A stretch of DNA of 64,000 nucleotides from Pachyseris speciosa (lineage: Eukaryota; Cnidaria; Anthozoa; Scleractinia; Pachyseridae): contig JAEMWC010001529.1 of the NCBI GenBank assembly GCA_016490735.1, positions 28,501 to 92,500 of the forward strand, read 5' to 3'. The notes below the pieces were generated by a model, which saw only the letters and a program-made list of their open reading frames with translations, had not been told where the DNA came from and ran no database searches. This document shows positions 1 to 64,000 of this stretch, in pieces; position 1 is the stretch's first letter, and each line of letters begins with the position of its first letter. A program made the position numbers and the translations under genes.

Positions 1-838
1 GCTTACACGCAAGGAACATTTTTCATCTTAGTCAGGGTGTTACAGATTATGACCCCGAGGCAAAACGACATTACTGTTTAAAAATAAGTTGCGGATACAA
101 TATCATACCATAGTTATCACGTTAGCACGTTTCGCAATTCAGTGACGTATTTGGCAATTAATTCGAAGGAAAGTAGAAACCTAAAAGAACTGACGACAAG
201 AAATCAATCGAACATGAACAGATGTCATAGAACCCATTTTCATCCAATGCCGTTGATCGTTTAGCCACCTCAACCAAGAAAGCGTGCACAGCCGGAAAAC
301 GTCAACAAAATGAACCACATGTTTGTCCACATACCGTCCAAGATTTAGCTTTAATAGGGAATTTAAATCGTTCTGTGGACTCACTTTTACGTGACTCTTT
401 GGCCCCCTGGTGGGGTGGAGGGGGTTGGCCGGAGGGGGACTACCTCCAGAAAAATTGGGTAGGGGTGTGCGGCCCTCTTCCTGAAACCCTTACCCTATTT
501 CAGACCAAAATCTGCGATTTTCCCTACCCTATTTCAGACCTGATCAAAAATTCGATACCCTATTTCAGGCCTATTTCACGTACACGGTTGACGTAACCAT
601 AATGAACGACTAAAAAGAAGGGCTTTTGTTGATGATCTTATCGCCTACAGATGAAAAAGTACCTTCTTCTAACAAAACATACCCAATTCTAGACTAGAGT
701 GCACAAACCATACTCCATTTCAGACCAAAATGGGCAAAATTGATGCCCTATTTCAGACCAAAACGGCTTAAAAACCATCCCCTTTAAGGCCGAACATACC
801 TATAAAGCCAATATAAGAGAGTATACCCCCCCCCGGGG
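1..838. repeat. Segmental duplication, copy 1
   Basis: The first ~360 bases match 43667 onward nearly base for base in direct orientation (for example GTTACAGATTATGACCCCGA and TCAATCGAACATGAACAG). The match resumes beyond a ~400-bp insertion in the other copy and runs through the MITE at 400-838, which both copies carry at the same place. The duplication therefore happened after that MITE inserted, and the extra insertion in copy 2 came later. No gene is visible in it. It may extend left of the window. Confidence 0.8.
400..838 (+). mobile_element. MITE-like element, CCCTATTTCAGACC family, copy 1
   Basis: A non-coding element of about 430 bp. It starts with a G-rich end (GGGGTGGAGGGGG, then CCAGAAAAATTGGG) and finishes with a C-rich end (GGGAGTATACCCCCCCCC), so the ends are roughly complementary. 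Inside, CCCTATTTCAGACCAAAA recurs several times. Other copies are at 8204-8608, 44461-44876 and, split by an insertion, 50507-51040. The superfamily was not identified. Confidence 0.75.
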
Positions 839-2583
839 ATAACTTGGTCGAACTTGTGTTTAGCAAATGCGATGATGGACGAAAGTGTTTGAACGATTTT
901 AAAACAATGTAGAAGAGGTGGTGGTTCTAGGAAAGTTACACTCCAATGTGGTCGGTGATCGATCGTACATAGCGACAACTGAGCGCTTTGACCCGAAATG
1001 ATCGCAGCGTTAGGTTTAAACCATCGATTTACCGATCATAAGGAATGACCAATTTTTCACTGATTACATACGAAGTAGAAGAAGGTTAAAATCTACACAA
1101 AAACAACTAAACTCATTGATGTGTCCATTCTAATAGCTGGTCACGGTGACCTGTACTCTGGATGCCGGAAGTTTATTTTTTTCGTCTCTCGAGTTCTATT
1201 TTGGCTTTTCAGGGATATTTATTTTTTTCAACGGGCCTCTGGAACCAGGGTAGGTGGCCTGCAATTGGAAACACTAACAGGCTAATTTACAAATATAAAT
1301 TTACATTTGAAAGCCTATTACTCTTAAAACATTAATTCGCAGGTAATTCATCAAACTGGTTTTCGAAGAACTCAAACCTGTTCTTAAAGTCTACAGCTAT
1401 TAAGCCGCGCCACAAGCAACATTTTGGATATAGGTCACCAAATTAAATTAAATCCTCGTGTAAATTGTATTAGGACATGCAAGAATGACCTCTAATACAA
1501 AACAGCTCATCCGAACCGCCAAATAAAAAAATAACATGCCATTATGAAATTGAAACTGTGCTACAAATTTACTGCCAATACTAGTGTTTGGTATTAACTG
1601 TGCAGTCGTCTTGGATCTCACAAACCATCAACGTATGGACATTAAATAATTCAACGTGCGAGAAACAACAGAATTGGTTTGAGATACGCTTCACGGCTTC
1701 TGACGAGCGTCGACGTATTTATAAAACTTGGTCTTTAATATCAGGGATGATAAGCTCACTGATTACAAGCGCCGTAGAAGAGGGATTGAAATCGATACAA
1801 AAACAAACTTAATAATCATCTGTATTCTCCATTGATTGGAACTGAATACCTTTTATTGCTGTTCAAAGCATTTTCACTAAAAACTAAACCAATGAACAAA
1901 AAGCCAGGAAGCTATTGTCAGCAGAATCAACCTTAGAAAGCGAAAGAATCATTTCAGGTAGTCACACACTTTACCAAAAGCCGCATGTAAAAGAGGTTTC
2001 GTAACTATTTTTATCCAGGCCCGTAGGGAGGGGAGGGTGGGTGGGGTGCTAGTGATATGTACTCACCCACCCCTCTCCCACTTCATTGCCGGACAGTAAA
2101 AGAAATGATTGAAAAAGAATAGTGATGTGTAACCCTAATTCTTGTGACCTGATTCGGTAATAAATTCGATGAAACGTTTTATTTTTTTGTTCATCAGGTA
2201 CTATGGTAAATTCTTCCGGCTTAGTGATCGTAGCATTAAATGAAACTCCCGGTAAGACTGCTTGCGCAGCTGGTACAATATGCTCTAGCCAATGCTTTTT
2301 GTCTCTTTAGGACGAAAACTTAACAGATCACTGTGGATACCTATAAAGCTTGTATCTCTGTCTTGTCAGGGTCGTAAGAACTGTTATCTGGTATTCAGTC
2401 ACTGTTTCCTATTAGTCTGCGCTCTTCTACATGTCATACCAAAGTGATATGAATTCTGATTGGTTTATCGTGTCGTTTAAATCTGTTGTAGTTGGTCAAA
2501 GTAATTTGGTTTTGGTTTTACGACAGTGAATTGAAAATCGCTCTAACAATTCAGTTAACTGGTGTTTCGAATTTATTGCACAG
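839..2583. other. Non-coding stretch with decayed repeats
   Basis: No convincing gene. 1100-1320 contains pieces resembling the LINE 3' tail seen at 43930-44170 (GTGTCCATTCT, then GGCCTGCAATTGGAAACACTAACA). 1360-1780 resembles 38700-39070 (AACAGCTCATCCGAA, CACAAACCATCAA, GAGATACGCTT). 1755-1835 is a diverged copy of 1050-1140 (CACTGATTACA, then GTAGAAGA). A G-rich tract lies near 2020-2060. The short ORFs here lack coding character. Confidence 0.5.
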
Positions 2584-2709
2584 ACTCCGACATCAGCTGC
2601 CTTACAAGCCAGACTAGCTCCAACTCCTGCCACAGCAAAGCTCGTCCAAGGCGAGTTGTTCAGTCAGAGCGTCCGCACTGTGAGCATTCAGCAGGTCCTG
2701 AGAAAACAA
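2584..2709 (+). CDS. Probable internal exon of an unrecognised gene
   Basis: This 126-bp block begins after a plausible acceptor (TTTATTGCACAG), ends before GTATTA, and is open for exactly 42 codons (phase 0). The translation starts TPTSAALQARLAPTPATAKL and ends with QQVLRKQ. It is alanine-, proline- and glutamine-rich without low-complexity runs, which looks protein-like. The next block (2848-2937) is also phase 0, and the two could join. I do not recognise the family. The weak point is the GTATTA donor. It could be a remnant exon in a repeat-rich area. Confidence 0.4.
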
Positions 2710-2847
2710 GTATTAAGTCAAGTTCTTTGGATAAGTTTCCGTGTTTTTAAAATGGGTAAGAGAAGGAAAGCGCGCAAAAACCCTTAAGAAACGGTAGGAA
2801 TCACTCGTGGTCTAGATGATTAAGGAATGGATGTTCATCATTTTCAG

Positions 2848-2937
2848 CACAATTCTCACCCAGATGAGTACATTAAACAGATTCCTGACCAAGACTCTAG
2901 GGCCAAGTTGTTCAAAGAGCGATTACGCTTACCCATG
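2848..2937 (+). CDS. Probable internal exon, same unrecognised gene
   Basis: The acceptor CATCATTTTCAG is followed by a 90-bp open block of exactly 30 codons and a GTTAGT donor. The translation contains HPDEYIKQIPDQD and ends KERLRLPM, a hydrophilic charged sequence typical of real protein. Its phase matches the preceding block at 2584-2709. No downstream exon was found before the LINE remnant at 3.7 kb, so the gene may be truncated or the rest lies in unrecognised exons. Confidence 0.4.
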
Positions 2938-3518
2938 GTTAGTTATTTCTGAAGTTTTTCCACATTATTAAGTAATATTAATTACACTTTCAACGAGCAC
3001 GATGAAGCCCCTCCAAATAGCTCCGAGGGAGGTTGGATGCCTTGTGAGGTTTACATAACGTAGTGATTGTTCACCAATCACACGGCCAATCTCAGACAAA
3101 AAGTTAACTGTTTAACCCTAACAACTGAAGATCACTGCTAAGCTCCAAACATTATTCTCTGTTTCACTGAGGCTCTGTTCTTTTAGTTCTCTGTCTATAA
3201 AAATGGTTCCCAGGGTATCAAGTAAGAAATGACACTCAGAAACATTGAAAATAGGAATATCACAGGCCGAAAAAGAAGAAAACATAAGAATTGTCGCCAC
3301 CAATAGAAGAAAAAACAGGGCACTTTCTTTGAGTTGTATACTCTTAGCACTTCCAACAGCAACTCTGTTCCACAACGCAATGTTCGTACAAATGTGCTGG
3401 CATTACCATAATTATAAGGCAAACAAATGTTACCACTGATGTAACTGCATGAGCAGAACTTTTCCTCTACAATATTAATATTATCATTTTCTTCTTACAT
3501 ATACAATGTACAGTGTAC

Positions 3519-3649
3519 CTGTTTGTTGGCATAAATTATATCAGACAAAGAGGATCTTTTCAATTTTTTCTCCGTCATTAGCTTTGCAAGTTCTTCACGG
3601 ACCCCACTAGTGCTCTCATCGTTGGTGCTACCAGTCACAAAGATCACAC
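3519..3649 (-). CDS. Probable exon, unrecognised gene on the minus strand
   Basis: Reading right to left, CTTCTCGCAG is followed by 131 bases (two bases completing a codon, then 43 codons) and a CAG|GTACAC donor. The translation begins VIFVTGSTNDESTSGVREEL and ends IIYANKQ. The VIFVTG start loosely resembles the first strand of a von Willebrand A-type fold, but this is too short to call. An open stretch on the same strand at 3118-3400 codes for a hydrophobic, membrane-like segment. It could be a following exon, but no phase-compatible acceptor was found. Confidence 0.35.
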
Positions 3650-3711
3650 CTGCGAGAAGAATTAATGTGTATTACAGTCTTCAGTTTATAAATAACAAAA
3701 GAATACACTCA

Positions 3712-4138
3712 GGTTTATCACAGAAACCAAGTCAGTCTGCTTTACGCTGATAACAGAGTCATGTTCTTTGCCGCTGAAACTGCTTGAGCTAGAAGCATCC
3801 CTTAACAGTGACATAAATTGTATTTCCTCGTGGATGCATGATAACCTTTTTTTAAACCTGAGCAAAACTGAATACCCTGTATGTAATTTATGAATCATAC
3901 CAAAGAATAAACGGAAGGATAGCATAAGTTTATCCTGCAATGGATCTCCCTTGACAGAATCAGAGTCCTTTAAATATCTCGGTGTCGTGATTGATCAGCA
4001 CTTGAGCTTTAACAACCATATCGAGCCCATAGTTAACAAGGTCTCGAGGAAATTGGGCGTATTTAGGCGTTTGAGAATTTCTCTTACCATGGCTGCAGCT
4101 GAATGCATCTACAAGACAATGATCGTACCAAATTGACT
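3712..4138 (+). pseudogene. LINE reverse-transcriptase remnant
   Basis: A decayed piece of a non-LTR retrotransposon RT. One frame gives LLYADN followed by MFFAAET, a corrupted form of the YADD catalytic box. After a frameshift another frame gives ASLNSDINCISSWM and LNLSKTE. A third gives SFKYLGVVIDQHLSFNNHI, the segment that follows the palm domain in CR1/L2/Jockey-type LINEs. It ends at a stop after KTMIVPN. No endonuclease domain or 3' tail is visible. The element is a dead fragment, probably sitting in an intron or intergenic DNA. Confidence 0.8.
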
Positions 4139-4216
4139 CACGCAAACGCGTTCGAAGCGAGCCCCCCACCCTCCCCCAGTTGCAAATCTGCTGCGTGGGC
4201 CCTGTATCTTAAGTTT
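4139..4216. other. Short spacer
   Basis: Spacer between the LINE remnant and the long repeat. It contains a C-rich run (CCCCCCACCCTCCCCC) and no other recognisable feature. Confidence 0.4.
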
Positions 4217-4545
4217 ATTACTCAGGCTGCGAACGTCTCGAGCGTCGCCCGGGTCTAAGATTACCGACGGTTATTCTTTTTCGTCGTCGAGTATCATCCA
4301 CAAAGTGCACTTCCGGCGTTTCTGCGCAAGCGCTAACTATTTTTAACAACAGTGATGCCTGTTGTCACGTATCGGAAAATGTCGATTCACCTAGTGTCTT
4401 TTGAAGTCTGAACAAACAATATGTTAAGAGAAGTGTCTATGCGAATGATTGCAAGTTCAACGGCGAGAAGAAAGCTTTTAACATGAGTAAACTTAACTCC
4501 AGATGGACTGCCGTGTTTCCTCGTGTCTGCTTCAGTAGACTGCGA

Positions 4546-4652
4546 GTAGTCTCTAATTTTGGCGATGGATTGTGGGGCGGGCGAAAGACACGTGCGCGCG
4601 CGAAGTTGCGAGGAGACGCGACGCGAGGGGAGCGCCAAAAATTAGAGACTAC
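4546..4652. mobile_element. Small MITE nested in arm A
   Basis: A 107-bp element with near-perfect terminal inverted repeats: GTAGTCTCTAATTTTGGCG at 4546-4564 and its complement, with one extra A, at 4633-4652. The interior is GC-rich (GCGGGCG, GTGCGCGCGCG). The same element lies at 21161-21267 in arm B, so it inserted before the arms were copied. Confidence 0.85.
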
Positions 4653-5105
4653 AGACAAAGGGAGTTTGACCTTTCACGGCCGAGTGATTCGGAAGTATAA
4701 ATCTCATATCAACAGCAAGAACGATACTTGTTGTCACGTATCGGAAAACGTCGATTCGCCTTGTGTCTTTGAAGTCTGAACAACTAATATGTTAAGAGAA
4801 GTGTCTATACGAATGTTTGCAAGTTCAACAGCGAGAAGAAAGCTTTTAACATGACCAAAATTTAACTCCAGATGGATTGCCGCCGTGTTCCCCGTATCGG
4901 GTGTCTGGAGAACTCAGACCTAGAAAACTCAGAACTCAGACCTAGAAAACTCAGACCCCCCCCCCCCCCAAATCTGGAAAACTCGGACCCCATCAAAACT
5001 ATACAAATTTTCAAAGTCAAATAAACGTGGACAAAGTAAATTATCGCCGTTCAGTGCGCTGAAATGTTACACCCTCTATTTATCGCAGATAACAAACACT
5101 TCACG

Positions 5106-5316
5106 TTATTATAATCGGCTCCGGAGCACGAGACCTACAAAACTGAGACCCCCCCCCCCCAAACTGGAAAACTCAGACCCCCTCATAACTATACAAATTT
5201 TCAAAGTGAAATAAACGTGGGCAAAATGAATTATCGCCGTTCATGAGGGGTCTCAGTTTTCCAGATTGGGGGGTCTCAGTTTTCTAGGTCTTGTGCTTCG
5301 GAGTCGATTATAATAA
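5106..5316. repeat. Foldback MITE with C-run and CTCAGTTTTC arms
   Basis: TTATTATAATCGGCTCCGGA at 5106 is complementary to the end at 5316 (TCCGAAGCACAAG on that strand). The arms continue through GAGACCTA.AAAACT.AGACCCCC, making arms of roughly 80 bp around a short spacer. The left half is duplicated upstream at 4915-5065. Either a partial copy inserted in tandem or one end duplicated. Confidence 0.75.
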
Positions 5317-5989
5317 CATGAGACGACAAAGGAGAAGTGTTTGTAAACAGTTTCACTCTGCTAATTAATTTTCTACTCACATTTCACCGAGACGTACTCA
5401 ATTAACGTTTATGCGAAAAAATCCTACATCGTTCGATAAGCGTTTCCTTTCTCAAACAATTATCCATCGAAGCGAAAACAAGTGTGCTTAGTTTTTTTTT
5501 TGGAATCAGTACACTATTTTTATCACCTTGCAAAACGATAAACCTCTGTGGCCAAAAGGTCACTGTTCTTGCCTGTGACGCAGCTAACCCGGGTTCGATG
5601 TCTTTTAGTGGTATATATCACGGGCTTTATTTTTCTGTTTCTCTTTTTCTTGTTCTTTTAGAAATATTTTTTACAAGTGTTATAATTATTGTTCTCAATG
5701 GTTGAGCTGTATTTTAGAGGAATATATGTTGATAGGGGTCTAAAGAAATAGACTCCAACACAAGCTAAACACAATGCGTCCGATGTAAGAAAGACAGACT
5801 TCCCTCTATTCTTTTGTTTAGCGCTAAGTTAGGGATACAATACTGTTTTTTGCAAGCCTGAGTTTAGGCTAATTGTACCCTCTTGTTTAAGAATGCTGTA
5901 AGAACATTGGTGAAACTTTCATGCACAACTATGGAAAGCCACAACTTTCTTATGTGGTCATTTATCTTTTGATGTTGACGTTTTGTAGT

Positions 5990-6305
5990 TTTATGGTGTA
6001 GTTTCGTTATTTTGTAGTTCATTTACATTCTCATGCGGTATGGTTTCGTCGTTATGTTATGAGGATCAGTAATTATGTGGTGTGGTTTCATCATTAGGTG
6101 GTGAGGTCTTGTCTTTACGTGTTGAGGTTTCGTCATGTTGTGATGTGGTTTCAGCATTATGTTATGTAGTTAGTCCATTATGTGATGTTGTTTTATCATT
6201 ATGTGGTGTGGTTTCACCTTTTTTCATCTTTTATGTGGTGTGGTAACTTGATGTGATGAGGTTACTTCATTATGTAGTGTGTTTCTGTCATAACGTTATG
6301 TGGGG
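5990..6305 (+). repeat. Degenerate ~21-bp minisatellite
   Basis: About ten or more tandem units approximating TTATGTGGTGTGGTTTCATCA, with many substitutions (for example TTAGGTGGTGAGGTCTTGTCT, TTACGTGTTGAGGTTTCGTCA). The last units are interrupted by a T-run near 6214-6230. No coding potential. Confidence 0.8.
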
Positions 6306-6764
6306 CCAGTTGGAGAATTGGACTGGACTGTGGACGGGACTGTGGACTGGACTTTGGTCTCGACTCTGGGTTGACTGTTATGCAATTGTCTAAACATTAA
6401 ATGGGGTTTATATTTTACTTATTAGTTAAAAATCAAATTAAGTGAAATTTCAGTTGATTAAGATCAAATTACCATTAACTGCATTTTACGATGCTGTTGT
6501 AAGGCTCCATCATGCTGCAGTTCCTTCGGGTATTCGTACTTATGAAAGACTACAATAAAAATACGACTAAAGACAACATTTGGAACACCACTCCACAATC
6601 GGTGTGACATACTACCTTCATAGCTTGAATTAACGTGTCCACAGGAAATGTCCACAGAAATGTGTAAATTACAAACCACAGAAAGATATATAAATGGTAC
6701 TATGCTTAACTGTCCTGGCAAGGTACAAGTCTATTTTTCCCACTCCTATCTGGTCTTGTGGGGA
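6306..6764. other. No clear feature
   Basis: Contains a short repeat of GGACTGG/GGACGGGAC near 6320-6360. On the minus strand an open stretch ends near 6483 with KELQHDGALQQHRKMQLM directly before a GTAATT donor, which could be a stray exon. The evidence is too thin to annotate as a gene. Confidence 0.3.
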
Positions 6765-6849
6765 GCAGGGATGGCGCAGTGGTGAGAGCACTCGCCTTCC
6801 ATCAAGGTGGCCCGGGTTTGATTCCTGGACTCGACGTCATATGTGGGCT

Positions 6850-6893
<44 letters not shown>

Positions 6894-6965
6894 CGGGTTC
6901 TCCAGTTTTCCTCTCTCCACAAAAACCAACATTTCCAAATTCCAATTTCATCTGCTTGTAATGTG
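6765..6965 (+). mobile_element. tRNA-derived SINE
   Basis: The head reads GGGATGGCGCAGTGGTGAGA, an RNA polymerase III A-box region. A B box (GGGTTTGATTCC) follows at 6814-6825. The body (CGAGAGGTTTTTCTCCGGGT, then CTCCAGTTTTCC) is the conserved core type seen in widespread metazoan tRNA-SINEs. It ends near an AAAAACCAACATTTCCAAAT stretch. The head is intact, so internal pol III promotion was possible when it inserted. Confidence 0.85.
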
Positions 6966-8203
6966 CAGCAGAGAAGATGAAGAGAAGAATGAAATGAAAG
7001 CTGGCATTTTTTTCTGTTAGCTATCATACACACACAATTAATATACTCACACACTTACAGATGACCTTCTGATTATAGTTTGGACCTGTATGTATCAATC
7101 CTCTACCAGTGAACTACTGTACATGTCAGGGGACATTTGGAAGCCCAAGGCCATTAACCTTAAGACTCACGACAAAATGAATGTCCTGAATATTACCATA
7201 AAAATGTTGACATAAATTTACCTAAACATCTTTAATTCATTAAATTAGCGAATTAGTGACTTAGCAAACAGGGCAAACAGTAAAAGAGAAGACATTTTAG
7301 ACTGAGCTGTCTCATGACCCGTGATCATTCATCAAATTCATCCAAATGACCCGGTTGCTTTCTGTACATGTAAAAATTGATTGACGCTCTAATACTTACT
7401 TTAACATTCTCTCGATCTTACCTGGGTACCTTGCCGGCAAAGTCCCATCAATCTCCAGAATCAAACCATGGACCTTCTTCGTCGCTTTCACCCAGAGAAA
7501 CAGGAAAAAAAAAAGAAAGAAAAATTGAGAAGTTCTACGCAACACGCGTACGAGACCGCATTTCTGCTCCCGAGAATTCCTTCAAGTAGATGAGTTTTTA
7601 TTAGGTCTGTACACCCTTTTCTGCATCAAAGAGCAACGAAGTCGAACTTCCACAACTGAAGACGTTGCCATATCTCCCACTCTTATTAAGATTGTATACC
7701 AGCTGAAGTATCGTCTCTTCTAGTTGCCAACTTCTAAAGCAACACATTGTTTGACTTACGTCGAGAAACTCCACTACCCATTGCTCCAAATAAAGAGAAC
7801 CCCCGTAACAGCGGTCAATTCTAGATTTCTACATCGACACTACCTCCACATGCAAAAACAGCCAGGCGTTACTTTCCTTCCGTACCCAGCCTCCTCTTAG
7901 GGTGCGTTTGTTGTGCTGTACGCTATTGTTTTGAATGTTTTGTTTTCTTTGTTTTACGCCATTCTTGAGTTTCACAGGTTTTTACACCGAGGTAGAGCCA
8001 TTTCTTTGGGAGAATCCAAGATTGGATTTTTGATCCGAGATCATGCGGATTCTTTACCACCAAAGAAACGAAAAATCCGAAAATGGATTTTTTTTTCTTC
8101 ATTAGCCGTGACAACCACAACATGCATAATAATTATGAAAATACAAGCAGGGCGGATAATTTCGGTTCAATTTCACGATAAACTTTACTTGATCGTTCGC
8201 CAC
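6966..8203. other. No clear feature
   Basis: No gene, repeat partner or structured element was recognised. The ORFs here are short, AT-rich and lack protein-like composition. A purine run is present at 7500-7535. Confidence 0.35.
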
Positions 8204-8608
8204 GACCCCGGGTCCGGGGGATGGGGGGGGGCTCTCCCAGAAAATTGGGGTGGGGGTGTGCGGCCCAGTTCCTGAAACCCTTACCCTGGTTCAGGCCAAA
8301 ATCATCGATTTTCGCTATCCTATTTCAGACAAGACGAAAAATTTGATACCCTATTTCAGACCTATTTCATGTACACGGTTGGCTTAAACATAATGAAAAG
8401 ACAAAAACTAATGATGAAGAAGTTCCTTCTTCTAAAAAAAAACATACTCAATTCAAGACTACACTGCACAAACCATACCCTATTTTTCAGAACAAAATGG
8501 TCAAAATTGATACCCTATTTCAGACCAAAACGGCTAAAAAACCATACCCTTTGGGGCCGCACATACCTATATAGTCCAAATAAGGGAGTACCCCCCTCCC
8601 CCCCGGGC
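8204..8608 (+). mobile_element. MITE-like element, CCCTATTTCAGACC family, copy 2
   Basis: The ends are complementary and GC-rich: ACCCCGGGTCCGGGGGATGG at the left and GAGTACCCCCCTCCCCCCCG at the right. The interior repeats the CCCTATTTCAGAC motif (8318, 8348, 8511) and ends with ACATACCTATATAG. It has the same layout as the copies at 400-838 and 44461-44876. No coding capacity. Confidence 0.8.
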
Positions 8609-8773
8609 CATGTCCCAGCTGACAAAATAGCGAGAATATGGCGGATTTCCACAAGACGACCGCTTCCCAAACCTACTACTTTTTGTATCTGATCCTCACG
8701 TAAGCGGTTTTTTAGAAATCTAATTCTCAAAATGGCGTCAAATTTTACAAAGAAAACCGGTATGGAGAGGTTT

Positions 8774-9793
8774 TTAACCCTTTGACTACCAATTTATTGC
8801 ATTTTTTTTAGTAAATTTTTAGTGATAATTATTCTGGAGGACTAATCTTCTCCATTTAAGGAGTTGCGATGGAAATAACAGCGGGCTTGTTTCACTGTGG
8901 GCTCACTCTAAAGGTGTGACGTCACGCACATTAGCGGCTGTTGTTCGTTTACCGAGTCAACAAGCTTGATTGTGGTAAATTTGCCGCTTTATGAGGTTTT
9001 TTCGGGCCATTTTCCTCCACAAAGGCCCCCAGGCTGGCATCCTTAAGCTGGAATGTGGGTAAAGGCAAGCCTTTGAAAGAAGCCAGAGGTGAGAGACGGT
9101 TTCTTGCTGAATGAGACGCTAAATCTGCTTCGTAGCCAATATGGCGGTGGATGGCCGAAGCTGTCTCTCTGCTAACTTTGTGGAAGGATTCCGGGGCCTA
9201 CCAAGGCAATTTGGGCTAGTTTTGACTGGTAAAAAGTTCAATCGACGTCATATTTTCCTGGTAGTACTGGGTGGCCCGACACTTACAAAAAAACTTGGAA
9301 ATAGGAAATGGAAGGGTTCTATGTTCCTGGAATAGTTGACGTTCCCAGAATTCTTTTGGGGCGTGAACAAGACAACTTGAGATACGCGAGATTGGCTCCA
9401 ATAAAATGGCTAAAGCGTGGCTTGAGGAAAAAGTGAGAGGAAAATTTCCCTCCAGATGCCAAGGGCTGGCTTTAAGGTTTGTTGTAAATGTAGAATTTTG
9501 ATTTTTGGGCAATGTTTTTTATTAAAAAGTTGACCACGAAAATGTGTAATTTTTGGTGTTGTTCTTTGGTCAAAAGACTGGCATTTTGGGCTTTGCTGCC
9601 AAAAAAACTGTGCTATGCAGCGGAATTCGGGTATTGTTGTCGGTTTTTTGGATTTGATAATTGCAAAAAGCACCATTTAGTGCTATTTGCACATTATTAT
9701 GTCTTTGTGACAAAATTGAAACAAGAAATAAATCATAAAAGCAAAAGCGCTATATTATACGCCAATTGGCGTCTTTGGGAGTCAAAGGGTTAA
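8774..9793 (+). mobile_element. TTAA-flanked non-autonomous transposon (piggyBac-like), copy 1
   Basis: A 1,020-bp unit bounded by TTAA on both sides. Its inverted ends are CCCTTTGACTACCAAT and, on the other strand, CCCTTTGACTCCCAA. A TTAA target and ends starting CCC are typical of piggyBac transposons. A second copy lies inverted at 47026-48047 at very high similarity, with only scattered substitutions and a few indels. A near-palindrome (CGCCAATTGGCG) lies by the right end. The internal ORFs on both strands are short, so it depended on another element's transposase. Confidence 0.85.
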
Positions 9794-10956
9794 TATTTCG
9801 AAAAAGACTATTAAAAATTACAGATGGAACATTTGCCGGAGCGGGATGCCATTATAACGACTGCTGTTTGTGTTCTGCTGTAAATAATAGATCATAATAG
9901 GACTTCAGGCAGAAAAATTCACTTCATTTTTCCTTTGGTTTGTATCGAGGTGAACGACCCATTTAAGCCTTTCTAATTTACTCCACAATCAGGCTTATCC
10001 CGGTTGAAGCAATCTGTGAGTGTTTCTAATAACCTAAAATATGTAAAAGATCAGTGTGTTAGTACCGAGGAGGTGGTCTTTAAAGTCGCTTTCACATGCG
10101 ACCGTTTACAAAGCTGGTACCAGATTTCAAGGACAATAATCCACTGACAATCAGCTACGTAGAAATTCCAAACGCGTTTTTTGAAGAGAAATATAGATTT
10201 AAGGTAAACTTAGACTTTCCCAGGCTTGAAGGTCGACTGAGACGACTTTGTTCCGAGAGTCAAAGCCAATTAAGGGGGAATACTCGTGAGTCTTAGCAAT
10301 AAAAACATTTATATATTAAGTGTAAGTACATCTCAAACGCAAAGAAAAAACAGCAATTTTTTCACAACTTCGTACGTATTTATTTCCGCATAGGACTTCA
10401 AACAACAGCAGGTTATTATTAATCTTTATAGTTAGCCTCCTATGTTCGATGGTCTGTTAGTACTCTTCATTTCAGCTCCATCACGCAGTACACAACATGA
10501 TCGAAAACCGTTAGGTTTATTTTGGCGGTTTAGGCCGAGCACCAGAAAAACTGTAACATTAAGTTATAGCCTCGATGGTCTGTTAGTACTCCTCTTTCCA
10601 CTTCATAAGTTTGTGGGTCAGAGGCGTTTTTGCACCTCTTCGTAGGCGTTTCGTACAACCCCACAGATGACCGATTATGGAGTTGTTTGTAACCAATTTC
10701 GCTCGTGTTTCTCTTCATACCCACGGCCGCCATGTTGGATTCACGGGAAGCACAGCTGACGCTGCGCGGATCCTTCGAGACCGGAATTGTTGGCGATGAT
10801 TGGTTAAACAAAGAAACTACGTCAAAAAAGAAAACCGCACAAAAGTGAACTGTGCATGTGTAAGTAAAACCTCTGCAACGTTATCGGGTCTTATCGTGTT
10901 ATCCACGGGCAGTGATTTAGGTATTGGAAAGTATTCTATTGTAGGAACACAGCCAG
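9794..10956. other. Non-coding stretch; short direct repeat and a promoter-like spot
   Basis: The phrase GATGGTCTGTTAGTACTC occurs at about 10448 and again at about 10573, a direct repeat ~125 bp apart. GGCCGCCATGTTGGATTC near 10725 is a YY1-type motif often found at animal transcription starts, but no gene beginning there was found. Otherwise nothing is recognised. Confidence 0.35.
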
Positions 10957-11160
10957 CGGGTATAAAGTGCAGTTCACATTCCACAGGTCAACATACAGGC
11001 CACCACGCTACCGATAAATAAAGAAACCCAAAAGTATCTCCTATCCCTAATCACTATCCAACATTATCTTTTAGATTCAAGAGAAACTGTTTGGGTCAGT
11101 TACCAATCAATAAAATGAAAACAGTGACCTGTACCTGTGACCTGTGGAATGGGGAGTGCC
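10957..11160. mobile_element. Palindromic MITE, GGTATAAAGTACAGGTCACA family, copy 1
   Basis: The left end GGGTATAAAGTGCAGTTCAC, then TTCCACAGGTC, faces a right end CCTGTGACCTGTGGAATG. Shared interior words with the copies at 24580-24726 and 49679-49886 include CTAATCACTATC, AGAAACTGTTTGG and TTACCAATCAATAAAA. It is non-coding. The right end is eroded: the TATACCC terminus is missing and a GTCGCGGGT segment follows. Confidence 0.75.
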
Positions 11161-12640
11161 TAATTTTCGCGGGTCGCGGGTAATTTGTTCAGGATCAGTC
11201 TATGACGTCAGTGAATTTTGTATCAACAAAAGGTTATCACCCGGTATAAAATACTTTCGCAGAATACGACAAGCTCATTGAACTGTAAACTTTCAGGGAT
11301 GCCTTTGGAAAATCGCAACTGTGCGCAAGCGTTCAAACGAAAAACTAACAATGTTTGCGTTGCTATGGACATAAAAAAAAAACTGGACTATATGACTCAG
11401 GAGAAAATAGGCTAACAAAGTGTGTAAGGCTTTTACGGTATTCCGGTTGGTTCCTGAGAAAATCCATTGTAAAGTCGGCCAATATAATTTTTTTCTATGT
11501 GTGCCACGTGCTTGGACGCCACCGGAAAAATATTTCGAAGTGTTAAAGTCTCGTAAAATTTGGTGCAGTAACGTGTGAGGAACATTTTCGCTAAATTCCG
11601 TTAAAATCTGATAAATCTAGCTTAAGATTAATTGGTTCGACTGGAGGAAATACACGCAAAAATAAATCCCGAGTTTTTGGCCTCCAAAGATTTGCACAGT
11701 TTTCACAACTCATTGGTGGTGCGTGGTGCCAAAGCGGTAATGCCGCCGACCAATAGAGGACAACTGAGGAACTTTCGGAAGAGGATAAGCGACAAATTAG
11801 CCTTATTTAATCGCGGGAAAGTTAATTCCACGTTCAGAATCTCGGCTAATTTAGCAACAGAGCGGGAACGTCATTTGAGGACGCGAGAGCGCGCGGAAAG
11901 GACTGAACACGACTTCCGGTGCTCAATTTGCTGCTCTGCCATTGGTCAAGTTGGTTCTTAGATCTGCGCGCGCCGTTGTCAAGAAGTCCCCGTTGTCTTT
12001 GCTAAATCAGCCTTAAAATCAGAAGGAATACGTTTGGTGAACTAACGTCTGGAAATCGGTTCGAATGTTGATACAAACAAAATAATTTTATGCAATTCGA
12101 AATCCCAAGTGAAGCTTCGCTCATTTATTAACTGCTCCAAAAAGCCAGTTTTCTTAGCTTTTCCCGCCTTCGTTTACCCATTTTGTAAATCAATCGCAAC
12201 ATTAATTAATGATTCCTCTTACCAAACAGCACAAAACTCAAATTTTGAAAAGTTTGTCCCTTACAACTTTTAATGACTTTAATTTAAATATTGATGTACA
12301 TTGTATTCTCCCCTGCGATTCTTTTGCGACGTAGGCAAAGCTTCTTTGCAACCTTTTTAACAGACTGACCGGTGACAACTGAATTCGAAGGCAAATTTAT
12401 TGAAGTCTTATTTTCAGTCGAGTATCATTCGCTGGGATTAGAAGTGACCTTCTGTGGCCTGAAAAATCGTGAAATATTAAATAGTTCTTCAAGAAACTAA
12501 ACAGAGTGCTTGCTTAATTTTTGAATTCAGGACTGACAGGTACTTAAGAGAAGTAATTCTGAACAGCGAGCTTGAAAGCTTAGAAGCGAGCTCTTTAAAT
12601 GCCTTGCAACGTCTTAAACACGAGCTGCTCAAAATGGAAC
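11161..12640. other. No clear feature
   Basis: The 109-codon ORF at 11632-11961 (+) has mixed composition and no recognisable motif. A GC-richer patch at 11860-11990 might mark an old promoter. No repeat partner was noticed inside the window. Confidence 0.3.
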
Positions 12641-12967
12641 GAATATAGAGTAGGGGTGGGGTTAGGTTGGACAGTTGACTGTGCAGCATGGGGTGGAGTG
12701 ATATGGAATTGAATAAATAAAATAGAATGACTAGGATGAATAGGAGAGAGAATATAGAGTGGGGGTGGGGGTTAGGTTGGACTGTTGACTGTGCAGTATG
12801 GGGTGGAGTGATATGGAATTGAATAAATAAAATAGAATGACTAGGATAAATAGGAGAGAGAATATAGAGTGGAGGTGGGGGTTAGGTTGGACAGTTGACT
12901 TTGCAGCATGGGTGGGGTGATATGGAATTGAATAAATAAAATAGAATGACTAGGATGCATAGTAGAG
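12641..12967. repeat. Tandem repeat, three copies of ~109 bp
   Basis: Three nearly identical units start with GAATATAGAGT at 12641, 12750 and 12860. Each contains GGGGTTAGGTTGGAC, GTTGACTGTGCAG and AATTGAATAAATAAAATAGA. The copies differ by only a few substitutions, so the array is young. The final unit trails off near ATGACTAGGATGCATAG. Confidence 0.95.
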
Positions 12968-14960
12968 ACACTATAGCATATTTCCTTAATGACAGCCGCC
13001 ACACAAGCTATTGGAACTTAGTCAGAGAAGTCAAATTAAGAACAGTTAGAAAGTCCCTGTTCAGTTTATTTCTTCTCAAAACAAAGGTAAGTGGCTGTTG
13101 TAGAGAGTGGTTGTCAGTGAGTGAGTGTATCCGCTGGGAGAAAAAAGTGGCCGACATCGAGATTTGACCGTTGTTCCACTGTATCAGGTCTAGTCTGATT
13201 AAGACCAGGTACACCTGAACACCGTTCATGGATTTAATGTTAATAACTCGTTCGCGTTTGAAGCAATCAAAAACTGTATGCTCATTACACGAAGCTATGT
13301 TGTGGGATATTTTGTGAATTGTTCGGTGATTTTTGGTGATTTTTGGGTGTATTTAGGAAGAAATAATTTTTCTCAAAGGATTAGTTACATTTAGGGAAAT
13401 AAGGAATATTGAAGATTTAATGAAGGTTTAAAACTGGGTTGAAGTTAGAAATTGGTAGATGGTCACCAAACAGTTCCCCAGCAACCTGCAGTGCCCTTAT
13501 GGGGTGTCAACTTTCTGCTGGTGTTTTAAAACATTTTTACTCCATTTCCATCCCTTCTTCAAACTCCTTAAAATTTCACACCTTAACACGTGACCTTTTA
13601 TTGTAGTGCACGCTAGTCTTTGAAGTTTTACTTACTCAATTATTTTAGCTTCTTTATCACACTATCTGCGACAGGGATAAGTTGTTTTAAAAATAAAGCT
13701 CAAGTTTAGCTTCTATCTCCTTCACTTCCACATGCCATGAGCACGTTCAAGCAAGCAAGAGATTAGACGAGCACTCTAATTACTAGTTTCTCGCCCGCGA
13801 CAATTTATCCGCGACCCGCGACAATTTACCCGCGACACGCGACCCGCGAAAATTAGATTGTCCCGTGGAATGTGACCGGTACTTAAAACCCGTCTGTACA
13901 CAGCCACTAAAAAGAGGGATCATAAAGGAACAAAGGTTGTCACTGAGTTTTAAATAACTTTTCATTTACTGCCATCTTTCCTGTAGGGAAACCTGCTTAG
14001 TATCTGAATGCACATAGAAACATAACATTTTTATGGCTGTCTATTATTGCTACTCTTTATACTTTACAGCCACATAACAAACTATTTACAGACTCGAACC
14101 CGTCCATAAAGTGCAGTTTTACTGAGCCGTGATTATTCAGTGCTGGAATGAAAAGAATATAAAATCGTCTCTTGTTTGTGACTCTTTTTAGCGCCATTGT
14201 CTCGGGGAAATCCTTGACCTTTATTGAGAAAACAAAACTATCACTCATCTGAAACTCGTGTATATTGACAAGAAACATATGTTAAATTTTACTGCTGCAA
14301 ATTACTTTTCTGTCGCAATGACCCTTTTATCATCAAAGTTATCAAGACGTTACCTGTGTTTGGCTGATCGAGAACCTACTGGATGCATTTAAACTCGGGT
14401 TTTGGGAAGCAGCAATTCTTAATAAATGGATTTCGTCTTGCCTTACTCCAGCCTGAATCAATCATGTCTCGGGCTATGCCACCAGGCCTGAACTCCGAAA
14501 AGCCTGAATACTTCTCACAAACATTAACATAAGACTTGGTTTTATCAAACATACATCTGAGGTTCCAGCATATTCGGAAAAGATAAATACATGCCACACG
14601 GATTATCCATTAGATTTCTTGACAATAATTTTCGACGCATAGTCCAAAGGATATGCACTCGTGACTATTGTTAGCAAAGAGATAAATAGGTATCTCATGC
14701 TTTAATATATTACCACAGTTTAATATTAAGAAATACACATCATTCCCGGAGAATTTTCCCTCATAACCACTGCTCAGAATGTCAAAAACAATCAGGCTTC
14801 AGGCACGAACAACGCCCCGAACACGAAAGGTTACTCGTCAAGTGTCAAGTGCGTCATGAAACCATTTTCAGTTTCAGATGAACTTCAAGGTTTTTTGCGA
14901 GGACGTATGAGGAATATTTTCCTTATCGCCTAACCTAGAGAAGTAATGATGGTAAGTAGT
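12968..14960. other. Mostly unrecognised; one eroded repeat end
   Basis: 13795-13895 contains repeated CGCGACCCGCGACAATTTA-like words followed by GTGGAATGTGACCGGTACTT, which resembles the right end of the MITE family at 49679-49886. On the minus strand 14450-14590 reads as a plausible protein segment (GFSEFRPGGIARDMIDSGW), but no clear exon boundaries were found. The rest shows no feature. Confidence 0.35.
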
Positions 14961-15316
14961 CCCGGGGGAGTCGCTGAAAAAAACCTTTTATACGGGAAGG
15001 CTCCACCCCGAGGTCCGACCCCTTACCATTTTATATATCATTTTTGACAGAAAAGGTACCCCTTTCGTATACCTTCCATTGACAAATGGTACCCCTTTCA
15101 TTACAGTACAGTCATAAGGTATGCGTTCGAAATATTTCAATGAATGGCCCTTTTGAAATACCTAAATGACAGATTTCCCTACCCTTTCATATACTTCGAG
15201 TCGTGAAATCCTTACCATTTCATATACCTGAAGCATGGAAAAGGTACCCCTTTCGGGCGGAGTCTCCCCGTAAAGGCCATTATAGGGAGTCCCCCCCCCC
15301 CCCCCCCTCTCCCCAG
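14961..15316. mobile_element. MITE-like element, AAGGTACCCCTTTCG family, copy 1
   Basis: A ~355-bp non-coding element beginning CCCGGGGGAGTC and ending GGCCATTATAGGGAGTCCCC plus a long C run. The interior repeats variants of AAAGGTACCCCTTTCGTATA and CCCTTTCATATAC. A second copy with the same order of blocks is at 37129-37478. Its ends resemble the CCCTATTTCAGACC family, so the two may share one transposase. Confidence 0.75.
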
Positions 15317-16854
15317 GTAAGCAGTCTTAGCTTTTCTGAACATGCTGGGAACATCGGCGCTCTGTTTGATGAAGCCATCTTTGTTTGTTCGCAGTGCTCA
15401 GGCTCTCCCGAGTTCAGGCGTGGTGGAGCCATCTTTCCCCGGAGTAAAATTCATTTGCGCACGTCGTTGCGTCATATAATTCATTTATTAAGAATTGCTG
15501 TCTCGGTAAGCACGAGTTTAAATGCATCAAATAAGAATCAAACCGGCAAGAAATCAAATCTTAACAATCAAACAAGATATTCACACGTTTTCCTGAGTTT
15601 GAGACCACTATTTGAAAGGTTTGTGAGGTTAACTGTATTCTCTAGAGTACGAAAAATTCAGCAAAGCACAAGCACCTTAATATATTGTTAACTTCAATGA
15701 TAAAGGGTCATTCTTCAGGAAAATGATACTATTTAGCGCATGTTTCTTGTTAAGTTTCAGATCAGTGATAGTTTTCTAAACAAGTTCAAGGATCATTAAT
15801 GGGGCAAATGTGTTGTAGATCCAAACAATGAAACTAGGTATCTATAAACAAGAAAGGCTTTCGTGTTCAATTCAGCAACAATTGCGACTCAATCATAAGT
15901 CTGTAATAAAATTGCACTTTATGTGCAGGTATGGCAGTTGATAAACATGACCAAGTTCATTCACATCAAATTATGAGAACTAATAACATGCCACAGACCT
16001 GGGACAAACCCGGCTTCGCTCCTCATCTCACTAAACAGCTGACACTTCTGTACTTCAGCGTAATAGCGCGATATCGTTCTTCAAACTGGTAGGTGCAAAG
16101 TTTGGAGAGTTTTAAAGGAAGGACAAAAGCATTCTTCATAAATAGTTTGATATGTAATTGTCAAATATACATAGTATCAATGATAGACGCATTAAGATAT
16201 ACTGAGAATTTTATATTTTTATGTGTAGCTAGATACTAAGCAGGAGTTAGGATCAGGTGGTTTCAGTAAAGGAAAGATGCCAGTAAAATGAAAAGTTCTC
16301 CAGTGACTATCTTTGTTTCTCGTCGTTATGATCTCTTGCGTTGTGAATAGTGCAGTTTTCTCATGTTTCGCTTTACCTCATACCTAACAGATCGCCCATA
16401 GATAACAAGATAACGTTGCAGTAGTTTTACTCACACATACACAGTGCACTGTTACTGATGCACATGCAGTTTTAAGATTTGACTTCAGTTTAAAAGTAAT
16501 TTCTTTGTTTAACCGGTGGTTAACGAGAAGCATATTTCTGTGGTGTTGCTGTTCGATACGTAGAATGATTTGCGACAGCAGAGCAGTACCCTTTCCGCGG
16601 GTGCACTTCTGTATCAAACGTCGCGGTGAAGCAGAGTTGAAATTTACACATGAAGTCGACCTACTACTTATTGACGCACTCGTGGGGCGATTATTTCTTT
16701 CCGCAAAAAACAGCTGGATTTAAAGTCGCAGTCGGCAACCACCGAGTGTCATGTAAGTGTCATTAAATACAGAAACCTGTGTTCGTGTCCTAGCCAATTG
16801 TGACTAACATGCCAGTGCCCACTGCCACTGTCCACTGCCCGTCAAGCTTAATTC
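15317..16854. other. No clear feature
   Basis: The 162-codon ORF at 15203-15691 starts inside the MITE and runs into flanking DNA. It has low-complexity proline early and no motif, so it was not called. Nothing else is recognised in this stretch. Confidence 0.35.
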
Positions 16855-17520
16855 TTAAGGGGGGACTAACTTAACTACGAAATTAGCTAACACTGTTGCT
16901 ATGGAAAGTTCCCAACCCTCATATCTTGGAAACCCTAACTTGCACAGGCAAGCTGTCTGGCTATGGTTTTACAATCAAAAAGTTCTACAAGATTTTCGAG
17001 TCACAACCATATTTGGTAAGTCACGTGACCAGAACAGAAAAAGGCCTAAAACTCGAGTGGCGTACACTTCTGGATATCGAAAATGGTGCCAATGGTTAAC
17101 GATCGCCAAGGTGCAAAACTCTACTTATCGATTTTTGGAAATTCGTGTTTTTGTGAGATTTATGACGTCATAAGCACGTAAATTCATACAATTTCGTCAT
17201 TATCATTGCAGTTATGTGCGTTAACAACAATTGCTTACCTAGGCTTGTAAAGAAGGCTGGAATATCTCCAATTGGCAATAAAAATCGGAACTTCAAATAA
17301 TTTTCTCCAAGTCTTAGGGATTTTTCTCTCTAAAGCGCGGTTGGGGCCTGGGGCAAGTTGCACAGGCCCAATAACAATTTATAAATTTTACATGTTCACC
17401 TCTTCGTACGTTTCACCAATATAGCGGCAAAAACACCGAAAAATCGTGTTTTATAAATACAATCCGTAAAAAACCCTTAGCAACAACGCTAAGTCTGTAG
17501 TTAAGTTAGTCCTCCCTTAA
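16855..17520. mobile_element. TTAA-flanked MITE
   Basis: A 666-bp unit with TTAA at both edges. The inverted ends are TTAAGGGGGGACTAACTTAA on the left and, on the opposite strand, TTAAGGGAGGACTAACTTAA. The pairing continues through CTAC. The interior is unrelated to the other TTAA element at 8774-9793. The ORFs at 16896-17173 lack motifs. The TTAA target suggests piggyBac or Kolobok mobilisation. Confidence 0.85.
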
Positions 17521-20158
17521 TTGTGAAGCTGAATTCATCAGATGCGACTCTTACCACACGTTCATGACAAACCGGGTAAGACCCAAAGAAATACTACATC
17601 GTTAACATTCTCTATACGTATGATATTTAACTTGTGCCACGTATCTTCAACTTAGGGAACAAGTTCTCTTTCCGGTGTCAAATTGTAATAAGCGGCACGG
17701 CCTTACTGCACACAAAATCCGTACTAGATTTGAGCGTATTAAAAAATTCGATGGAAGAACTAGAGTTTTCTTTGGTAAAATGGTACCTCAAGTTTTCATT
17801 TATTTTGTGTTCAGTTGATGTACAGATTTGTCTTTATATGCAATAGCAGGGCCAGCTAGTGTCAGTTTCGAAATTGGAAATTCGAAGACTGTACAGTACT
17901 GAAATAGCAGAAACTGTCTTCATAGCTACAATCGCATATCCTGAGTGATCTGCAGTAAAGTGAGAGCAATTCATACATCTACATTTTGTCGTTTTTAATT
18001 TTTTTTTTTATTTTTTTTTTAGTTTTGGTTTCATTATGAAAAGGCAGCTGGAATACGTGGAATACGTTCCCTGGATTCCGTCAATCGAAACAGGAAAAGA
18101 ATCACAGCCGCAGCCAGACTTTGCTGAAACTAAGTTTTTTTTTATCAACGCCTACAGCATTATTGAATTTACATGGTAAAGGTAGTTTAGGTAGTTTACA
18201 AATGCATGATTAATTTCTAGGAAATGTTTACAATTGGTCTTATAATGCTTGCCTCAGAGTTGAAACACTACATTTTGTAAGAAATCCAAAATAAATGCAG
18301 TGTTCAAATCATGGAGACTTTGATCGAATAGAAAGCAACATTTCAGGCGCCAGTTTCGATGGATGTTGCAGTAGACAAACATTTAGGAATGATACCATCG
18401 ATTATTACATGGGTCGTGTTTTCATGTTATAGAGCAAACACTTTTCTTTTCTTCAGAGATACCCAAAGTTTACAATTTAACACCAACTGAAATATTGCTC
18501 TCATGCAGCGACGTTGCATTTATTACTGTTCAAACTGTAGAAGAGGATGTTCTAGCCGAGCTACGGTCTGCTACCTTAACCTCGAAGATTCTCGGATCTT
18601 TCTCATATTTTTAACTGTCATTTTGAAAGCGATATGCCTGTGATGTTGGATAGGTCTTCCAGCTGTTCGCGCACAACCTTCGATCCGAATAGGCCAGTTT
18701 GTTATTAGGTTATGTAGTCGCGTTCTTGGTATATTTAGGTTTCCTAGAATGAATTAATGTCTACAATTTCCCGGTCTCACGGTCTGTTAACCCAAACACG
18801 TCTGAAATTAGGTTAGATGGTAGTTAGAAACAATTTCCTGTTAGCGTTGGAGAGGTGTGTGAATCTGCTCATCCTTTTGCAGCCAAACACACATAAATTC
18901 TTGTCCAATTGGCTGAATCAAGAAATGGGTACCTTAAGCTCTTCCAAAGTAGACTGAAGTGACGGACTGTCACATTTATTCTTCATTTCAGACCATATTT
19001 TGAGTGGTTTCGTAGAATTCCTCGACTGCTGGTTTACAGAGGTGGACACCCAACTAGAAGAATACAACTATAAATTAAGAAGATGCAGGCCATTTGCCCT
19101 GTAATGCCGCTCGAGATTTATAATGCTCAGCCTTGATAACTGAACACGCAGAATTTAAATTTCTCTTTCATACCGTGATGTGTTCCGCGATTACCTTCCC
19201 CTCACGTCCTACATTCTGATGGTGCGCCTTGAAGACACGTTCGCTTTTCTGAGGTATGGGCATTAAAGAAACTGATACACTGATAAACAGGCATTTGGAA
19301 CCACTGGTGTACTAATCTGAACTTGTCGATCCTCTCAGGTTTTCAAGGAAAACCTGGAGAATATGGTCGCCGTTACATCACGCAGTGGTAAACGATTAGC
19401 GCAAAACAAAACTTTAAAGTTACTCAGTGGCGACTTGTATAAGTAGAGAATGAACGAATGTTGTACCGTTGCTACTTTTTAGAAGTATTTGGAAACATGT
19501 TAAGAGAGGCAGAATTGTTCTAACTCAACTACATCTCGCGGCCATTATTTTGGGAATTCTTGTCAGTCATCTCAGTTCGGTATTGTGGTGGCTGTAAGAT
19601 TGCTGTAAGTTAATTAACCTAAACAGGTACAAACCTATTTGAACAAACTCGAGCTGAATTCACAACGCTTTAAAGACTGGAAAAGTTTTTCGGGCGCCTG
19701 TAGCTTGTAAATCAGCTTAGCAATGTTCTGAAGTGTAGACGATCGAAGAACAGACGTCAGTGGTCAACAAAAAAGTTGGAAGTTAAGCCAGAAAAAGTTA
19801 GAAAAAAGAAGCAAGTGTCTCAAAGAATTTACACGGATGAGGGTGAAACTGCAGAGAACCTAATAATAAAAGCTGAACTTGCAGACATGGTCATGATTTT
19901 CTTTCGATTTAATTAGAAGATAAATTTCCTGAAACCTATATTTAACTATATTTGTATTCCTCCAGGAATGGCATTTAAATGCTTTTCTTAGTCCTGTGGG
20001 TTTGTTCTCAAGTGCCTGTGTCTAGAGCCACCCAGTTATGCCTCTATTTATTCTTTGATTGCCCCCAAAAATAGAACGCAGAGGTGTATTTTTGTGGCAC
20101 ATAAGGGGCGCCCCGCAATCGGCTCATTTTGTGATGTAGTGAAGGTTCGTTGAATCAC
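17521..20158. other. Unrecognised stretch
   Basis: About 2.6 kb with stop codons frequent in every frame and no ORF over about 70 codons. T-runs lie at 17997-18020. No repeat partner, tRNA-like sequence or splice-bounded open block was noticed. Confidence 0.35.
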
Positions 20159-21594
20159 AACAAGAGGCTACAATTAACCTAAACTCGGGCTTGCAAAAAA
20201 CAGTACTGTATGCCTAACTTAGCGCTAAACAAAAGAATAGAGTTCTTACATCGGACGCATTGTGTTTAGCTTGTGTTGGAGTCTATTTCTTTAGACCCCT
20301 ATCAGCATATATTCCTCAGCTACAGCTACAGCTCAACAATTGAGAACAATAATTATAACACTTGTAAAAAATATTTCTAAAAGTACAAGAAAAAGAGAAA
20401 CAGAAAAAATAAAGCCCGTGATATATACCACTAAAAGACATCGACCCCGTGTTAGCTGCGTCACAGGCAGGAAAAAATGACCTTTAGGCCACAGAGGTTT
20501 ATCGTTTTGCAAGGTGATAAAAATAGTGTATTGATTCCAAAAAAAAACTAAGCACACTTGTTTTCGCTTCGATGAATAATTGTTTGAGAAAGGAAACGCT
20601 TATCGAAGGATGTAGGATTTTTTCGCATAAATGTGAATGGAGTCTCGGTGAAATGTGAGTAGAAAATTAATTAGCAGAGTGAAACTGTTTACAAATACGT
20701 CAATCCAGGGTCATTAGAAACACAAGAAAGGAACGTTTCTGGACAGTTTCAAGGACGCTGGTACATCTGTAAAAACTAATCGCTTATCATTCAAAAATTA
20801 AAGTCCAGAAATTGAGATATTGTGGGAAAATAGTAAATTAACTACCTGTCAAAGTCTCAGGGGTGTGTGATATCCCGTACTTGAGTTATTCAACAAAATG
20901 TACATCTCAATGGAGCGGATACGGGGAACACGGCAGTCCATCTGGAGTTAAATTTTGGTCATATTAAAAGCTTTCTTCTCGCTGTTGAACTTGCAAACAT
21001 TCGTATACACACTTCTCTTAACATATTAGTTGTTCAGACTTCAAAGACACAAGGCGAATCGACGTTTTCCGATACGTGACAACAAGTATCATTCTTGCTG
21101 TTGATATGAGATTTATACTCCCGAATCACTCGGCCGTGAAAGGTCAAACTCCCTTTGTCTGTAGTCTCTAATTTTTGGCGCTCCCCTCGCGTCGCGTCTC
21201 CTCGCAACTTCGCGCGCGCACGTGTCTTTCGCCCGCCCCACAATTCATCGCCAAAATTAGAGACTACTCGCAGTCTACTGAAGCAGACACGAGGAAACAC
21301 GGCAGTCCATCTGGAGTTAAGTTTACTAATGTTAAAAGCTTTCTTCTCGCCGTTGAACTTGCAATCATTCGCATAGACACTTCTCTTAACATATTGTTTG
21401 TTCAGACTTCAAAAGACACAAGGTGAATCGACATTTTCCGATACGTGACAACAGGCATCACTCTGTTAAAAATAGTTTGCGCTTGCGCAGAAACGCCGGA
21501 AGTGCACTTTGTGGATGATACTCGACGACGAAAAAGAAGAATCGTCGGTAATCTTAGACCCGGGCGACGCGCGAGACGCGCGCAGCCAGAGTAA
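20159..21594 (-). mobile_element. Long repeat element, arm B (inverted relative to arm A)
   Basis: Read on the minus strand this matches 4217-5887 at both ends. The outer edge is TTACTCTGGCTGCG plus GTCGCCCGGGTCTAAG. The inner edge is ACTGTTTTTTGCAAGCC, then GAGTTTAGG. The middle (about 20700-20925) is not shared. The internal tandem duplication seen in arm A is also present here. No transposase was found. Confidence 0.7.
21161..21267. mobile_element. Small MITE nested in arm B
   Basis: The partner of 4546-4652: GTAGTCTCTAATTTTTGGCG on the left and CGCCAAAATTAGAGACTAC on the right flank a GC-rich core (CGCGCGCGCACGTGTC). Confidence 0.8.
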
Positions 21595-22439
21595 TTATGA
21601 AACGCTTGGACTTCGTTGGATGTTACACATCAGTTCATGGAGTTTAACAGGGCAAAATGGCCTTAGGCCTTACTATGTATATAATGAAAGTTTTTTATAA
21701 TTTCGTTTTGTAAAACAGCTTGTCATAGGTCACCACCTTGGCTTTAGCTACTGAGTTGAATCTTACGTTTCAACTTCGCTTCAACGCTGATAAGATCTTT
21801 GAGCATAGAAAGCCGCTACAAAAATACAAATAAACCACGAGGTCTTCTTATCGACCAGACACGGTTGAGATTTAATATTGCGCTGCGGTTGAGCCGAAAC
21901 GATTTCTAGTGATTACCATTCAAAAATGCCAGCAGTATGGCACATCTTCAACACAACAGTCACGTATCCACGAATATCAAACAATCGAACAACAAGAAAC
22001 AGTAGTTATAGAGTATGCGCGGTTATCCTTTCGTGATTAGCAATTGTCAATTGAAGCGTGTCAACAGCGTGGCCTCAGCCTTCACAAGCATGAAACCCTA
22101 GCTGCAGGTCATGATACCAGACGGGTGGATAAGGCAAAAAACCATATTTTTGAGAACAATAGTAGAACCAGTGTCATGGAAGACGGAAAAAGTAGAAACC
22201 CCGACGCCAGAGTCTCCAGGCTATCCACTACAGGCGTTGTGACAAGGCCTTTCTATCTTTGATAGGGCAACAGCAGCTGTGAGGTAACAACGGCGCACTT
22301 CTTAAATCTGCACTCACGACACCAAGCCGAGAAAGCCTAAAGTTAGAACAAAGGGACATGGAGGGAGGAGTGGGGACCAGTGAGCAAAAGGTGAGAACAC
22401 TTTCTTAACTAATTATGCGACCAAGACATTACTGCATCT
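21595..22439. other. No clear feature
   Basis: No recognised repeat or coding exon. The 72-codon ORF at 22044-22262 has no motif. The stretch runs up to the LINE fragment. Confidence 0.3.
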
Positions 22440-22890
22440 TGGTGATTCGGCTAGCTTTGACTTTTGCCTAGCAATGGCTGCTAGGATTGAAAATAACAAA
22501 ACGCAATCTTTTCAATACGCAAGAGGTCTGCGGCAAGGCTGCATTTTAAGTCCTCTGCTCTTTAACTTATACCTTAACGATCTAGCGTTCTCATTTCACA
22601 ATGTTTTATCAGACCCTTTCGTATTACCAAATGCCATGAGACTCAACTCACTCCTTTACGCAGATGACTTAATAATATTATCGCGATCCAAACTTGGGCT
22701 ACAAAACTGCCTTAACGTACTATCTTCATATTGCAACTCTTGGATGCTTAGAATAAATCCTAAGAAAACCAAAATAATGATATTTCAACGATGCACACGA
22801 AAATGTGAATATAATTTCCGAATTGACGAAAACGGACACCGAAACGAGGCTCCTGGGAATAGATTGATTGTTTTTCCTTGGAGTATATGA
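22440..22890 (+). pseudogene. LINE reverse-transcriptase fragment (palm domain)
   Basis: One open frame of about 139 codons encodes the centre of a non-LTR retrotransposon RT. GLRQGCILSPLLFNLYLNDL is motif B/4 at residues ~18-37, and LYADDLIILSRS carries the catalytic YADD at residues 62-65. NPKKTKIMIFQ is the motif D/E region near residue 95-105. Palm motif A upstream and the thumb are missing, so the element is truncated at both ends. After CEYNFRIDENG the frame decays and stops. The order and wording fit APE-type LINEs. It is a different family from the remnant at 3712-4138. The catalytic residues are intact but the protein is not functional. Confidence 0.85.
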
Positions 22891-23330
22891 GAGTATTCCT
22901 TAGTTATGTCCGTTTTTCTCAGTTCATCAAAGCTGATCGAAGCCACTTTGAATTAAGAAAAAGTTCTAACAGTCGTCGTTAATAAAGGCACGTCTGAATA
23001 AGGGGGTAAAAAAGTCCTCAACCACTTCAAGACGAAACGCATGCTCATTCATCGGCAAAGTACTTTCCTGCAGTTCTTTGTTTTCTGCTGCTATACTTGT
23101 TTCTTTCATGTTTTCATTTGAGGAATTTTTCCTCGCCTGTGGAGACGTGTTCTTGAAATTCATTGCAAAACAATGACGAGGCTTTGGTTCTTTTTTTGCT
23201 CTCGCTGGGCAGACAGAAGTCGATAGGAATCCTAAGCAACCCTAAACAAAGAGGAAACGAGAGCAGCAGCCGAGCAGCTACGACGAAAAATTTACCTTTT
23301 GACGAAAAAAAAATGACAAAACCCTCGTCG
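22891..23330. other. No clear feature
   Basis: Sequence between the LINE fragment and the hairpin cluster. A 120-codon ORF (23163-23525, +) runs through the second half into the hairpins. It has no recognised domain and its frame is partly a by-product of the palindromes. Confidence 0.35.
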
Positions 23331-23480
23331 GGGGTGCTCGTGGCTGTTGTTGCCCAATTGGGAAGTTACCCAATTGGGACTTTACCTGCTGACCAAGCAG
23401 GTGGTCGTGGCTGCCGAAGCAGCCATTATGCACACGCAAAGCGTGTGCGAGTGTCACACTTGCGTGTGACTGAGCACCCA
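23331..23480. other. Cluster of perfect hairpins closed by an outer stem
   Basis: Five different perfect inverted repeats follow one another: CCCAATTGGG twice (23353-62, 23369-78), ACCTGCT-N5-AGCAGGT (23384-23402), GGCTGC-CGAA-GCAGCC (23409-23424), GCACACGC-AAA-GCGTGTGC (23430-23448) and GTCACAC-TTGC-GTGTGAC (23453-23470). Flanking them, GGGTGCTC (23332-39) pairs with GAGCACCC (23472-79). The layout is a multi-branch fold with 6-8 bp stems and tetraloop-sized loops. No tRNA boxes or hammerhead core are visible. It could be a structured RNA, the folded end of a transposon, or a protein-binding array. Confidence 0.7.
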
Positions 23481-24160
23481 CAGTTATTCACCTGGGCCCC
23501 CAGCGCATGGCCGAAACCACCTTAGATCGTCCCAGTGAAAAGGACTCCCTAGTGCCAGGTAATGAAAGACACGCATTGAGCCCTATAGGGATTCAGAGGT
23601 GGCCACCCTCACCTCCCAGTGCTCGGCGATTATTCACTGATAAGACCATAAAGTCACTTGCCTATTTATAATTTAAAGCCGTATACGTCTAATAGTAGTG
23701 GGAGGCGAATATCTGTCACTGCGCTGATGCGCATGCGCCTCACAGCAATCCAAGAAGGGAACAAGAAATTACGGACGAGAAAGTGAAGCTGACGCACCCA
23801 AGTGTCGTCTAGGAACTTGCCCAATAGGTGCCCTTCATCTAACCCGAACAAAGTAAGAAGACAAAGGCTAAGTTTAACGACCAAATCGAGGGAAGGAACG
23901 GTTCCAGTGTGACATCAGTCATCCAACCTGCGAACAGAGTATCGGTCGTGGCATCAGTTCACTTTTCCGTTATGGTGGATTTGAAAAGAAGCTCGAGTTG
24001 CCAGAATGTATGTTCCTTTCCCCGCGAGATACATCTTCACAATTCGAGGATGTATAGAAACGACGTTGAACTGATCGAATTGTGCAAACACTGAGGATTT
24101 AGTCAACTCAACAGAAAAAAGTATGAGTTTATACTGGTTTATTCTCGCTGCCAAGGTAGG
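23481..24160. other. No clear feature
   Basis: Follows the hairpin cluster. A short possible hairpin (GCCCTATAGGG) lies near 23580. The rest is unremarkable. Confidence 0.3.
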
Positions 24161-24369
24161 TCACCAGTCGTCATTTAACATCTGCCTAAAGAGAGTTATG
24201 TTCTCAGTTATTCGATGGCCTGGAAATCCTTCGTAATGAGTATAATATCGTTGGCCCACACGTTTTCCTGGAGGTGGGGCTTTTTGTATATTTTCCTGTA
24301 CTAAGACTGCCTGCCTTTTTTTGCACATTCCCTTTCATGTTGAAGTAAGCCCTGCTTAAGATTGGCCAT
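24161..24369 (-). pseudogene. Small frameshifted ORF, unrecognised
   Basis: On the minus strand ATG at 24369 opens MANLKQGLLQHERECAKK. In a run of seven A's at about 24316-24322 the frame must shift by one base to continue as QAVLVQENIQKAPPPGKR, then YYTHYEGFPGHRITENI, ending RQMLNDDW and a stop at 24161. Both halves are charged and protein-like, and one extra A would join them. The whole would be about 70 residues. I do not recognise the family. It is either a recent processed pseudogene, a small gene with an assembly indel, or a chance arrangement. Confidence 0.4.
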
Positions 24370-24579
24370 TGAAAGGAATCCAAAAGGAAACTTTGGAATA
24401 ACCATGCATAATTAGACATTATTGCACTTTAAATTGCTGAGATTTGGGATTTTCTTTCCCCGCATAGTCATATCCCTACTGCAAAAAAATACCTACTGTA
24501 TTTATTACAGGGCATCATTCATAAAATTTCGAGACCGTGAGACCGTTCTATCATGCACAGAACTTACACCTGCACACTA

Positions 24580-24726
24580 ATAATGAAGAGGCCCAGAAGT
24601 ATCTCCTCGCCCCATAGTCACTATCCAAATTACTTTTTAGACTGAGGAGAAACTGTTTGGCTTAGTCACTATATCAGAACCTGTACTTGTGACCTGTGGA
24701 ATGTGGCCTGTACTTTAGACCCGCCA
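24580..24726. mobile_element. Palindromic MITE, GGTATAAAGTACAGGTCACA family, copy 2 (5' eroded)
   Basis: The right end TGACCTGTGGAATGTGGCCT plus TACTTTAGACCCGCC and the interior CAGAAGTATCTCCTC and AGAAACTGTTTGGCTTAG match copies at 10957 and 49679. The left terminus is not recognisable. Confidence 0.65.
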
Positions 24727-25019
24727 GTCTCTGAATAGAGTGCTGGAAGTAAGTTTCTGAGGATGAAATTTTTTCACGTTTTCTCACAGCAAAGGGAACA
24801 GCCGTTACCTTTAAAGGGGTGCTGTTGATCATGTTTTTGAGACATATGAAATGTCACACTCAGTGTAGAATTTTACTTTCTGTCACTGGCACTATTTTCC
24901 TACCAGCTATAAGCTATAATGCAAGTTGTTTTCAGTGCTTTACATAGATAAAGTATTTTTTAAGTGCATTCATCTTTTTGTTTTTGTATCTTGTCTAGCC
25001 TTGCCTTGCCGTACTTGAT
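24727..25019. other. No clear feature
   Basis: Unremarkable AT-rich sequence before the LINE-tail region. Confidence 0.3.
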
Positions 25020-25103
25020 TTAGTCTCCCAAATTAGTAGAGCATATGTGCTCGGGTACAAAGATTTGAGACTTCAGTTGTAATAAAGTTATTATCATTAT
25101 CTT
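25020..25103 (+). mobile_element. LINE or SINE 3' tail with AATAAA signal
   Basis: CAGTTGTAATAAAGTTATTATCATTATC leads directly into the (ATT)n tract. A 3' end carrying AATAAA followed by a short-period repeat is the usual tail of CR1/L2-type LINEs in invertebrates. It probably seeded the microsatellite. Confidence 0.5.
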
Positions 25104-25105
25104 CA

Positions 25106-25158
<53 letters not shown>
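25104..25158 (+). repeat. (ATT)n microsatellite, left tract
   Basis: About 17 uninterrupted ATT units after CTTCATC. It directly borders the 3' end of the minus-strand LINE insertion. The matching tract at 26228-26292 lies on its other side. Confidence 0.95.
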
Positions 25159-25237
25159 GTGAATGAATATATGAAAATCCTATATTTGAACTGCGGATTA
25201 ATGATTAAATGTGTGACTAATCATCACAGTTATGAAC

Positions 25238-25414
25238 ACTACTTAAGCAGTAGTGAAAATAAAGCCTGAAGAAAAATTCAGACTTTTACATCTCCCAGAT
25301 GGCTTGTTAGCTCAGTTGGTAGAGCACTGCACCGGTATTGCAGCGGTCGTGGGTTCGAATCTCGTACAAGCCTGAAATTTTTTCAGGCTTTATTTTCTCT
25401 ACTGCTTAAGTAGT
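25238..25414. repeat. Inverted repeat enclosing the tRNA-like sequence
   Basis: CACTACTTAAGCAGTAGTGA plus AAATAAAGCCTGAAGAAAAA on the left is complementary to TTTTTTCAGGCTTTATTTTC plus TACTGCTTAAGTAGTG on the right. The arms are about 45 bp. The LINE reading frame runs to its stop at the outer edge of the right arm. Confidence 0.85.
25301..25372 (+). repeat. tRNA-like sequence (anticodon position GGT)
   Basis: 72 nt fold as a cloverleaf: acceptor GGCTTGT/ACAAGCC (7 bp perfect), D arm with GCTCAGTTGGTAGAGC, anticodon stem CTGCA/TGCAG around loop CCGGTAT, and T arm with GGTTCGAAT. The A box and B box are intact. The loop has C rather than U before the anticodon, and GGT is not a normal cytosolic threonine anticodon in animals. 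It lies antisense within the LINE 3' region and is flanked by inverted repeats. I read it as tRNA-derived repeat rather than a working tRNA gene. A related copy is at 61357-61428. Confidence 0.7.
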
Positions 25415-26225
25415 GACATTACCTTTCTGAGGATTCGCGCAGATCCCAGCATGCAGATCTTTTGAATCTCTGTCATAGTAGCTCTCTCTGATACTTTCTT
25501 GATGTTTTCTACCATACCCTTCTTCACTGTACCAAGCGCACCAACAACCACAGGGATCACTACAGTTTTCATATGCCACATTCTCTGTATTTCTAGTTCT
25601 AGGTCTTTGTACTTGCTTTTTTTTTTCAGTTTCCTTCAGTGCGATGTTTCTATCAGTTTGCAGGTGGAATTCACTGAATCTTTAACAATAATGTCTGGTC
25701 TGTTCGCTATTATAGTTCTATCAGTATTGACTGGTATGTCCCACATGATGGTGATGTTGTTATCTTTATTGTGCATCACGGTCTCTGGCTCATGTTCGTA
25801 CCATTTGTCTGTAGTCTCTATATCATGATCTTTACAGATGCTCCAATGGAGATATGCTGCAGCATTATTGTGCCTGGAGATGTACTCTGTTTTGGCTAAT
25901 ACCTCACATCCAGATACAATATGGTCCACTGTCTCTTCATGCTGCGAACACATTCTGCATTTGCTCTCCACTTGCTGGCCACATATTACTTTCTGGTAGT
26001 TTCTGGTGTTTATTGCCTGGTCTTGAGTTGCTACAAGTAGTCCCTCTGTTTCTCCTTTCAAGTTACTTGACAACCATTTGTTGGTGGTGACTGTGTCTAC
26101 ATGAGGCTTCTCTAGGATCTTAGGATACTGGCCATGCAATGCTTTGTTTTTCCACTTTTCTTCTTTCATTGACTTCATCTTGGACTTAAACACGTGTTTC
26201 AGGGCTTTAGCATTTTCAGAGGCAG

Positions 26226-26229
<4 letters not shown>
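25399..26229 (-). pseudogene. C-terminal part of a LINE polyprotein (CCHC zinc knuckle and restriction-like endonuclease)
   Basis: The open frame to 25636 is about 198 codons of LINE protein. The listed start lies in the microsatellite, which reads as poly-isoleucine. It shows KWKNKALHGQYPK, then LKGETEGLLVATQDQAINTR. A CCHC finger (C-X2-C-X8-H-X4-C) covers CRMCSQHEETVDHIVSGC, and an RPD box follows ~70 residues later in NRPDIIVKD, the first catalytic motif of the PD-(D/E)XK endonuclease. After STCKLIE the frame breaks. The protein resumes in another frame as NIALKETEKK, ELEIQRMWHMKT, PVVVGALGTVKKGM and ends SARILRKVMSLLKQ. At least a few residues containing the second acidic motif appear lost at the break. 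The piece is not functional. Confidence 0.8.
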
Positions 26230-26271
<42 letters not shown>

Positions 26272-26292
26272 CATTATTATTATTATTATTAT
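26228..26292 (+). repeat. (ATT)n microsatellite, right tract
   Basis: About 20 ATT units with one CATT variation at 26271, ending in ATACACACACG. It abuts the truncated 5' end of the LINE and is the presumed other half of the target tract. Confidence 0.95.
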
Positions 26293-27513
26293 ACACACAC
26301 GTGGTGGTACTTTTTAAATTTCATTTTCCAGCTTCCTAACAAAAGGGTATGTGAGCTTTGATTCCAGTGGAAATATTAAATCAGTTATGAGATTTTTGTG
26401 AGCTTTTGACTTTACAATAACTCTCTGAACAGTTTAATTGGATTTAAGCACTAAAGAGTTCAAAACCTTGATTAACTAATTCCTGGTTTATTTTCTAATT
26501 GACATTAATTGGCTTTTAAACAACTGGCCACTGCTAGTGTTTCAGTAGTAGAGTAATTAGATGAATAATCAAAATGAGTGAAACAATAACCACAGTTTCA
26601 CTACTTGAGTATGTAGTTGACATTTACACCCTGATGTGAACCTGTATTTCCTCCTCACTCTTCTTCATATATTTCACATGGTACCAGTTGGGTAAACATA
26701 AAGACGTTTTCTCACTTGTGATCATTTCCTTTATTCTCTATAGTTACTTTGTTGGGAGAATTTGGCCCTGTCACTATTGGGAATTAAAGGGTTAAAAGGA
26801 AAGGCAACTATATATACTTTCTACAAAAAGCATCCCTAAGGAGTAACAAGACAAGATTACTCCTAATTAGGTGTTTCTTTCAAACTGTTGGAGAAACATC
26901 CCAGCTGTCACTTAAATACAAGAGTTCCACACAGGGTATTGTGGTCAACTAGAAAAGCCTTCGCCACTTTGACCACCACACACATTTTACAACCCATACT
27001 GTAATTATAATTTTATCTTGTAATCGTCTGTTGTGACTATACTTTTCTTTCTATGCTAATTTTATGTAAATTACTGTGAAATAAATGAACCATGTGAACA
27101 ATGTCTGAATTGATCAGAGGCTGTATTTATGTATAATTCCCTATTTCTCTTCCTCGTTGAAAAACAGGGGTGGATCAAGGCCTGCATTAATAATTATTTC
27201 AGCTTCTGATGGTGACGTAAATAAGCACCCAAGTATTTAATGATCACATTCTTCACGATCAACCCAATTGATTTGTGACAGCTTATTAAGTTTGGCTTAG
27301 CTTCCCATACTGCACAATTGTCGTCGCAGAACTAACTTGGACCTAATGTCAAATCTCTGCAATGATAGGTTAATTAGGCCCTGTCATTTCCAGACATAAT
27401 TTCTGAAGGCTGCAGTTACAAGTAATTAACATATGCTAGCATGTTATAACTCAAATACTGAGGCATCCTTAACTGGTAGGACCCTCACATAACCAAGAGG
27501 TGATTTTCATACA
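26293..27513. other. No clear feature
   Basis: About 1.2 kb of AT-rich sequence with no gene. GGGAATTAAAGGGTTAAAA near 26780 resembles a single end of a TTAA-type element, but no partner end was found. Confidence 0.3.
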
Positions 27514-27632
27514 AACATACATACATACATACATACATACATACATACATACATACGTACGTACGTACGTACGTACATACATACATACATAGATACATAG
27601 ATACATACATACATACATACATACATACATAC
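27514..27632 (+). repeat. (CATA)n / (CGTA)n microsatellite
   Basis: About 29 tetranucleotide units. The edges are CATA and a central block is CGTA, with one CATAGATA interruption on the right. The central variation suggests replication-slippage history. Confidence 0.95.
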
Positions 27633-29972
27633 AATACATACTTTATTTGTTAAAGCAGGTTAAAGAGCTGATGCGGACCTGCTAAACTCCTACTGTATAC
27701 AATTAACATTCTACATTTTCATATGCAATCCTTCATAAGCTTTCCTCAGCAAGATGATGTGGTGTCTCGTTTGCTAACATTGCCACAGTAAAAGGCATTA
27801 AGAAATACCATTTTCTGTCTATTATTATTAACATATTGTGGGTGGGGGAAGGATACAACAAAGATCAACAAAAGAAGTGGTATAAAAAGATCATGTTTTT
27901 AAATGTTTGACAAGTTAATCTCATACACTTTTGTTGCTACTATATCTACAGAGTGTTAAAAGCATAATAAGATGTTGTAACTTAAAAGACTCCAAATTTC
28001 AGTTTCAATTATCAGTTCCTGGGACTTGAAATAATTTGTTCATTAATTAGTGATCAAACTGTATCAACTTAATCCTTTTTTCTCTTAGGTGTGGCCTTCA
28101 TGTGTCAACCTTAATTGACTTTGTGGGTTGTCATATGTGAGATGAATGTAATGATAATAAATTTATTCCCCTCTCATCCAAATTATTTAATGGCCATGGC
28201 CTTGAGATGAAGGGGAGACAAAATTCTTAACCAAACACAAATAGCCTATTTTACAGTGGTACTGCTGAGTGGAAGCGAGGCTGGAAGTGACCTTGTTCTG
28301 ATACAAACCTATGTCTTTCTCATGTAAGTGAGGACTAGAGAAAAGCAGTGAGGTCTGTACCACAACAAGATCACCAACAGAGTCGTTTCCATTCATAGGC
28401 CTGGTCAGTGAACATACAATAAATATTGTAAAATGATCTATTGAAAGACATATGTAACCTGATCAAACACACTAACATCTAAAACATACAGTGATCACTT
28501 TTATACAGGGCTTAATACAAGATAGTTGTAGAGGAATGTAATGTATCAAAGTCATTAACAGACCCTAAAAAACTGGTTATCTATAATTATTTAAGTCACA
28601 AGCACAAGGGACTAGCATATAAAATAATTTTAGGGTGCATGATCACTTTAACACAAGACTTTAATTGCCTACATTACATTATCCATGACGACTAGAGCCT
28701 GTAAGCCCTACCAGCCCCTCTCCATCGGCAGTCCCTGGTTGTAGAAGGATGATACATATCCCAGAGGAGATTCAAAACACTATGAAACCACCTTTCATAC
28801 ATATATAATAAAAATTCACAGTCATTAAAAGCCCCTCAAAAGTGGTTATCTTTATTTCAAGCATGGCATTCTCACACATCTCCAGTGTTAGCAGTGCTTT
28901 CAATATAAGACCCGGCTCCTGTCAGACCTCTGGCAGGTGCTAACTTCAACCGAAGTAAAGGAACTAGAAATTGACTTCAATTAATTGGTTAAACGTTTAA
29001 AAACACACCAAGCCCAGGGCAAAGAATTACAGACGAATGTGTGGCCAAATTCAAAAAGCCAGAGAACGCTTTCTGGTAGAGCTAATTCCCTCAAATTTTG
29101 TCAGTGGAACCCTAACTTTTTGCTGACAAACAAGCGCTTCACGCATTTTTTTGACAACGGATTTCCATACGAACACTGTAAGTTCTGTTACGTTTGCCTA
29201 CCAAGAGGGCTTCCAAAACCGTGATAAGGTCTATAATGGTTTTCATGTGGAGAAATTTTGGACATATACCTGCATGTACGCAGGCGCACTAAATGCGAGA
29301 TTAAGATTGTCCAATGCAGTAATAATGCCCGCTTTGTAAGAGACTTTGTATGAGCCACAAGATAAAATTTGTTCTCACCTCTTCATCGATTTAAAATTAT
29401 ACAAATAACGTAACTTCACATCTCTCCGAATTAAAGTGTTCAGTTCCTTAGCGATGCTGTAAAAAATTAGGATGCCAGGATACATACTGATCACGGTTTT
29501 ACGTGTAATGCCAAGACGTATTAGAATGCGAGAACCCTTACACTATTGAGGTCATTTCTCGTCGGATTTCCTGGGACAGTTAAAGACCAGTTCCAAAAGT
29601 TACATCTGTTTTCCCCTCTGCAATTAATTCTTTTCAAGCCAGAACTGACGAAAAATCTTTTGAGATAAATATCTGCCACAGTATCGGGACACATTTTCGC
29701 TTGAATTTCTGTTGTTGACGATGTCTGTAAGGGTGACAGCCAGAAACTACCATCCAGGGAAGGTTTATCTCGAAGCCCTTTTTCTCACTCGGGAAGCCAT
29801 GTTTGTTTTTCAAATAGCTTAGTAGCCTCTTGTTTTGTTCCCCAGGTTCGAAAAGACCTCTCATTTCCTCAAACCGAGTAAACCTGGGACTTGAAATTTA
29901 GCGTGAAATGCAAAATATTGGGCAAATTAAAAGAACAATTCGAAGTTATAAAACAGTCTTTCCAACGGTAAT
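27633..29972. other. Unrecognised stretch, partly LINE-tail-like
   Basis: 28140-28170 (GATGAATGTAATGATAATAA then ATTTATTCCC) reads on the minus strand as a LINE-type 3' end with AATAAA and a short repeat tail. Open frames at 28187-28396, 28985-29339 and 29634-29864 have no motif. Nothing else is recognised. Confidence 0.35.
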
Positions 29973-30339
29973 TATACCTGCCAACTTTTTTTAATTTATA
30001 GGCGTGATATCCGAAGATGTCCGAAGACTTCCGAAGATGTTTCGAAGACTTCCGTCTTGCCAGTACATCGATCGATGCTTTGAATATTTATAAGATAATA
30101 CAATAGCCGTCTAAAGACCGGTAATATTCAAACTAGCCATTTTAAAACCATGGCAATTTAGAAATATATGTCGACGTAGTTGTTTAGTAAGAATCACATC
30201 AATGTACGATATTATTATTTTATAAAATTATCTGCTAAAAAACCAATATCTTCTACTAGGCGTGAGAAATTGGAATACAGGCGTGAGTAGACGTGACATC
30301 GAGGTTTTCAATCCGTAGGCGTGACACTTGGCAAGTATA
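29973..30339. mobile_element. MITE, TATACCTGCCAA family, copy 1 (6-bp TSD)
   Basis: A 367-bp element bounded by TATACCTGCCAA and TTGGCAAGTATA, flanked by a perfect direct repeat GGTAAT (29967-72 and 30340-45). The interior contains repeated CCGAAGA words at the left and GGCGTGA words at the right. A second member is at 35034-35456 with its own 6-bp flanking repeat. It is non-coding. Confidence 0.85.
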
Positions 30340-30980
30340 GGTAATTATCCTCTTCACTTTAAAACATTGGTTTCATTTAATTATTATTTGTCTGTGCTCT
30401 CTTTATTAGATAAAATCGTGCATAGCAAGGTTGCCCAGTCGCCAAGATAAGGCTCTGAATGATGATTACGAAGACATGATTTAGAGAAAGGGAAACAGTA
30501 GGTTTTGAACGGTGGATCGTACTAGTTAACTGATGCTCCTGCTAGCTGATGCTGGAAAAATTCTTATACATTAGACCGTCAGTACCGCATAACACGGGAT
30601 AACGAAACGTGTAACACGGGATATTGAAACGTGTAACACGTGATAAAGAAAGTACGGCTCAATACAAACTAATGAAAAATTTACAACATGCAGAATTTAG
30701 TACTGAATATTAACTGCAGATCAGCATTAATCATGCATGATGTGAAGTTATGGCGTGAACTAATATTAACATAGTTAGACTTGCTATACCGCGCAACGCT
30801 CAGGTTAAACCATCAAAGCACGATCAGTACAGTGTATAACCCAACCGTGCAAGAGAATCAGGTGATAAGGCATTTGTAAACTGAGATCCTCTACACTGGC
30901 TTAGCATCTCCTGAAAAAAGCGGTACGTTCCTCGTGTAAAACATTTTATTCGTTAAATGGGGACAGTGAAATTGTTAGTC
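30340..30980. other. No gene; short tandem run
   Basis: 30590-30650 carries about three copies of a 22-bp unit like AACACGGGATATTGAAACGTGT. Nothing else is recognised. Confidence 0.4.
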
Positions 30981-31138
30981 AATGGCCCTTTTTATACTAG
31001 AGACGCATTATCCGTCCAGACGAATTGTGCGTCTGTCATTTTATCCGAGTAGTGTAAAGACGGGACGAACTACATGAGACGCATAATCCGTCTGGGACGA
31101 ACTTGGACAAACATTTGTAGTGCTTCTGTTTAGTTCAA

Positions 31139-31169
<31 letters not shown>

Positions 31170-31239
31170 GCGTCTAGACGAACTATCCGCCTTAGTTCGT
31201 CTTGAAAGACGCACTAAACAAGATATTTCGTCTTGACGT

Positions 31240-31270
<31 letters not shown>

Positions 31271-31337
31271 TCGAACTAAACAGACTCAGTCAAATGTCCC
31301 AGACGGATTATGCGTCGCTAGTATAAAAACGGCCATT
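30981..31337. mobile_element. Palindromic MITE with nested inverted repeats
   Basis: A 357-bp element starting AATGGCCCTTTTTATACTAG and ending in the near-complement CTAGTATAAAAACGGCCATT. Pairing extends through GACGCATTATCCGTC. A second palindrome sits inside (about 31125-31285), with arms TAGTATAAAGACGGGCACAA and TTGTGCCCGTCTTTACACTA. Words like GACGCATTATGCGTC are themselves palindromic. Its ends match the larger element at 34680-35795, so they belong to one family. Confidence 0.9.
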
Positions 31338-32296
31338 AATATCTGTCAAAACTTGTTCAAAATAAACCAAGCCCACTGATGTATATCCAGTGTTTTTTTT
31401 ATTGGTGAATGTACGATGACTTTGATTAAACTTAGCAGCAGCCTTTTCATTTGAATAGCAACTCTGAAAGCCGAAACTTAACAAAGAAATAGAGTTACTC
31501 GCATCGGTTAATTCCTCAGTCTTTGTGACGTGTAAATGGGGTGGGTTGGTTGTTAAACAACGCGCATGAAGGCTAAAAGCAGGCAATATAACTGTCATTG
31601 CAAATTTACAATTTACAAAGAACTACTTATTACTCACTTTGTAGCGAAACTCTGTTGTTACTCTTGGCAAATCCTGTTTATCTGAACCACCTAACAAAAA
31701 AACAAAAAAAAATAAGAATTAACTCTTTAAAGAAACGTCCTATTTTAACCTTTATAGTCTTCAATTGCAATTGTAGGATACCACGTATGGTGGATCATAT
31801 TCATAAATCACCATTGCTTCCCTTTTCATTAAAATTAATGCCACCTGAAAATCAATACAATTTACCTCTAAAATCGATGCTTTAACGCTGAAAATGGCAT
31901 TTCCGAGCTTCTAGATTTCCAAATTTTCTGAGGAAGCATGCCCCTAAACCCGCCTAAGATAAGAAGCCTAATTGCGGCCCCTCACGTTTCACAGCTGCCT
32001 ACTTTTCCAGAGTCTGACGCCTACTCCAAAACATTTTGAAAACCCTGAATTCAAACTCTTTCTTCCATTAAGGGAAACATACAGACAGAAAAACATTGAA
32101 ACACATATCCCCACAGGCAGCCCAAGCATATATGTTGTGTGGAATCAGGGTTTGACTGAAGGCATTTTTAGTAACAATTTCGATGCGTACGCATATTTCA
32201 AAGAAATAATAACAAATCTTTCTTCAATATTAAAACTTTACGCTTTTATAGCTGTAATAAATCGCGTTTTAGTCAATTTATAAATTACAGACTTTG
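31338..32296. other. No clear feature
   Basis: ORFs at 31308-31885 and 31972-32283 are AT-driven and motif-free. No repeat partner was noticed. Confidence 0.3.
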
Positions 32297-32700
32297 CGTC
32301 ATTACGCCCAATTTGGGCATTTGTGGCTATAATATAAGCACTCAAGTGTATCGTATGTTAGAACTACGCGAGCATCGATAAAATAATCATAATTAATTAA
32401 AATGTATTCCGTAAAGCGTTCTTACCTTTCCTCCATAGCCCCTTGTGCCTTCTAGCTATTTCCTTCCTACGACTACTGTACTACAATTATTTTATAGCGT
32501 AAAGTACTCGTTTGACGAAAATCAACGAAATGGCGTTAAAAACGGCTGGGATGTACAAGGAGGCTATGGAATAAAGGTAAGAAGGCTTTACAGGTTATAT
32601 ATTAAGTGATTATGATTATTTTCTCGATGATCGCGTCGTACACCAGAGTGCTTGAAATGCGAGCCACAAATATCCAAATTGCGCGTGACAAGTCAAGGAA
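32297..32700. mobile_element. Foldback MITE
   Basis: Two arms of about 165 bp face each other across a ~70-bp spacer. The left arm has CAATTTGGGCATTTGTGGCT, then GCGTTCTTACCTTT.CTCCAT. The right arm holds the complements AGCCACAAATATCCAAATTG and ATGGAATAAAGGTAAGAAGG. Arm identity is roughly 75-80 percent by eye, so it is an old insertion. Confidence 0.8.
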
Positions 32701-34027
32701 TATCAACTTCAATTGACAAAAGGGCGATCAATTGGAAATTTTACTGTGATGACCTTTAAACCTGCATTCCACATATAGTATGTTTGGGCTTCCTGTGGTA
32801 TCACCGACTGGTATGTGTTCTCGGTGACGGATCATATGGTAAGAATGTTCCTCAACAGTTGAAGATCTTAGTGCAAAATGTCAGCGGCAATTTGGCCATA
32901 AATTCAAACTGTCACTTTGCATGGAAACGCAGGTCCGTATTTATTTTATTTTGCGGTCTCAGCTACACTGAATTCGACAAATAAGCCTATGACTCTTGCC
33001 AAAACCAAAAAAGGATCAGTCGCATGGTTGATTTCTTTGGTATGAGCTCTCAAACAAAACCTTAATGCCACGGCCAGTCAGTTCAGTTGGCTCAGTTTAA
33101 AGCTGAAGTAATACACTAATTCTGTGATTTCAGGCTTTCAAGTCGCAAGATAACTACAGTCCTTGATGCTTCTAAAATGATATTCAGTCTCTAGGCCAAA
33201 GGAGAGCGAATTTAATGGAAATGTGATCGAGTTTTATTGCGCGCTGTCTGCACTGAGTCCTACAATTCCAGAGGGTCTCAATTAATGGCGTTGACTGTCA
33301 ACTGTCAAATGGTCCAACACTTTACTTACCACTATAGTCTCCCTTGCAGTTGCTTGATAGGTAGGAAAAGTAAGAATTCTGCAATCTATATACAAAATAC
33401 AGAAGAAGGTTGAGACTTTCGCTTCCATCTTTCGCAACTATCGGCCGTTTATTTATTTATTTAAAAATACATCCCTATGGTGAAGCAATTTCTGCATGGT
33501 TTTATTGTGATTCCCGGCTGCTATAATTAATAACCCCTCTCAAACGTAGAAAACAAGAAAGCTCAAAAATAATAAATCGTTCGTGGATTGTAAATCAATC
33601 ACTTTATTTGATTTATTAGAAATACTGAACTCAGTATTGAGACTGGTCAGCGCTGAGTGTCTTTGACTAACTTCCGGCAAACAAATTACAAAACCTTATC
33701 TTTAGCATATCGTAAAATGGTTTTGAAAACTCACCGACTCACAAGCAAAACCTTGTCGTTATCGAACTACTTTTGTTTTTACCTTTAACCGGGGACTAAT
33801 TTTAAGGAACTGAGTATCTCAAGTTAAAGATGTCAAAAATCATGCAATTTGAAGACCTCCCTCCCTCCTGCGTTAAAATCCAAAATATCTCTAAACTCAC
33901 TCTTTTTTGGCATACAGTATGTGTCAGGCCCTTGAATCACATTTTCACTTCATACACCATAACCACCGGATGCCAGGATTTGGATTTTAAGGCCAAAAAT
34001 TGATATCCGCTCCTTTCACGGGAAGTG
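32701..34027. other. No clear feature
   Basis: No recognised coding exon or repeat. Short ATTT repeats occur at 33448-33465. Confidence 0.3.
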
Positions 34028-34679
34028 TTACGCCGCAAAATGACTACTAACGTAAAATGTCACATTAACGCGAAATGTAACAACTTTTGACGCAAAGTGC
34101 AACATTAACCCTAATTGTAACAACTTGTGACGCAAAATGTATCAACTTCTTTAACGCGAAATGTAACAACCTTTTCTATAGATCAGTACCAGTAAAGCTT
34201 TTACTTAAAAGTTACATTGCTATTCACTGTGTGCGGGTGGCTAGACTTGGCCACAACAACCTTAAGCACTATTGCTTTACTTATAGTCTAACCTTATAAA
34301 GTATGAGATTTTACGGATTCCCAAATTAAGAAACTGCTATTTATGTTACTGTCAATATCACTACAGCCGGATAAAGTGGGAAGGAAGAGCTGAAGGTTGA
34401 AGAGCAAGTGTTAATTGATGTTGCTAGGCCTACACGACCGTCCCTGATACGTTGTGATTTTTTTCGCCTTTGTCATATAATTGGGCCGCCCTCACGAATG
34501 TTTCTTTGAGTGAACGCCCCTTTCTGTAAGATTTTGTTTAGCAATGGTTATTGCTGTATTAAGTTTAATGTGATACAGTGTATCCAAGAAAGTTGTTTGT
34601 GTTGATGATTTGCCCAAATATGGATTATCAACATGCTCTGACGAGAATAGGCCTACCATCCGTTGCAGAGTATCACAAT

Positions 34680-35795
34680 ATTGGCTGTTTTTATGCTAGA
34701 GACGTTTAAGTCGTCCAGACGCATTTAAAGTTTGAGCCGTTAAAGCCGTCTGGTATAAAACGGGACGCATATAAGTAGACAACGTAACAGAAAAAACAAG
34801 ATTTTTCTAAAAATAGACTGGGTTTATTCTCGGACTGGACGATAGGCACGAGTAAACTCGGCGCCAAATAAACTTCAAACACGCGAATGTAAGAACAAAT
34901 ACACATGGCGGAATTGCAGATTCTGAAATCTAATTCTGGACGTCGTCAAGAAAGACAAGAAATGGAGATGCAAATTGTTTTGACAAAGAAAATCGTTCAA
35001 GGAAGCGGTTTTTCAGGCGATGGATGAGGAAATTATACCTGCCAACTCTCACGCATTATGCGTGAGTCTCACGCCTGCGAACCAAAAACGTCGATCTCAC
35101 GCATTGAGGACAATTTCTCACGCCTGATTTAGAAATCAGGATGACTTGTCCCTTAACACATTAACAACAAAAATTCAATTCAATAATCCCCGTAAATGTT
35201 CCAACCAACGGCGCTTAATGTCGAGTTTGAGTCCTTACTGAATCAGAACGCGCTAAAATGTCGCGTTCGAGAGACTGGAGATGGACTCAAATAGCTTCGT
35301 AAATGTTCGGAAGTCATCGGAACGTCTTCGGAAATGTTCGGTAGCCTTCTGAAGTCTTCCAACAATCGTCGGAAGTCACTGAAACAATTTCGGAAATTCC
35401 GCACATGAGGAGACGAAAATCTCACCCATTTGACTCAGAAAAAGTTGACAGGTATAGGAAATAGACATGGCCGAAGCACTTGGCTTGTGTGCCGTGGCGA
35501 CCAAGAGAGCAAGGAAGGAACGAAGTGCTGATTAACAAAGGAGTTCAGGGCTAAATGCGTCCCAATTAGGTCGTCCCGTTTTTATACTAGACGCATGTAA
35601 CGTCCATGGTCTAAGACGTTATAGTCGTCTGATAAGTGCGTCTAAACGACGCACTTAAATAAAGACTTAATTAAAGTCGTCAAGCATTAAATGTGTCTGT
35701 CTTATTTACAGTTTTTATACTAGACGTTAAAGTCGTCTCAAGACGACTTTAAAGTCTCAGACGACTTAAACGTCTCTAGCATAAAAACGGCCATT
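34680..35795. mobile_element. Nested element with GGCCGTTTTTATGCTAGAGA ends
   Basis: The left edge TGGCTGTTTTTATGCTAGAG, then ACGTTTAAGTCGTC, is complementary to the right edge GACGACTTAAACGTCTCTAG, then CATAAAAACGGCCATT. The right third contains further related palindromes (35578-35740; TTTTTATACTAGACG twice), suggesting more than one insertion of the same family. It holds the 35034-35456 element. The same end type occurs at 30981-31337. Confidence 0.75.
35034..35456. mobile_element. MITE, TATACCTGCCAA family, copy 2 (6-bp TSD)
   Basis: A 423-bp element from TATACCTGCCAACTCTCACG to AAAAAGTTGACAGGTATA, flanked by a perfect GGAAAT direct repeat (35028-33 and 35457-62). The interior has CTCACGC words on the left and GGAAGTC/TTCGGAA words on the right, matching copy 1 in inverted order. 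It sits inside another transposon, giving an insertion order. Confidence 0.85.
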
Positions 35796-36028
35796 ATTTT
35801 GTGAGCGCACCCTTCAGAATATAAAATTTGGGTAAGAAGCTAATTGAGCAGGGAGTCCAAGTTTCGTGCTTCCACCGTGTCCGATAACGGAAATATAAGC
35901 ACTGATGTTAGTAATAATATTCGTGCCTTCAGGTTTTGTTATTGTTGTTGTTTGTTTATAATTAGAAGATAAAGTCAGTCGAGTTTCCGTCTGTCCTTAG
36001 AGCACGAACACAGTTACGGACCATGTAT

Positions 36029-36230
36029 GAGGCCCTGTCAGGATAAATTCCGACAAGCGACATGACCCAAAAAGTAGCGACAGCACAGAAAATTAAATCG
36101 CGACAGGCGACATGATTCCCGGCAAAATTCCGACAGTGGCATCAATGCCGAGAATTAGCAATTTTAACACCGACACGGGAGATTTTAAAATCCAGACTAG
36201 CGACAAGGGACCCTCCCCTGGCAGGGCCTC
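36029..36230. mobile_element. MITE with GAGGCCCTG ends
   Basis: A 202-bp element from GAGGCCCTGTCAGG to CCTGGCAGGGCCTC, flanked by ATGTAT on both sides (36023-28 and 36231-36). The interior repeats CGACA-rich words (GCGACAGGCGACATGA, AATTCCGACA). It interrupts the 34028-36422 element near its right end. Confidence 0.85.
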
Positions 36231-36422
36231 ATGTATGACAAACGACATACCAGTTCTTTGTATATCAAGACCAGAGTTGTTACATTTTGCGTTGTTACAT
36301 TTTACGTTAATGAAGTTGTTACATTTTGGGGTAAAAAGTTGTTACAATTCGTGTTAAAGAATTGTTATATTATGCGTCCAAAGTGGTTACGTATCAAGTG
36401 AATGTTACATTTTGCGGCGTAA

Positions 36423-37128
36423 AAGGAAGCCCTTCATTTAGTAATGCCACTTGGCGATAAAAAAAGTGTCTGGTCTCATCTTAGCGACAGATCAGCATCA
36501 ACCCATCGGCACCCATGCCGGCCAAAACCGGCCGCACAGAACCACATCCCTTGTACCGCTTGCGACGTCATCAGTTTTAATGGCCATGGACAACTTTTAC
36601 ATGTAGCATGTTTAGGGGGAAGAGATCTTTCAAACCATACCCAAATGAGCACGATTCCGTCCAGCAGGCCGGAGAAAACGCGAAAAATCCAACTGACGTT
36701 AACCCGAAAATTTGAATGAAAATCTTGTTCCACTACACACCTGCACTTCCTTCCACCTAATCCTATGATCCTAAACGTTTTCCACAAGTCTTTTCCCACC
36801 GAAAGAAAGCCCAGGAAATGCCCAGCAAGAGAAAAAGAAAGCGAGATAAGAAAAGCGAAATAAAAGGGGAGGAGAGAAAGCGAAATGTAGAAATTTTGCT
36901 TTCTGCGCATGACCGACCTTGGAAAGCTAATATTAAGCATCAGGAACAGAAGGGCGCCATGAACTCCACCAGCAAACAGAGGTTTGGCCAGTTTTGGTTT
37001 TTTTAGGCTAGAATCTGGCCAGAAAACGGCTCGACGGGCTTTAAAAGGCGTTTTTCGCCAAAATGCTCGGGCGTCAATGGGTTAAGTCTCTCTGAATCGA
37101 TAGCAACAAAAGAACTCTGTGATATCCG
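36423..37128 (-). mobile_element. Single end of a TTAA-type element plus flank
   Basis: The sequence CAAAATGCTCGGGCGTCAAT plus GGGTTAA at 37060-37085 has the form of a piggyBac-like right terminus (TTAACCCATTGACGCCCGAG on the other strand). No left terminus was found, so the element is probably truncated or its other end lies in the repeats to the left. The 154-codon minus ORF at 36476-36940 overlaps it and lacks motifs. Confidence 0.45.
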
Positions 37129-37478
37129 CGGAGAGGGGGGAGGGGGGGGACTAATAAAAAATTAATACGGGGAGGTCCCCCCCCGAGGTCCAACCCCTTA
37201 CCCTTTTATATATCATTTTTTACAGAAAAGGTACCCTTTTCGTATACCTTCCATTAGAACAGTACAGTCATAAGGTATGTGTGGTCAAAATATTTTAATG
37301 AAAGGCCCTTTTAAATACCTAAATGACAGATTTACCTACCCTTTCATATACTTCAACTCGTGAAATCCATACCCTTTCATATACCTGAAGCGTAAAAAAG
37401 GTACCCCTTTCGGGCGGAGCCTCCTCGTTTTGGCCATTATAGGGATTATCCGCCCCCACCACCACCACCACTCCGGGC
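37129..37478. mobile_element. MITE-like element, AAGGTACCCCTTTCG family, copy 2
   Basis: It carries the same block order as 14961-15316: GAGGTCCAACCCCTTACCCT, AAAGGTACCCTTTTCGTATA, CTACCCTTTCATATACTTCA, AAAAGGTACCCCTTTCGGGC and GGCCATTATAGGGA. It starts in a G run and ends in a CCACCACC run. Non-coding. Confidence 0.75.
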
Positions 37479-37857
37479 TGTGATACCACATTTGGTGCTA
37501 TAAGCGGTAGTGATTGATACTAAAGAGAGGTGAGAACCAACTTTATACAAACACAAGAGAAAATGGATCATTGGACCATGAACGATTTTAAACCAAAGTG
37601 TTGGAGACCATTCGAACAACTAGTAAGTGCTAACATCACTACAACATACACAACAAAAATAACACACAACTGTATTTTCCATGATCAGCCACGACTTCCA
37701 CTGTTATATGAACATTAACGTTCAGCTTATCACTCACCGCTTGATTAAAAGATAAATTCTGAACAAAGCCAGCAAAACGTATGGCAGAATACACTGACGT
37801 TCCCGCGGGAAAGCTAATTCATCGTAAAACCGCGGCTCAGTTGTGCATTGTTTGTTT
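37479..37857. other. No gene; possible decayed repeat unit
   Basis: GTTCAGCTTATCACTCACCGC and GTATGGCAGAATACACTG recur in diverged form at 41630-41700 and 42655-42700, hinting at an old low-copy repeat family. Confidence 0.35.
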
Positions 37858-37938
37858 GGCTATAACACCGGGAATCGAACCTGGGAAGCACTGGTGGAAG
37901 GCGAACGCTCTCACCACACAGGGGCACCCAATGAGCCA
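37858..37938 (-). mobile_element. tRNA-derived SINE head
   Basis: On the minus strand this reads GGGTGCCCCTGTGTGGTGAG, then AGGTTCGATTCCCGG, i.e. a pol III A-box-like region and a perfect B box about 45 bases apart. The conserved body seen at 6765-6965 is not evident downstream, so the copy is short or from another family. Confidence 0.7.
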
Positions 37939-39248
37939 AATCAACCAAAAGCTGTAGAAAGGCATTTTTAAGTACCTTATGGTGTTTGAAGTCTGTTTAA
38001 AGTGATGTTTTCATAAGCTTGAAGAAGTTCATCTGTTCGGATTCCCTAGCTGAAATTTTAATTGCCCGAAAATGTTAGGGAACAAAATCTTCCTTTGAGA
38101 AAATGCAAGCTGAAATGAACTTTCCACGAACTTTCTAGGGAATTATTTTCTTTCCGAAAATGCTAGCTGACGTTTTTGACTGCGAAAAAGAGCAATTGCG
38201 ACCTTTCCGAAAAACTCAGGGGCTATGATTTCCCAAATTCGAATCTTTTAGGCCACGTTTTAGTTACGAAAATCCGAGTGCACTCTTTAATCGACGCCGA
38301 AAGCGCAAGGTAAATTACCCTCCACCGAACATATATGTACCGAAATTTGTCGTTGGGTGCCCCAATGACCACAGCGCCAACCCTGCTTTGAATGTGATCC
38401 CTTGTTGTAATTACCTGATTTCGACACCTTAGCTGTTTAGCAACTGCTCCATAAAATCATTCTTTTAGCCGTCTTTCTCGCCGAGCCTTTGTTTGTACAT
38501 TAACCAAATTTTCTTTTTCTAGTTGCTACATTAATCTTTCGTCTAACCGAAAGAGCTGAAAACTCAACATGAAGTTTGAAAAATTAGATCCGCGAAGGTT
38601 TACAGTAAACTTACGGTTTGAAAACTTCTTGAAATAAAATATTCAAACGTCCTGGCAGCCAGCTAGAAGTCGTTTACTCGTAAAACATCAATTCGCAGTT
38701 AATTCAACAAACTGGTTTCAAATACCCCAAAATTGTCTTTAAAGGCTTTACACGGCTATTACGCCGTGTCACAAGCAAAATTTTGAATATAGACTCACTT
38801 GATTATATTAAAATTGCATGAAAATTTTACCAGGACAACAATGACTTACTAAATTTATAAACAGCTCATCCGAAAAGCCGAATGCTACAAATTCACTGCC
38901 AACACTTGTGTTTTTTAGTGGCAACCGTGCAGCCAGCCCTCTTGTATCCCACAAACCATCAATGTATTAACATTAAATAACTGAAATTCAACACGCGAGA
39001 AATTGAGATACGCTTTACGGTTTTCGACAAGCGTTGAATTGTTTTTAAAAAACACATTAATAATTGATGAAAAAAAATACAAAAGAAATTAATTTTTAAT
39101 GAGTGTCTTTATATCTGATAGAGACACGGCTAAATTTTACATCCGATTTTCTTGGCCAAAATAACCCAAAATCGAAATTTCAGTGTATTAAAGAATGGAT
39201 AGATCTACAGTAAAGCTTTTTAAGCCGTTCAAGAGAAATTCGCAATTC
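37939..39248. other. No gene; diverged copy of 1360-1780
   Basis: 38700-39070 aligns with 1360-1780 in direct orientation at modest identity (AACAGCTCATCCGAA, CTACAAATTCACTGCCAA, CCCACAAACCATCAATGTAT, GAGATACGCTT). The rest has no recognised feature. Confidence 0.5.
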
Positions 39249-39308
39249 GTGTTTTATCAAATCCTAAAACACTCGGCTGCGCCTCGTGTTTTAAACTTGA
39301 TAAAACAC
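39249..39308. repeat. 60-bp hairpin
   Basis: GTGTTTTATCAA at the left and TTGATAAAACAC at the right are perfect complements. Inside, AAAACAC-TCGG faces CCTCG-TGTTTT. It looks like a tiny MITE remnant. Confidence 0.7.
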
Positions 39309-42300
39309 TCCTACTCACTTATTAAACATTACATAAAACTTGGGCGTATCAGGAATGATTACTCAGAGCTCTTGACGCAATCACTCTAAAGAGGTACGTA
39401 TAATCCACATTTCTATCAAAGCATGATTTTCATTCAGTTGACCAAAGGTGATCTTAAGCCACACACTCTGTCGGACGGAATGAGCAAGGTGTTAAAGCTC
39501 TAGCTACTACACACACGAGAAAACAATACACTGGTGTAGTATTTTGGATGAACAATGCTTAATTATGACTCATTGTTCCAAGAACGTTACTTCAGTACAC
39601 TTTATTAGTCACCACTTTGGCCAAACCTTACTTTCAACAGAAACCGACAGAAGATGCCAGGATCGAAGAGATTGGAAAGGGAAAATGAATACATATGTCG
39701 CTTCCGGCTATCCTTTGCTCGATCAAAATAAAATAATTGTAGAGATAATTAGGCACGATTATTTCAACTTCACACCCTGAGTGATAAGAGGAGGACAAAC
39801 CTACATGTACATTTTCGTAAGTAAACTTATCCATAGCGAATTTATCGGTTTATTTTTTACATAATCTACTCCATATCAACGCAGCATACTAATTTTATTT
39901 TGCTTGGCCAACAAATTACATCAAACATAAACATTAAGTTTTCCCTTTGTGAAATAAAATCATTAAAGCCGAGTCTTTCCACTTGGAAACTGAAACCATG
40001 CTACACTTTTACTTTCAACACTTGTAATTGTTGTTAGGCTTCTTTAGCAAACAATTTAAGTCACAGAAATGTTTAGGGAAAACACACTTTACTTTTCCAA
40101 TTTCCGAGAGATTGTCTACTTTCCGAAAATGCTATCTGGTCATATTTTGCACTTCCAACGACAGCGTTGCCTCTCCGAAAGAAAAGGAATTAGTTTCCCA
40201 GCGGTGGCAAATTTCATAAAAGAAAATTCAAGTTTTTATCACAATTTCATCCTGATTTCTCACGCGAAAGAGTCCCCGCCAAATCAAACTGATGAGAGTC
40301 TTTGAGCTGATAATCAAAGCAAGCCGTAATCGTCGTTCATGCGTAACAGCACCTATGGCTGAATATGAGTGGAGTTTTAGGTTTTAGCCCAGAGCAACAG
40401 ATTAATTAGAGAGCTACATCAATTGCATCTGATACAAACGTTTTGTGCAAATTTTAGAACAGTATAAGCGATCAGTCGATAGTGTAGCATATAAAACGTG
40501 ATAAAAATACACTTAAGTACTTTGAAAAACACTGCTTTGAACATTGAGGGAGTTCACATTTATTGAGGATGTCTGATTTGCTGAGTACAAGAAATCAATG
40601 TCAAAATGGATAATCTCAATTCCATAAAGAAGTGGCTTCAATAAGTGAGTAAGGGAAAACAACAGACAAATGAACGTAGAGACACACATAAACAATCCAT
40701 ACGTGAAAGCTGCATTGTGACTAAAATCGGGCATCTATTCAACAAGTTGCGGGGTTAGGTTTAGCAATCAGTACTTGAAAGCAATTCAATCAATAAAAAA
40801 ACTGTATTATGTATTAGGTACTACTGCATCAATTCTTCAACTAAGATCTTATCGAAAGATCACTGTCAAATTACACAAGAAACCAAACAGGCGATATACC
40901 AAGATGATTTGTAACACTGATCGAAAACGAAACCGAGTAACTAGGAAGTACTGTGGCAGCACTGCCAGTAAGTAGCAGATTAAACTGAGATGCACAGAAC
41001 AAGGGTTCAAGGTTTCTTTTCACCGATCACTCTTAACTGAAGTTACTCACCCGTCTTGTCCTGAAATGATATTCGTTACAGACTTTGTCTTCAGTTGTCC
41101 TCTTGCAAGAAAGGAGATTCTGCAACCTGTGAAAATTAACAACATGAAGTTGAGGTTAGGAGTTAAGGTCGCTTTTATGTCCCATGCAACTCTTCACAGC
41201 ATATATATCTCTTTAGCCGATCACAATTTATGGGTTTGCAGTGATTTGGAATGTCTTATTGGCTCTGAACACTGTTCTTGCCAAAAAGTCCTTAGTGAAC
41301 AGTTTTCAAAGTTAATTGAATATAATGTCATTCCATCTAAAAAAAATCTCTGGAATCGATGGCCACTGAAGAAATCGGATCTGCGATACTGTACTTGGTC
41401 TTACGAGCGATCATTAAACTGGAAGCGATCGATCTAGAGAGATATGAACCAAATCTTATCAAAGCCTTATTTCCAATTAAACAGAACCGATTTCAAACCA
41501 ACGAGTTAGAGACCATTCCGAGAACGAGCAAGTCCCAACATCTCTACTATAATACACACACGGGAAAAAGACACACAGCTGCGGTAAATCGCCTGATCCA
41601 TGCTTTTTCTCAGAATGTTGAATTTCAGCTCACTCACCACTTAATCGGACTTTAATTCCAAAGGATACCAACAAAAAATGGCAGAATCAGACCACGACAC
41701 TGCACTCGCGATGAGATCGGTAGAAAGCAGACCTGAAAGCGGAACTCGTTTACATATCTTTCGATCAAAGTACGACGACTACATCACGCGATATTTTAAA
41801 CTTGGCACCCGGAAGTCATACGATTAGGCACGTCCTAAAACTACTCATTGGGGGAATTTACCTTTCACTTTTGTTTTCTAGAGGCTACCTCGAATTCACA
41901 ACGTATCTATGATTTTTGGTTCGTAGCTTAATCATACTGTGTAAACAGCGAGTATTTCTTTTACTGGTAACACAACGCGCACAAGAGGTTTATTGCAAAC
42001 TTGTTTATTCACAGTAAGATCAACCGTTATCCAACCACCTCAAAACACCCTGCTGAAAAAAGCCATTGTAAACAAGGAAAGAATTGCTTTTATAAAAAGT
42101 TCCAGTACTTACTGTCAGACGTTCTTAGGCGAAACCCTGAAGAAGCAGGCTAGATACAGAATATATACCCGGCAAAGCTTGGCCGGTCGTGTGCGAAAAC
42201 AGCACCAGCTTAGATCTCTTGTCAGAGAACGTCTTCTGCAAATTTTAGAACCGATTAAGAATTTCTGTTACAAATGACGTCTATATTCCTTACCGTCTCT

Positions 42301-43666
42301 TGACTGAAAGAATCCTTCCTATATTTCCTTTACGTAAAGAAGGAATTTATAACCTTAAAAAAATGGCAATAAAATGGATGGAGTTTACTACTGTTAAAAA
42401 TATAATCGGACATCGAACTGAATGCAATAACAGCCATCCCGCTGAGTACATAAGATGAATTTTCAAGTTATTAAAGAAACTATCTCCCTCTTTAAGGCTG
42501 GAAAAAAAAACCTAAGGAAAAAGAAACACAGAAACCAGGTGTAAGCAATCGTTCGATGATAAAGAGTGTAAATTGTGTTTGTTGGACGAGCGATGGAGCG
42601 ATCACTGATTGATGAATAAACAACGGCATTCTGAGTTACGCTCATAACATAATTTTCAGCTTATAACTCACCAATTGCTCGAAATCTTACTTCCAAACGA
42701 AACCAACGACAAATTAAAACTTGTAGGATGATGATCAACGATCAACGCCACTGCAAAGCGGAATATAAAATGAGAGCGGAAATTCTTTCGATCAAAGTCT
42801 AATGATTGATTGTTCCCATAGCATGCTAAATCTTTTCGGTTCATAATCTAATGTCATGCACCAAAAATCACGATCAAGAGGCGCTACTTGAGATTAACGC
42901 CAAACAGGAGCGCCAAAACATCCATGAGCATTTTTTTCCAAAACTCATTTACTGTCAATAAATTAGGCTCCCAAACTGAAAACTCTCTGAAAGACCCGAG
43001 ACATAAATTCTCCTTTTATAGTTTGGAAATCTTTCAGGCCCGGATAGGGGTTTTGGGTATACGTTATCTAGAGCCGTTTTAATTCAGGTATATAGTCATT
43101 TGTGTTATAATTCAGGTATTAAGTGCCTGGTTTTTCCTGAATTTTAGGTCTTCGGTATACAGGCATGGGTTAAATGCTTCAAGAAAATTTTAGGTATTAA
43201 GTATCGCACAGTTTACAATTTTAAGGTATACTGGTATCGTGAAGGGAAAATAAAAGGGGGGGGTATATTGGTATCCCACTACCCCCTGGCGGGGCCTAAT
43301 CTTTAAGGTATGGCGGTTGACCTTGAATAAGATTGGAGATGGAGAGTTACTAGTGTGGACGAGGCCTTGGTCTTAATGGAACTATGGGTTTGACAATCTG
43401 TGAAAAAAAAAAAACCGTGAAAACTGTTTTTTTTTTCTTTTCAGTTATTCCATCGTCACATGCATGCACTGATGAAGGAATACCACAACTTGAAGCACAA
43501 GCAAAGCCAGGCAGACTATATGTGTCCGTCTTTTGAGTAAATAAGTAAACGATTTGCATTTGGAGAGTAAGACCCCATTTGAAGGTCGGCTCATTATTCA
43601 GAGACTATTCCATTTCATTGGCCTTAAACGGCAATATATTTTGGAAGAAAAAGCAAGCAACGCTGC
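39309..43666. other. Unrecognised 4.4 kb with decayed internal repeats
   Basis: The open frames at 41066-41437 and 41359-41655 are protein-like in places but have no recognisable motif. TCAGCTCACTCACCACTT at 41628 and TCAGCTTATAACTCACCAAT at 42657, together with the flanking GATCAAAGT words, suggest diverged ~1-kb tandem units, also echoed at 37.7 kb. 43090-43270 has several TTCAGGTAT and TTTTAGGTATTAAGTA-like words and a GGGGGGG run, resembling a MITE end. 43420-43440 is a T run. Confidence 0.35.
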
Positions 43667-43892
43667 TCACACGCAAGGAACATTTTTATATTCTTTAGGG
43701 TGTTACAGATTATGACCCCGAGGCAAAACGACGTTACTGTTTCAAAATAAGTTGCGGATATATATCATACCATAGTTATCACGTCAGCACGTTTCGCAAT
43801 TCAGTGACGTATTCGGCAATTAATTTGAGGGAATGTAGAAACCTAAAAAAACTGACGACTAGAAATCAATCGAACATGAACAGATTTCATAG

Positions 43893-44299
43893 TGCTTCTT
43901 AGTAAACTAATAGCACCTGCTGTGTCAGTATTAATGTTGAGTACACGTGGTAAATCAAAAATCAACCAATCCATCCATCCATTTATTCAACATTCAATCA
44001 ATCAATAACTTTATTTATGTGTCCATTCTCAACGCTGGCCACGGTGGCCTACCAATTGGGAACACTGACAAACTAACATACCAATATTTATTTACATTTA
44101 ACAGTCCATGGAACAGCAAAGAGTCCAACATTACAATACAGTTTTCACAATCGCCTAATGAGTAATTTTAAGCCCCGGCCAAACGATCGAACATTTTTAT
44201 CCGACATCGTGTTGGAAGAGCATGTTTGCCCGTTTAGCCACCTCTTTCAACTTTGCTTTGAAATAGTTTTCCATGTTTGATCTCTGTTGATCTAGATAG
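43893..44299 (-). mobile_element. Insertion carrying a LINE-type 3' tail
   Basis: This block is absent from copy 1 of the duplication. On the minus strand the sequence AATGGACACATAAATAAAGT runs into TTATTGATTGATTGAATG, an AATAAA-type signal followed by a short ATTG repeat, as in CR1/L2-like LINE tails. No RT coding is present, so it is strongly 5'-truncated. Its boundaries are taken from where the duplication match stops and restarts. Confidence 0.6.
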
Positions 44300-44460
44300 A
44301 ACCCATTTTCATCCATTGCCGTTGATCGTTTAGCCACCTCGTGCACAGCCGGAAAACTCCAACCAAATGAACCACATGTTGTTTGTCCACATAACGTCTA
44401 AGTTTTAGCTTTAATAGGGAATTTAAATCGTTCCGTGGACTCACTTTCAGGTGACTGTTT

Positions 44461-44876
44461 GGCCCGGAGGGGGAGCTACTCCCAGAAAGATTGAGTGGGG
44501 TGTGCGGCCCTCTTCCTGAAACCCTTACCCTAGTTCAGACCAAAATCTGCGATTTTCCCTATCCTATTTCAGACCTGATCAAAAATTCGATACCCTATTT
44601 CAGGCCTATTTCACGTACACGGTTGGCGTAAGCATAATTAAAGACAAAACAGAAGGGCTTTTGTTGATGGTCTTATCGCCTAAAGATGAAAAAGTAGCCT
44701 CTTCTACAAAAACATACCCAATTCTAGACTAGAGTGCACAAACCATACCCCATTTCAGACCAAAAGGGTCAAAATTGATACCCTATTTCAGACCAAAACG
44801 GCTAAAAAACCATCCTTTGGGGCCCCAGAAACCTATAAAGCCAATATAAGGGAGTACCCCCCCTCCCCACTCGGGG
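44461..44876 (+). mobile_element. MITE-like element, CCCTATTTCAGACC family, copy 3
   Basis: It begins GGCCCGGAGGGGGAGCTACT and ends GGAGTACCCCCCCTCCCCAC. The motif CCCTATTTCAGACC recurs inside. It is at the same position as copy 1 relative to the duplicated flank. Confidence 0.8.
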
Positions 44877-44889
44877 CTGTTTGGTCAAA

Positions 44890-45700
44890 CATTCATGGCA
44901 AAAAAGGTGGCGTTCGCCGTTTAGAAAACGCGCGGTGAATTTATTCAAAACGTGGCATTTGCCTACATTTACTGGTGTTCACCAATCGGAAAATCCAAGC
45001 TTTTCCAAGTGTTTTTCGGCCGGTGAATTCGAGTATTCGTTCCATTATCGGGTTGTTTTCCCTTACGGTGAACGCCGGAAAACGCGCGTTTTCTGGAGTT
45101 CACCGGTCGGTTAACACTTGGCGAAGAATGTCTTGTTTGCCTGCGTTCGCTGAAGTTTTCCCGTTAACCGGTGTTAGCAATTGAAAAGCGGCATTTTCCC
45201 TTGTTTGCCAGAACGGGAAATGCCGGTAAATTTAGCAAAACACACTATTTTCCAGAATTCACCTCTAGGTTAACGTAGGGAAAGCATAGTGTATTCCCGT
45301 ATACACAGAGAGACGGTGAATTCAAGAGAATTCAAGAAAACCCATGTTTTCCAGCGTTCACCGTTCGGTAAATGTACGGAAATTATCGTGTATTCCTGCG
45401 TTTTTCAGAAGTTTTCTTGTGCTTTTCTTGCATTTTCCCAGGTAGTAAATGCGCGTGAATTCAGAAAAACGCTTGTTTTCCAGCGTTCACAGTTTGGTTA
45501 ACTTTTGGAAAATATCGTGTCTTCTTGTGTTCGCAGGAATTTTCTTGTATTTTCTGGGACAGTGAATTCGGCTGAATTCAAGAAAACGCTTGTTATCTGG
45601 CGTTCACCGTACAGTTAATGGGTGGAAAATTGGGCGAATTCCAACGTTTTCCTCAAGTTTCCCTGCATTCCCTGGGACGCTGTATTTGGGTGTTTTTCAG
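44890..45700 (+). repeat. Degenerate ~125-bp satellite, about six units
   Basis: A recurring block GCGTTCACCGTTCGGTTAA-like sequence appears near 45098, 45257, 45352, 45482 and 45600. Each is followed by GGAAAAT.TCGTGT, TTCCTGCGTT, GAAGTTTTC, TTGTATTTTC and GTGAATTC. Spacings of 118-130 bp indicate decayed tandem units. Both ends fade into unique sequence, and the short ORFs through it are by-products. Confidence 0.75.
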
Positions 45701-46401
45701 TGCGTATCGCTCGGCATTGTTCGGTTACGACTCCCACCCCGTGCTCGAGATATTTTTGCTCTTTCTGTAGCCTGACGGCCTGCTGGCTACCAATGTTCAG
45801 GGGACTAAAGCCCATTCCCTTTCCCAGTCAGAACAACAAAAACAAAAGGTGTTGTTAATTCCAAAAATATGATTTATTAAAAATTGTGCAAATTTACATG
45901 CAAAGCGCTATGAGCGCTGTTTACTATCTGCATTATGTACAATTATTTACATAAAATACAACGGTAATTTTAATTGTATTTTCTCACTCTTACAAACAAT
46001 AACCATACACAGTCTTCAAAGCCGGCGCTTTTTGCTACCAGTAGGATATTACTAATAGCCTAGTAGTAGCTCAACCAATCAAAATGCTGCATTGATGATA
46101 GACCACTATTTGGATTTTACTAATATCATATACATAGGGCTGTCATTAGGCTTTGAAAAAGCTGCCCACAAAAGAAAGTAGGCGAACATAGTAAAGTCTC
46201 CAAAGCAACCTGGAGGTATGTCCTTCCAGAAAATGGTGATTATAATGTATGTACGTAAGACTTGGAGCAATTTTCATGTATTTCTTCACACAGTGAGTGT
46301 TCGTAGGATGCCCGCACACCCTTCTGACTAAAATTTCACTCAAAGGCCATAAAGTATTCAAGACATTTTCAAATTCTAAGTTGCACTGACCTTCAAGTTA
46401 T
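45701..46401. other. No clear feature
   Basis: No repeat partner or coding exon recognised. TGATTTATTAAAAATTG near 45870 could be a minus-strand poly(A) signal region. Confidence 0.3.
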
Positions 46402-46859
46402 TCTGTGTTCACACTAACCTGAAACATGTTAAGTCTGATCATGAACAAAACTTTTTTCACTATTAAAGCTGTTCACACCAGGCGGTACACTGCTCTAATC
46501 GTAACTGAGAATGATTTAAACTACCGGTACCTCGAGGTGGTTTAAATCATGCTCAGACTAAACATGTTAAACATTTCATCCAATAGCGGAGAGAAAGTGA
46601 GCATAGGCTTGAGTAAGCTTAAACCACAGAATAAATCTAACAGCAAGTTTGAGCTCCATTTTTTACTACAAGTGTAATTATTTGAATTTTATGCATGTTG
46701 CATAAAACTGCATAAATTATACAGCCAGGCACCTGGAAAGTGTTTGAAATGGATGGATAATTAATGTGAACAATAAAATTACCAGCAAATTTACAGGAAA
46801 TGTGTTTTGTTTAAACATGTATGTTGTAAACATGTTTCACTGCTAGTGTGAACACAGCA
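46402..46859. mobile_element. MITE with TGTGTTCACACTA ends
   Basis: The left edge TCTGTGTTCACACTAACCTG, then AAACATGTT, faces the right edge AACATGTTTCACTGCTAGTG, then TGAACACAGCA. This gives terminal inverted repeats of about 16 bp plus a subterminal AAACATGTT pair. A GGTACCTCGAGGT palindrome and AAACATGTTAAAC words lie inside. The target duplication was not resolved (AAGTT occurs on both sides). Confidence 0.7.
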
Positions 46860-46976
46860 TAAGTTGCATGTCTTAATGAGGCAGTTGCCAGCTTCATCAA
46901 ATAACAACCCTTTTTACAGTGCTGACAGACTGGGGGGTAAATAAAGTTTTGATTTGATTTGATTTGCTAAACATTT
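46860..46976 (+). mobile_element. LINE-type 3' tail
   Basis: GGGGGGTAAATAAAGTTTTG is followed by (ATTTG)n. An AATAAA-like signal next to a pentanucleotide repeat is typical of the 3' end of an APE-type LINE. No coding part was seen upstream, so it is a short 5'-truncated insertion. Confidence 0.55.
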
Positions 46977-47025
46977 TAGCTAGCAAACAAGCAAAGAATT
47001 TGACAGATAAATGGCATTAAAGTAA

Positions 47026-48047
47026 TTAACCCTTTGACTCCCAAATACGCCAATTGGCGTATAATATACCGCTTTTGCTTTTATGATTTATTTCGTTTAA
47101 ATTTTGTTACAAAGACATAATAATGTGCAAATAGCACTAAATGGTGCTTTTTGCAATTATCAAATCCAAAAAACCGACAACAATACCCGAATTCTGCTGC
47201 ATAGCACAGTTTTTTTTGGCAGCAAAGCCCAAAATGCCAGTCTTTTGACCAAAGAACAACACCAAAAATTACACATTTTCGTGGTCAACTTTTTAATAAA
47301 AAATATAGCCCAAAAATCAAAATTCTACATTTACAGAAAACCTTAAGGCCAGACCTTGGCATCTGGAGGGAAATTTTCCTCTCACTTTTTCCGCAAGCCA
47401 CGCTTTAGCCATTTTATTGGAGCCAATCTCGCGTATCTCAGGTTGTCTTGTTCACGCCCCAAAAGAATTCTGGGAACGTCAACTATTCCAGGAACATAGA
47501 ACCCTTCCATTTCCCATTTCCAAGTTTTTTTGTAAGTGTCGGGCCACCCAGTACTACCAGGAAAATATGACGTCGATTGAACTTTTTACCAGTCAAAACT
47601 AGCCCAAATTGCCTTGGTAGGCCCTGGAATCCTTCCACAAAGTTAGCAGAGAGACAGCTTCGGCCATCCACCGCCATATTGGCTACGAAGCAGATTTAGC
47701 ATCTCATTCAGCAAGAAACCGTCTCTCACCTCTGGCTTCTTTCAAAGGCTTGCCTTTACCCACATTCCAGCTTAAGGATGCCAGCCTGGGGACCTTTGTG
47801 GAGGAAAATGGCTTGAAAAAACCTCATAAAGCGGCAAATTTACCACAATCAAGCTTGTTGACTCGGTAAACGAACAACAGCCGCTAATGTGCGTGATGTC
47901 ACACCTTTAGAGTGAGCCCACAGTGAAACAAGCCCGCTGTTATTTCCATCGCAACTCCTTAAATGGAGAAGATTAGTCCTCCAGACTAATTATCACTAAA
48001 AATTTACTAAAAAAAATGCAGCAATAAATTGGTAGTCAAAGGGTTAA
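47026..48047 (-). mobile_element. TTAA-flanked non-autonomous transposon (piggyBac-like), copy 2
   Basis: A 1,022-bp inverted copy of 8774-9793, bounded by TTAA at 47026-29 and 48044-47. The termini CCCTTTGACTCCCAAA and, on the other strand, CCCTTTGACTACCAATT match copy 1. High identity implies fairly recent mobilisation. The overlapping short ORFs are not conserved genes. Confidence 0.85.
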
Positions 48048-48221
48048 ATATCGGGCTTTATGCAAAAACCATGTATCTTAATGATGCCTTAAATGATTTT
48101 TTTTTTACCCCAGGACTAATTTCAATACAAAGTACATCTGGTCTGTATGCCAGAAAAGACACAAGATAAAAATAATTATCATCAATTTTGCATAAGACCC
48201 TTAAATAAATTATACTGCCCC
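48048..48221. other. Spacer
   Basis: No feature recognised. Confidence 0.3.
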
Positions 48222-48527
48222 TTAATCAGCACGCACAGCCCAAAGCAAATGTTGTGGAACTCCAGTTGTGGTCCTTTCACTTGGAAGACCAAGCTTCCAG
48301 CTTACAGACTGCCTCTTTTGTTGGGGTGTCATTCCCGCCTTCCACCGTTCATCAAGCAGTCACAAATACTTCGTAACATCGTCCATTCTCCAGGTTAGAG
48401 GTCTGGTGGCCAAAGAATCATCCTCTGCATCAGACTCATCTGAAGAGATCAGCCCAATATGCAGGGCCTCATACATTTGATTACTCTTCTCCTCTTCTCT
48501 CACCAAGTTCAATCTTTTGTCAAGTTT
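48222..48527 (-). CDS. Probable terminal exon, unrecognised gene (one in-frame TGA)
   Basis: After the acceptor CCTTTTTAG, a 102-codon frame runs to a TAA at 48222. It begins KLDKRLNLVREEEKSNQMYE, continues LHIGLISSDESDAEDDSLA and TWRMDDVTKYL. One in-frame TGA (48360-62) precedes LLDERWKAGMTPQQKRQSVS and ends WAVRAD. The acidic SDESDAED stretch followed by a basic tail is protein-like. It is plausibly related to the small acidic/basic proteins seen repeatedly in marine invertebrate genomes, but I cannot name a family. The TGA suggests decay. Exon 49154-49247 ends in a phase that does not join this frame directly, so an exon is missing or one base is lost. Confidence 0.45.
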
Positions 48528-49153
48528 CTAAAAAGGGTCAATGAATTTATTATTTAGTTAGTTTGGTAAATATTTTCCATTCAAGCAAATCATAACTTGA
48601 TGGTTACTGTTAGTATTGCATACTGTGCACACTCATTCTGTAAGGTGGTTTATTATGTTTTTTTAGATGCAACTGCATGTAAGTTTTAAGATTTTCTGGT
48701 GCCAATTTTACTGGTTGTATACATTTATTGCAAAATATAGCTTTTGAAATACAGCTACAGAGAATCATATGTGTTGTAATATTGACAGCCTTTATCATGA
48801 ATAAAAGGATTAAGTCTTCATAGTATTATTGCTTGTAAACTTGTAATTTTTTCTGTTCTGATCACAACAAGCACAAAGTGACACATATGAGACACTCAAG
48901 CAGTCAGCAGACACCCTGATGATCGAGTGGAAATAGAAAAATGCCAAACTATTGAGCAGGCAGCTGAGTGTACACTCAACTAGTTATGTTAAGTTAACAA
49001 ATTTGGTTTGTATGTATTGCACCATTATGTGATGTCATCACTTTAAATGACCAAAGGGTCAACTTGTGGTTTTTGGTTGAAAAAAATTACAGTGAAAGGG
49101 TTTAGTACTTTGTCTACAAAATAAGGGAGATCCATACCCTCTTCATTCTTTAC
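48528..49153. other. Putative intron
   Basis: Lies between two exon-like blocks on the minus strand. No nested element was recognised. Confidence 0.3.
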
Positions 49154-49247
49154 CTTCTCCTCTGGTCCTGCTGGTACCTCTCATAAGTTCCACTTTGTTC
49201 TTGTCTTCGTTTTTTCTTACACGATGCAAAGTTCTGAGAAATGGCAT
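49154..49247 (-). CDS. Probable internal exon, same minus-strand gene
   Basis: The acceptor TTTTTTATAG is followed by 94 bases and an AAG|GTAAAG donor. With two bases completing the previous codon, the frame reads AISQNFASCKKKRRQEQSGT and ends YQQDQRR. The G left over by exon 51494-51600 supplies the first codon (GAT) exactly, so these two exons are phase-compatible. The basic KKKRRQ could be a nuclear localisation signal. Confidence 0.5.
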
Positions 49248-49678
49248 CTATAAAAAAGCATAACAATGGTCACTTTTTAACAAAATATCATGCTGAATTG
49301 GTTTGTCTCAAATTAGTTTAGAACAATAACCACTATTGGAAAAGGTGTATAGAAAACACAGTTTTACTAAATAAATTTCTCTGACTCATTTGTTGTGTTT
49401 TGTTAACTATCTTTTGATTCAAAGGGTTTAGTAAATGGTCAATATGAAATTATGAAGGTTCGCAAATATACAGCAGTTTTAATTACCAATGAGTGTCATA
49501 AAACCAACTGGCACTTCCAAAGTATTCACCTGCTGTCTGGCCAATCAAAACAGATTTAAACCGATCAGAACTCAAAGCAAACACATGTGACTGGCATCAA
49601 GCGTGGGAAAACATTTAACCATGTTCTTTTTGTTTCTGATACAGTCACGTGTTAAGCCACAGCCCCTAATGTTAGTTG
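49248..49678. other. Putative intron sequence
   Basis: AT-rich, no element recognised before the MITE at 49679. Confidence 0.3.
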
Positions 49679-49886
49679 GCAGGTATAAAGTACAGGTCAC
49701 ATTTCACAGGTCAACAGACAGGTCACCTGGCTATGGATAAATATAGAAACTCAACAGTGTCTCCTAGCCCTAATCACTATCTAAAATTTTCTACAGATTA
49801 AGGAGCAACTGTTGGCTTAGTTACCAATCAATAAAACAGTGAACTGTACCTGTGACCTGTGGAATGTGGGTACTTTATACCCACCT
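49679..49886. mobile_element. Palindromic MITE, GGTATAAAGTACAGGTCACA family, copy 3
   Basis: The most complete copy: the left GGTATAAAGTACAGGTCACA, then TTTCACAGGTC, faces the right GACCTGTGGAATGTGGGTAC, then TTTATACCC. It lies between near-identical direct repeats CCTAATGTTAG (left) and CCTAATGTCAG (right), a possible 9-11 bp target duplication such as Mutator-type transposases make. Confidence 0.8.
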
Positions 49887-49955
49887 AATGTCAGTGTGAC
49901 GTTGGTCTAGTTATCATGTCAGGGCTATTATGGTTTTAATTTTACAATTATTATA

Positions 49956-49980
49956 AAATCAAATCAAATCAAATCAAATG
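49956..49980 (-). repeat. (ATTTG)n tract, possible LINE tail
   Basis: Five CAAAT units on the plus strand. On the minus strand it reads as the same ATTTG repeat as the tail at 46960, so it could be another truncated LINE end. Confidence 0.5.
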
Positions 49981-50506
49981 AAGAATGATTTATTTCATAA
50001 ATCATTCACACTTATTATAAAATATGTAGAGACTTATAACAGTGCTTTCCAAAAACCTCCCAAAGTAGAAGGTGTGCAGTACAGTGTAGAACTGACCAAA
50101 TCACAGGTATAAATATTAACAGGTTATGAACGGGTCAGTACATTTCACTGACCCCCAGTCCATGGACTACCATGATGGACTACTGAAATGGACTACCTAT
50201 ATGGACTGCTAAATGGACTACCAAAAATGGACTACCCTTAATTACCTACCTTGAAAAAAAAAATTAGTAAAGTTTGGTTGTTTTCATCGATTGATCGTGA
50301 TCTCCACCATCTTGTTATTTTTTAAATGCTGCTGGTCAGCTTTTCTGCAGGCGCATTCACTCGTCGTGCATGATGGCTGACAGGCTGCAGCTGGAGTAAA
50401 AATTTGATTTATAATCTTCCAGGTGATTCCTTACCTGGCTGTCATGATGCTCAAAATGGTAAGTGACAGAAGAAGATACAACTCAAAAATAGATCACATG
50501 ACCAGG

Positions 50507-51040
50507 CCCAGGGGGGTACCCCCAGAAAAATTGGGTGGGGGTGCAGCCTGCTTCCCAAAAGCCTTACCTAATTTAAAGTGCACCTAACCCAAGAATAGTT
50601 ATTTTTTTCCCGCTATTATAATACTTTGTACATATTCCAAAAACATGTAGCATTTATTTTCAGCCTTGAGAGTTTTTATGGGGCTTACGATAAACTATGC
50701 ATCATTTGGTACACGACCAAGTCAGCTGGGGCGTGGGTCTATTCCCCAGTTGACTATTATGTATGCATGTTTACAAAGACGTAGCGCAATGATCAGTTTG
50801 TGACTTTAACTGGGGAAAAGACTCACGCTCCTTACTAGCTTGATCGTGTGACAGATGATGGCTAGATATCGTAACTTTTACAGCCTGTAAAAAGTCAAGA
50901 TTTGGCTAAAAAAAATTAAAGGCGCAATGTGTTTTGAATAGGTGCAAAGATTAATTTTAGCGAAAAAAAATTTTTCGGTGTTAGGGGCACTTAAAAACCA
51001 AAATATCTGTGATTTTCCCTACCCTATTTATAACAAACGA
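50507..51040 (+). mobile_element. CCCTATTTCAGACC-family MITE, copy 4, interrupted
   Basis: The left part (CCCAGGGGGGTACCCCCAGA, then AAAATTGGGTGGGGGTG) runs to about 50576. The next part (ACCAAAATATCTGTGATTTT, then CCCTACCCTATTTATAACA) resumes at about 50995. The 420-bp gap is another insertion. The right terminus is missing. Confidence 0.7.
50577..50990. mobile_element. MITE inserted into copy 4 (TTAA on both sides)
   Basis: GTGCACCTAACCCAAGAATA with TTTTTTTC on the left faces GAAAAAAAATTTTTCGGTGT, then TAGGGGCAC, on the right. TTAA occurs at 50573-76 and 50991-94. It has no coding capacity. Confidence 0.7.
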
Positions 51041-51334
51041 TTATAAATTCAAATTTTTACTGACCATCTAGCGTGTCAGCCATCACACGAGACGAATGAA
51101 TACGCCTTGCAGAACAGCTGACCAGCGGCATTTAAAAAATAACAAGATGGTGGAGATCACGATCAATCGATGAAAACAAGCAAACTTTACTAATTTTTTT
51201 TTTCAAGGTAGGTAATTAAGGGTAGTCCATTTTTGGTAGTCCATTTAGCAGTCCATATAGGTAGTCCATTTCGGTAGTCCATCACGGTAGTCCATGGACT
51301 GGGGGTCAGTGAAATGTACCGACCCGGTTATGAA

Positions 51335-51493
51335 CAAGTTATGTTCTTTTTTTTGGACCTCCTGTATGTAGATGGATCTTGGAGCTTGCCAATTTATGTG
51401 TAAATAATTATTAACTGTGTTCTGCAATACCTGCATCTTGAATAACATGCATGTATGTATGTGTGTATGTATGTATGTTACATGAGAGCTTAC
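51335..51493. other. Short spacer with (ATGT)n run
   Basis: 51447-51480 is a GTATGTATGTATG-like tetranucleotide run. No other feature was recognised. Confidence 0.5.
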
Positions 51494-51600
51494 CCAGAAC
51501 TCTCCTCTTGGTGCAGAGTGCATCATTTTTTATTTGCTCAACTTCTTGAATTTCTTTCAGTAATGTATTTGTTATCTGTTGGTTTGGGTCTTCATTCTCC
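51494..51600 (-). CDS. Probable internal exon, unrecognised minus-strand gene
   Basis: The acceptor CTTTTTATAG precedes 107 bases that end at CTGG|GTAAGC, a strong donor. One leading base, 35 codons and one trailing base fit exactly. It reads ENEDPNQQITNTLLKEIQEV and ends CTKRRVL, with the heptad-like spacing of a short coiled coil. The trailing G completes the first codon of exon 49154-49247. No start exon was identified upstream. Confidence 0.5.
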
Positions 51601-51682
51601 CTATAAAAAGCACAACATGTCCCATAAAATTAAATCCACTTACATAAATGTATAAAAAGGTCTTCTTTAGAAACTTTCTACT

Positions 51683-51945
51683 TACTTATAAGTAGGATTA
51701 AAGCACTGACTTAAACATGCAACAACACTGCGCATAATTCCTGCTCCAACCTGGATGGAATGATAGTCCATCGCAAGGCAGCCAACGAGAACACTATTTT
51801 TGTCAGCTGGTTTACCTTCTGGTTCAGTGGTGCCCTGGGTGGAGTAAACTTTATTGCATTTACCCTTGGCTAACATCAAACAACTGACTCTCCAATTAAT
51901 TTAAGATCAATGCTCTAACCATGAGACTACTGCACCTCCACATGA
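51683..51945 (-). mobile_element. tRNA-derived SINE-like sequence
   Basis: On the minus strand it begins GGTGCAGTAGTCTCATGGTT plus AGAGCATTGATC, a tRNA A-box-like head. It continues with GGGTAAATGCAATAAAGTTT and CTTGCGATGGACTATCATTC, then CATCCAGG, a phrase typical of SINE bodies. The B box is not clear. It ends near ACTTATAAGTAAG. Confidence 0.5.
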
Positions 51946-52102
51946 ATCAGTGGTGCACTTAAATTAAACTTTTGTTGTCAATAGAATTTGAGACAAAACA
52001 AAAATGAAAACAATATTTTTACGAAAAATGAAGACAAAATTTGACCAGTGAATCAGTTAACATTCTTTACAGTTAGTGGTTGAAATCACACTGGATACCC
52101 CT
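51946..52102. other. Spacer
   Basis: No feature recognised. Confidence 0.3.
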
Positions 52103-52947
52103 GTAATATTATGGTTGGCGGAATGGTGCAAAATTCAAGGAATCAAAATCGCTTCCAACATCAACAACCAATCTGAAGTTCAACATTTTCTTTCTATATC
52201 AACAATAAAATCCGTCCAACTTCAACCGCTAATGCAATAACCAACACTTAAAACACACCTAATTCAGCAACAAAATTAAGTCAACATCAACAACAATTCC
52301 TCTTTTCAACATCAACAGCGAATCACCTCAAAACCAATATCGAAAAGCATCTCAACTTCAACAACAAAATACTACGTTCAACAATTTGGGGACGAGCGAC
52401 TGGTTATGGTCGGGGGAGGCTGGGACAGAAAAAATTCCTACTAGGACATGCTGGGAAATAGAAGTAAAAGGAAAGAAAAATGGCAGATGAAGAGGAGAGG
52501 ATGAGGCGATGTATCCGAGAGGAATTAGAACTAAATCTTGTCTCCAGGACAAGGAATTTAATACGTTAGGCGGCTATGAGTCTGTAAATGACTTAAATAA
52601 TGCTTTTACGAACCAAACTCCAGAAATGAGCTCTTTAGGGTGATCTTCTTGAGCTTTTCAATGTTGGTTTTGAGGTGATTCGCTGTTGATGTTGAAAAGA
52701 TGAATTGTTGTTGATGTTGACTTCATTTCGTTGCCAAATTAGGCATGTTTTAAGTGTTGGTTATTGCATTAGCCGTTGAAGTTGGACGGATTTTATTGTT
52801 GGATATAGAAAATGTTGAACTTCAGATTGGTTGTTGATGTTGGAAGTGATTTTGTGCTGAACTTCAGATTGGTTGATGATGTTGGAAGCGATTTTGATTC
52901 CTTGAATTTTGCACCATTCTGCCTACCATAATTATAATATTACCATG
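52103..52947. mobile_element. Foldback element with CAACATCAACAAC-rich arms
   Basis: The left arm (52103-52365; GGTGCAAAATTCAAGGAATC and ATCGCTTCCAACATCAACAA) is complementary to the right arm (52640-52947; TTGTTGATGTTGGAAGTGAT and GATTCCTTGAATTTTGCACC). The outer edges are GTAATATTATGGTTGGCGGA and its complement. The right arm contains an extra tandem copy of GAACTTCAGATTGGTTG plus GATGTTGGAAG. The centre carries a short ORF (52480-52571). Confidence 0.8.
52480..52571 (+). CDS. Short ORF inside the foldback element, possible captured first exon
   Basis: ATG at 52480 opens a ~29-codon frame starting MADEEERMRRCIREELELNL and ending SRTRNLIR, then a stop. The start context is good (AAAATGG). 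The charged, helix-like composition is typical of real protein. CGTTAGG at the end could be a donor. It is the only non-repeat-like sequence between the arms, so it may be a captured host exon, or a chance ORF. Confidence 0.35.
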
Positions 52948-53339
52948 GTAAACGGAACCACAACTGCTTATGTAATAAGTGTTTACCACAACTTGTTGTT
53001 TATATTTATCATGGTAAATATACCAGAAGTGTGACCCCAAATTTTGAGTTATACCATTAGATAATTAGCTCTGACATACTGTTACGGTTGTAAGTTTCCC
53101 TAACAGAAAAAACAAGTGACTTGGCCCCAGATACATTATTTTGTATGATAAGGTAGATATTTAAGAAATATCAGGTTTTTATGTGTATGACAAAATTATT
53201 TTGCAGTTAATTCACGACTTTCAGAAAGATTTGCTGTGAAATCTTCAACATTCCATTCAACATTGGAAGTTATAAAGAGGAAATTGAATGTTCATTTCAA
53301 ATTTGTAAATGCAGGTGATGTGAGACGAGATTGGCAGAC
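52948..53339. other. No clear feature
   Basis: Unremarkable AT-rich sequence. Confidence 0.3.
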
Positions 53340-53790
53340 TGGCAGCACTATGAGCCACAGTTTTATGAAAATGCCATGAATTTTCTGTGAATACCCCATG
53401 AAAGCCATTTAACGGCCCATGAAAACTGCAAAATGTAATTTCATGTGTTCTCTTTTGGCCATGAATTTTCCATGAAAATGTGGCATTTTATTTCATGACC
53501 CATGAATTTGATAAGGAGATACATTCATGGGCCATGAATTTGCCATGAAACTCGTCACATTATATATTTCATGGCCCATGGAAGTCATGTGTTTGGACTT
53601 TCGTGGGCCATGAAAATGGCTGGTGGTGTGGTCTTCGATTTCATGGGCCATAAATAATCCATGAAACTCGACACAATGTCTTTAATGACCCATGAAAACA
53701 TACTTTTCATGGCATATAAAAAGATTTGAGTTGTTTACATTACTGATTTCATGGGTCATGAATTTTCCATGATTCTAGGGCTTAAAAGGT
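53340..53790. repeat. Cluster of TTCATGGGCCATGAA-like palindromes
   Basis: Variants of CCATGAA / TTCATGG occur at least fifteen times in about 440 bp, often joined as perfect or near-perfect palindromes (TTCATGGGCCATGAATTTGC at 53525, TTTCATGGCCCATGGAA at 53569, TTTCATGGGTCATGAATTTT at 53747). Spacing is irregular, so it is not a simple tandem array. ATGAATTTTCCATGA and CCATGAAACTCG-ACA occur at both sides, hinting at a larger fold. No coding. Confidence 0.85.
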
Positions 53791-55081
53791 GGGAATCATG
53801 AAAATTCACCACACATGCCTTGAATAAATTATAGTTGATACAGACTTTCATTTTAAAAATAGACTTTTGAAATTTTATTTATTAAAATTGAAAGGCAATC
53901 AAGAAAGGACAAATAGATGTCACTACCTTGCACCAAAATTCAAGCCAACAGATCATACATGTAGCCCATAATAAAGGTGTTAGACTTGTAAACTTGTACC
54001 AGAACAATACTGGAGCAGTACTGGGATGACAATAAAAGTAGAATAAAAATGGAACAATGTGCCGTAACGAGTGACCAAAAGAATAATATAATTTAAAACG
54101 AAAGAAACATGGCGACCGGATTAAGTGTAGACCACACTAAGGGGCATAGCTAGGATTTTTCAAGGAGGGGCCCACTGTGTGTCACACCTTGGGTACTTCC
54201 CAGATTGTCATGTCAACATCCATGCTGTGTTTTACCGAAAGTGACATTAATTTTGTTCGGATGGGCAAAAAGGCTAGAGGGAGGGACAAGCCAGCCATTT
54301 TCATGAGTTGTTTAGACTGAAGGAAACTTCTCATCATAAAACGTGATCAGCTGAAATATCTTATCACAGTTCCATTCAAATAAAGATGATTCTTCATAAT
54401 CAAAATCCACGGCCTGATTTTTCAGCACTCATTTATAGGGGTAATATATTACTGGTAGCCCAGTAGTTTCCATTGTGGCCCACAATTGATTATTCCTAGG
54501 AATTAGGATAAAAACAAAGGCTTGGAATTAATTAGAATATCTGGGAATGTTCACTGATCCAGTTGGGAATAACTTGGAATTACAAGGAATTCCCAAAAAT
54601 TCTAAGACTAAACAAAAATCGCATTTGGAATTGCTGGAAATGTCTTGGAATCAAGCGGTCAGACATCAAAATGCATATTTGAGCAATTTGTGGCCAATCA
54701 ATATCAAGTTAAAGTTCCACCACTTTAAAAAAAAAAAAAAGACTGCAAAGTTTTGTGATTCTTTAAGACCAAGACTTAAATTCTTTCAAGGAAACAAATT
54801 TGATTAAGCCTAAATTAAGTGCTACTATAAAAACAACATAGTACTAAAAAGGCAAAAAGACAATTACATAAAATAAAATACAATCCTAAAGTCATACATT
54901 TACTCAGTGATTTATCGGAAAAGCTCATGAAATTTACAAAGTCCTTTGAAATGAAACGAACGTGAGTTAGCGATGGATTTTTCTCACCTCCACGAACTCG
55001 TTCGTCTCTTCGCTTTCTCGTCAACGTTCGGTAACAAACATCTAAAGCATGTTTTATACTCAACTGAAGATGAATCTCTTC
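53791..55081. other. No gene called; one transposon-like end
   Basis: GGGGCATAGCTAGGATTTTT near 54141 looks like one end of a hAT-type element without a partner. A 15-base A run lies near 54727-54741. Minus-strand sequence near 54985-55063 (ALDVCYRTLTRKRRDERVRG before a GTGAGA donor) may be a decayed exon. Confidence 0.3.
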
Positions 55082-55390
55082 CTAAAGTGTGTTTTCGTCA
55101 AAATCTTCGCCAGAAATTGGATTCATATCCTCGAAATCTGAATGACCGATGCAAACGAAGCGGGCACTTGCATTGAACAGAGCAGCAAACAGAGCATGTT
55201 TCGCTGTTATGTTATTAGAAGGGATAGACGAGAAGGCCCTCCAACGGCGGTGAGACTGGGACAAAGTTTTACGAGCGACGAAAACATCTTCGCAAAGTCG
55301 TCGGCCAAAATAAAATGGCGGAGCGCTTTTGGAGTAGTGTGGAGCGGCCAGCTTAGGCTGGGTACTTTTGGAGCAGTTTTTTCTGGTCAC
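55082..55390 (-). CDS. Unrecognised 102-codon ORF, doubtful
   Basis: ATG at 55390. The last third (FEDMNPISGEDFDENTL) is acidic and protein-like, and the frame stays open past the stop codon to a possible donor near 54985. The opposite strand here contains AAAATGGCGGAGCG, a YY1-like promoter motif, so the area might be an old bidirectional promoter. No domain is recognised. It could equally be a chance ORF. Confidence 0.25.
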   Translation of the reverse strand: MTRKNCSKSTQPKLAAPHYSKSAPPFYFGRRLCEDVFVARKTLSQSHRRWRAFSSIPSNNITAKHALFAALFNASARFVCIGHSDFEDMNPISGEDFDENTL

Positions 55391-55585
55391 TTTTGATCAT
55401 ATAGCATAAGATCCCGATGCAGGTAAGCAGAACGTTATACAATGTAAAACAAAAAGTCTTTAGGAAAACATATAAATGCATTTTAATTCAATCGGGGGAC
55501 CTTTGGTCTATGTCTTGTTTACATAGATCACAGGTCCCTTTCTCCGAAGTGCAGTTAGTGGTTGCTGGCAATAAAATAGTAATCT

Positions 55586-55758
55586 CAGGAGCGGATTTAG
55601 GGGGGAGGGCCGACGGGGCCGCGTTTTTTCCTGTATTTTTTTTTTAAGTTTCTGTAACCAGTCGACTTTCAAGTGCATCAGGCAGCGGAGGGGGAGGGGT
55701 GCGCTCTCGCCGCAATTTATTCGGGCCCCTCTTTCTGGATTTTCTGGATCTGCCCCTG
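55586..55758. mobile_element. hAT-like MITE
   Basis: A 173-bp element with ends CAGGAGCGGATTTAGGGGGG and TTTCTGGATCTGCCCCTG. CAGGGGCGGATCCAG is a very common hAT terminus. Interior C/G runs and GTCGACTTTC are not informative. The flanks share AATCT, an imperfect target duplication. Confidence 0.7.
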
Positions 55759-55855
55759 AATCTAATCAAATTTCTGATACTAGTCTATCCGTCACAGAAA
55801 AAAAAATGGTTTGTAAGAAATTAGTTTAATTAAACCAGTGCTTCTTTCATTTGGT

Positions 55856-55956
55856 GAAAATGTATTAAGCTTGTGGGAAGTGGCTTGGAGTGACAAGAAT
55901 ATGGTATTGGTATTCTTGTCACTCCAAGCTACTTCCACCAGGCTTATTACATTTTC
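55856..55956. repeat. 101-bp hairpin, precursor-like
   Basis: The left arm GAAAATGTATTAAGCTTGTG, then GGAAGTGGCTTGGAGTGACA, then AGAATA, pairs with the right arm TATTCTTGTCACTCCAAGCT, then ACTTCCACCAGGCTTATTAC, then ATTTTC. The loop is TGGTATTGG. Pairing is continuous over about 45 bp with a few mismatches. The length and shape resemble a microRNA precursor or a very small MITE. Expression cannot be judged. Confidence 0.85.
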
Positions 55957-57614
55957 ATTGTTTGTTTTGTTTCTGTGGGTACTTGAGGCTGGGTATCAGC
56001 TAAGCCATGATGAAGAGGCCTAACAGAGCTTTAGCATTTTTTAAATATTTACCCATAACAGCAGTTCGACATCAGTATGGCAAGGCCAGTTTATGTGCTA
56101 TAATTATTTTGGCAGTCCAGTGAGATGAGATATACCTGATAAGTGGTAGCATTTATGTAAATTTGCCTACTTGCTGTCAGGCTGAGAAAAATTATTGTGG
56201 CACATAAACCAGCCTTTGAGCTAATAATCTTTATATGTGTCCCTCTAGGTGTGAAGGATGCAACTGGTGTATGCTCAATTACTAACTGGAAATCCAACCA
56301 TGCAGCAAGTTATCCTATGTATATTGCTCAGCCAGTGTAGAAACAGTAATTATTACCATAATTTGCCACTGACGGTTGATGCTTTAACATTAGTAGGAAT
56401 ATTTACTGTCATATGTGAGTTGTTTGGTGTGCAATAGACAATCAAAGAGGTCAAGATTTCTTCTACCACGTAAGCGATCGAGAGTTGTCTTTGTTGTTTA
56501 TGGTAGGAGAACCAATCAAATTTCAGACTGTCCATGTTTACTATGACACCAGTATCGATTGGATGGATTTTGCGTGACACAAAAAGATAAGATGAAGACG
56601 GTTTGAGAGAGATTCTAAACGTTTATTACAGTGATTGTAGTTTTCATTTACAGACAAAAAGATAACGCTTCAGCTTTAAATAAAATCGGAACGTTTGGGG
56701 AGGAATCCTATCGAGGAATGTCGTTTTGAATATACCTGTCCGACGGGAACCTTGACGCAGACGGGCGAGCGCGCACGGGCTCTCGCGTCTGGGCTCTCGC
56801 GTCCATTGTTTTTAAAACACTCAGTTTGAGGTAAACACATCTGAGGCTTCTTTATTAATTCAGAGCTCAGTTCCAGTTTTTGTTTTACAATAAAATTATT
56901 TGTCTAATATACTAGTAGATTAAAGATAACAAGCGTTTTTAATGTGAAAGCGACGCAACGAGTGAGCGCGAACCAATTTTATATTTGATATGCTTTCCAA
57001 ATTCGGCACTCTTTGTTGTGTGGTTAAAGAATGCGAGGGGAAATGATTAGAATTACAGCTATTGTTCATTCTGGGATGATAAACAAAAGGAAATTGTCAC
57101 ACATTTCCTCAAAGGGCCTACCAATTTCTATAGTTGTCTTACATTCCCGAGTGACATCCGACGTGAACACTGATGAATCGGCAATGAGTCTAAACAATAG
57201 CATGAATATATGAATACTTAACGACCCACGAAACGTGGGTACACACTTAAATCGACGTGAAGTTGTCATGTAGTAAATAAACTCTTGACTAATGTTTGGG
57301 TTTTCAAAAATGTTTCCCCTGATCAGTCAAAGGGCCTTTTTTTTATGATATTCTTTTATTAAACTATCACAATTACTACACAATACACAACAATATAGAA
57401 ACTAAAAGAAAAAAAACTAAGTACAAAGCAATGGCCGTTATTAGAACCAAAAAATAAGAGTAAAAGTACAGATATAGGTCTTGTTAAAAAGATACAAAGA
57501 AGAACAATATTACAATAAATAGAATCCTCTATTGTTACGTATTTACAGTGCTGATAGCAGGTCAAAGGGCCTTCCTAGGGCCACCCCTTCCTCCTCTCTC
57601 TCCCGAGGCACGTG
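55957..57614. other. No clear feature
   Basis: No coding exon or repeat pair recognised. A GC-richer patch at 56745-56815 (GACGCAGACGGGCGAGCGCG) could be a promoter, but no transcript start was identified. Confidence 0.3.
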
Positions 57615-57728
57615 CATATGTTGTAGTTCAATTTTTATTTTCTTTTGTCCTTGTGTATGGTAATGTATGATAATGAGTACAAATCAAAACCAAATTGAAC
57701 CAAGAATAAAATTGAACCACAAGACATA
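57615..57728. mobile_element. Palindromic MITE, TATGTTGTAGTTCAATTTTT family, copy 1
   Basis: The left end TATGTTGTAGTTCAATTTTT faces AATAAAATTGAACCACAAGA, then CATA. The middle GTGTATGGTAATGTATGATA plus ATGAGTAC matches the reverse complement of copy 2 at 58461-58604. Confidence 0.75.
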
Positions 57729-58460
57729 CATACATAGATTTCATGGATGGCTATAGATTAAAGGAGCATTGTCACCGGGATTTTTTGGTTCAATCCTGCC
57801 AAAATTACTGCATTTTACCCGTTACTGTGCAAAAAATGCTCCTACATTCATCAGCAAGATGAATTCCAATGAAATTTTAGTAGGGAGAGCTAACCATAAT
57901 AACTTTTTGGTGATTTTTCAATGTATAGCTTGAAATTTTGAAAAAACTGGCAAGTTTTTTCAAATTTCAATCCATTTCCATCCTCGTCAACTTTGATGGA
58001 ATACAGGAGTTTATAGTGTCAATGCAATACTAGAGTCTTTGGCAGCAATACTAGACCATTATTTTAAGGTTTCCACTGATGCATTGGCATTTTTAAGCTT
58101 TTTAAAGTGATGGTACAATAGCTTTGATGACACTGCCCCTTCAAAAACAACTAACATGAACTAAGAAGCTTAATTCACTCTGCTGTTGTTAAGTCTGCTC
58201 TGTCTTAACTGACACAGACCCAGAAGTGTGATCAGATAAGCAAGTCAAATATAGCTATGCAAGTCAAATACATCTGTGCCTGAACATTACACATTTTTTA
58301 GTATTTAAAGTATCGGAGAAAAAAGGATATCTGTCCCACAGGTATATCAGATAAAATGAAAGGTACTGTGGGTGGAAAGGATCACTGAGGATGACATGTA
58401 TCGCTGAATAGAATGACTTGTATTGCTGAATAGAAGGATGCTATTTAGGAACTCTAAGCC
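57729..58460. other. No clear feature
   Basis: Unique-looking AT-rich sequence between two inverted MITE copies. A short direct repeat (TCGCTGAATAGAATGACTTG, then TATTGCTGAATAGAAGGATG) lies at 58400-58440. Confidence 0.3.
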
Positions 58461-58604
58461 ATATATGTTGTGGTTCAATTTTATCCTTGGTTAAATTTTT
58501 AATTTCCTTTTTTTGTACTCATTATCATACATTACCATACACAAGAACAAAGGAAAATAAAAATTGAATCAAGGATAAAATTGAACTACATGTACAACAT
58601 ATAT
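58461..58604. mobile_element. Palindromic MITE, TATGTTGTAGTTCAATTTTT family, copy 2
   Basis: The ends ATATATGTTGTGGTTCAATT and AATTGAACTACATGTACAAC, then ATATA, are complementary, with a second matched block TTATCCTTGGTT / AATCAAGGATAA. It is inverted relative to copy 1 and lies about 80 bp downstream of the stop codon of the large minus-strand gene. Confidence 0.75.
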
Positions 58605-58685
58605 CGGTATTAATTTGGAAATGCTGAGCTGGGGCACTATTCCTTTGCACCAGTACATGCTTGGTGCATGTAAGTTCCATGTTTC

Positions 58686-60816
58686 TCAATTGACTAAATG
58701 TAGGTTTGGTTTTCTAGCATGACTGGCTCTACATTTATCACATCTCCACTTTCGGTTGGTACTGATTGCATACATGGGAATGTTCACACAGGTTGGGTGA
58801 TACCATCCACAACACTGAGAGCATTGAACATATTCCTTCCTGTCATTTGGCATTCTCCATACACAGAAAATTGGCACTGTTGTTTCTGGTGGTTAAATGG
58901 TAAGGTACCCGGTGCATTGTTCTTGGGAACGGAACCATTTCTTGTGAATCTAAGCAGCTGACGTAATGCTCACGGAGCTTGACTTGGTCATATGATTGTG
59001 TTGCCGGGTCTATGCCATGGCAGACATCTGTTGAAAAGGCCAGAGCAAACAAGCCACAGTCTTTATCGTTTGCTTGCCTCTGAACTTTCTCATTGAAAAA
59101 TGTGACAGATTTCCTAGTGTGCATGAACATTCGGCAGGAGTGAGCGATGGCAATTGAGCTGACTTTAGTGTATAGACTGTCATAAATCTTTACCGTCCCA
59201 GGCCTTGAAGAAAAAGTACTTAGACAGACCCAGTGGGAACCTGTGTTTAAGATTTGTTCAAATTCACTTTGGGCAGGGGTGACCAATTCACCAGAAATAG
59301 AAGGATTATGCAGTCCATCTACTAGTGGAAATTTTGATTTCAGAAGTAGTTGTCCAGCATGAATTTCAGAGTCACATAGCCATGTTGTTTTCTTTAAAAT
59401 GTTGGCTCTGGCATCTTGGTAAAAGATGAAGTGGGCGTCAGGGTCTTCAGGGTCTTCAATATCTAACCAAATGTTGGTATCTGGTGAGTTGTCATCTATT
59501 ATTATGGGTAACTGCTTTGAGACAGGAGGAATGTTCTCTTTGTGTTCTTGTTTGGCTTTCTCACTGGTGAAAATATCAGGGATAGATCTTTGCTCTTTTT
59601 GGTTCAGTATGTCAATTTCTACAGTTCTAATTTCTTGCTTTGAAATGTTGATAATGGAAGCACTCTTTTCATGGTCACCCTTGGTTTCTTCATTAATGGA
59701 CACTTCCTTTTCCATTATAGGCAGTTGGATACCTGCAGGAGAAATATTCTCTTCGTAATCAAGCTCATCCCTTTCAACTGTGGAACTTTTTAGCTCAAGA
59801 GGACTTTTCTCTTCTTGACTGGTCATCATTTCTTGAGTGATGAGGGGAATCTGCTCGGTGTCTCTCTTGTTTTCCTCTTTAGTGGATATGTCTTCTCCAA
59901 GGATTTCACTCTCTACCTTCTCAACTCTTGCCCTCTTAGAATGAACGGCTGCATTAAGAGGATCGATATGCCACCCGCGTTTAAGGTTATTTGCGGCCTT
60001 TCCAACTCTGCCTGTATATTTATTTTTTCTAGTAGCTAGAGGTAGGCGTTTGAATGCTGATGTGGCAGAATGTTGCTTTGGTTTTAAAGGCTCAGTCGGA
60101 GAATGTTTTTTCTTAGGGGCTTCTTGTTCCAGGATAAGGCCGTTAGATGCTCTAGGTGCAGAGCTTTCCATTTTCTGCAGGCAGACTTGTAGGCATTCTT
60201 TGACATCATTTAGGGTATTTAAATCATCCACGATGTAGCTGAGAGACTTCATCCGGTTCATAAGATCGCGACATGTAGATGCCACCGTCCTCTTTACTGC
60301 CGTTGGGAGAGGAATGTTTTGGAATTCAATGTTTAAATCTGCATTTCTGTCAGGTATGTCTGTGCAATCTTCTGGTGATTCTTGTTGGGACAGTTCTTCT
60401 GGGGACTCCTTCTTGCAAGCAGGAGAAACAATTTCTGTATCCAGGGTAAAAAATGGGGAATTTCTGTATTTCTCAGGAAGGCTATCAAATCCCCAATCGG
60501 GCTGGTGCCTAAAAACAGCAAACATGTGCTTGCACGGTAGATGGGTTCTTTGCCATTCTTCACAAGCACATGATGGAACCCCATATCTACACCAACGGAG
60601 ACTTCATACCACTGGTCCAGCGTGGCTGATTGGCTATGTACCCGAAACTGCCCTTCGCCTGATTGGATGACATTGTGATCTAGGATGGCTTGTGCTAATG
60701 ATATTTTGTCCATACAGTGTGAAATGATATGGCGTGGACGATCTTGGAGGTAAAGGGGCACCCTGTCATCGTAACGTTTGTAGTGGCTGGACAGCCTTGT
60801 GTTTGCTTCTATATAC
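58686..60816 (-). CDS. Exon 5: SWIM finger, acidic linker, Ulp1-type protease, PHD finger
   Basis: The exon opens after TCGTTGCAG; its first base completes a lysine codon, then YIEANTRLSSHYKRYDDRVP. The first frame ends around WYEVSVGVDMG. After a one-base shift at 60579-82 the next frame gives the SWIM motif CAC-X8-CKH (60570-60526). A 560-codon frame (60525-58843) then holds a charged linker with repeated EEN/KEE-rich segments and a C48 peptidase with His431 (SHWVCL), Asp449 (YDS), Gln484 and Cys490 (KDCGLFALAF). All four active-site residues are present. Ulp1-family enzymes cleave SUMO or related ubiquitin-like proteins. A last shift near 58873 leads to a PHD finger (CVWRMPNDRKEYVQC, GWYHPTC, WRCDKC) and a stop at 58686. 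The CVW replaces the CxC ligand pair usual in such fingers. Confidence 0.8.
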
Positions 60817-61071
60817 CTGCAACGATTTTGACACCGGTATAAGCTTGTTGTAGTGACAAAGTAACAGTTTCTTGTGCTGAAATAGAAATTCAACGCACAT
60901 AAGCAGTAATAATTAAACAGGTAATGATAAAACGCAATATGTGTAATGCCATTTCCATTGAGACCCCATTTCTCTATCTGCAGTCACACATGGAAGCAAT
61001 CAAACGACATCATTTTCCAAATACGAAACATTAGGACTTGAAATGAGCTAAGATTTCATTCTGCTACTTAC
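60817..61071 (-). other. Intron 4
   Basis: 255 bp. The donor AAA|GTAAGT and acceptor TCGTTGCAG|G leave a lysine codon split 2+1. No nested element was recognised. Confidence 0.75.
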
Positions 61072-61247
61072 TTTGTGTACTTGTCCGGAAGGAATTGTTC
61101 AACCAAAATGGTCACCATAGAACTTAGGTTTACACTCTTGTTACCTTCCAGATATTCATACTTGAACGATTTATTTTGCCTTTCGACTCCATTGGTGGTA
61201 CAAACTGAAGACAAAAGGCGATCTTTCTTGTATGCCCAAACCCACCT
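61072..61247 (-). CDS. Exon 4: C-terminal part of the MULE transposase domain
   Basis: 176 bp from TTTCTTTTCAG|AGG to ACAAA|GTAAGT, open throughout. It reads RWVWAYKKDRLLSSVCTTNG, then VERQNKSFKYEYLEG, then MVTILVEQFLPDKYTK. The TNGVERQNK segment corresponds to the region around the third acidic residue of MULE transposases, where the glutamate of NNGVE-type motifs is the likely catalytic residue. The exon is intact and joins exon 5 in phase. Confidence 0.85.
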
Positions 61248-61284
61248 CTGAAAAGAAACGGAACAGTAGTATTAGTCAAAAGGC

Positions 61285-61367
61285 AAATGAAGAATGATCC
61301 TCGCAGTTGTGAACGCAATTTATGCAATTGCGAAAAGAAGCCTGAAAAAAATTCAGGACTTCAACGG

Positions 61368-61401
<34 letters not shown>

Positions 61402-61402
61402 T

Positions 61403-61443
<41 letters not shown>

Positions 61444-61513
61444 AGGTCAATTATGGGTTCATATGTTCCCGTGAAAGAAATGAATGTCAATGATATATGA
61501 AATAAATCATACA
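61285..61513 (-). mobile_element. tRNA-like SINE in intron 3
   Basis: On the plus strand the element starts GAATGATCCTCGCAGTTGTG, runs through AAGAAGCCTGAAAAAAATTC, then an antisense tRNA-like region, and ends ATATATGAAATAAATCATAC, then ATATATCATTCAC. The hairpin near the tRNA-like end and the CATTCAC terminus are shared with the 3' region of the LINE at 25159-26229, suggesting a common tail and mobilisation. Confidence 0.7.
61357..61428 (-). repeat. tRNA-like sequence (anticodon position GGT)
   Basis: 72 nt, minus strand: acceptor GGCTTCA/TGAAGTC, D arm GCTCAGTTGGTTAGAGC, anticodon stem TCGCA/CGCGA with loop CCGGTAT, and T arm GGTTCAAAC. The last anticodon-stem pair is mismatched and U33 is replaced by C. 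It is best read as the tRNA-derived part of the surrounding SINE, not a working tRNA gene. Confidence 0.7.
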
Positions 61514-61624
61514 TATATCATTCACAGTAGTATTAGTATTGCCTTTGCAACACGTGTTTGTTTACCAGGCTGTAATACTGTAACAATGATCCAGTTCACG
61601 AGACTATCAGATCGACCCGAATAC

Positions 61625-61871
61625 CTTGTGCTCTCGTATCCACGTGTTATGAAACCAGTCTCGAGCACCTTTTAACTCTGACCGACCCCACACTTCCCAC
61701 TCTTCAAGAGCTCCTACTGCCTCTTTGTACTCTTTCTCTGTTGATGCGTGAGCAATTCGTCGAAAACGACAAAGGATATCCGTCTTGAAAACAGTAGCTC
61801 CATTTGCTCCTTTGGAAAGCCACCGCTCCCAGGCTTGCTCCTGTGAAAATCGCAGATGTACACACTACAAT
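61625..61871 (-). CDS. Exon 3: central MULE transposase region, one-base deletion
   Basis: 247 bp between TTTTCTTTCAG and AAG|GTATTC. Frame one gives CSVYICDFHR. Frame two, from the GG at 61840-41, gives EQAWERWLSKGANGATVFKT, then LCRFRRIAHASTEKEY, then WFHNTWIREHK. CDFHREQAWERW is a continuous conserved phrase in this protein family, so one G appears to be missing (AGGGAG would restore the phase). The exon length agrees: 247 is one base short of a multiple that fits both neighbours. The rest is open to the donor. Confidence 0.75.
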
Positions 61872-62029
61872 CTGAAAGAAAACACAAAAGTGATCAAAAG
61901 AGTCGTTCTAGGTAAGCCAAGTGGGGTGTACTCGTGCCTGACTAATATATTGAAAGTTGATAAACGTTTCATTTATACTACCCCCTTTGTTCTGTTAAGT
62001 TTATCTATTTATGCGTGAATTCAAAAAGT

Positions 62030-62212
62030 TTATTGTTCTTTTTGCTGTTGTTTTAACTTTTTAAATGTCGACTCTGTTGTACCGTTCGTGCAACTCATTT
62101 GATTAAAGTCGCCACTGCAACAAATTATAGCCATCATAAAAGCGTCATTGAAGCAATTACGTCCGACAGCATGCTCTTTCACCAACAGTTTCAAGGGAGA
62201 TACAAGTATCAG
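62030..62212 (-). other. Open frame of about 60 codons, unrecognised
   Basis: Minus strand, no ATG near its left limit. It includes LLVKEHAVGRNCFNDAFMMA, IICCSGDFNQMSC and TESTFKKLKQQQKEQ, then a stop. The composition is protein-like and it ends just at the SINE border. It may be a displaced exon or part of another gene. Confidence 0.3.
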
Positions 62213-62340
62213 ATGAGAATGAATATATGAAAATCATATATTTGAACTGCGGATTAAAGAATGAATATGTGAATGAGTGGTTTGGGGCGCTGGACTTCAA
62301 TGAGATCACCCCGGGTTCAAATCCCGCTAAAACCACTAGA
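62213..62340 (+). mobile_element. tRNA-derived SINE fragment
   Basis: The lead AATGAATATATGAAAATCAT, then ATATTTGAACTGCGGATTAA, is nearly identical to 25162-25205. It is followed by a 60-nt tRNA-like segment (62277-62336) with acceptor GTGGTTT/AAACCAC and B box GGTTCAAATCC but lacking most of the D arm. It sits between exons 2 and 3 of the MULE gene, where coding sequence is missing. Confidence 0.65.
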
Positions 62341-62372
62341 TGGCTATAGCAGTAGGTATCTTGTCAAACTAC

Positions 62373-63059
62373 CTGGAAATAACCGCTCCACAGCAAGAAG
62401 TGTGGTGACCATTCAGAATTCCATTCCGCTATTACTTTCAGGGCGTTTTCTATTTCGTAACTGGCCTCACTTTGCGATATAAAACTGCCAACCACCTGAT
62501 AGTCAACATTTGTCTTGACCACCAGGAAAAACAACGGTAACGCATATTTCGTCGTACGATATGTGACATCGAGCAAACTTAAATCGTTCCCATAACGATT
62601 CAAAAGTCTGCGCTGCCATTTTGTCTGGTGTACGAACAAAAGACCCTCCTTTCCTCCGGAAACTTACACAACTTCTTCCTCGGCATCGTCGTCGCCATCG
62701 TTTTCACTCCATTCACCACTTGTGATATCTGCTTTAACATGAGCATAAGGGCGAAAGAAAAACAAATCATCTGGGCAATCTTTTCTCCAACCCTCTACTT
62801 TTTTCTGCAAATTTTCTTGGCCTACCTTCGAACACCTCTGTTTTACGACAGACGCGTAAATGGCACTGCGTATATCTGTCTTACTGGGGTAAAATCTCCT
62901 GTTACATCGTGAAGGCAAAGGCCCTTCCTTGAAAAGCACCTTTTCAACGTAGTGTCGAAGGTGACGCCGCATTTCGTTAACTCCACGAACGCCTTCATCA
63001 ACAAGATCAATTATCTGATCCCTTAACCTCGAGTCCATTCTTTGAAGGAAACCAGCAAT
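62373..63059 (-). CDS. Exon 2: CARF-like region and N-terminal MULE transposase, with an in-frame stop
   Basis: 687 bp (229 codons) from TTTTCCATACAG|ATT to CAG|GTAGTT, phase 0 at both ends. It begins IAGFLQRMDSRLRDQIIDLV and continues GVNEMRRHLRHYVEKVLFKE, RFYPSKTDIRSAIYASVV, then VEGWRKDCPDDLFFFRPY, wording typical of CARF/ALS2CR8-type proteins. After an acidic run DDDAEEEVV comes TAA (62664-66). The same frame then goes on as LLFVHQTKWQRRLLNRYGND, LLDVTYRTTKYALPLFFLVV, the start of the MULE domain with its first aspartate. It ends EWNSEWSPHFLLWSGYFQ. The stop may be a true null mutation. A splice around it looks unlikely because no short GT-AG intron fits. Confidence 0.75.
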
Positions 63060-63605
63060 CTGTATGGAAAACAGAATACGTTTATCAAGAGTAGTAGTGT
63101 ATTGCTGATTTTCACATGACGTCATAGCGTCCATGTTGGTGGCCTATGGTAATGCAAACATTTTCTTTGGCATCGGTTAAAAAACTTCGCCGCTTATCAC
63201 CAGAGTGAAAACAAAGGATAGTAGCACAGTATGTAGCTTACAACGAGCGGACGTGCGTTGGCGTATTGCACAAGGCAATAAAAAGGACAGTTTCGGTAAA
63301 CTTGTGAAGCACATACTAAATATTTGTTGGCTTTTAAATTTAAACCGTTCGCGACTTCGCAAAGACTTCCTATAATGCAGAGGCATTGCTTTTCTTCTAC
63401 GAAGTGGTCCTCCATTATCGTCAAGGCTCGCAACAAATTTAGTTTTAATAGCATTCCTAAGCGAAGTTCGGACTTTCGTGAGTTATGTGGGACGATCAGT
63501 TAGAAAGACAGCACACTCACAAACATTCTCCAGACTTTTAATTTATAAGGCACTGAGTTTGAAGTTTCCTTGAAAATATTGATCGTTTCCTTATTGAAAA
63601 CCTAC
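63060..63605 (-). other. Intron 1
   Basis: 546 bp, GAG|GTAGGT to TCCATACAG. The open frames at 63177-63454 do not look like this gene and lack splice support. Confidence 0.6.
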
Positions 63606-63779
63606 CTCTCCAGTCGTGTGTTGCGCATGGTCACCGGGGCAAGGAAAGTGTATGTATACTCGCTTTTCAACTTCGCCAGCCGTATCTTCACTTAAGGCTT
63701 TCCGCAGTTTTTTAGATGCAGTCTTTCGTCGTTTGGAAGTGTCCACGTCTATCTGAAATTTTGACAATTTTTTATCCAT
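63606..63779 (-). CDS. Exon 1: N-terminus of the MULE-SWIM-Ulp1 gene
   Basis: ATG at 63777-79 opens 58 codons ending at GAG|GTAGGT. It reads MDKKLSKFQIDVDTSKRRKT, then EKRVYIHFPCPGDHAQHTTG. The KRRK cluster could act in nuclear import. The HFP...DHAQH stretch joins exon 2 (IAGFLQRMDSRL) in phase and in the order seen in CARF-like proteins. An upstream exon cannot be excluded, but the ATG is the first in frame here. Confidence 0.65.
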
Positions 63780-64000
63780 TTTATTCCTTTTTGTATGAAT
63801 TCCTAAGGTTATTTTTCCCTCCCAAGCTGGTTGCTGTTCTGTTGCTCTTTCACTCTTACCTTAAATTGTGGAAATCGTATGACTTCTCGCATTATGACTT
63901 GCGCGGTACATCCAAATTTCTTAGTTGGCTGATGTATTTCCCTTGGCCTTTTGTTTCCATATGAATGGTCACCACCCTGATGTGGGATAAGGGAGTTGTT
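63780..64000. other. 5' flank of the gene
   Basis: Upstream of the probable start codon. No TATA box or promoter motif stands out in the 220 bases visible. Confidence 0.3.

What the first reader, a model, noticed from the sequence alone, without database searches (positions are those of the whole stretch)
58686..63779. Five-domain fusion: CARF-like, MULE transposase, SWIM, Ulp1 protease and PHD finger in one gene
Exon boundaries and codon phase support one minus-strand gene combining a transposase core, a SWIM finger, a complete SUMO-type protease active site and a PHD chromatin reader. Seen: the motifs, splice sites and phases. Known: MULEs carrying Ulp1-like genes exist in plants. Inferred: a cnidarian counterpart or domesticated descendant that links DNA binding, deSUMOylation and histone reading.
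Basis: partly seen in the sequence, partly recalled or inferred. Interest (0 to 1): 0.75.

Follow-up and report, generated by a model that had tools for sequence, protein, structure and literature searches.

The report
Dead copy of five-domain Mutator transposon
The sequence is a broken copy of a jumping gene, probably in a coral-like animal, whose transposase carries extra protein-cutting and histone-binding parts; this kind of transposon was already known in outline, so the copy is mostly ordinary.

Summary
The five domains are real and lie in order on the minus strand: CARF/ALS2CR8-like, MULE/RNase H transposase, SWIM, Ulp1-type C48 protease, PHD. But this is a decayed copy. It has an in-frame TAA, a 31-bp deletion that removes the second catalytic Asp of the transposase, three further frame changes, and Trp for the second PHD cysteine. 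So exon phase does not support one open gene here. The fusion itself is right: 24 of 58 C48-exon loci found in this genome have a CARF-MULE exon upstream, same strand, within 15 kb, none in another order; 3 of 18 relatives scanned carry all five domains in one protein. The gene sits in a transposon with ~100-bp terminal inverted repeats; 5 of 8 copies with both ends found have 9-bp target duplications, as MULEs do. The nearest copies share flanking DNA with the window or each other, so several look like segmental duplications. Mutator transposases with Ulp1 and PHD were in print in 2010. New member of a known kind; no sign of domestication.

The parts
55207..55313 (.). 3' terminal inverted repeat of the element (outermost bases degenerate)
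   Evidence: matches the repeat found at both ends of sister copies
63860..64000 (-). exon with CARF/ALS2CR8-like piece, running off the window at its 5' side; donor GTAAGA follows
   Evidence: PF15299 E 8.6e-7; junction position
63606..63752 (-). exon with CARF/ALS2CR8-like piece (49 codons)
   Evidence: PF15299 E 1.6e-5, 25.4 bits, below the cut-off of 28.9; junctions
62373..63059 (-). exon with CARF C-terminal part and first half of the MULE/RNase H core; first catalytic Asp codon 62568-62570
   Evidence: PF15299 2.5e-10 and PF21056 2.1e-8
62664..62666 (-). in-frame TAA between the CARF and MULE parts
   Evidence: 3 of 7 other loci read at this site have it
62373..62411 (-). site of a 31-bp deletion that removes the second catalytic Asp and changes frame; seen in the window copy only
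   Evidence: 9 of 9 other loci read at this site have the 31 bases
61625..61871 (-). exon with CxxH motif of the transposase; frame change after CDFHR at about 61840
61072..61247 (-). exon with the catalytic Glu (codon 61182-61184)
   Evidence: residue invariant in the 10 sequences of alignment A1
61276..61524 (-). tRNA-Thr-like (SINE-type) insertion in the intron, absent from the C248/C181/C120-type copies
58686..60816 (-). last exon (acceptor tentative) with SWIM, linker, C48 protease and PHD, broken by two frame changes (about 60575 and 58890)
60523..60576 (-). SWIM zinc finger CxCx9CxH
   Evidence: PF04434 E 4.3e-5
58960..59520 (-). Ulp1-type C48 protease; His 59233-59235, Asp 59179-59181, Gln 59080-59082, Cys 59056-59058
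   Evidence: PF02902 1.6e-5; 28 of 28 rows keep all four residues
58728..58868 (-). PHD finger, out of frame with the protease, second Cys ligand is Trp
   Evidence: PF00628 3.5e-8

Best explanation
The window holds a decayed copy of a low-copy Mutator-like (MULE) DNA transposon of an animal, probably an anthozoan. Shown: sister copies have ~100-bp terminal inverted repeats and 9-bp target duplications, and the family encodes a gene with a CARF-like N-terminal domain, a DDE RNase H core, a SWIM finger, a C48 protease and a PHD finger. Inferred mechanism: the CARF-like and SWIM parts bind the element's inverted repeats, the DDE core cuts and pastes, the C48 domain removes SUMO (or a related modifier) from host or transposase proteins at the site, and the PHD finger docks the complex on H3K4-methylated, open chromatin. 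The window copy itself can do none of this in full: it lacks the second catalytic Asp and is out of frame at several places.
For: Domains by Pfam. Three of 18 relatives scanned (P0020, Ciona P0074, Lytechinus P0075; several picked because their listed domains promised it) have all five domains above curated cut-offs in one protein. 24 of 58 C48-exon loci in the genome have a CARF-MULE exon upstream, same strand, within 15 kb, and 0 pairs within 15 kb are in another order or strand. 17 loci, the window's included, carry a stretch at least 80% identical to the window's last-exon ORF, and introns and downstream DNA are conserved too. Inverted repeats: 24 matches in the genome, 16 of them in 8 pairs. 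9-bp target duplications in 5 of 8 pairs: C120, C181, C446, C1382, C460. A sister copy (C248) has SWIM-C48-PHD in one 734-aa open frame, and two (C181, C120) have the exon from CARF to the transposase core open. The C48 model of a relative resembles SENP5/SENP1/Ulp1; the PHD is closest to PHF2 and BPTF. Nearest named relative is from the coral Oculina (64% identity).
Against: The 5' end of the window copy cannot be seen (C1529:92501-97500 reads N), so its own target duplication is untested. 3 of 8 pairs show no duplication. 34 of 58 C48-exon loci have no CARF-MULE exon within 15 kb; some may be other genes with a C48 domain. None of the copies that I read looked intact from end to end, though I did not check this systematically. 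C48 substrate and PHD ligand are not shown; the window-type PHD has Asn where the BPTF-type cage (recalled) has Tyr.
Confidence: 0.93

Rival explanations
1. A domesticated host gene descended from such a MULE, which links DNA binding, deSUMOylation and histone reading for the host.
For: C48 active-site residues are intact in the window ORF; C48+PHD evolves slowly between two families of this genome (dN 0.30 with dS saturated, 258 codons), though this fits selection on an active transposon as well.
Against: Multicopy with inverted repeats and 9-bp target duplications; the window copy has a stop, a deletion and frame changes.
Confidence: 0.03
2. Two adjacent genes (a CARF-MULE gene and a Ulp1-PHD gene) that the reader joined.
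For: In the window the parts are in different frames, and the best coral gene model (P0001, Oculina) stops before the protease. 34 of 58 C48-exon loci have no CARF-MULE exon near.
Against: All five domains in one protein in P0020, P0074, P0075; SWIM, C48 and PHD share one open frame in C248 and one protein in most of the 27 relatives aligned; consistent linkage.
Confidence: 0.04
3. The C-terminal protease still works from the window copy as a stand-alone Ulp1 fragment made from the 586-aa open frame.
For: 586-aa open frame with intact H, D, Q, C and SWIM ligands; dN/dS of window versus C248 is 0.50.
Against: Expression was not tested (no RNA data here); only 23 synonymous and 43 non-synonymous differences, so the ratio is weak, and it mixes in selection from before the copy died.
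Confidence: 0.05

Closest known systems
Mutator transposons with Ulp1 (and PHD) in Hydra and lancelet, cited in Bao et al. 2010 (PMC2836005; discussion read whole, other parts as passages)
   Same: Mutator transposase with Ulp1 domain in a cnidarian; the figure legend aligns Ulp1 and PHD of Ginger1 and Mutator transposases
   Different: The discussion and the passages seen do not mention a CARF-like or SWIM part; the Repbase entries were not available for comparison
Ulp1-bearing plant MULEs (Hoen 2006, van Leeuwen 2007, seen only as references in PMC2836005; the name Kaonashi is recalled)
   Same: MULE carrying a Ulp1-like protease
   Different: CARF and PHD parts not known to me there (recalled, not tested); sequence relation not tested
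Ginger1-9_HM transposon of Hydra
   Same: C-terminal Ulp1 and PHD on a transposase (table in PMC2836005)
   Different: Its core is a Gypsy-integrase-like DDE; the pieces here match MULE/ZSWIM models instead
Vertebrate CaRF / ALS2CR8 transcription factor (recalled)
   Same: PF15299 domain
   Different: As recalled it lacks transposase, protease and PHD; it may be a domesticated remnant of such elements, which I did not test

Membership tests
Mutator-like (MULE) DNA transposon | MULE/RNase H transposase core | tested here: met
   PF21056 above cut-off in the window piece, PF10551 below; both above cut-off in relatives such as P0001, P0020, P0074
Mutator-like (MULE) DNA transposon | Complete DDE residues in this copy | tested here: not met
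   second Asp lost in a 31-bp deletion; 9 of 9 other loci read there keep the stretch
Mutator-like (MULE) DNA transposon | Terminal inverted repeats | tested here: met
   24 matches, 8 pairs in the genome; the window holds the 3' one
Mutator-like (MULE) DNA transposon | 8-11 bp target duplication | tested here: met
   9 bp in 5 of 8 pairs of the family; the window copy itself not testable, its 5' side reads N
Ulp1/C48 protease | His-Asp-Gln-Cys and SENP-like fold | tested here: met
   28 of 28 rows, window included; model of relative P0006 matches SENP5 9gnx E 1.9e-5
deSUMOylase | Cleaves SUMO rather than another modifier | not testable with these tools
   sequence is nearest SENP8/Den1 at E 0.16, fold nearest SENP5/SENP1
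PHD finger | Cys4-His-Cys3 ligands in this copy | tested here: not met
   second Cys is Trp and the finger is out of frame; of the 27 relatives aligned all keep the first Cys and 24 to 26 each further ligand
H3K4me3-reading PHD | Aromatic cage | tested here: inconclusive
   of 27 relatives Trp in 26, the Y23-like Tyr in 26, the Y17-like position Tyr in 16 and Asn in 10; cage positions recalled from BPTF
Domesticated transposase gene | Intact, no transposon ends, not multicopy | tested here: not met

The most novel reading that the evidence does not exclude
An animal-wide clade of MULEs (seen here from cnidarians to echinoderms and tunicates) moves by means of a single transposase that carries its own SUMO protease and histone reader, so that it clears SUMO-based silencing and aims for active promoters; vertebrate CaRF would be a remnant of its DNA-binding part.
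Probability: 0.3. Interest if true: 0.65.

Novelty: new member of a known kind. Interest (0 to 1): 0.36.

Why it matters
A transposase that brings its own deSUMOylase and histone reader would be a compact way to escape silencing and choose insertion sites, and the sister copies with target duplications give defined end sequences for tests. For the window itself the lesson is modest: one dead copy of a widespread but little described transposon clade.

Tried and rejected
Domestication and two-gene readings were tested and rejected (see rivals). A scan of viral contigs with P0020 found no relative. PADLOC gave nothing for P0020. Shared frame changes first suggested that broken copies were moved in trans. 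Flanks argue for segmental duplication of at least some: the window shares 3' flanking DNA with C393:513k (window 49879-55206, but for one insertion), C1388 (52071-55206) and C1714 (53706-55206, as far as held), and C1714, C878 and C393:176k share DNA beyond the 5' repeat. Against a simple picture, C393:513k has a different 5' flank (shared for about 17 bases only), and the C393:167k-176k copy parts from the window inside the element at 55326. The eight literature searches listed no paper whose title, abstract start or (in four papers: PMC2836005, PMC6446971, PMC12220107, PMC10027918) passages read here join CARF, MULE, SWIM, Ulp1 and PHD; this covers open-licence PubMed Central only, I saw listings for the rest, and Repbase Reports could not be read.
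Full report
What is there. The CARF-like part is PF15299 (ALS2CR8) in three exons, one of them below the curated cut-off; the transposase core matches PF21056 above its cut-off and PF10551 MULE only weakly (E 0.029); SWIM, Peptidase_C48 and PHD are above their cut-offs. Splice-like junctions lie where relatives need them. The gene is not complete in the window: its 5' side passes 64000.

The copy is broken. Compared with relatives and with other copies of the same genome it has: a TAA in frame at 62664-62666 between the CARF and MULE parts (3 of 7 other loci read at this site have the TAA too; two more, C1714 and C878, have one TAA in that exon whose place I did not read); a 31-bp deletion further on in that exon, which removes the second catalytic Asp (9 of 9 other loci read there have the bases); a frame change at the CxxH motif, one before SWIM and one between C48 and PHD; and Trp for the second PHD cysteine. 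The CxxH, SWIM and PHD-side changes lie in the closest loci as well: C393 (two loci), C1388 and C878, which has further changes. Other copies (C248, C181, C1407, C446 and more) lack one or more of these breaks but have others: C248 has lost its 5' part, C120 changes frame before SWIM and C181 after the protease. The 586-aa frame with SWIM and C48 is open in the window, with all four active-site residues.

One gene, not two. P0020 (unnamed source), P0074 (Ciona) and P0075 (Lytechinus) carry all five domains above cut-offs in a single protein, out of 18 relatives that I scanned, several of them picked for their listed domains. Of the 102 proteins, the precomputed Pfam columns show C48 in 20, PHD in 10 and both in 5; some are partial gene models. 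In this genome the two halves are linked: 80 matches of the last-exon ORF fall into 58 loci and 69 matches of the CARF-MULE exon into 49; 24 of the 58 have a CARF-MULE exon upstream on the same strand within 15 kb, 34 have none, and no pair within 15 kb is in another order or strand. The match lists are lower bounds by the tool's own note. The C248 copy has SWIM, C48 and PHD in one 734-aa open frame.

A transposon. 17 loci, the window's included, have a stretch at least 80% identical to the window ORF, and non-coding DNA is conserved along with it. An inverted repeat of about 100 bp bounds the copies; the genome search gave 24 matches, of which 16 form 8 pairs. Five of the 8 pairs have identical 9-bp flanks (C120, C181, C446, C1382, C460; in C446 and C460 one end of the repeat is altered or cut short), and three (C248, C1714, C393:509-523k) do not. 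Nine-base target duplications with long inverted repeats are what MULEs make (TSD lengths of 8-11 bp in the table of PMC6446971, passages). The window holds the 3' repeat at about 55207-55313; the other end lies in DNA that reads N. The window copy, C393:513k, C1388 and C1714 share 1.5 to 5 kb of DNA beyond the 3' repeat, and C1714, C878 and C393:176k share DNA beyond the 5' repeat, so several of the nearest copies look like duplicated segments of one old insertion; C393:513k differs on its 5' side and C393:167k on its 3' side, so rearrangement has followed.

How it may work. The C48 residues H, D, Q and C are invariant in 28 of 28 rows, and the zinc ligands of SWIM and PHD are kept in 24 to 28 of them (the window row lacks the PHD). 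An AlphaFold model of relative P0006 (mean pLDDT 58, C48 part mostly about 80-95) matches SENP5, SENP1 and Ulp1; by sequence the window ORF meets SENP8 at E 0.16 only. The PHD is nearest PHF2 and BPTF, and most relatives keep aromatic residues at cage-like positions (positions recalled). C48 plus PHD are conserved between two families of the genome (dN 0.30, dS saturated). I infer that both parts serve transposition: the protease against SUMO-dependent control, the PHD for choosing H3K4-methylated sites. None of this is shown.

What is known. Bao et al. 2010 (PMC2836005) already state that Mutator transposons of Hydra and lancelet encode Ulp1, and a figure legend aligns Ulp1 and PHD of Ginger1 and Mutator transposases (discussion read whole, the rest as passages). 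The MULE survey PMC6446971 (passages) has no occurrence of CARF, ALS2CR8 or protease in its main text, and its two mentions of PHD are for Rehavkus. The survey of transposon-derived transcription factors PMC10027918 has none of CARF, ALS2CR8 or Ulp1. No paper listed or read in my eight searches joins all five domains; that is a weak negative. I file the finding as a new member of a known kind.

Noticed in passing
window 61276-61524: tRNA-Thr-like SINE-type insertion in an intron of the element, shared with the nearest copies and absent from the C248/C181/C120-type copies; a second tRNA-Thr-like sequence is at 25301-25373.
   Followed up: partly
window 50126-51331 and 52108-52932: Two foldback-type long inverted repeats (arms of 224 nt at 96% and 149 nt at 93%) just beyond the element.
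   Followed up: no
L024 (C424:122390-126211): A related family with an 831-aa open stretch: SWIM (below cut-off), a long SPSSAVSN-type repeat, C48 and PHD (just below cut-off).
   Followed up: partly
window 4400-4862 and 20951-21413: Pairs of 95-nt repeats, 368 nt apart in both places and in opposite orientation.
   Followed up: no
window 49879-56000: Shared at 98% with C393:502501-509954 apart from an insertion at 52071; a segmental duplication or assembly duplicate.
   Followed up: partly
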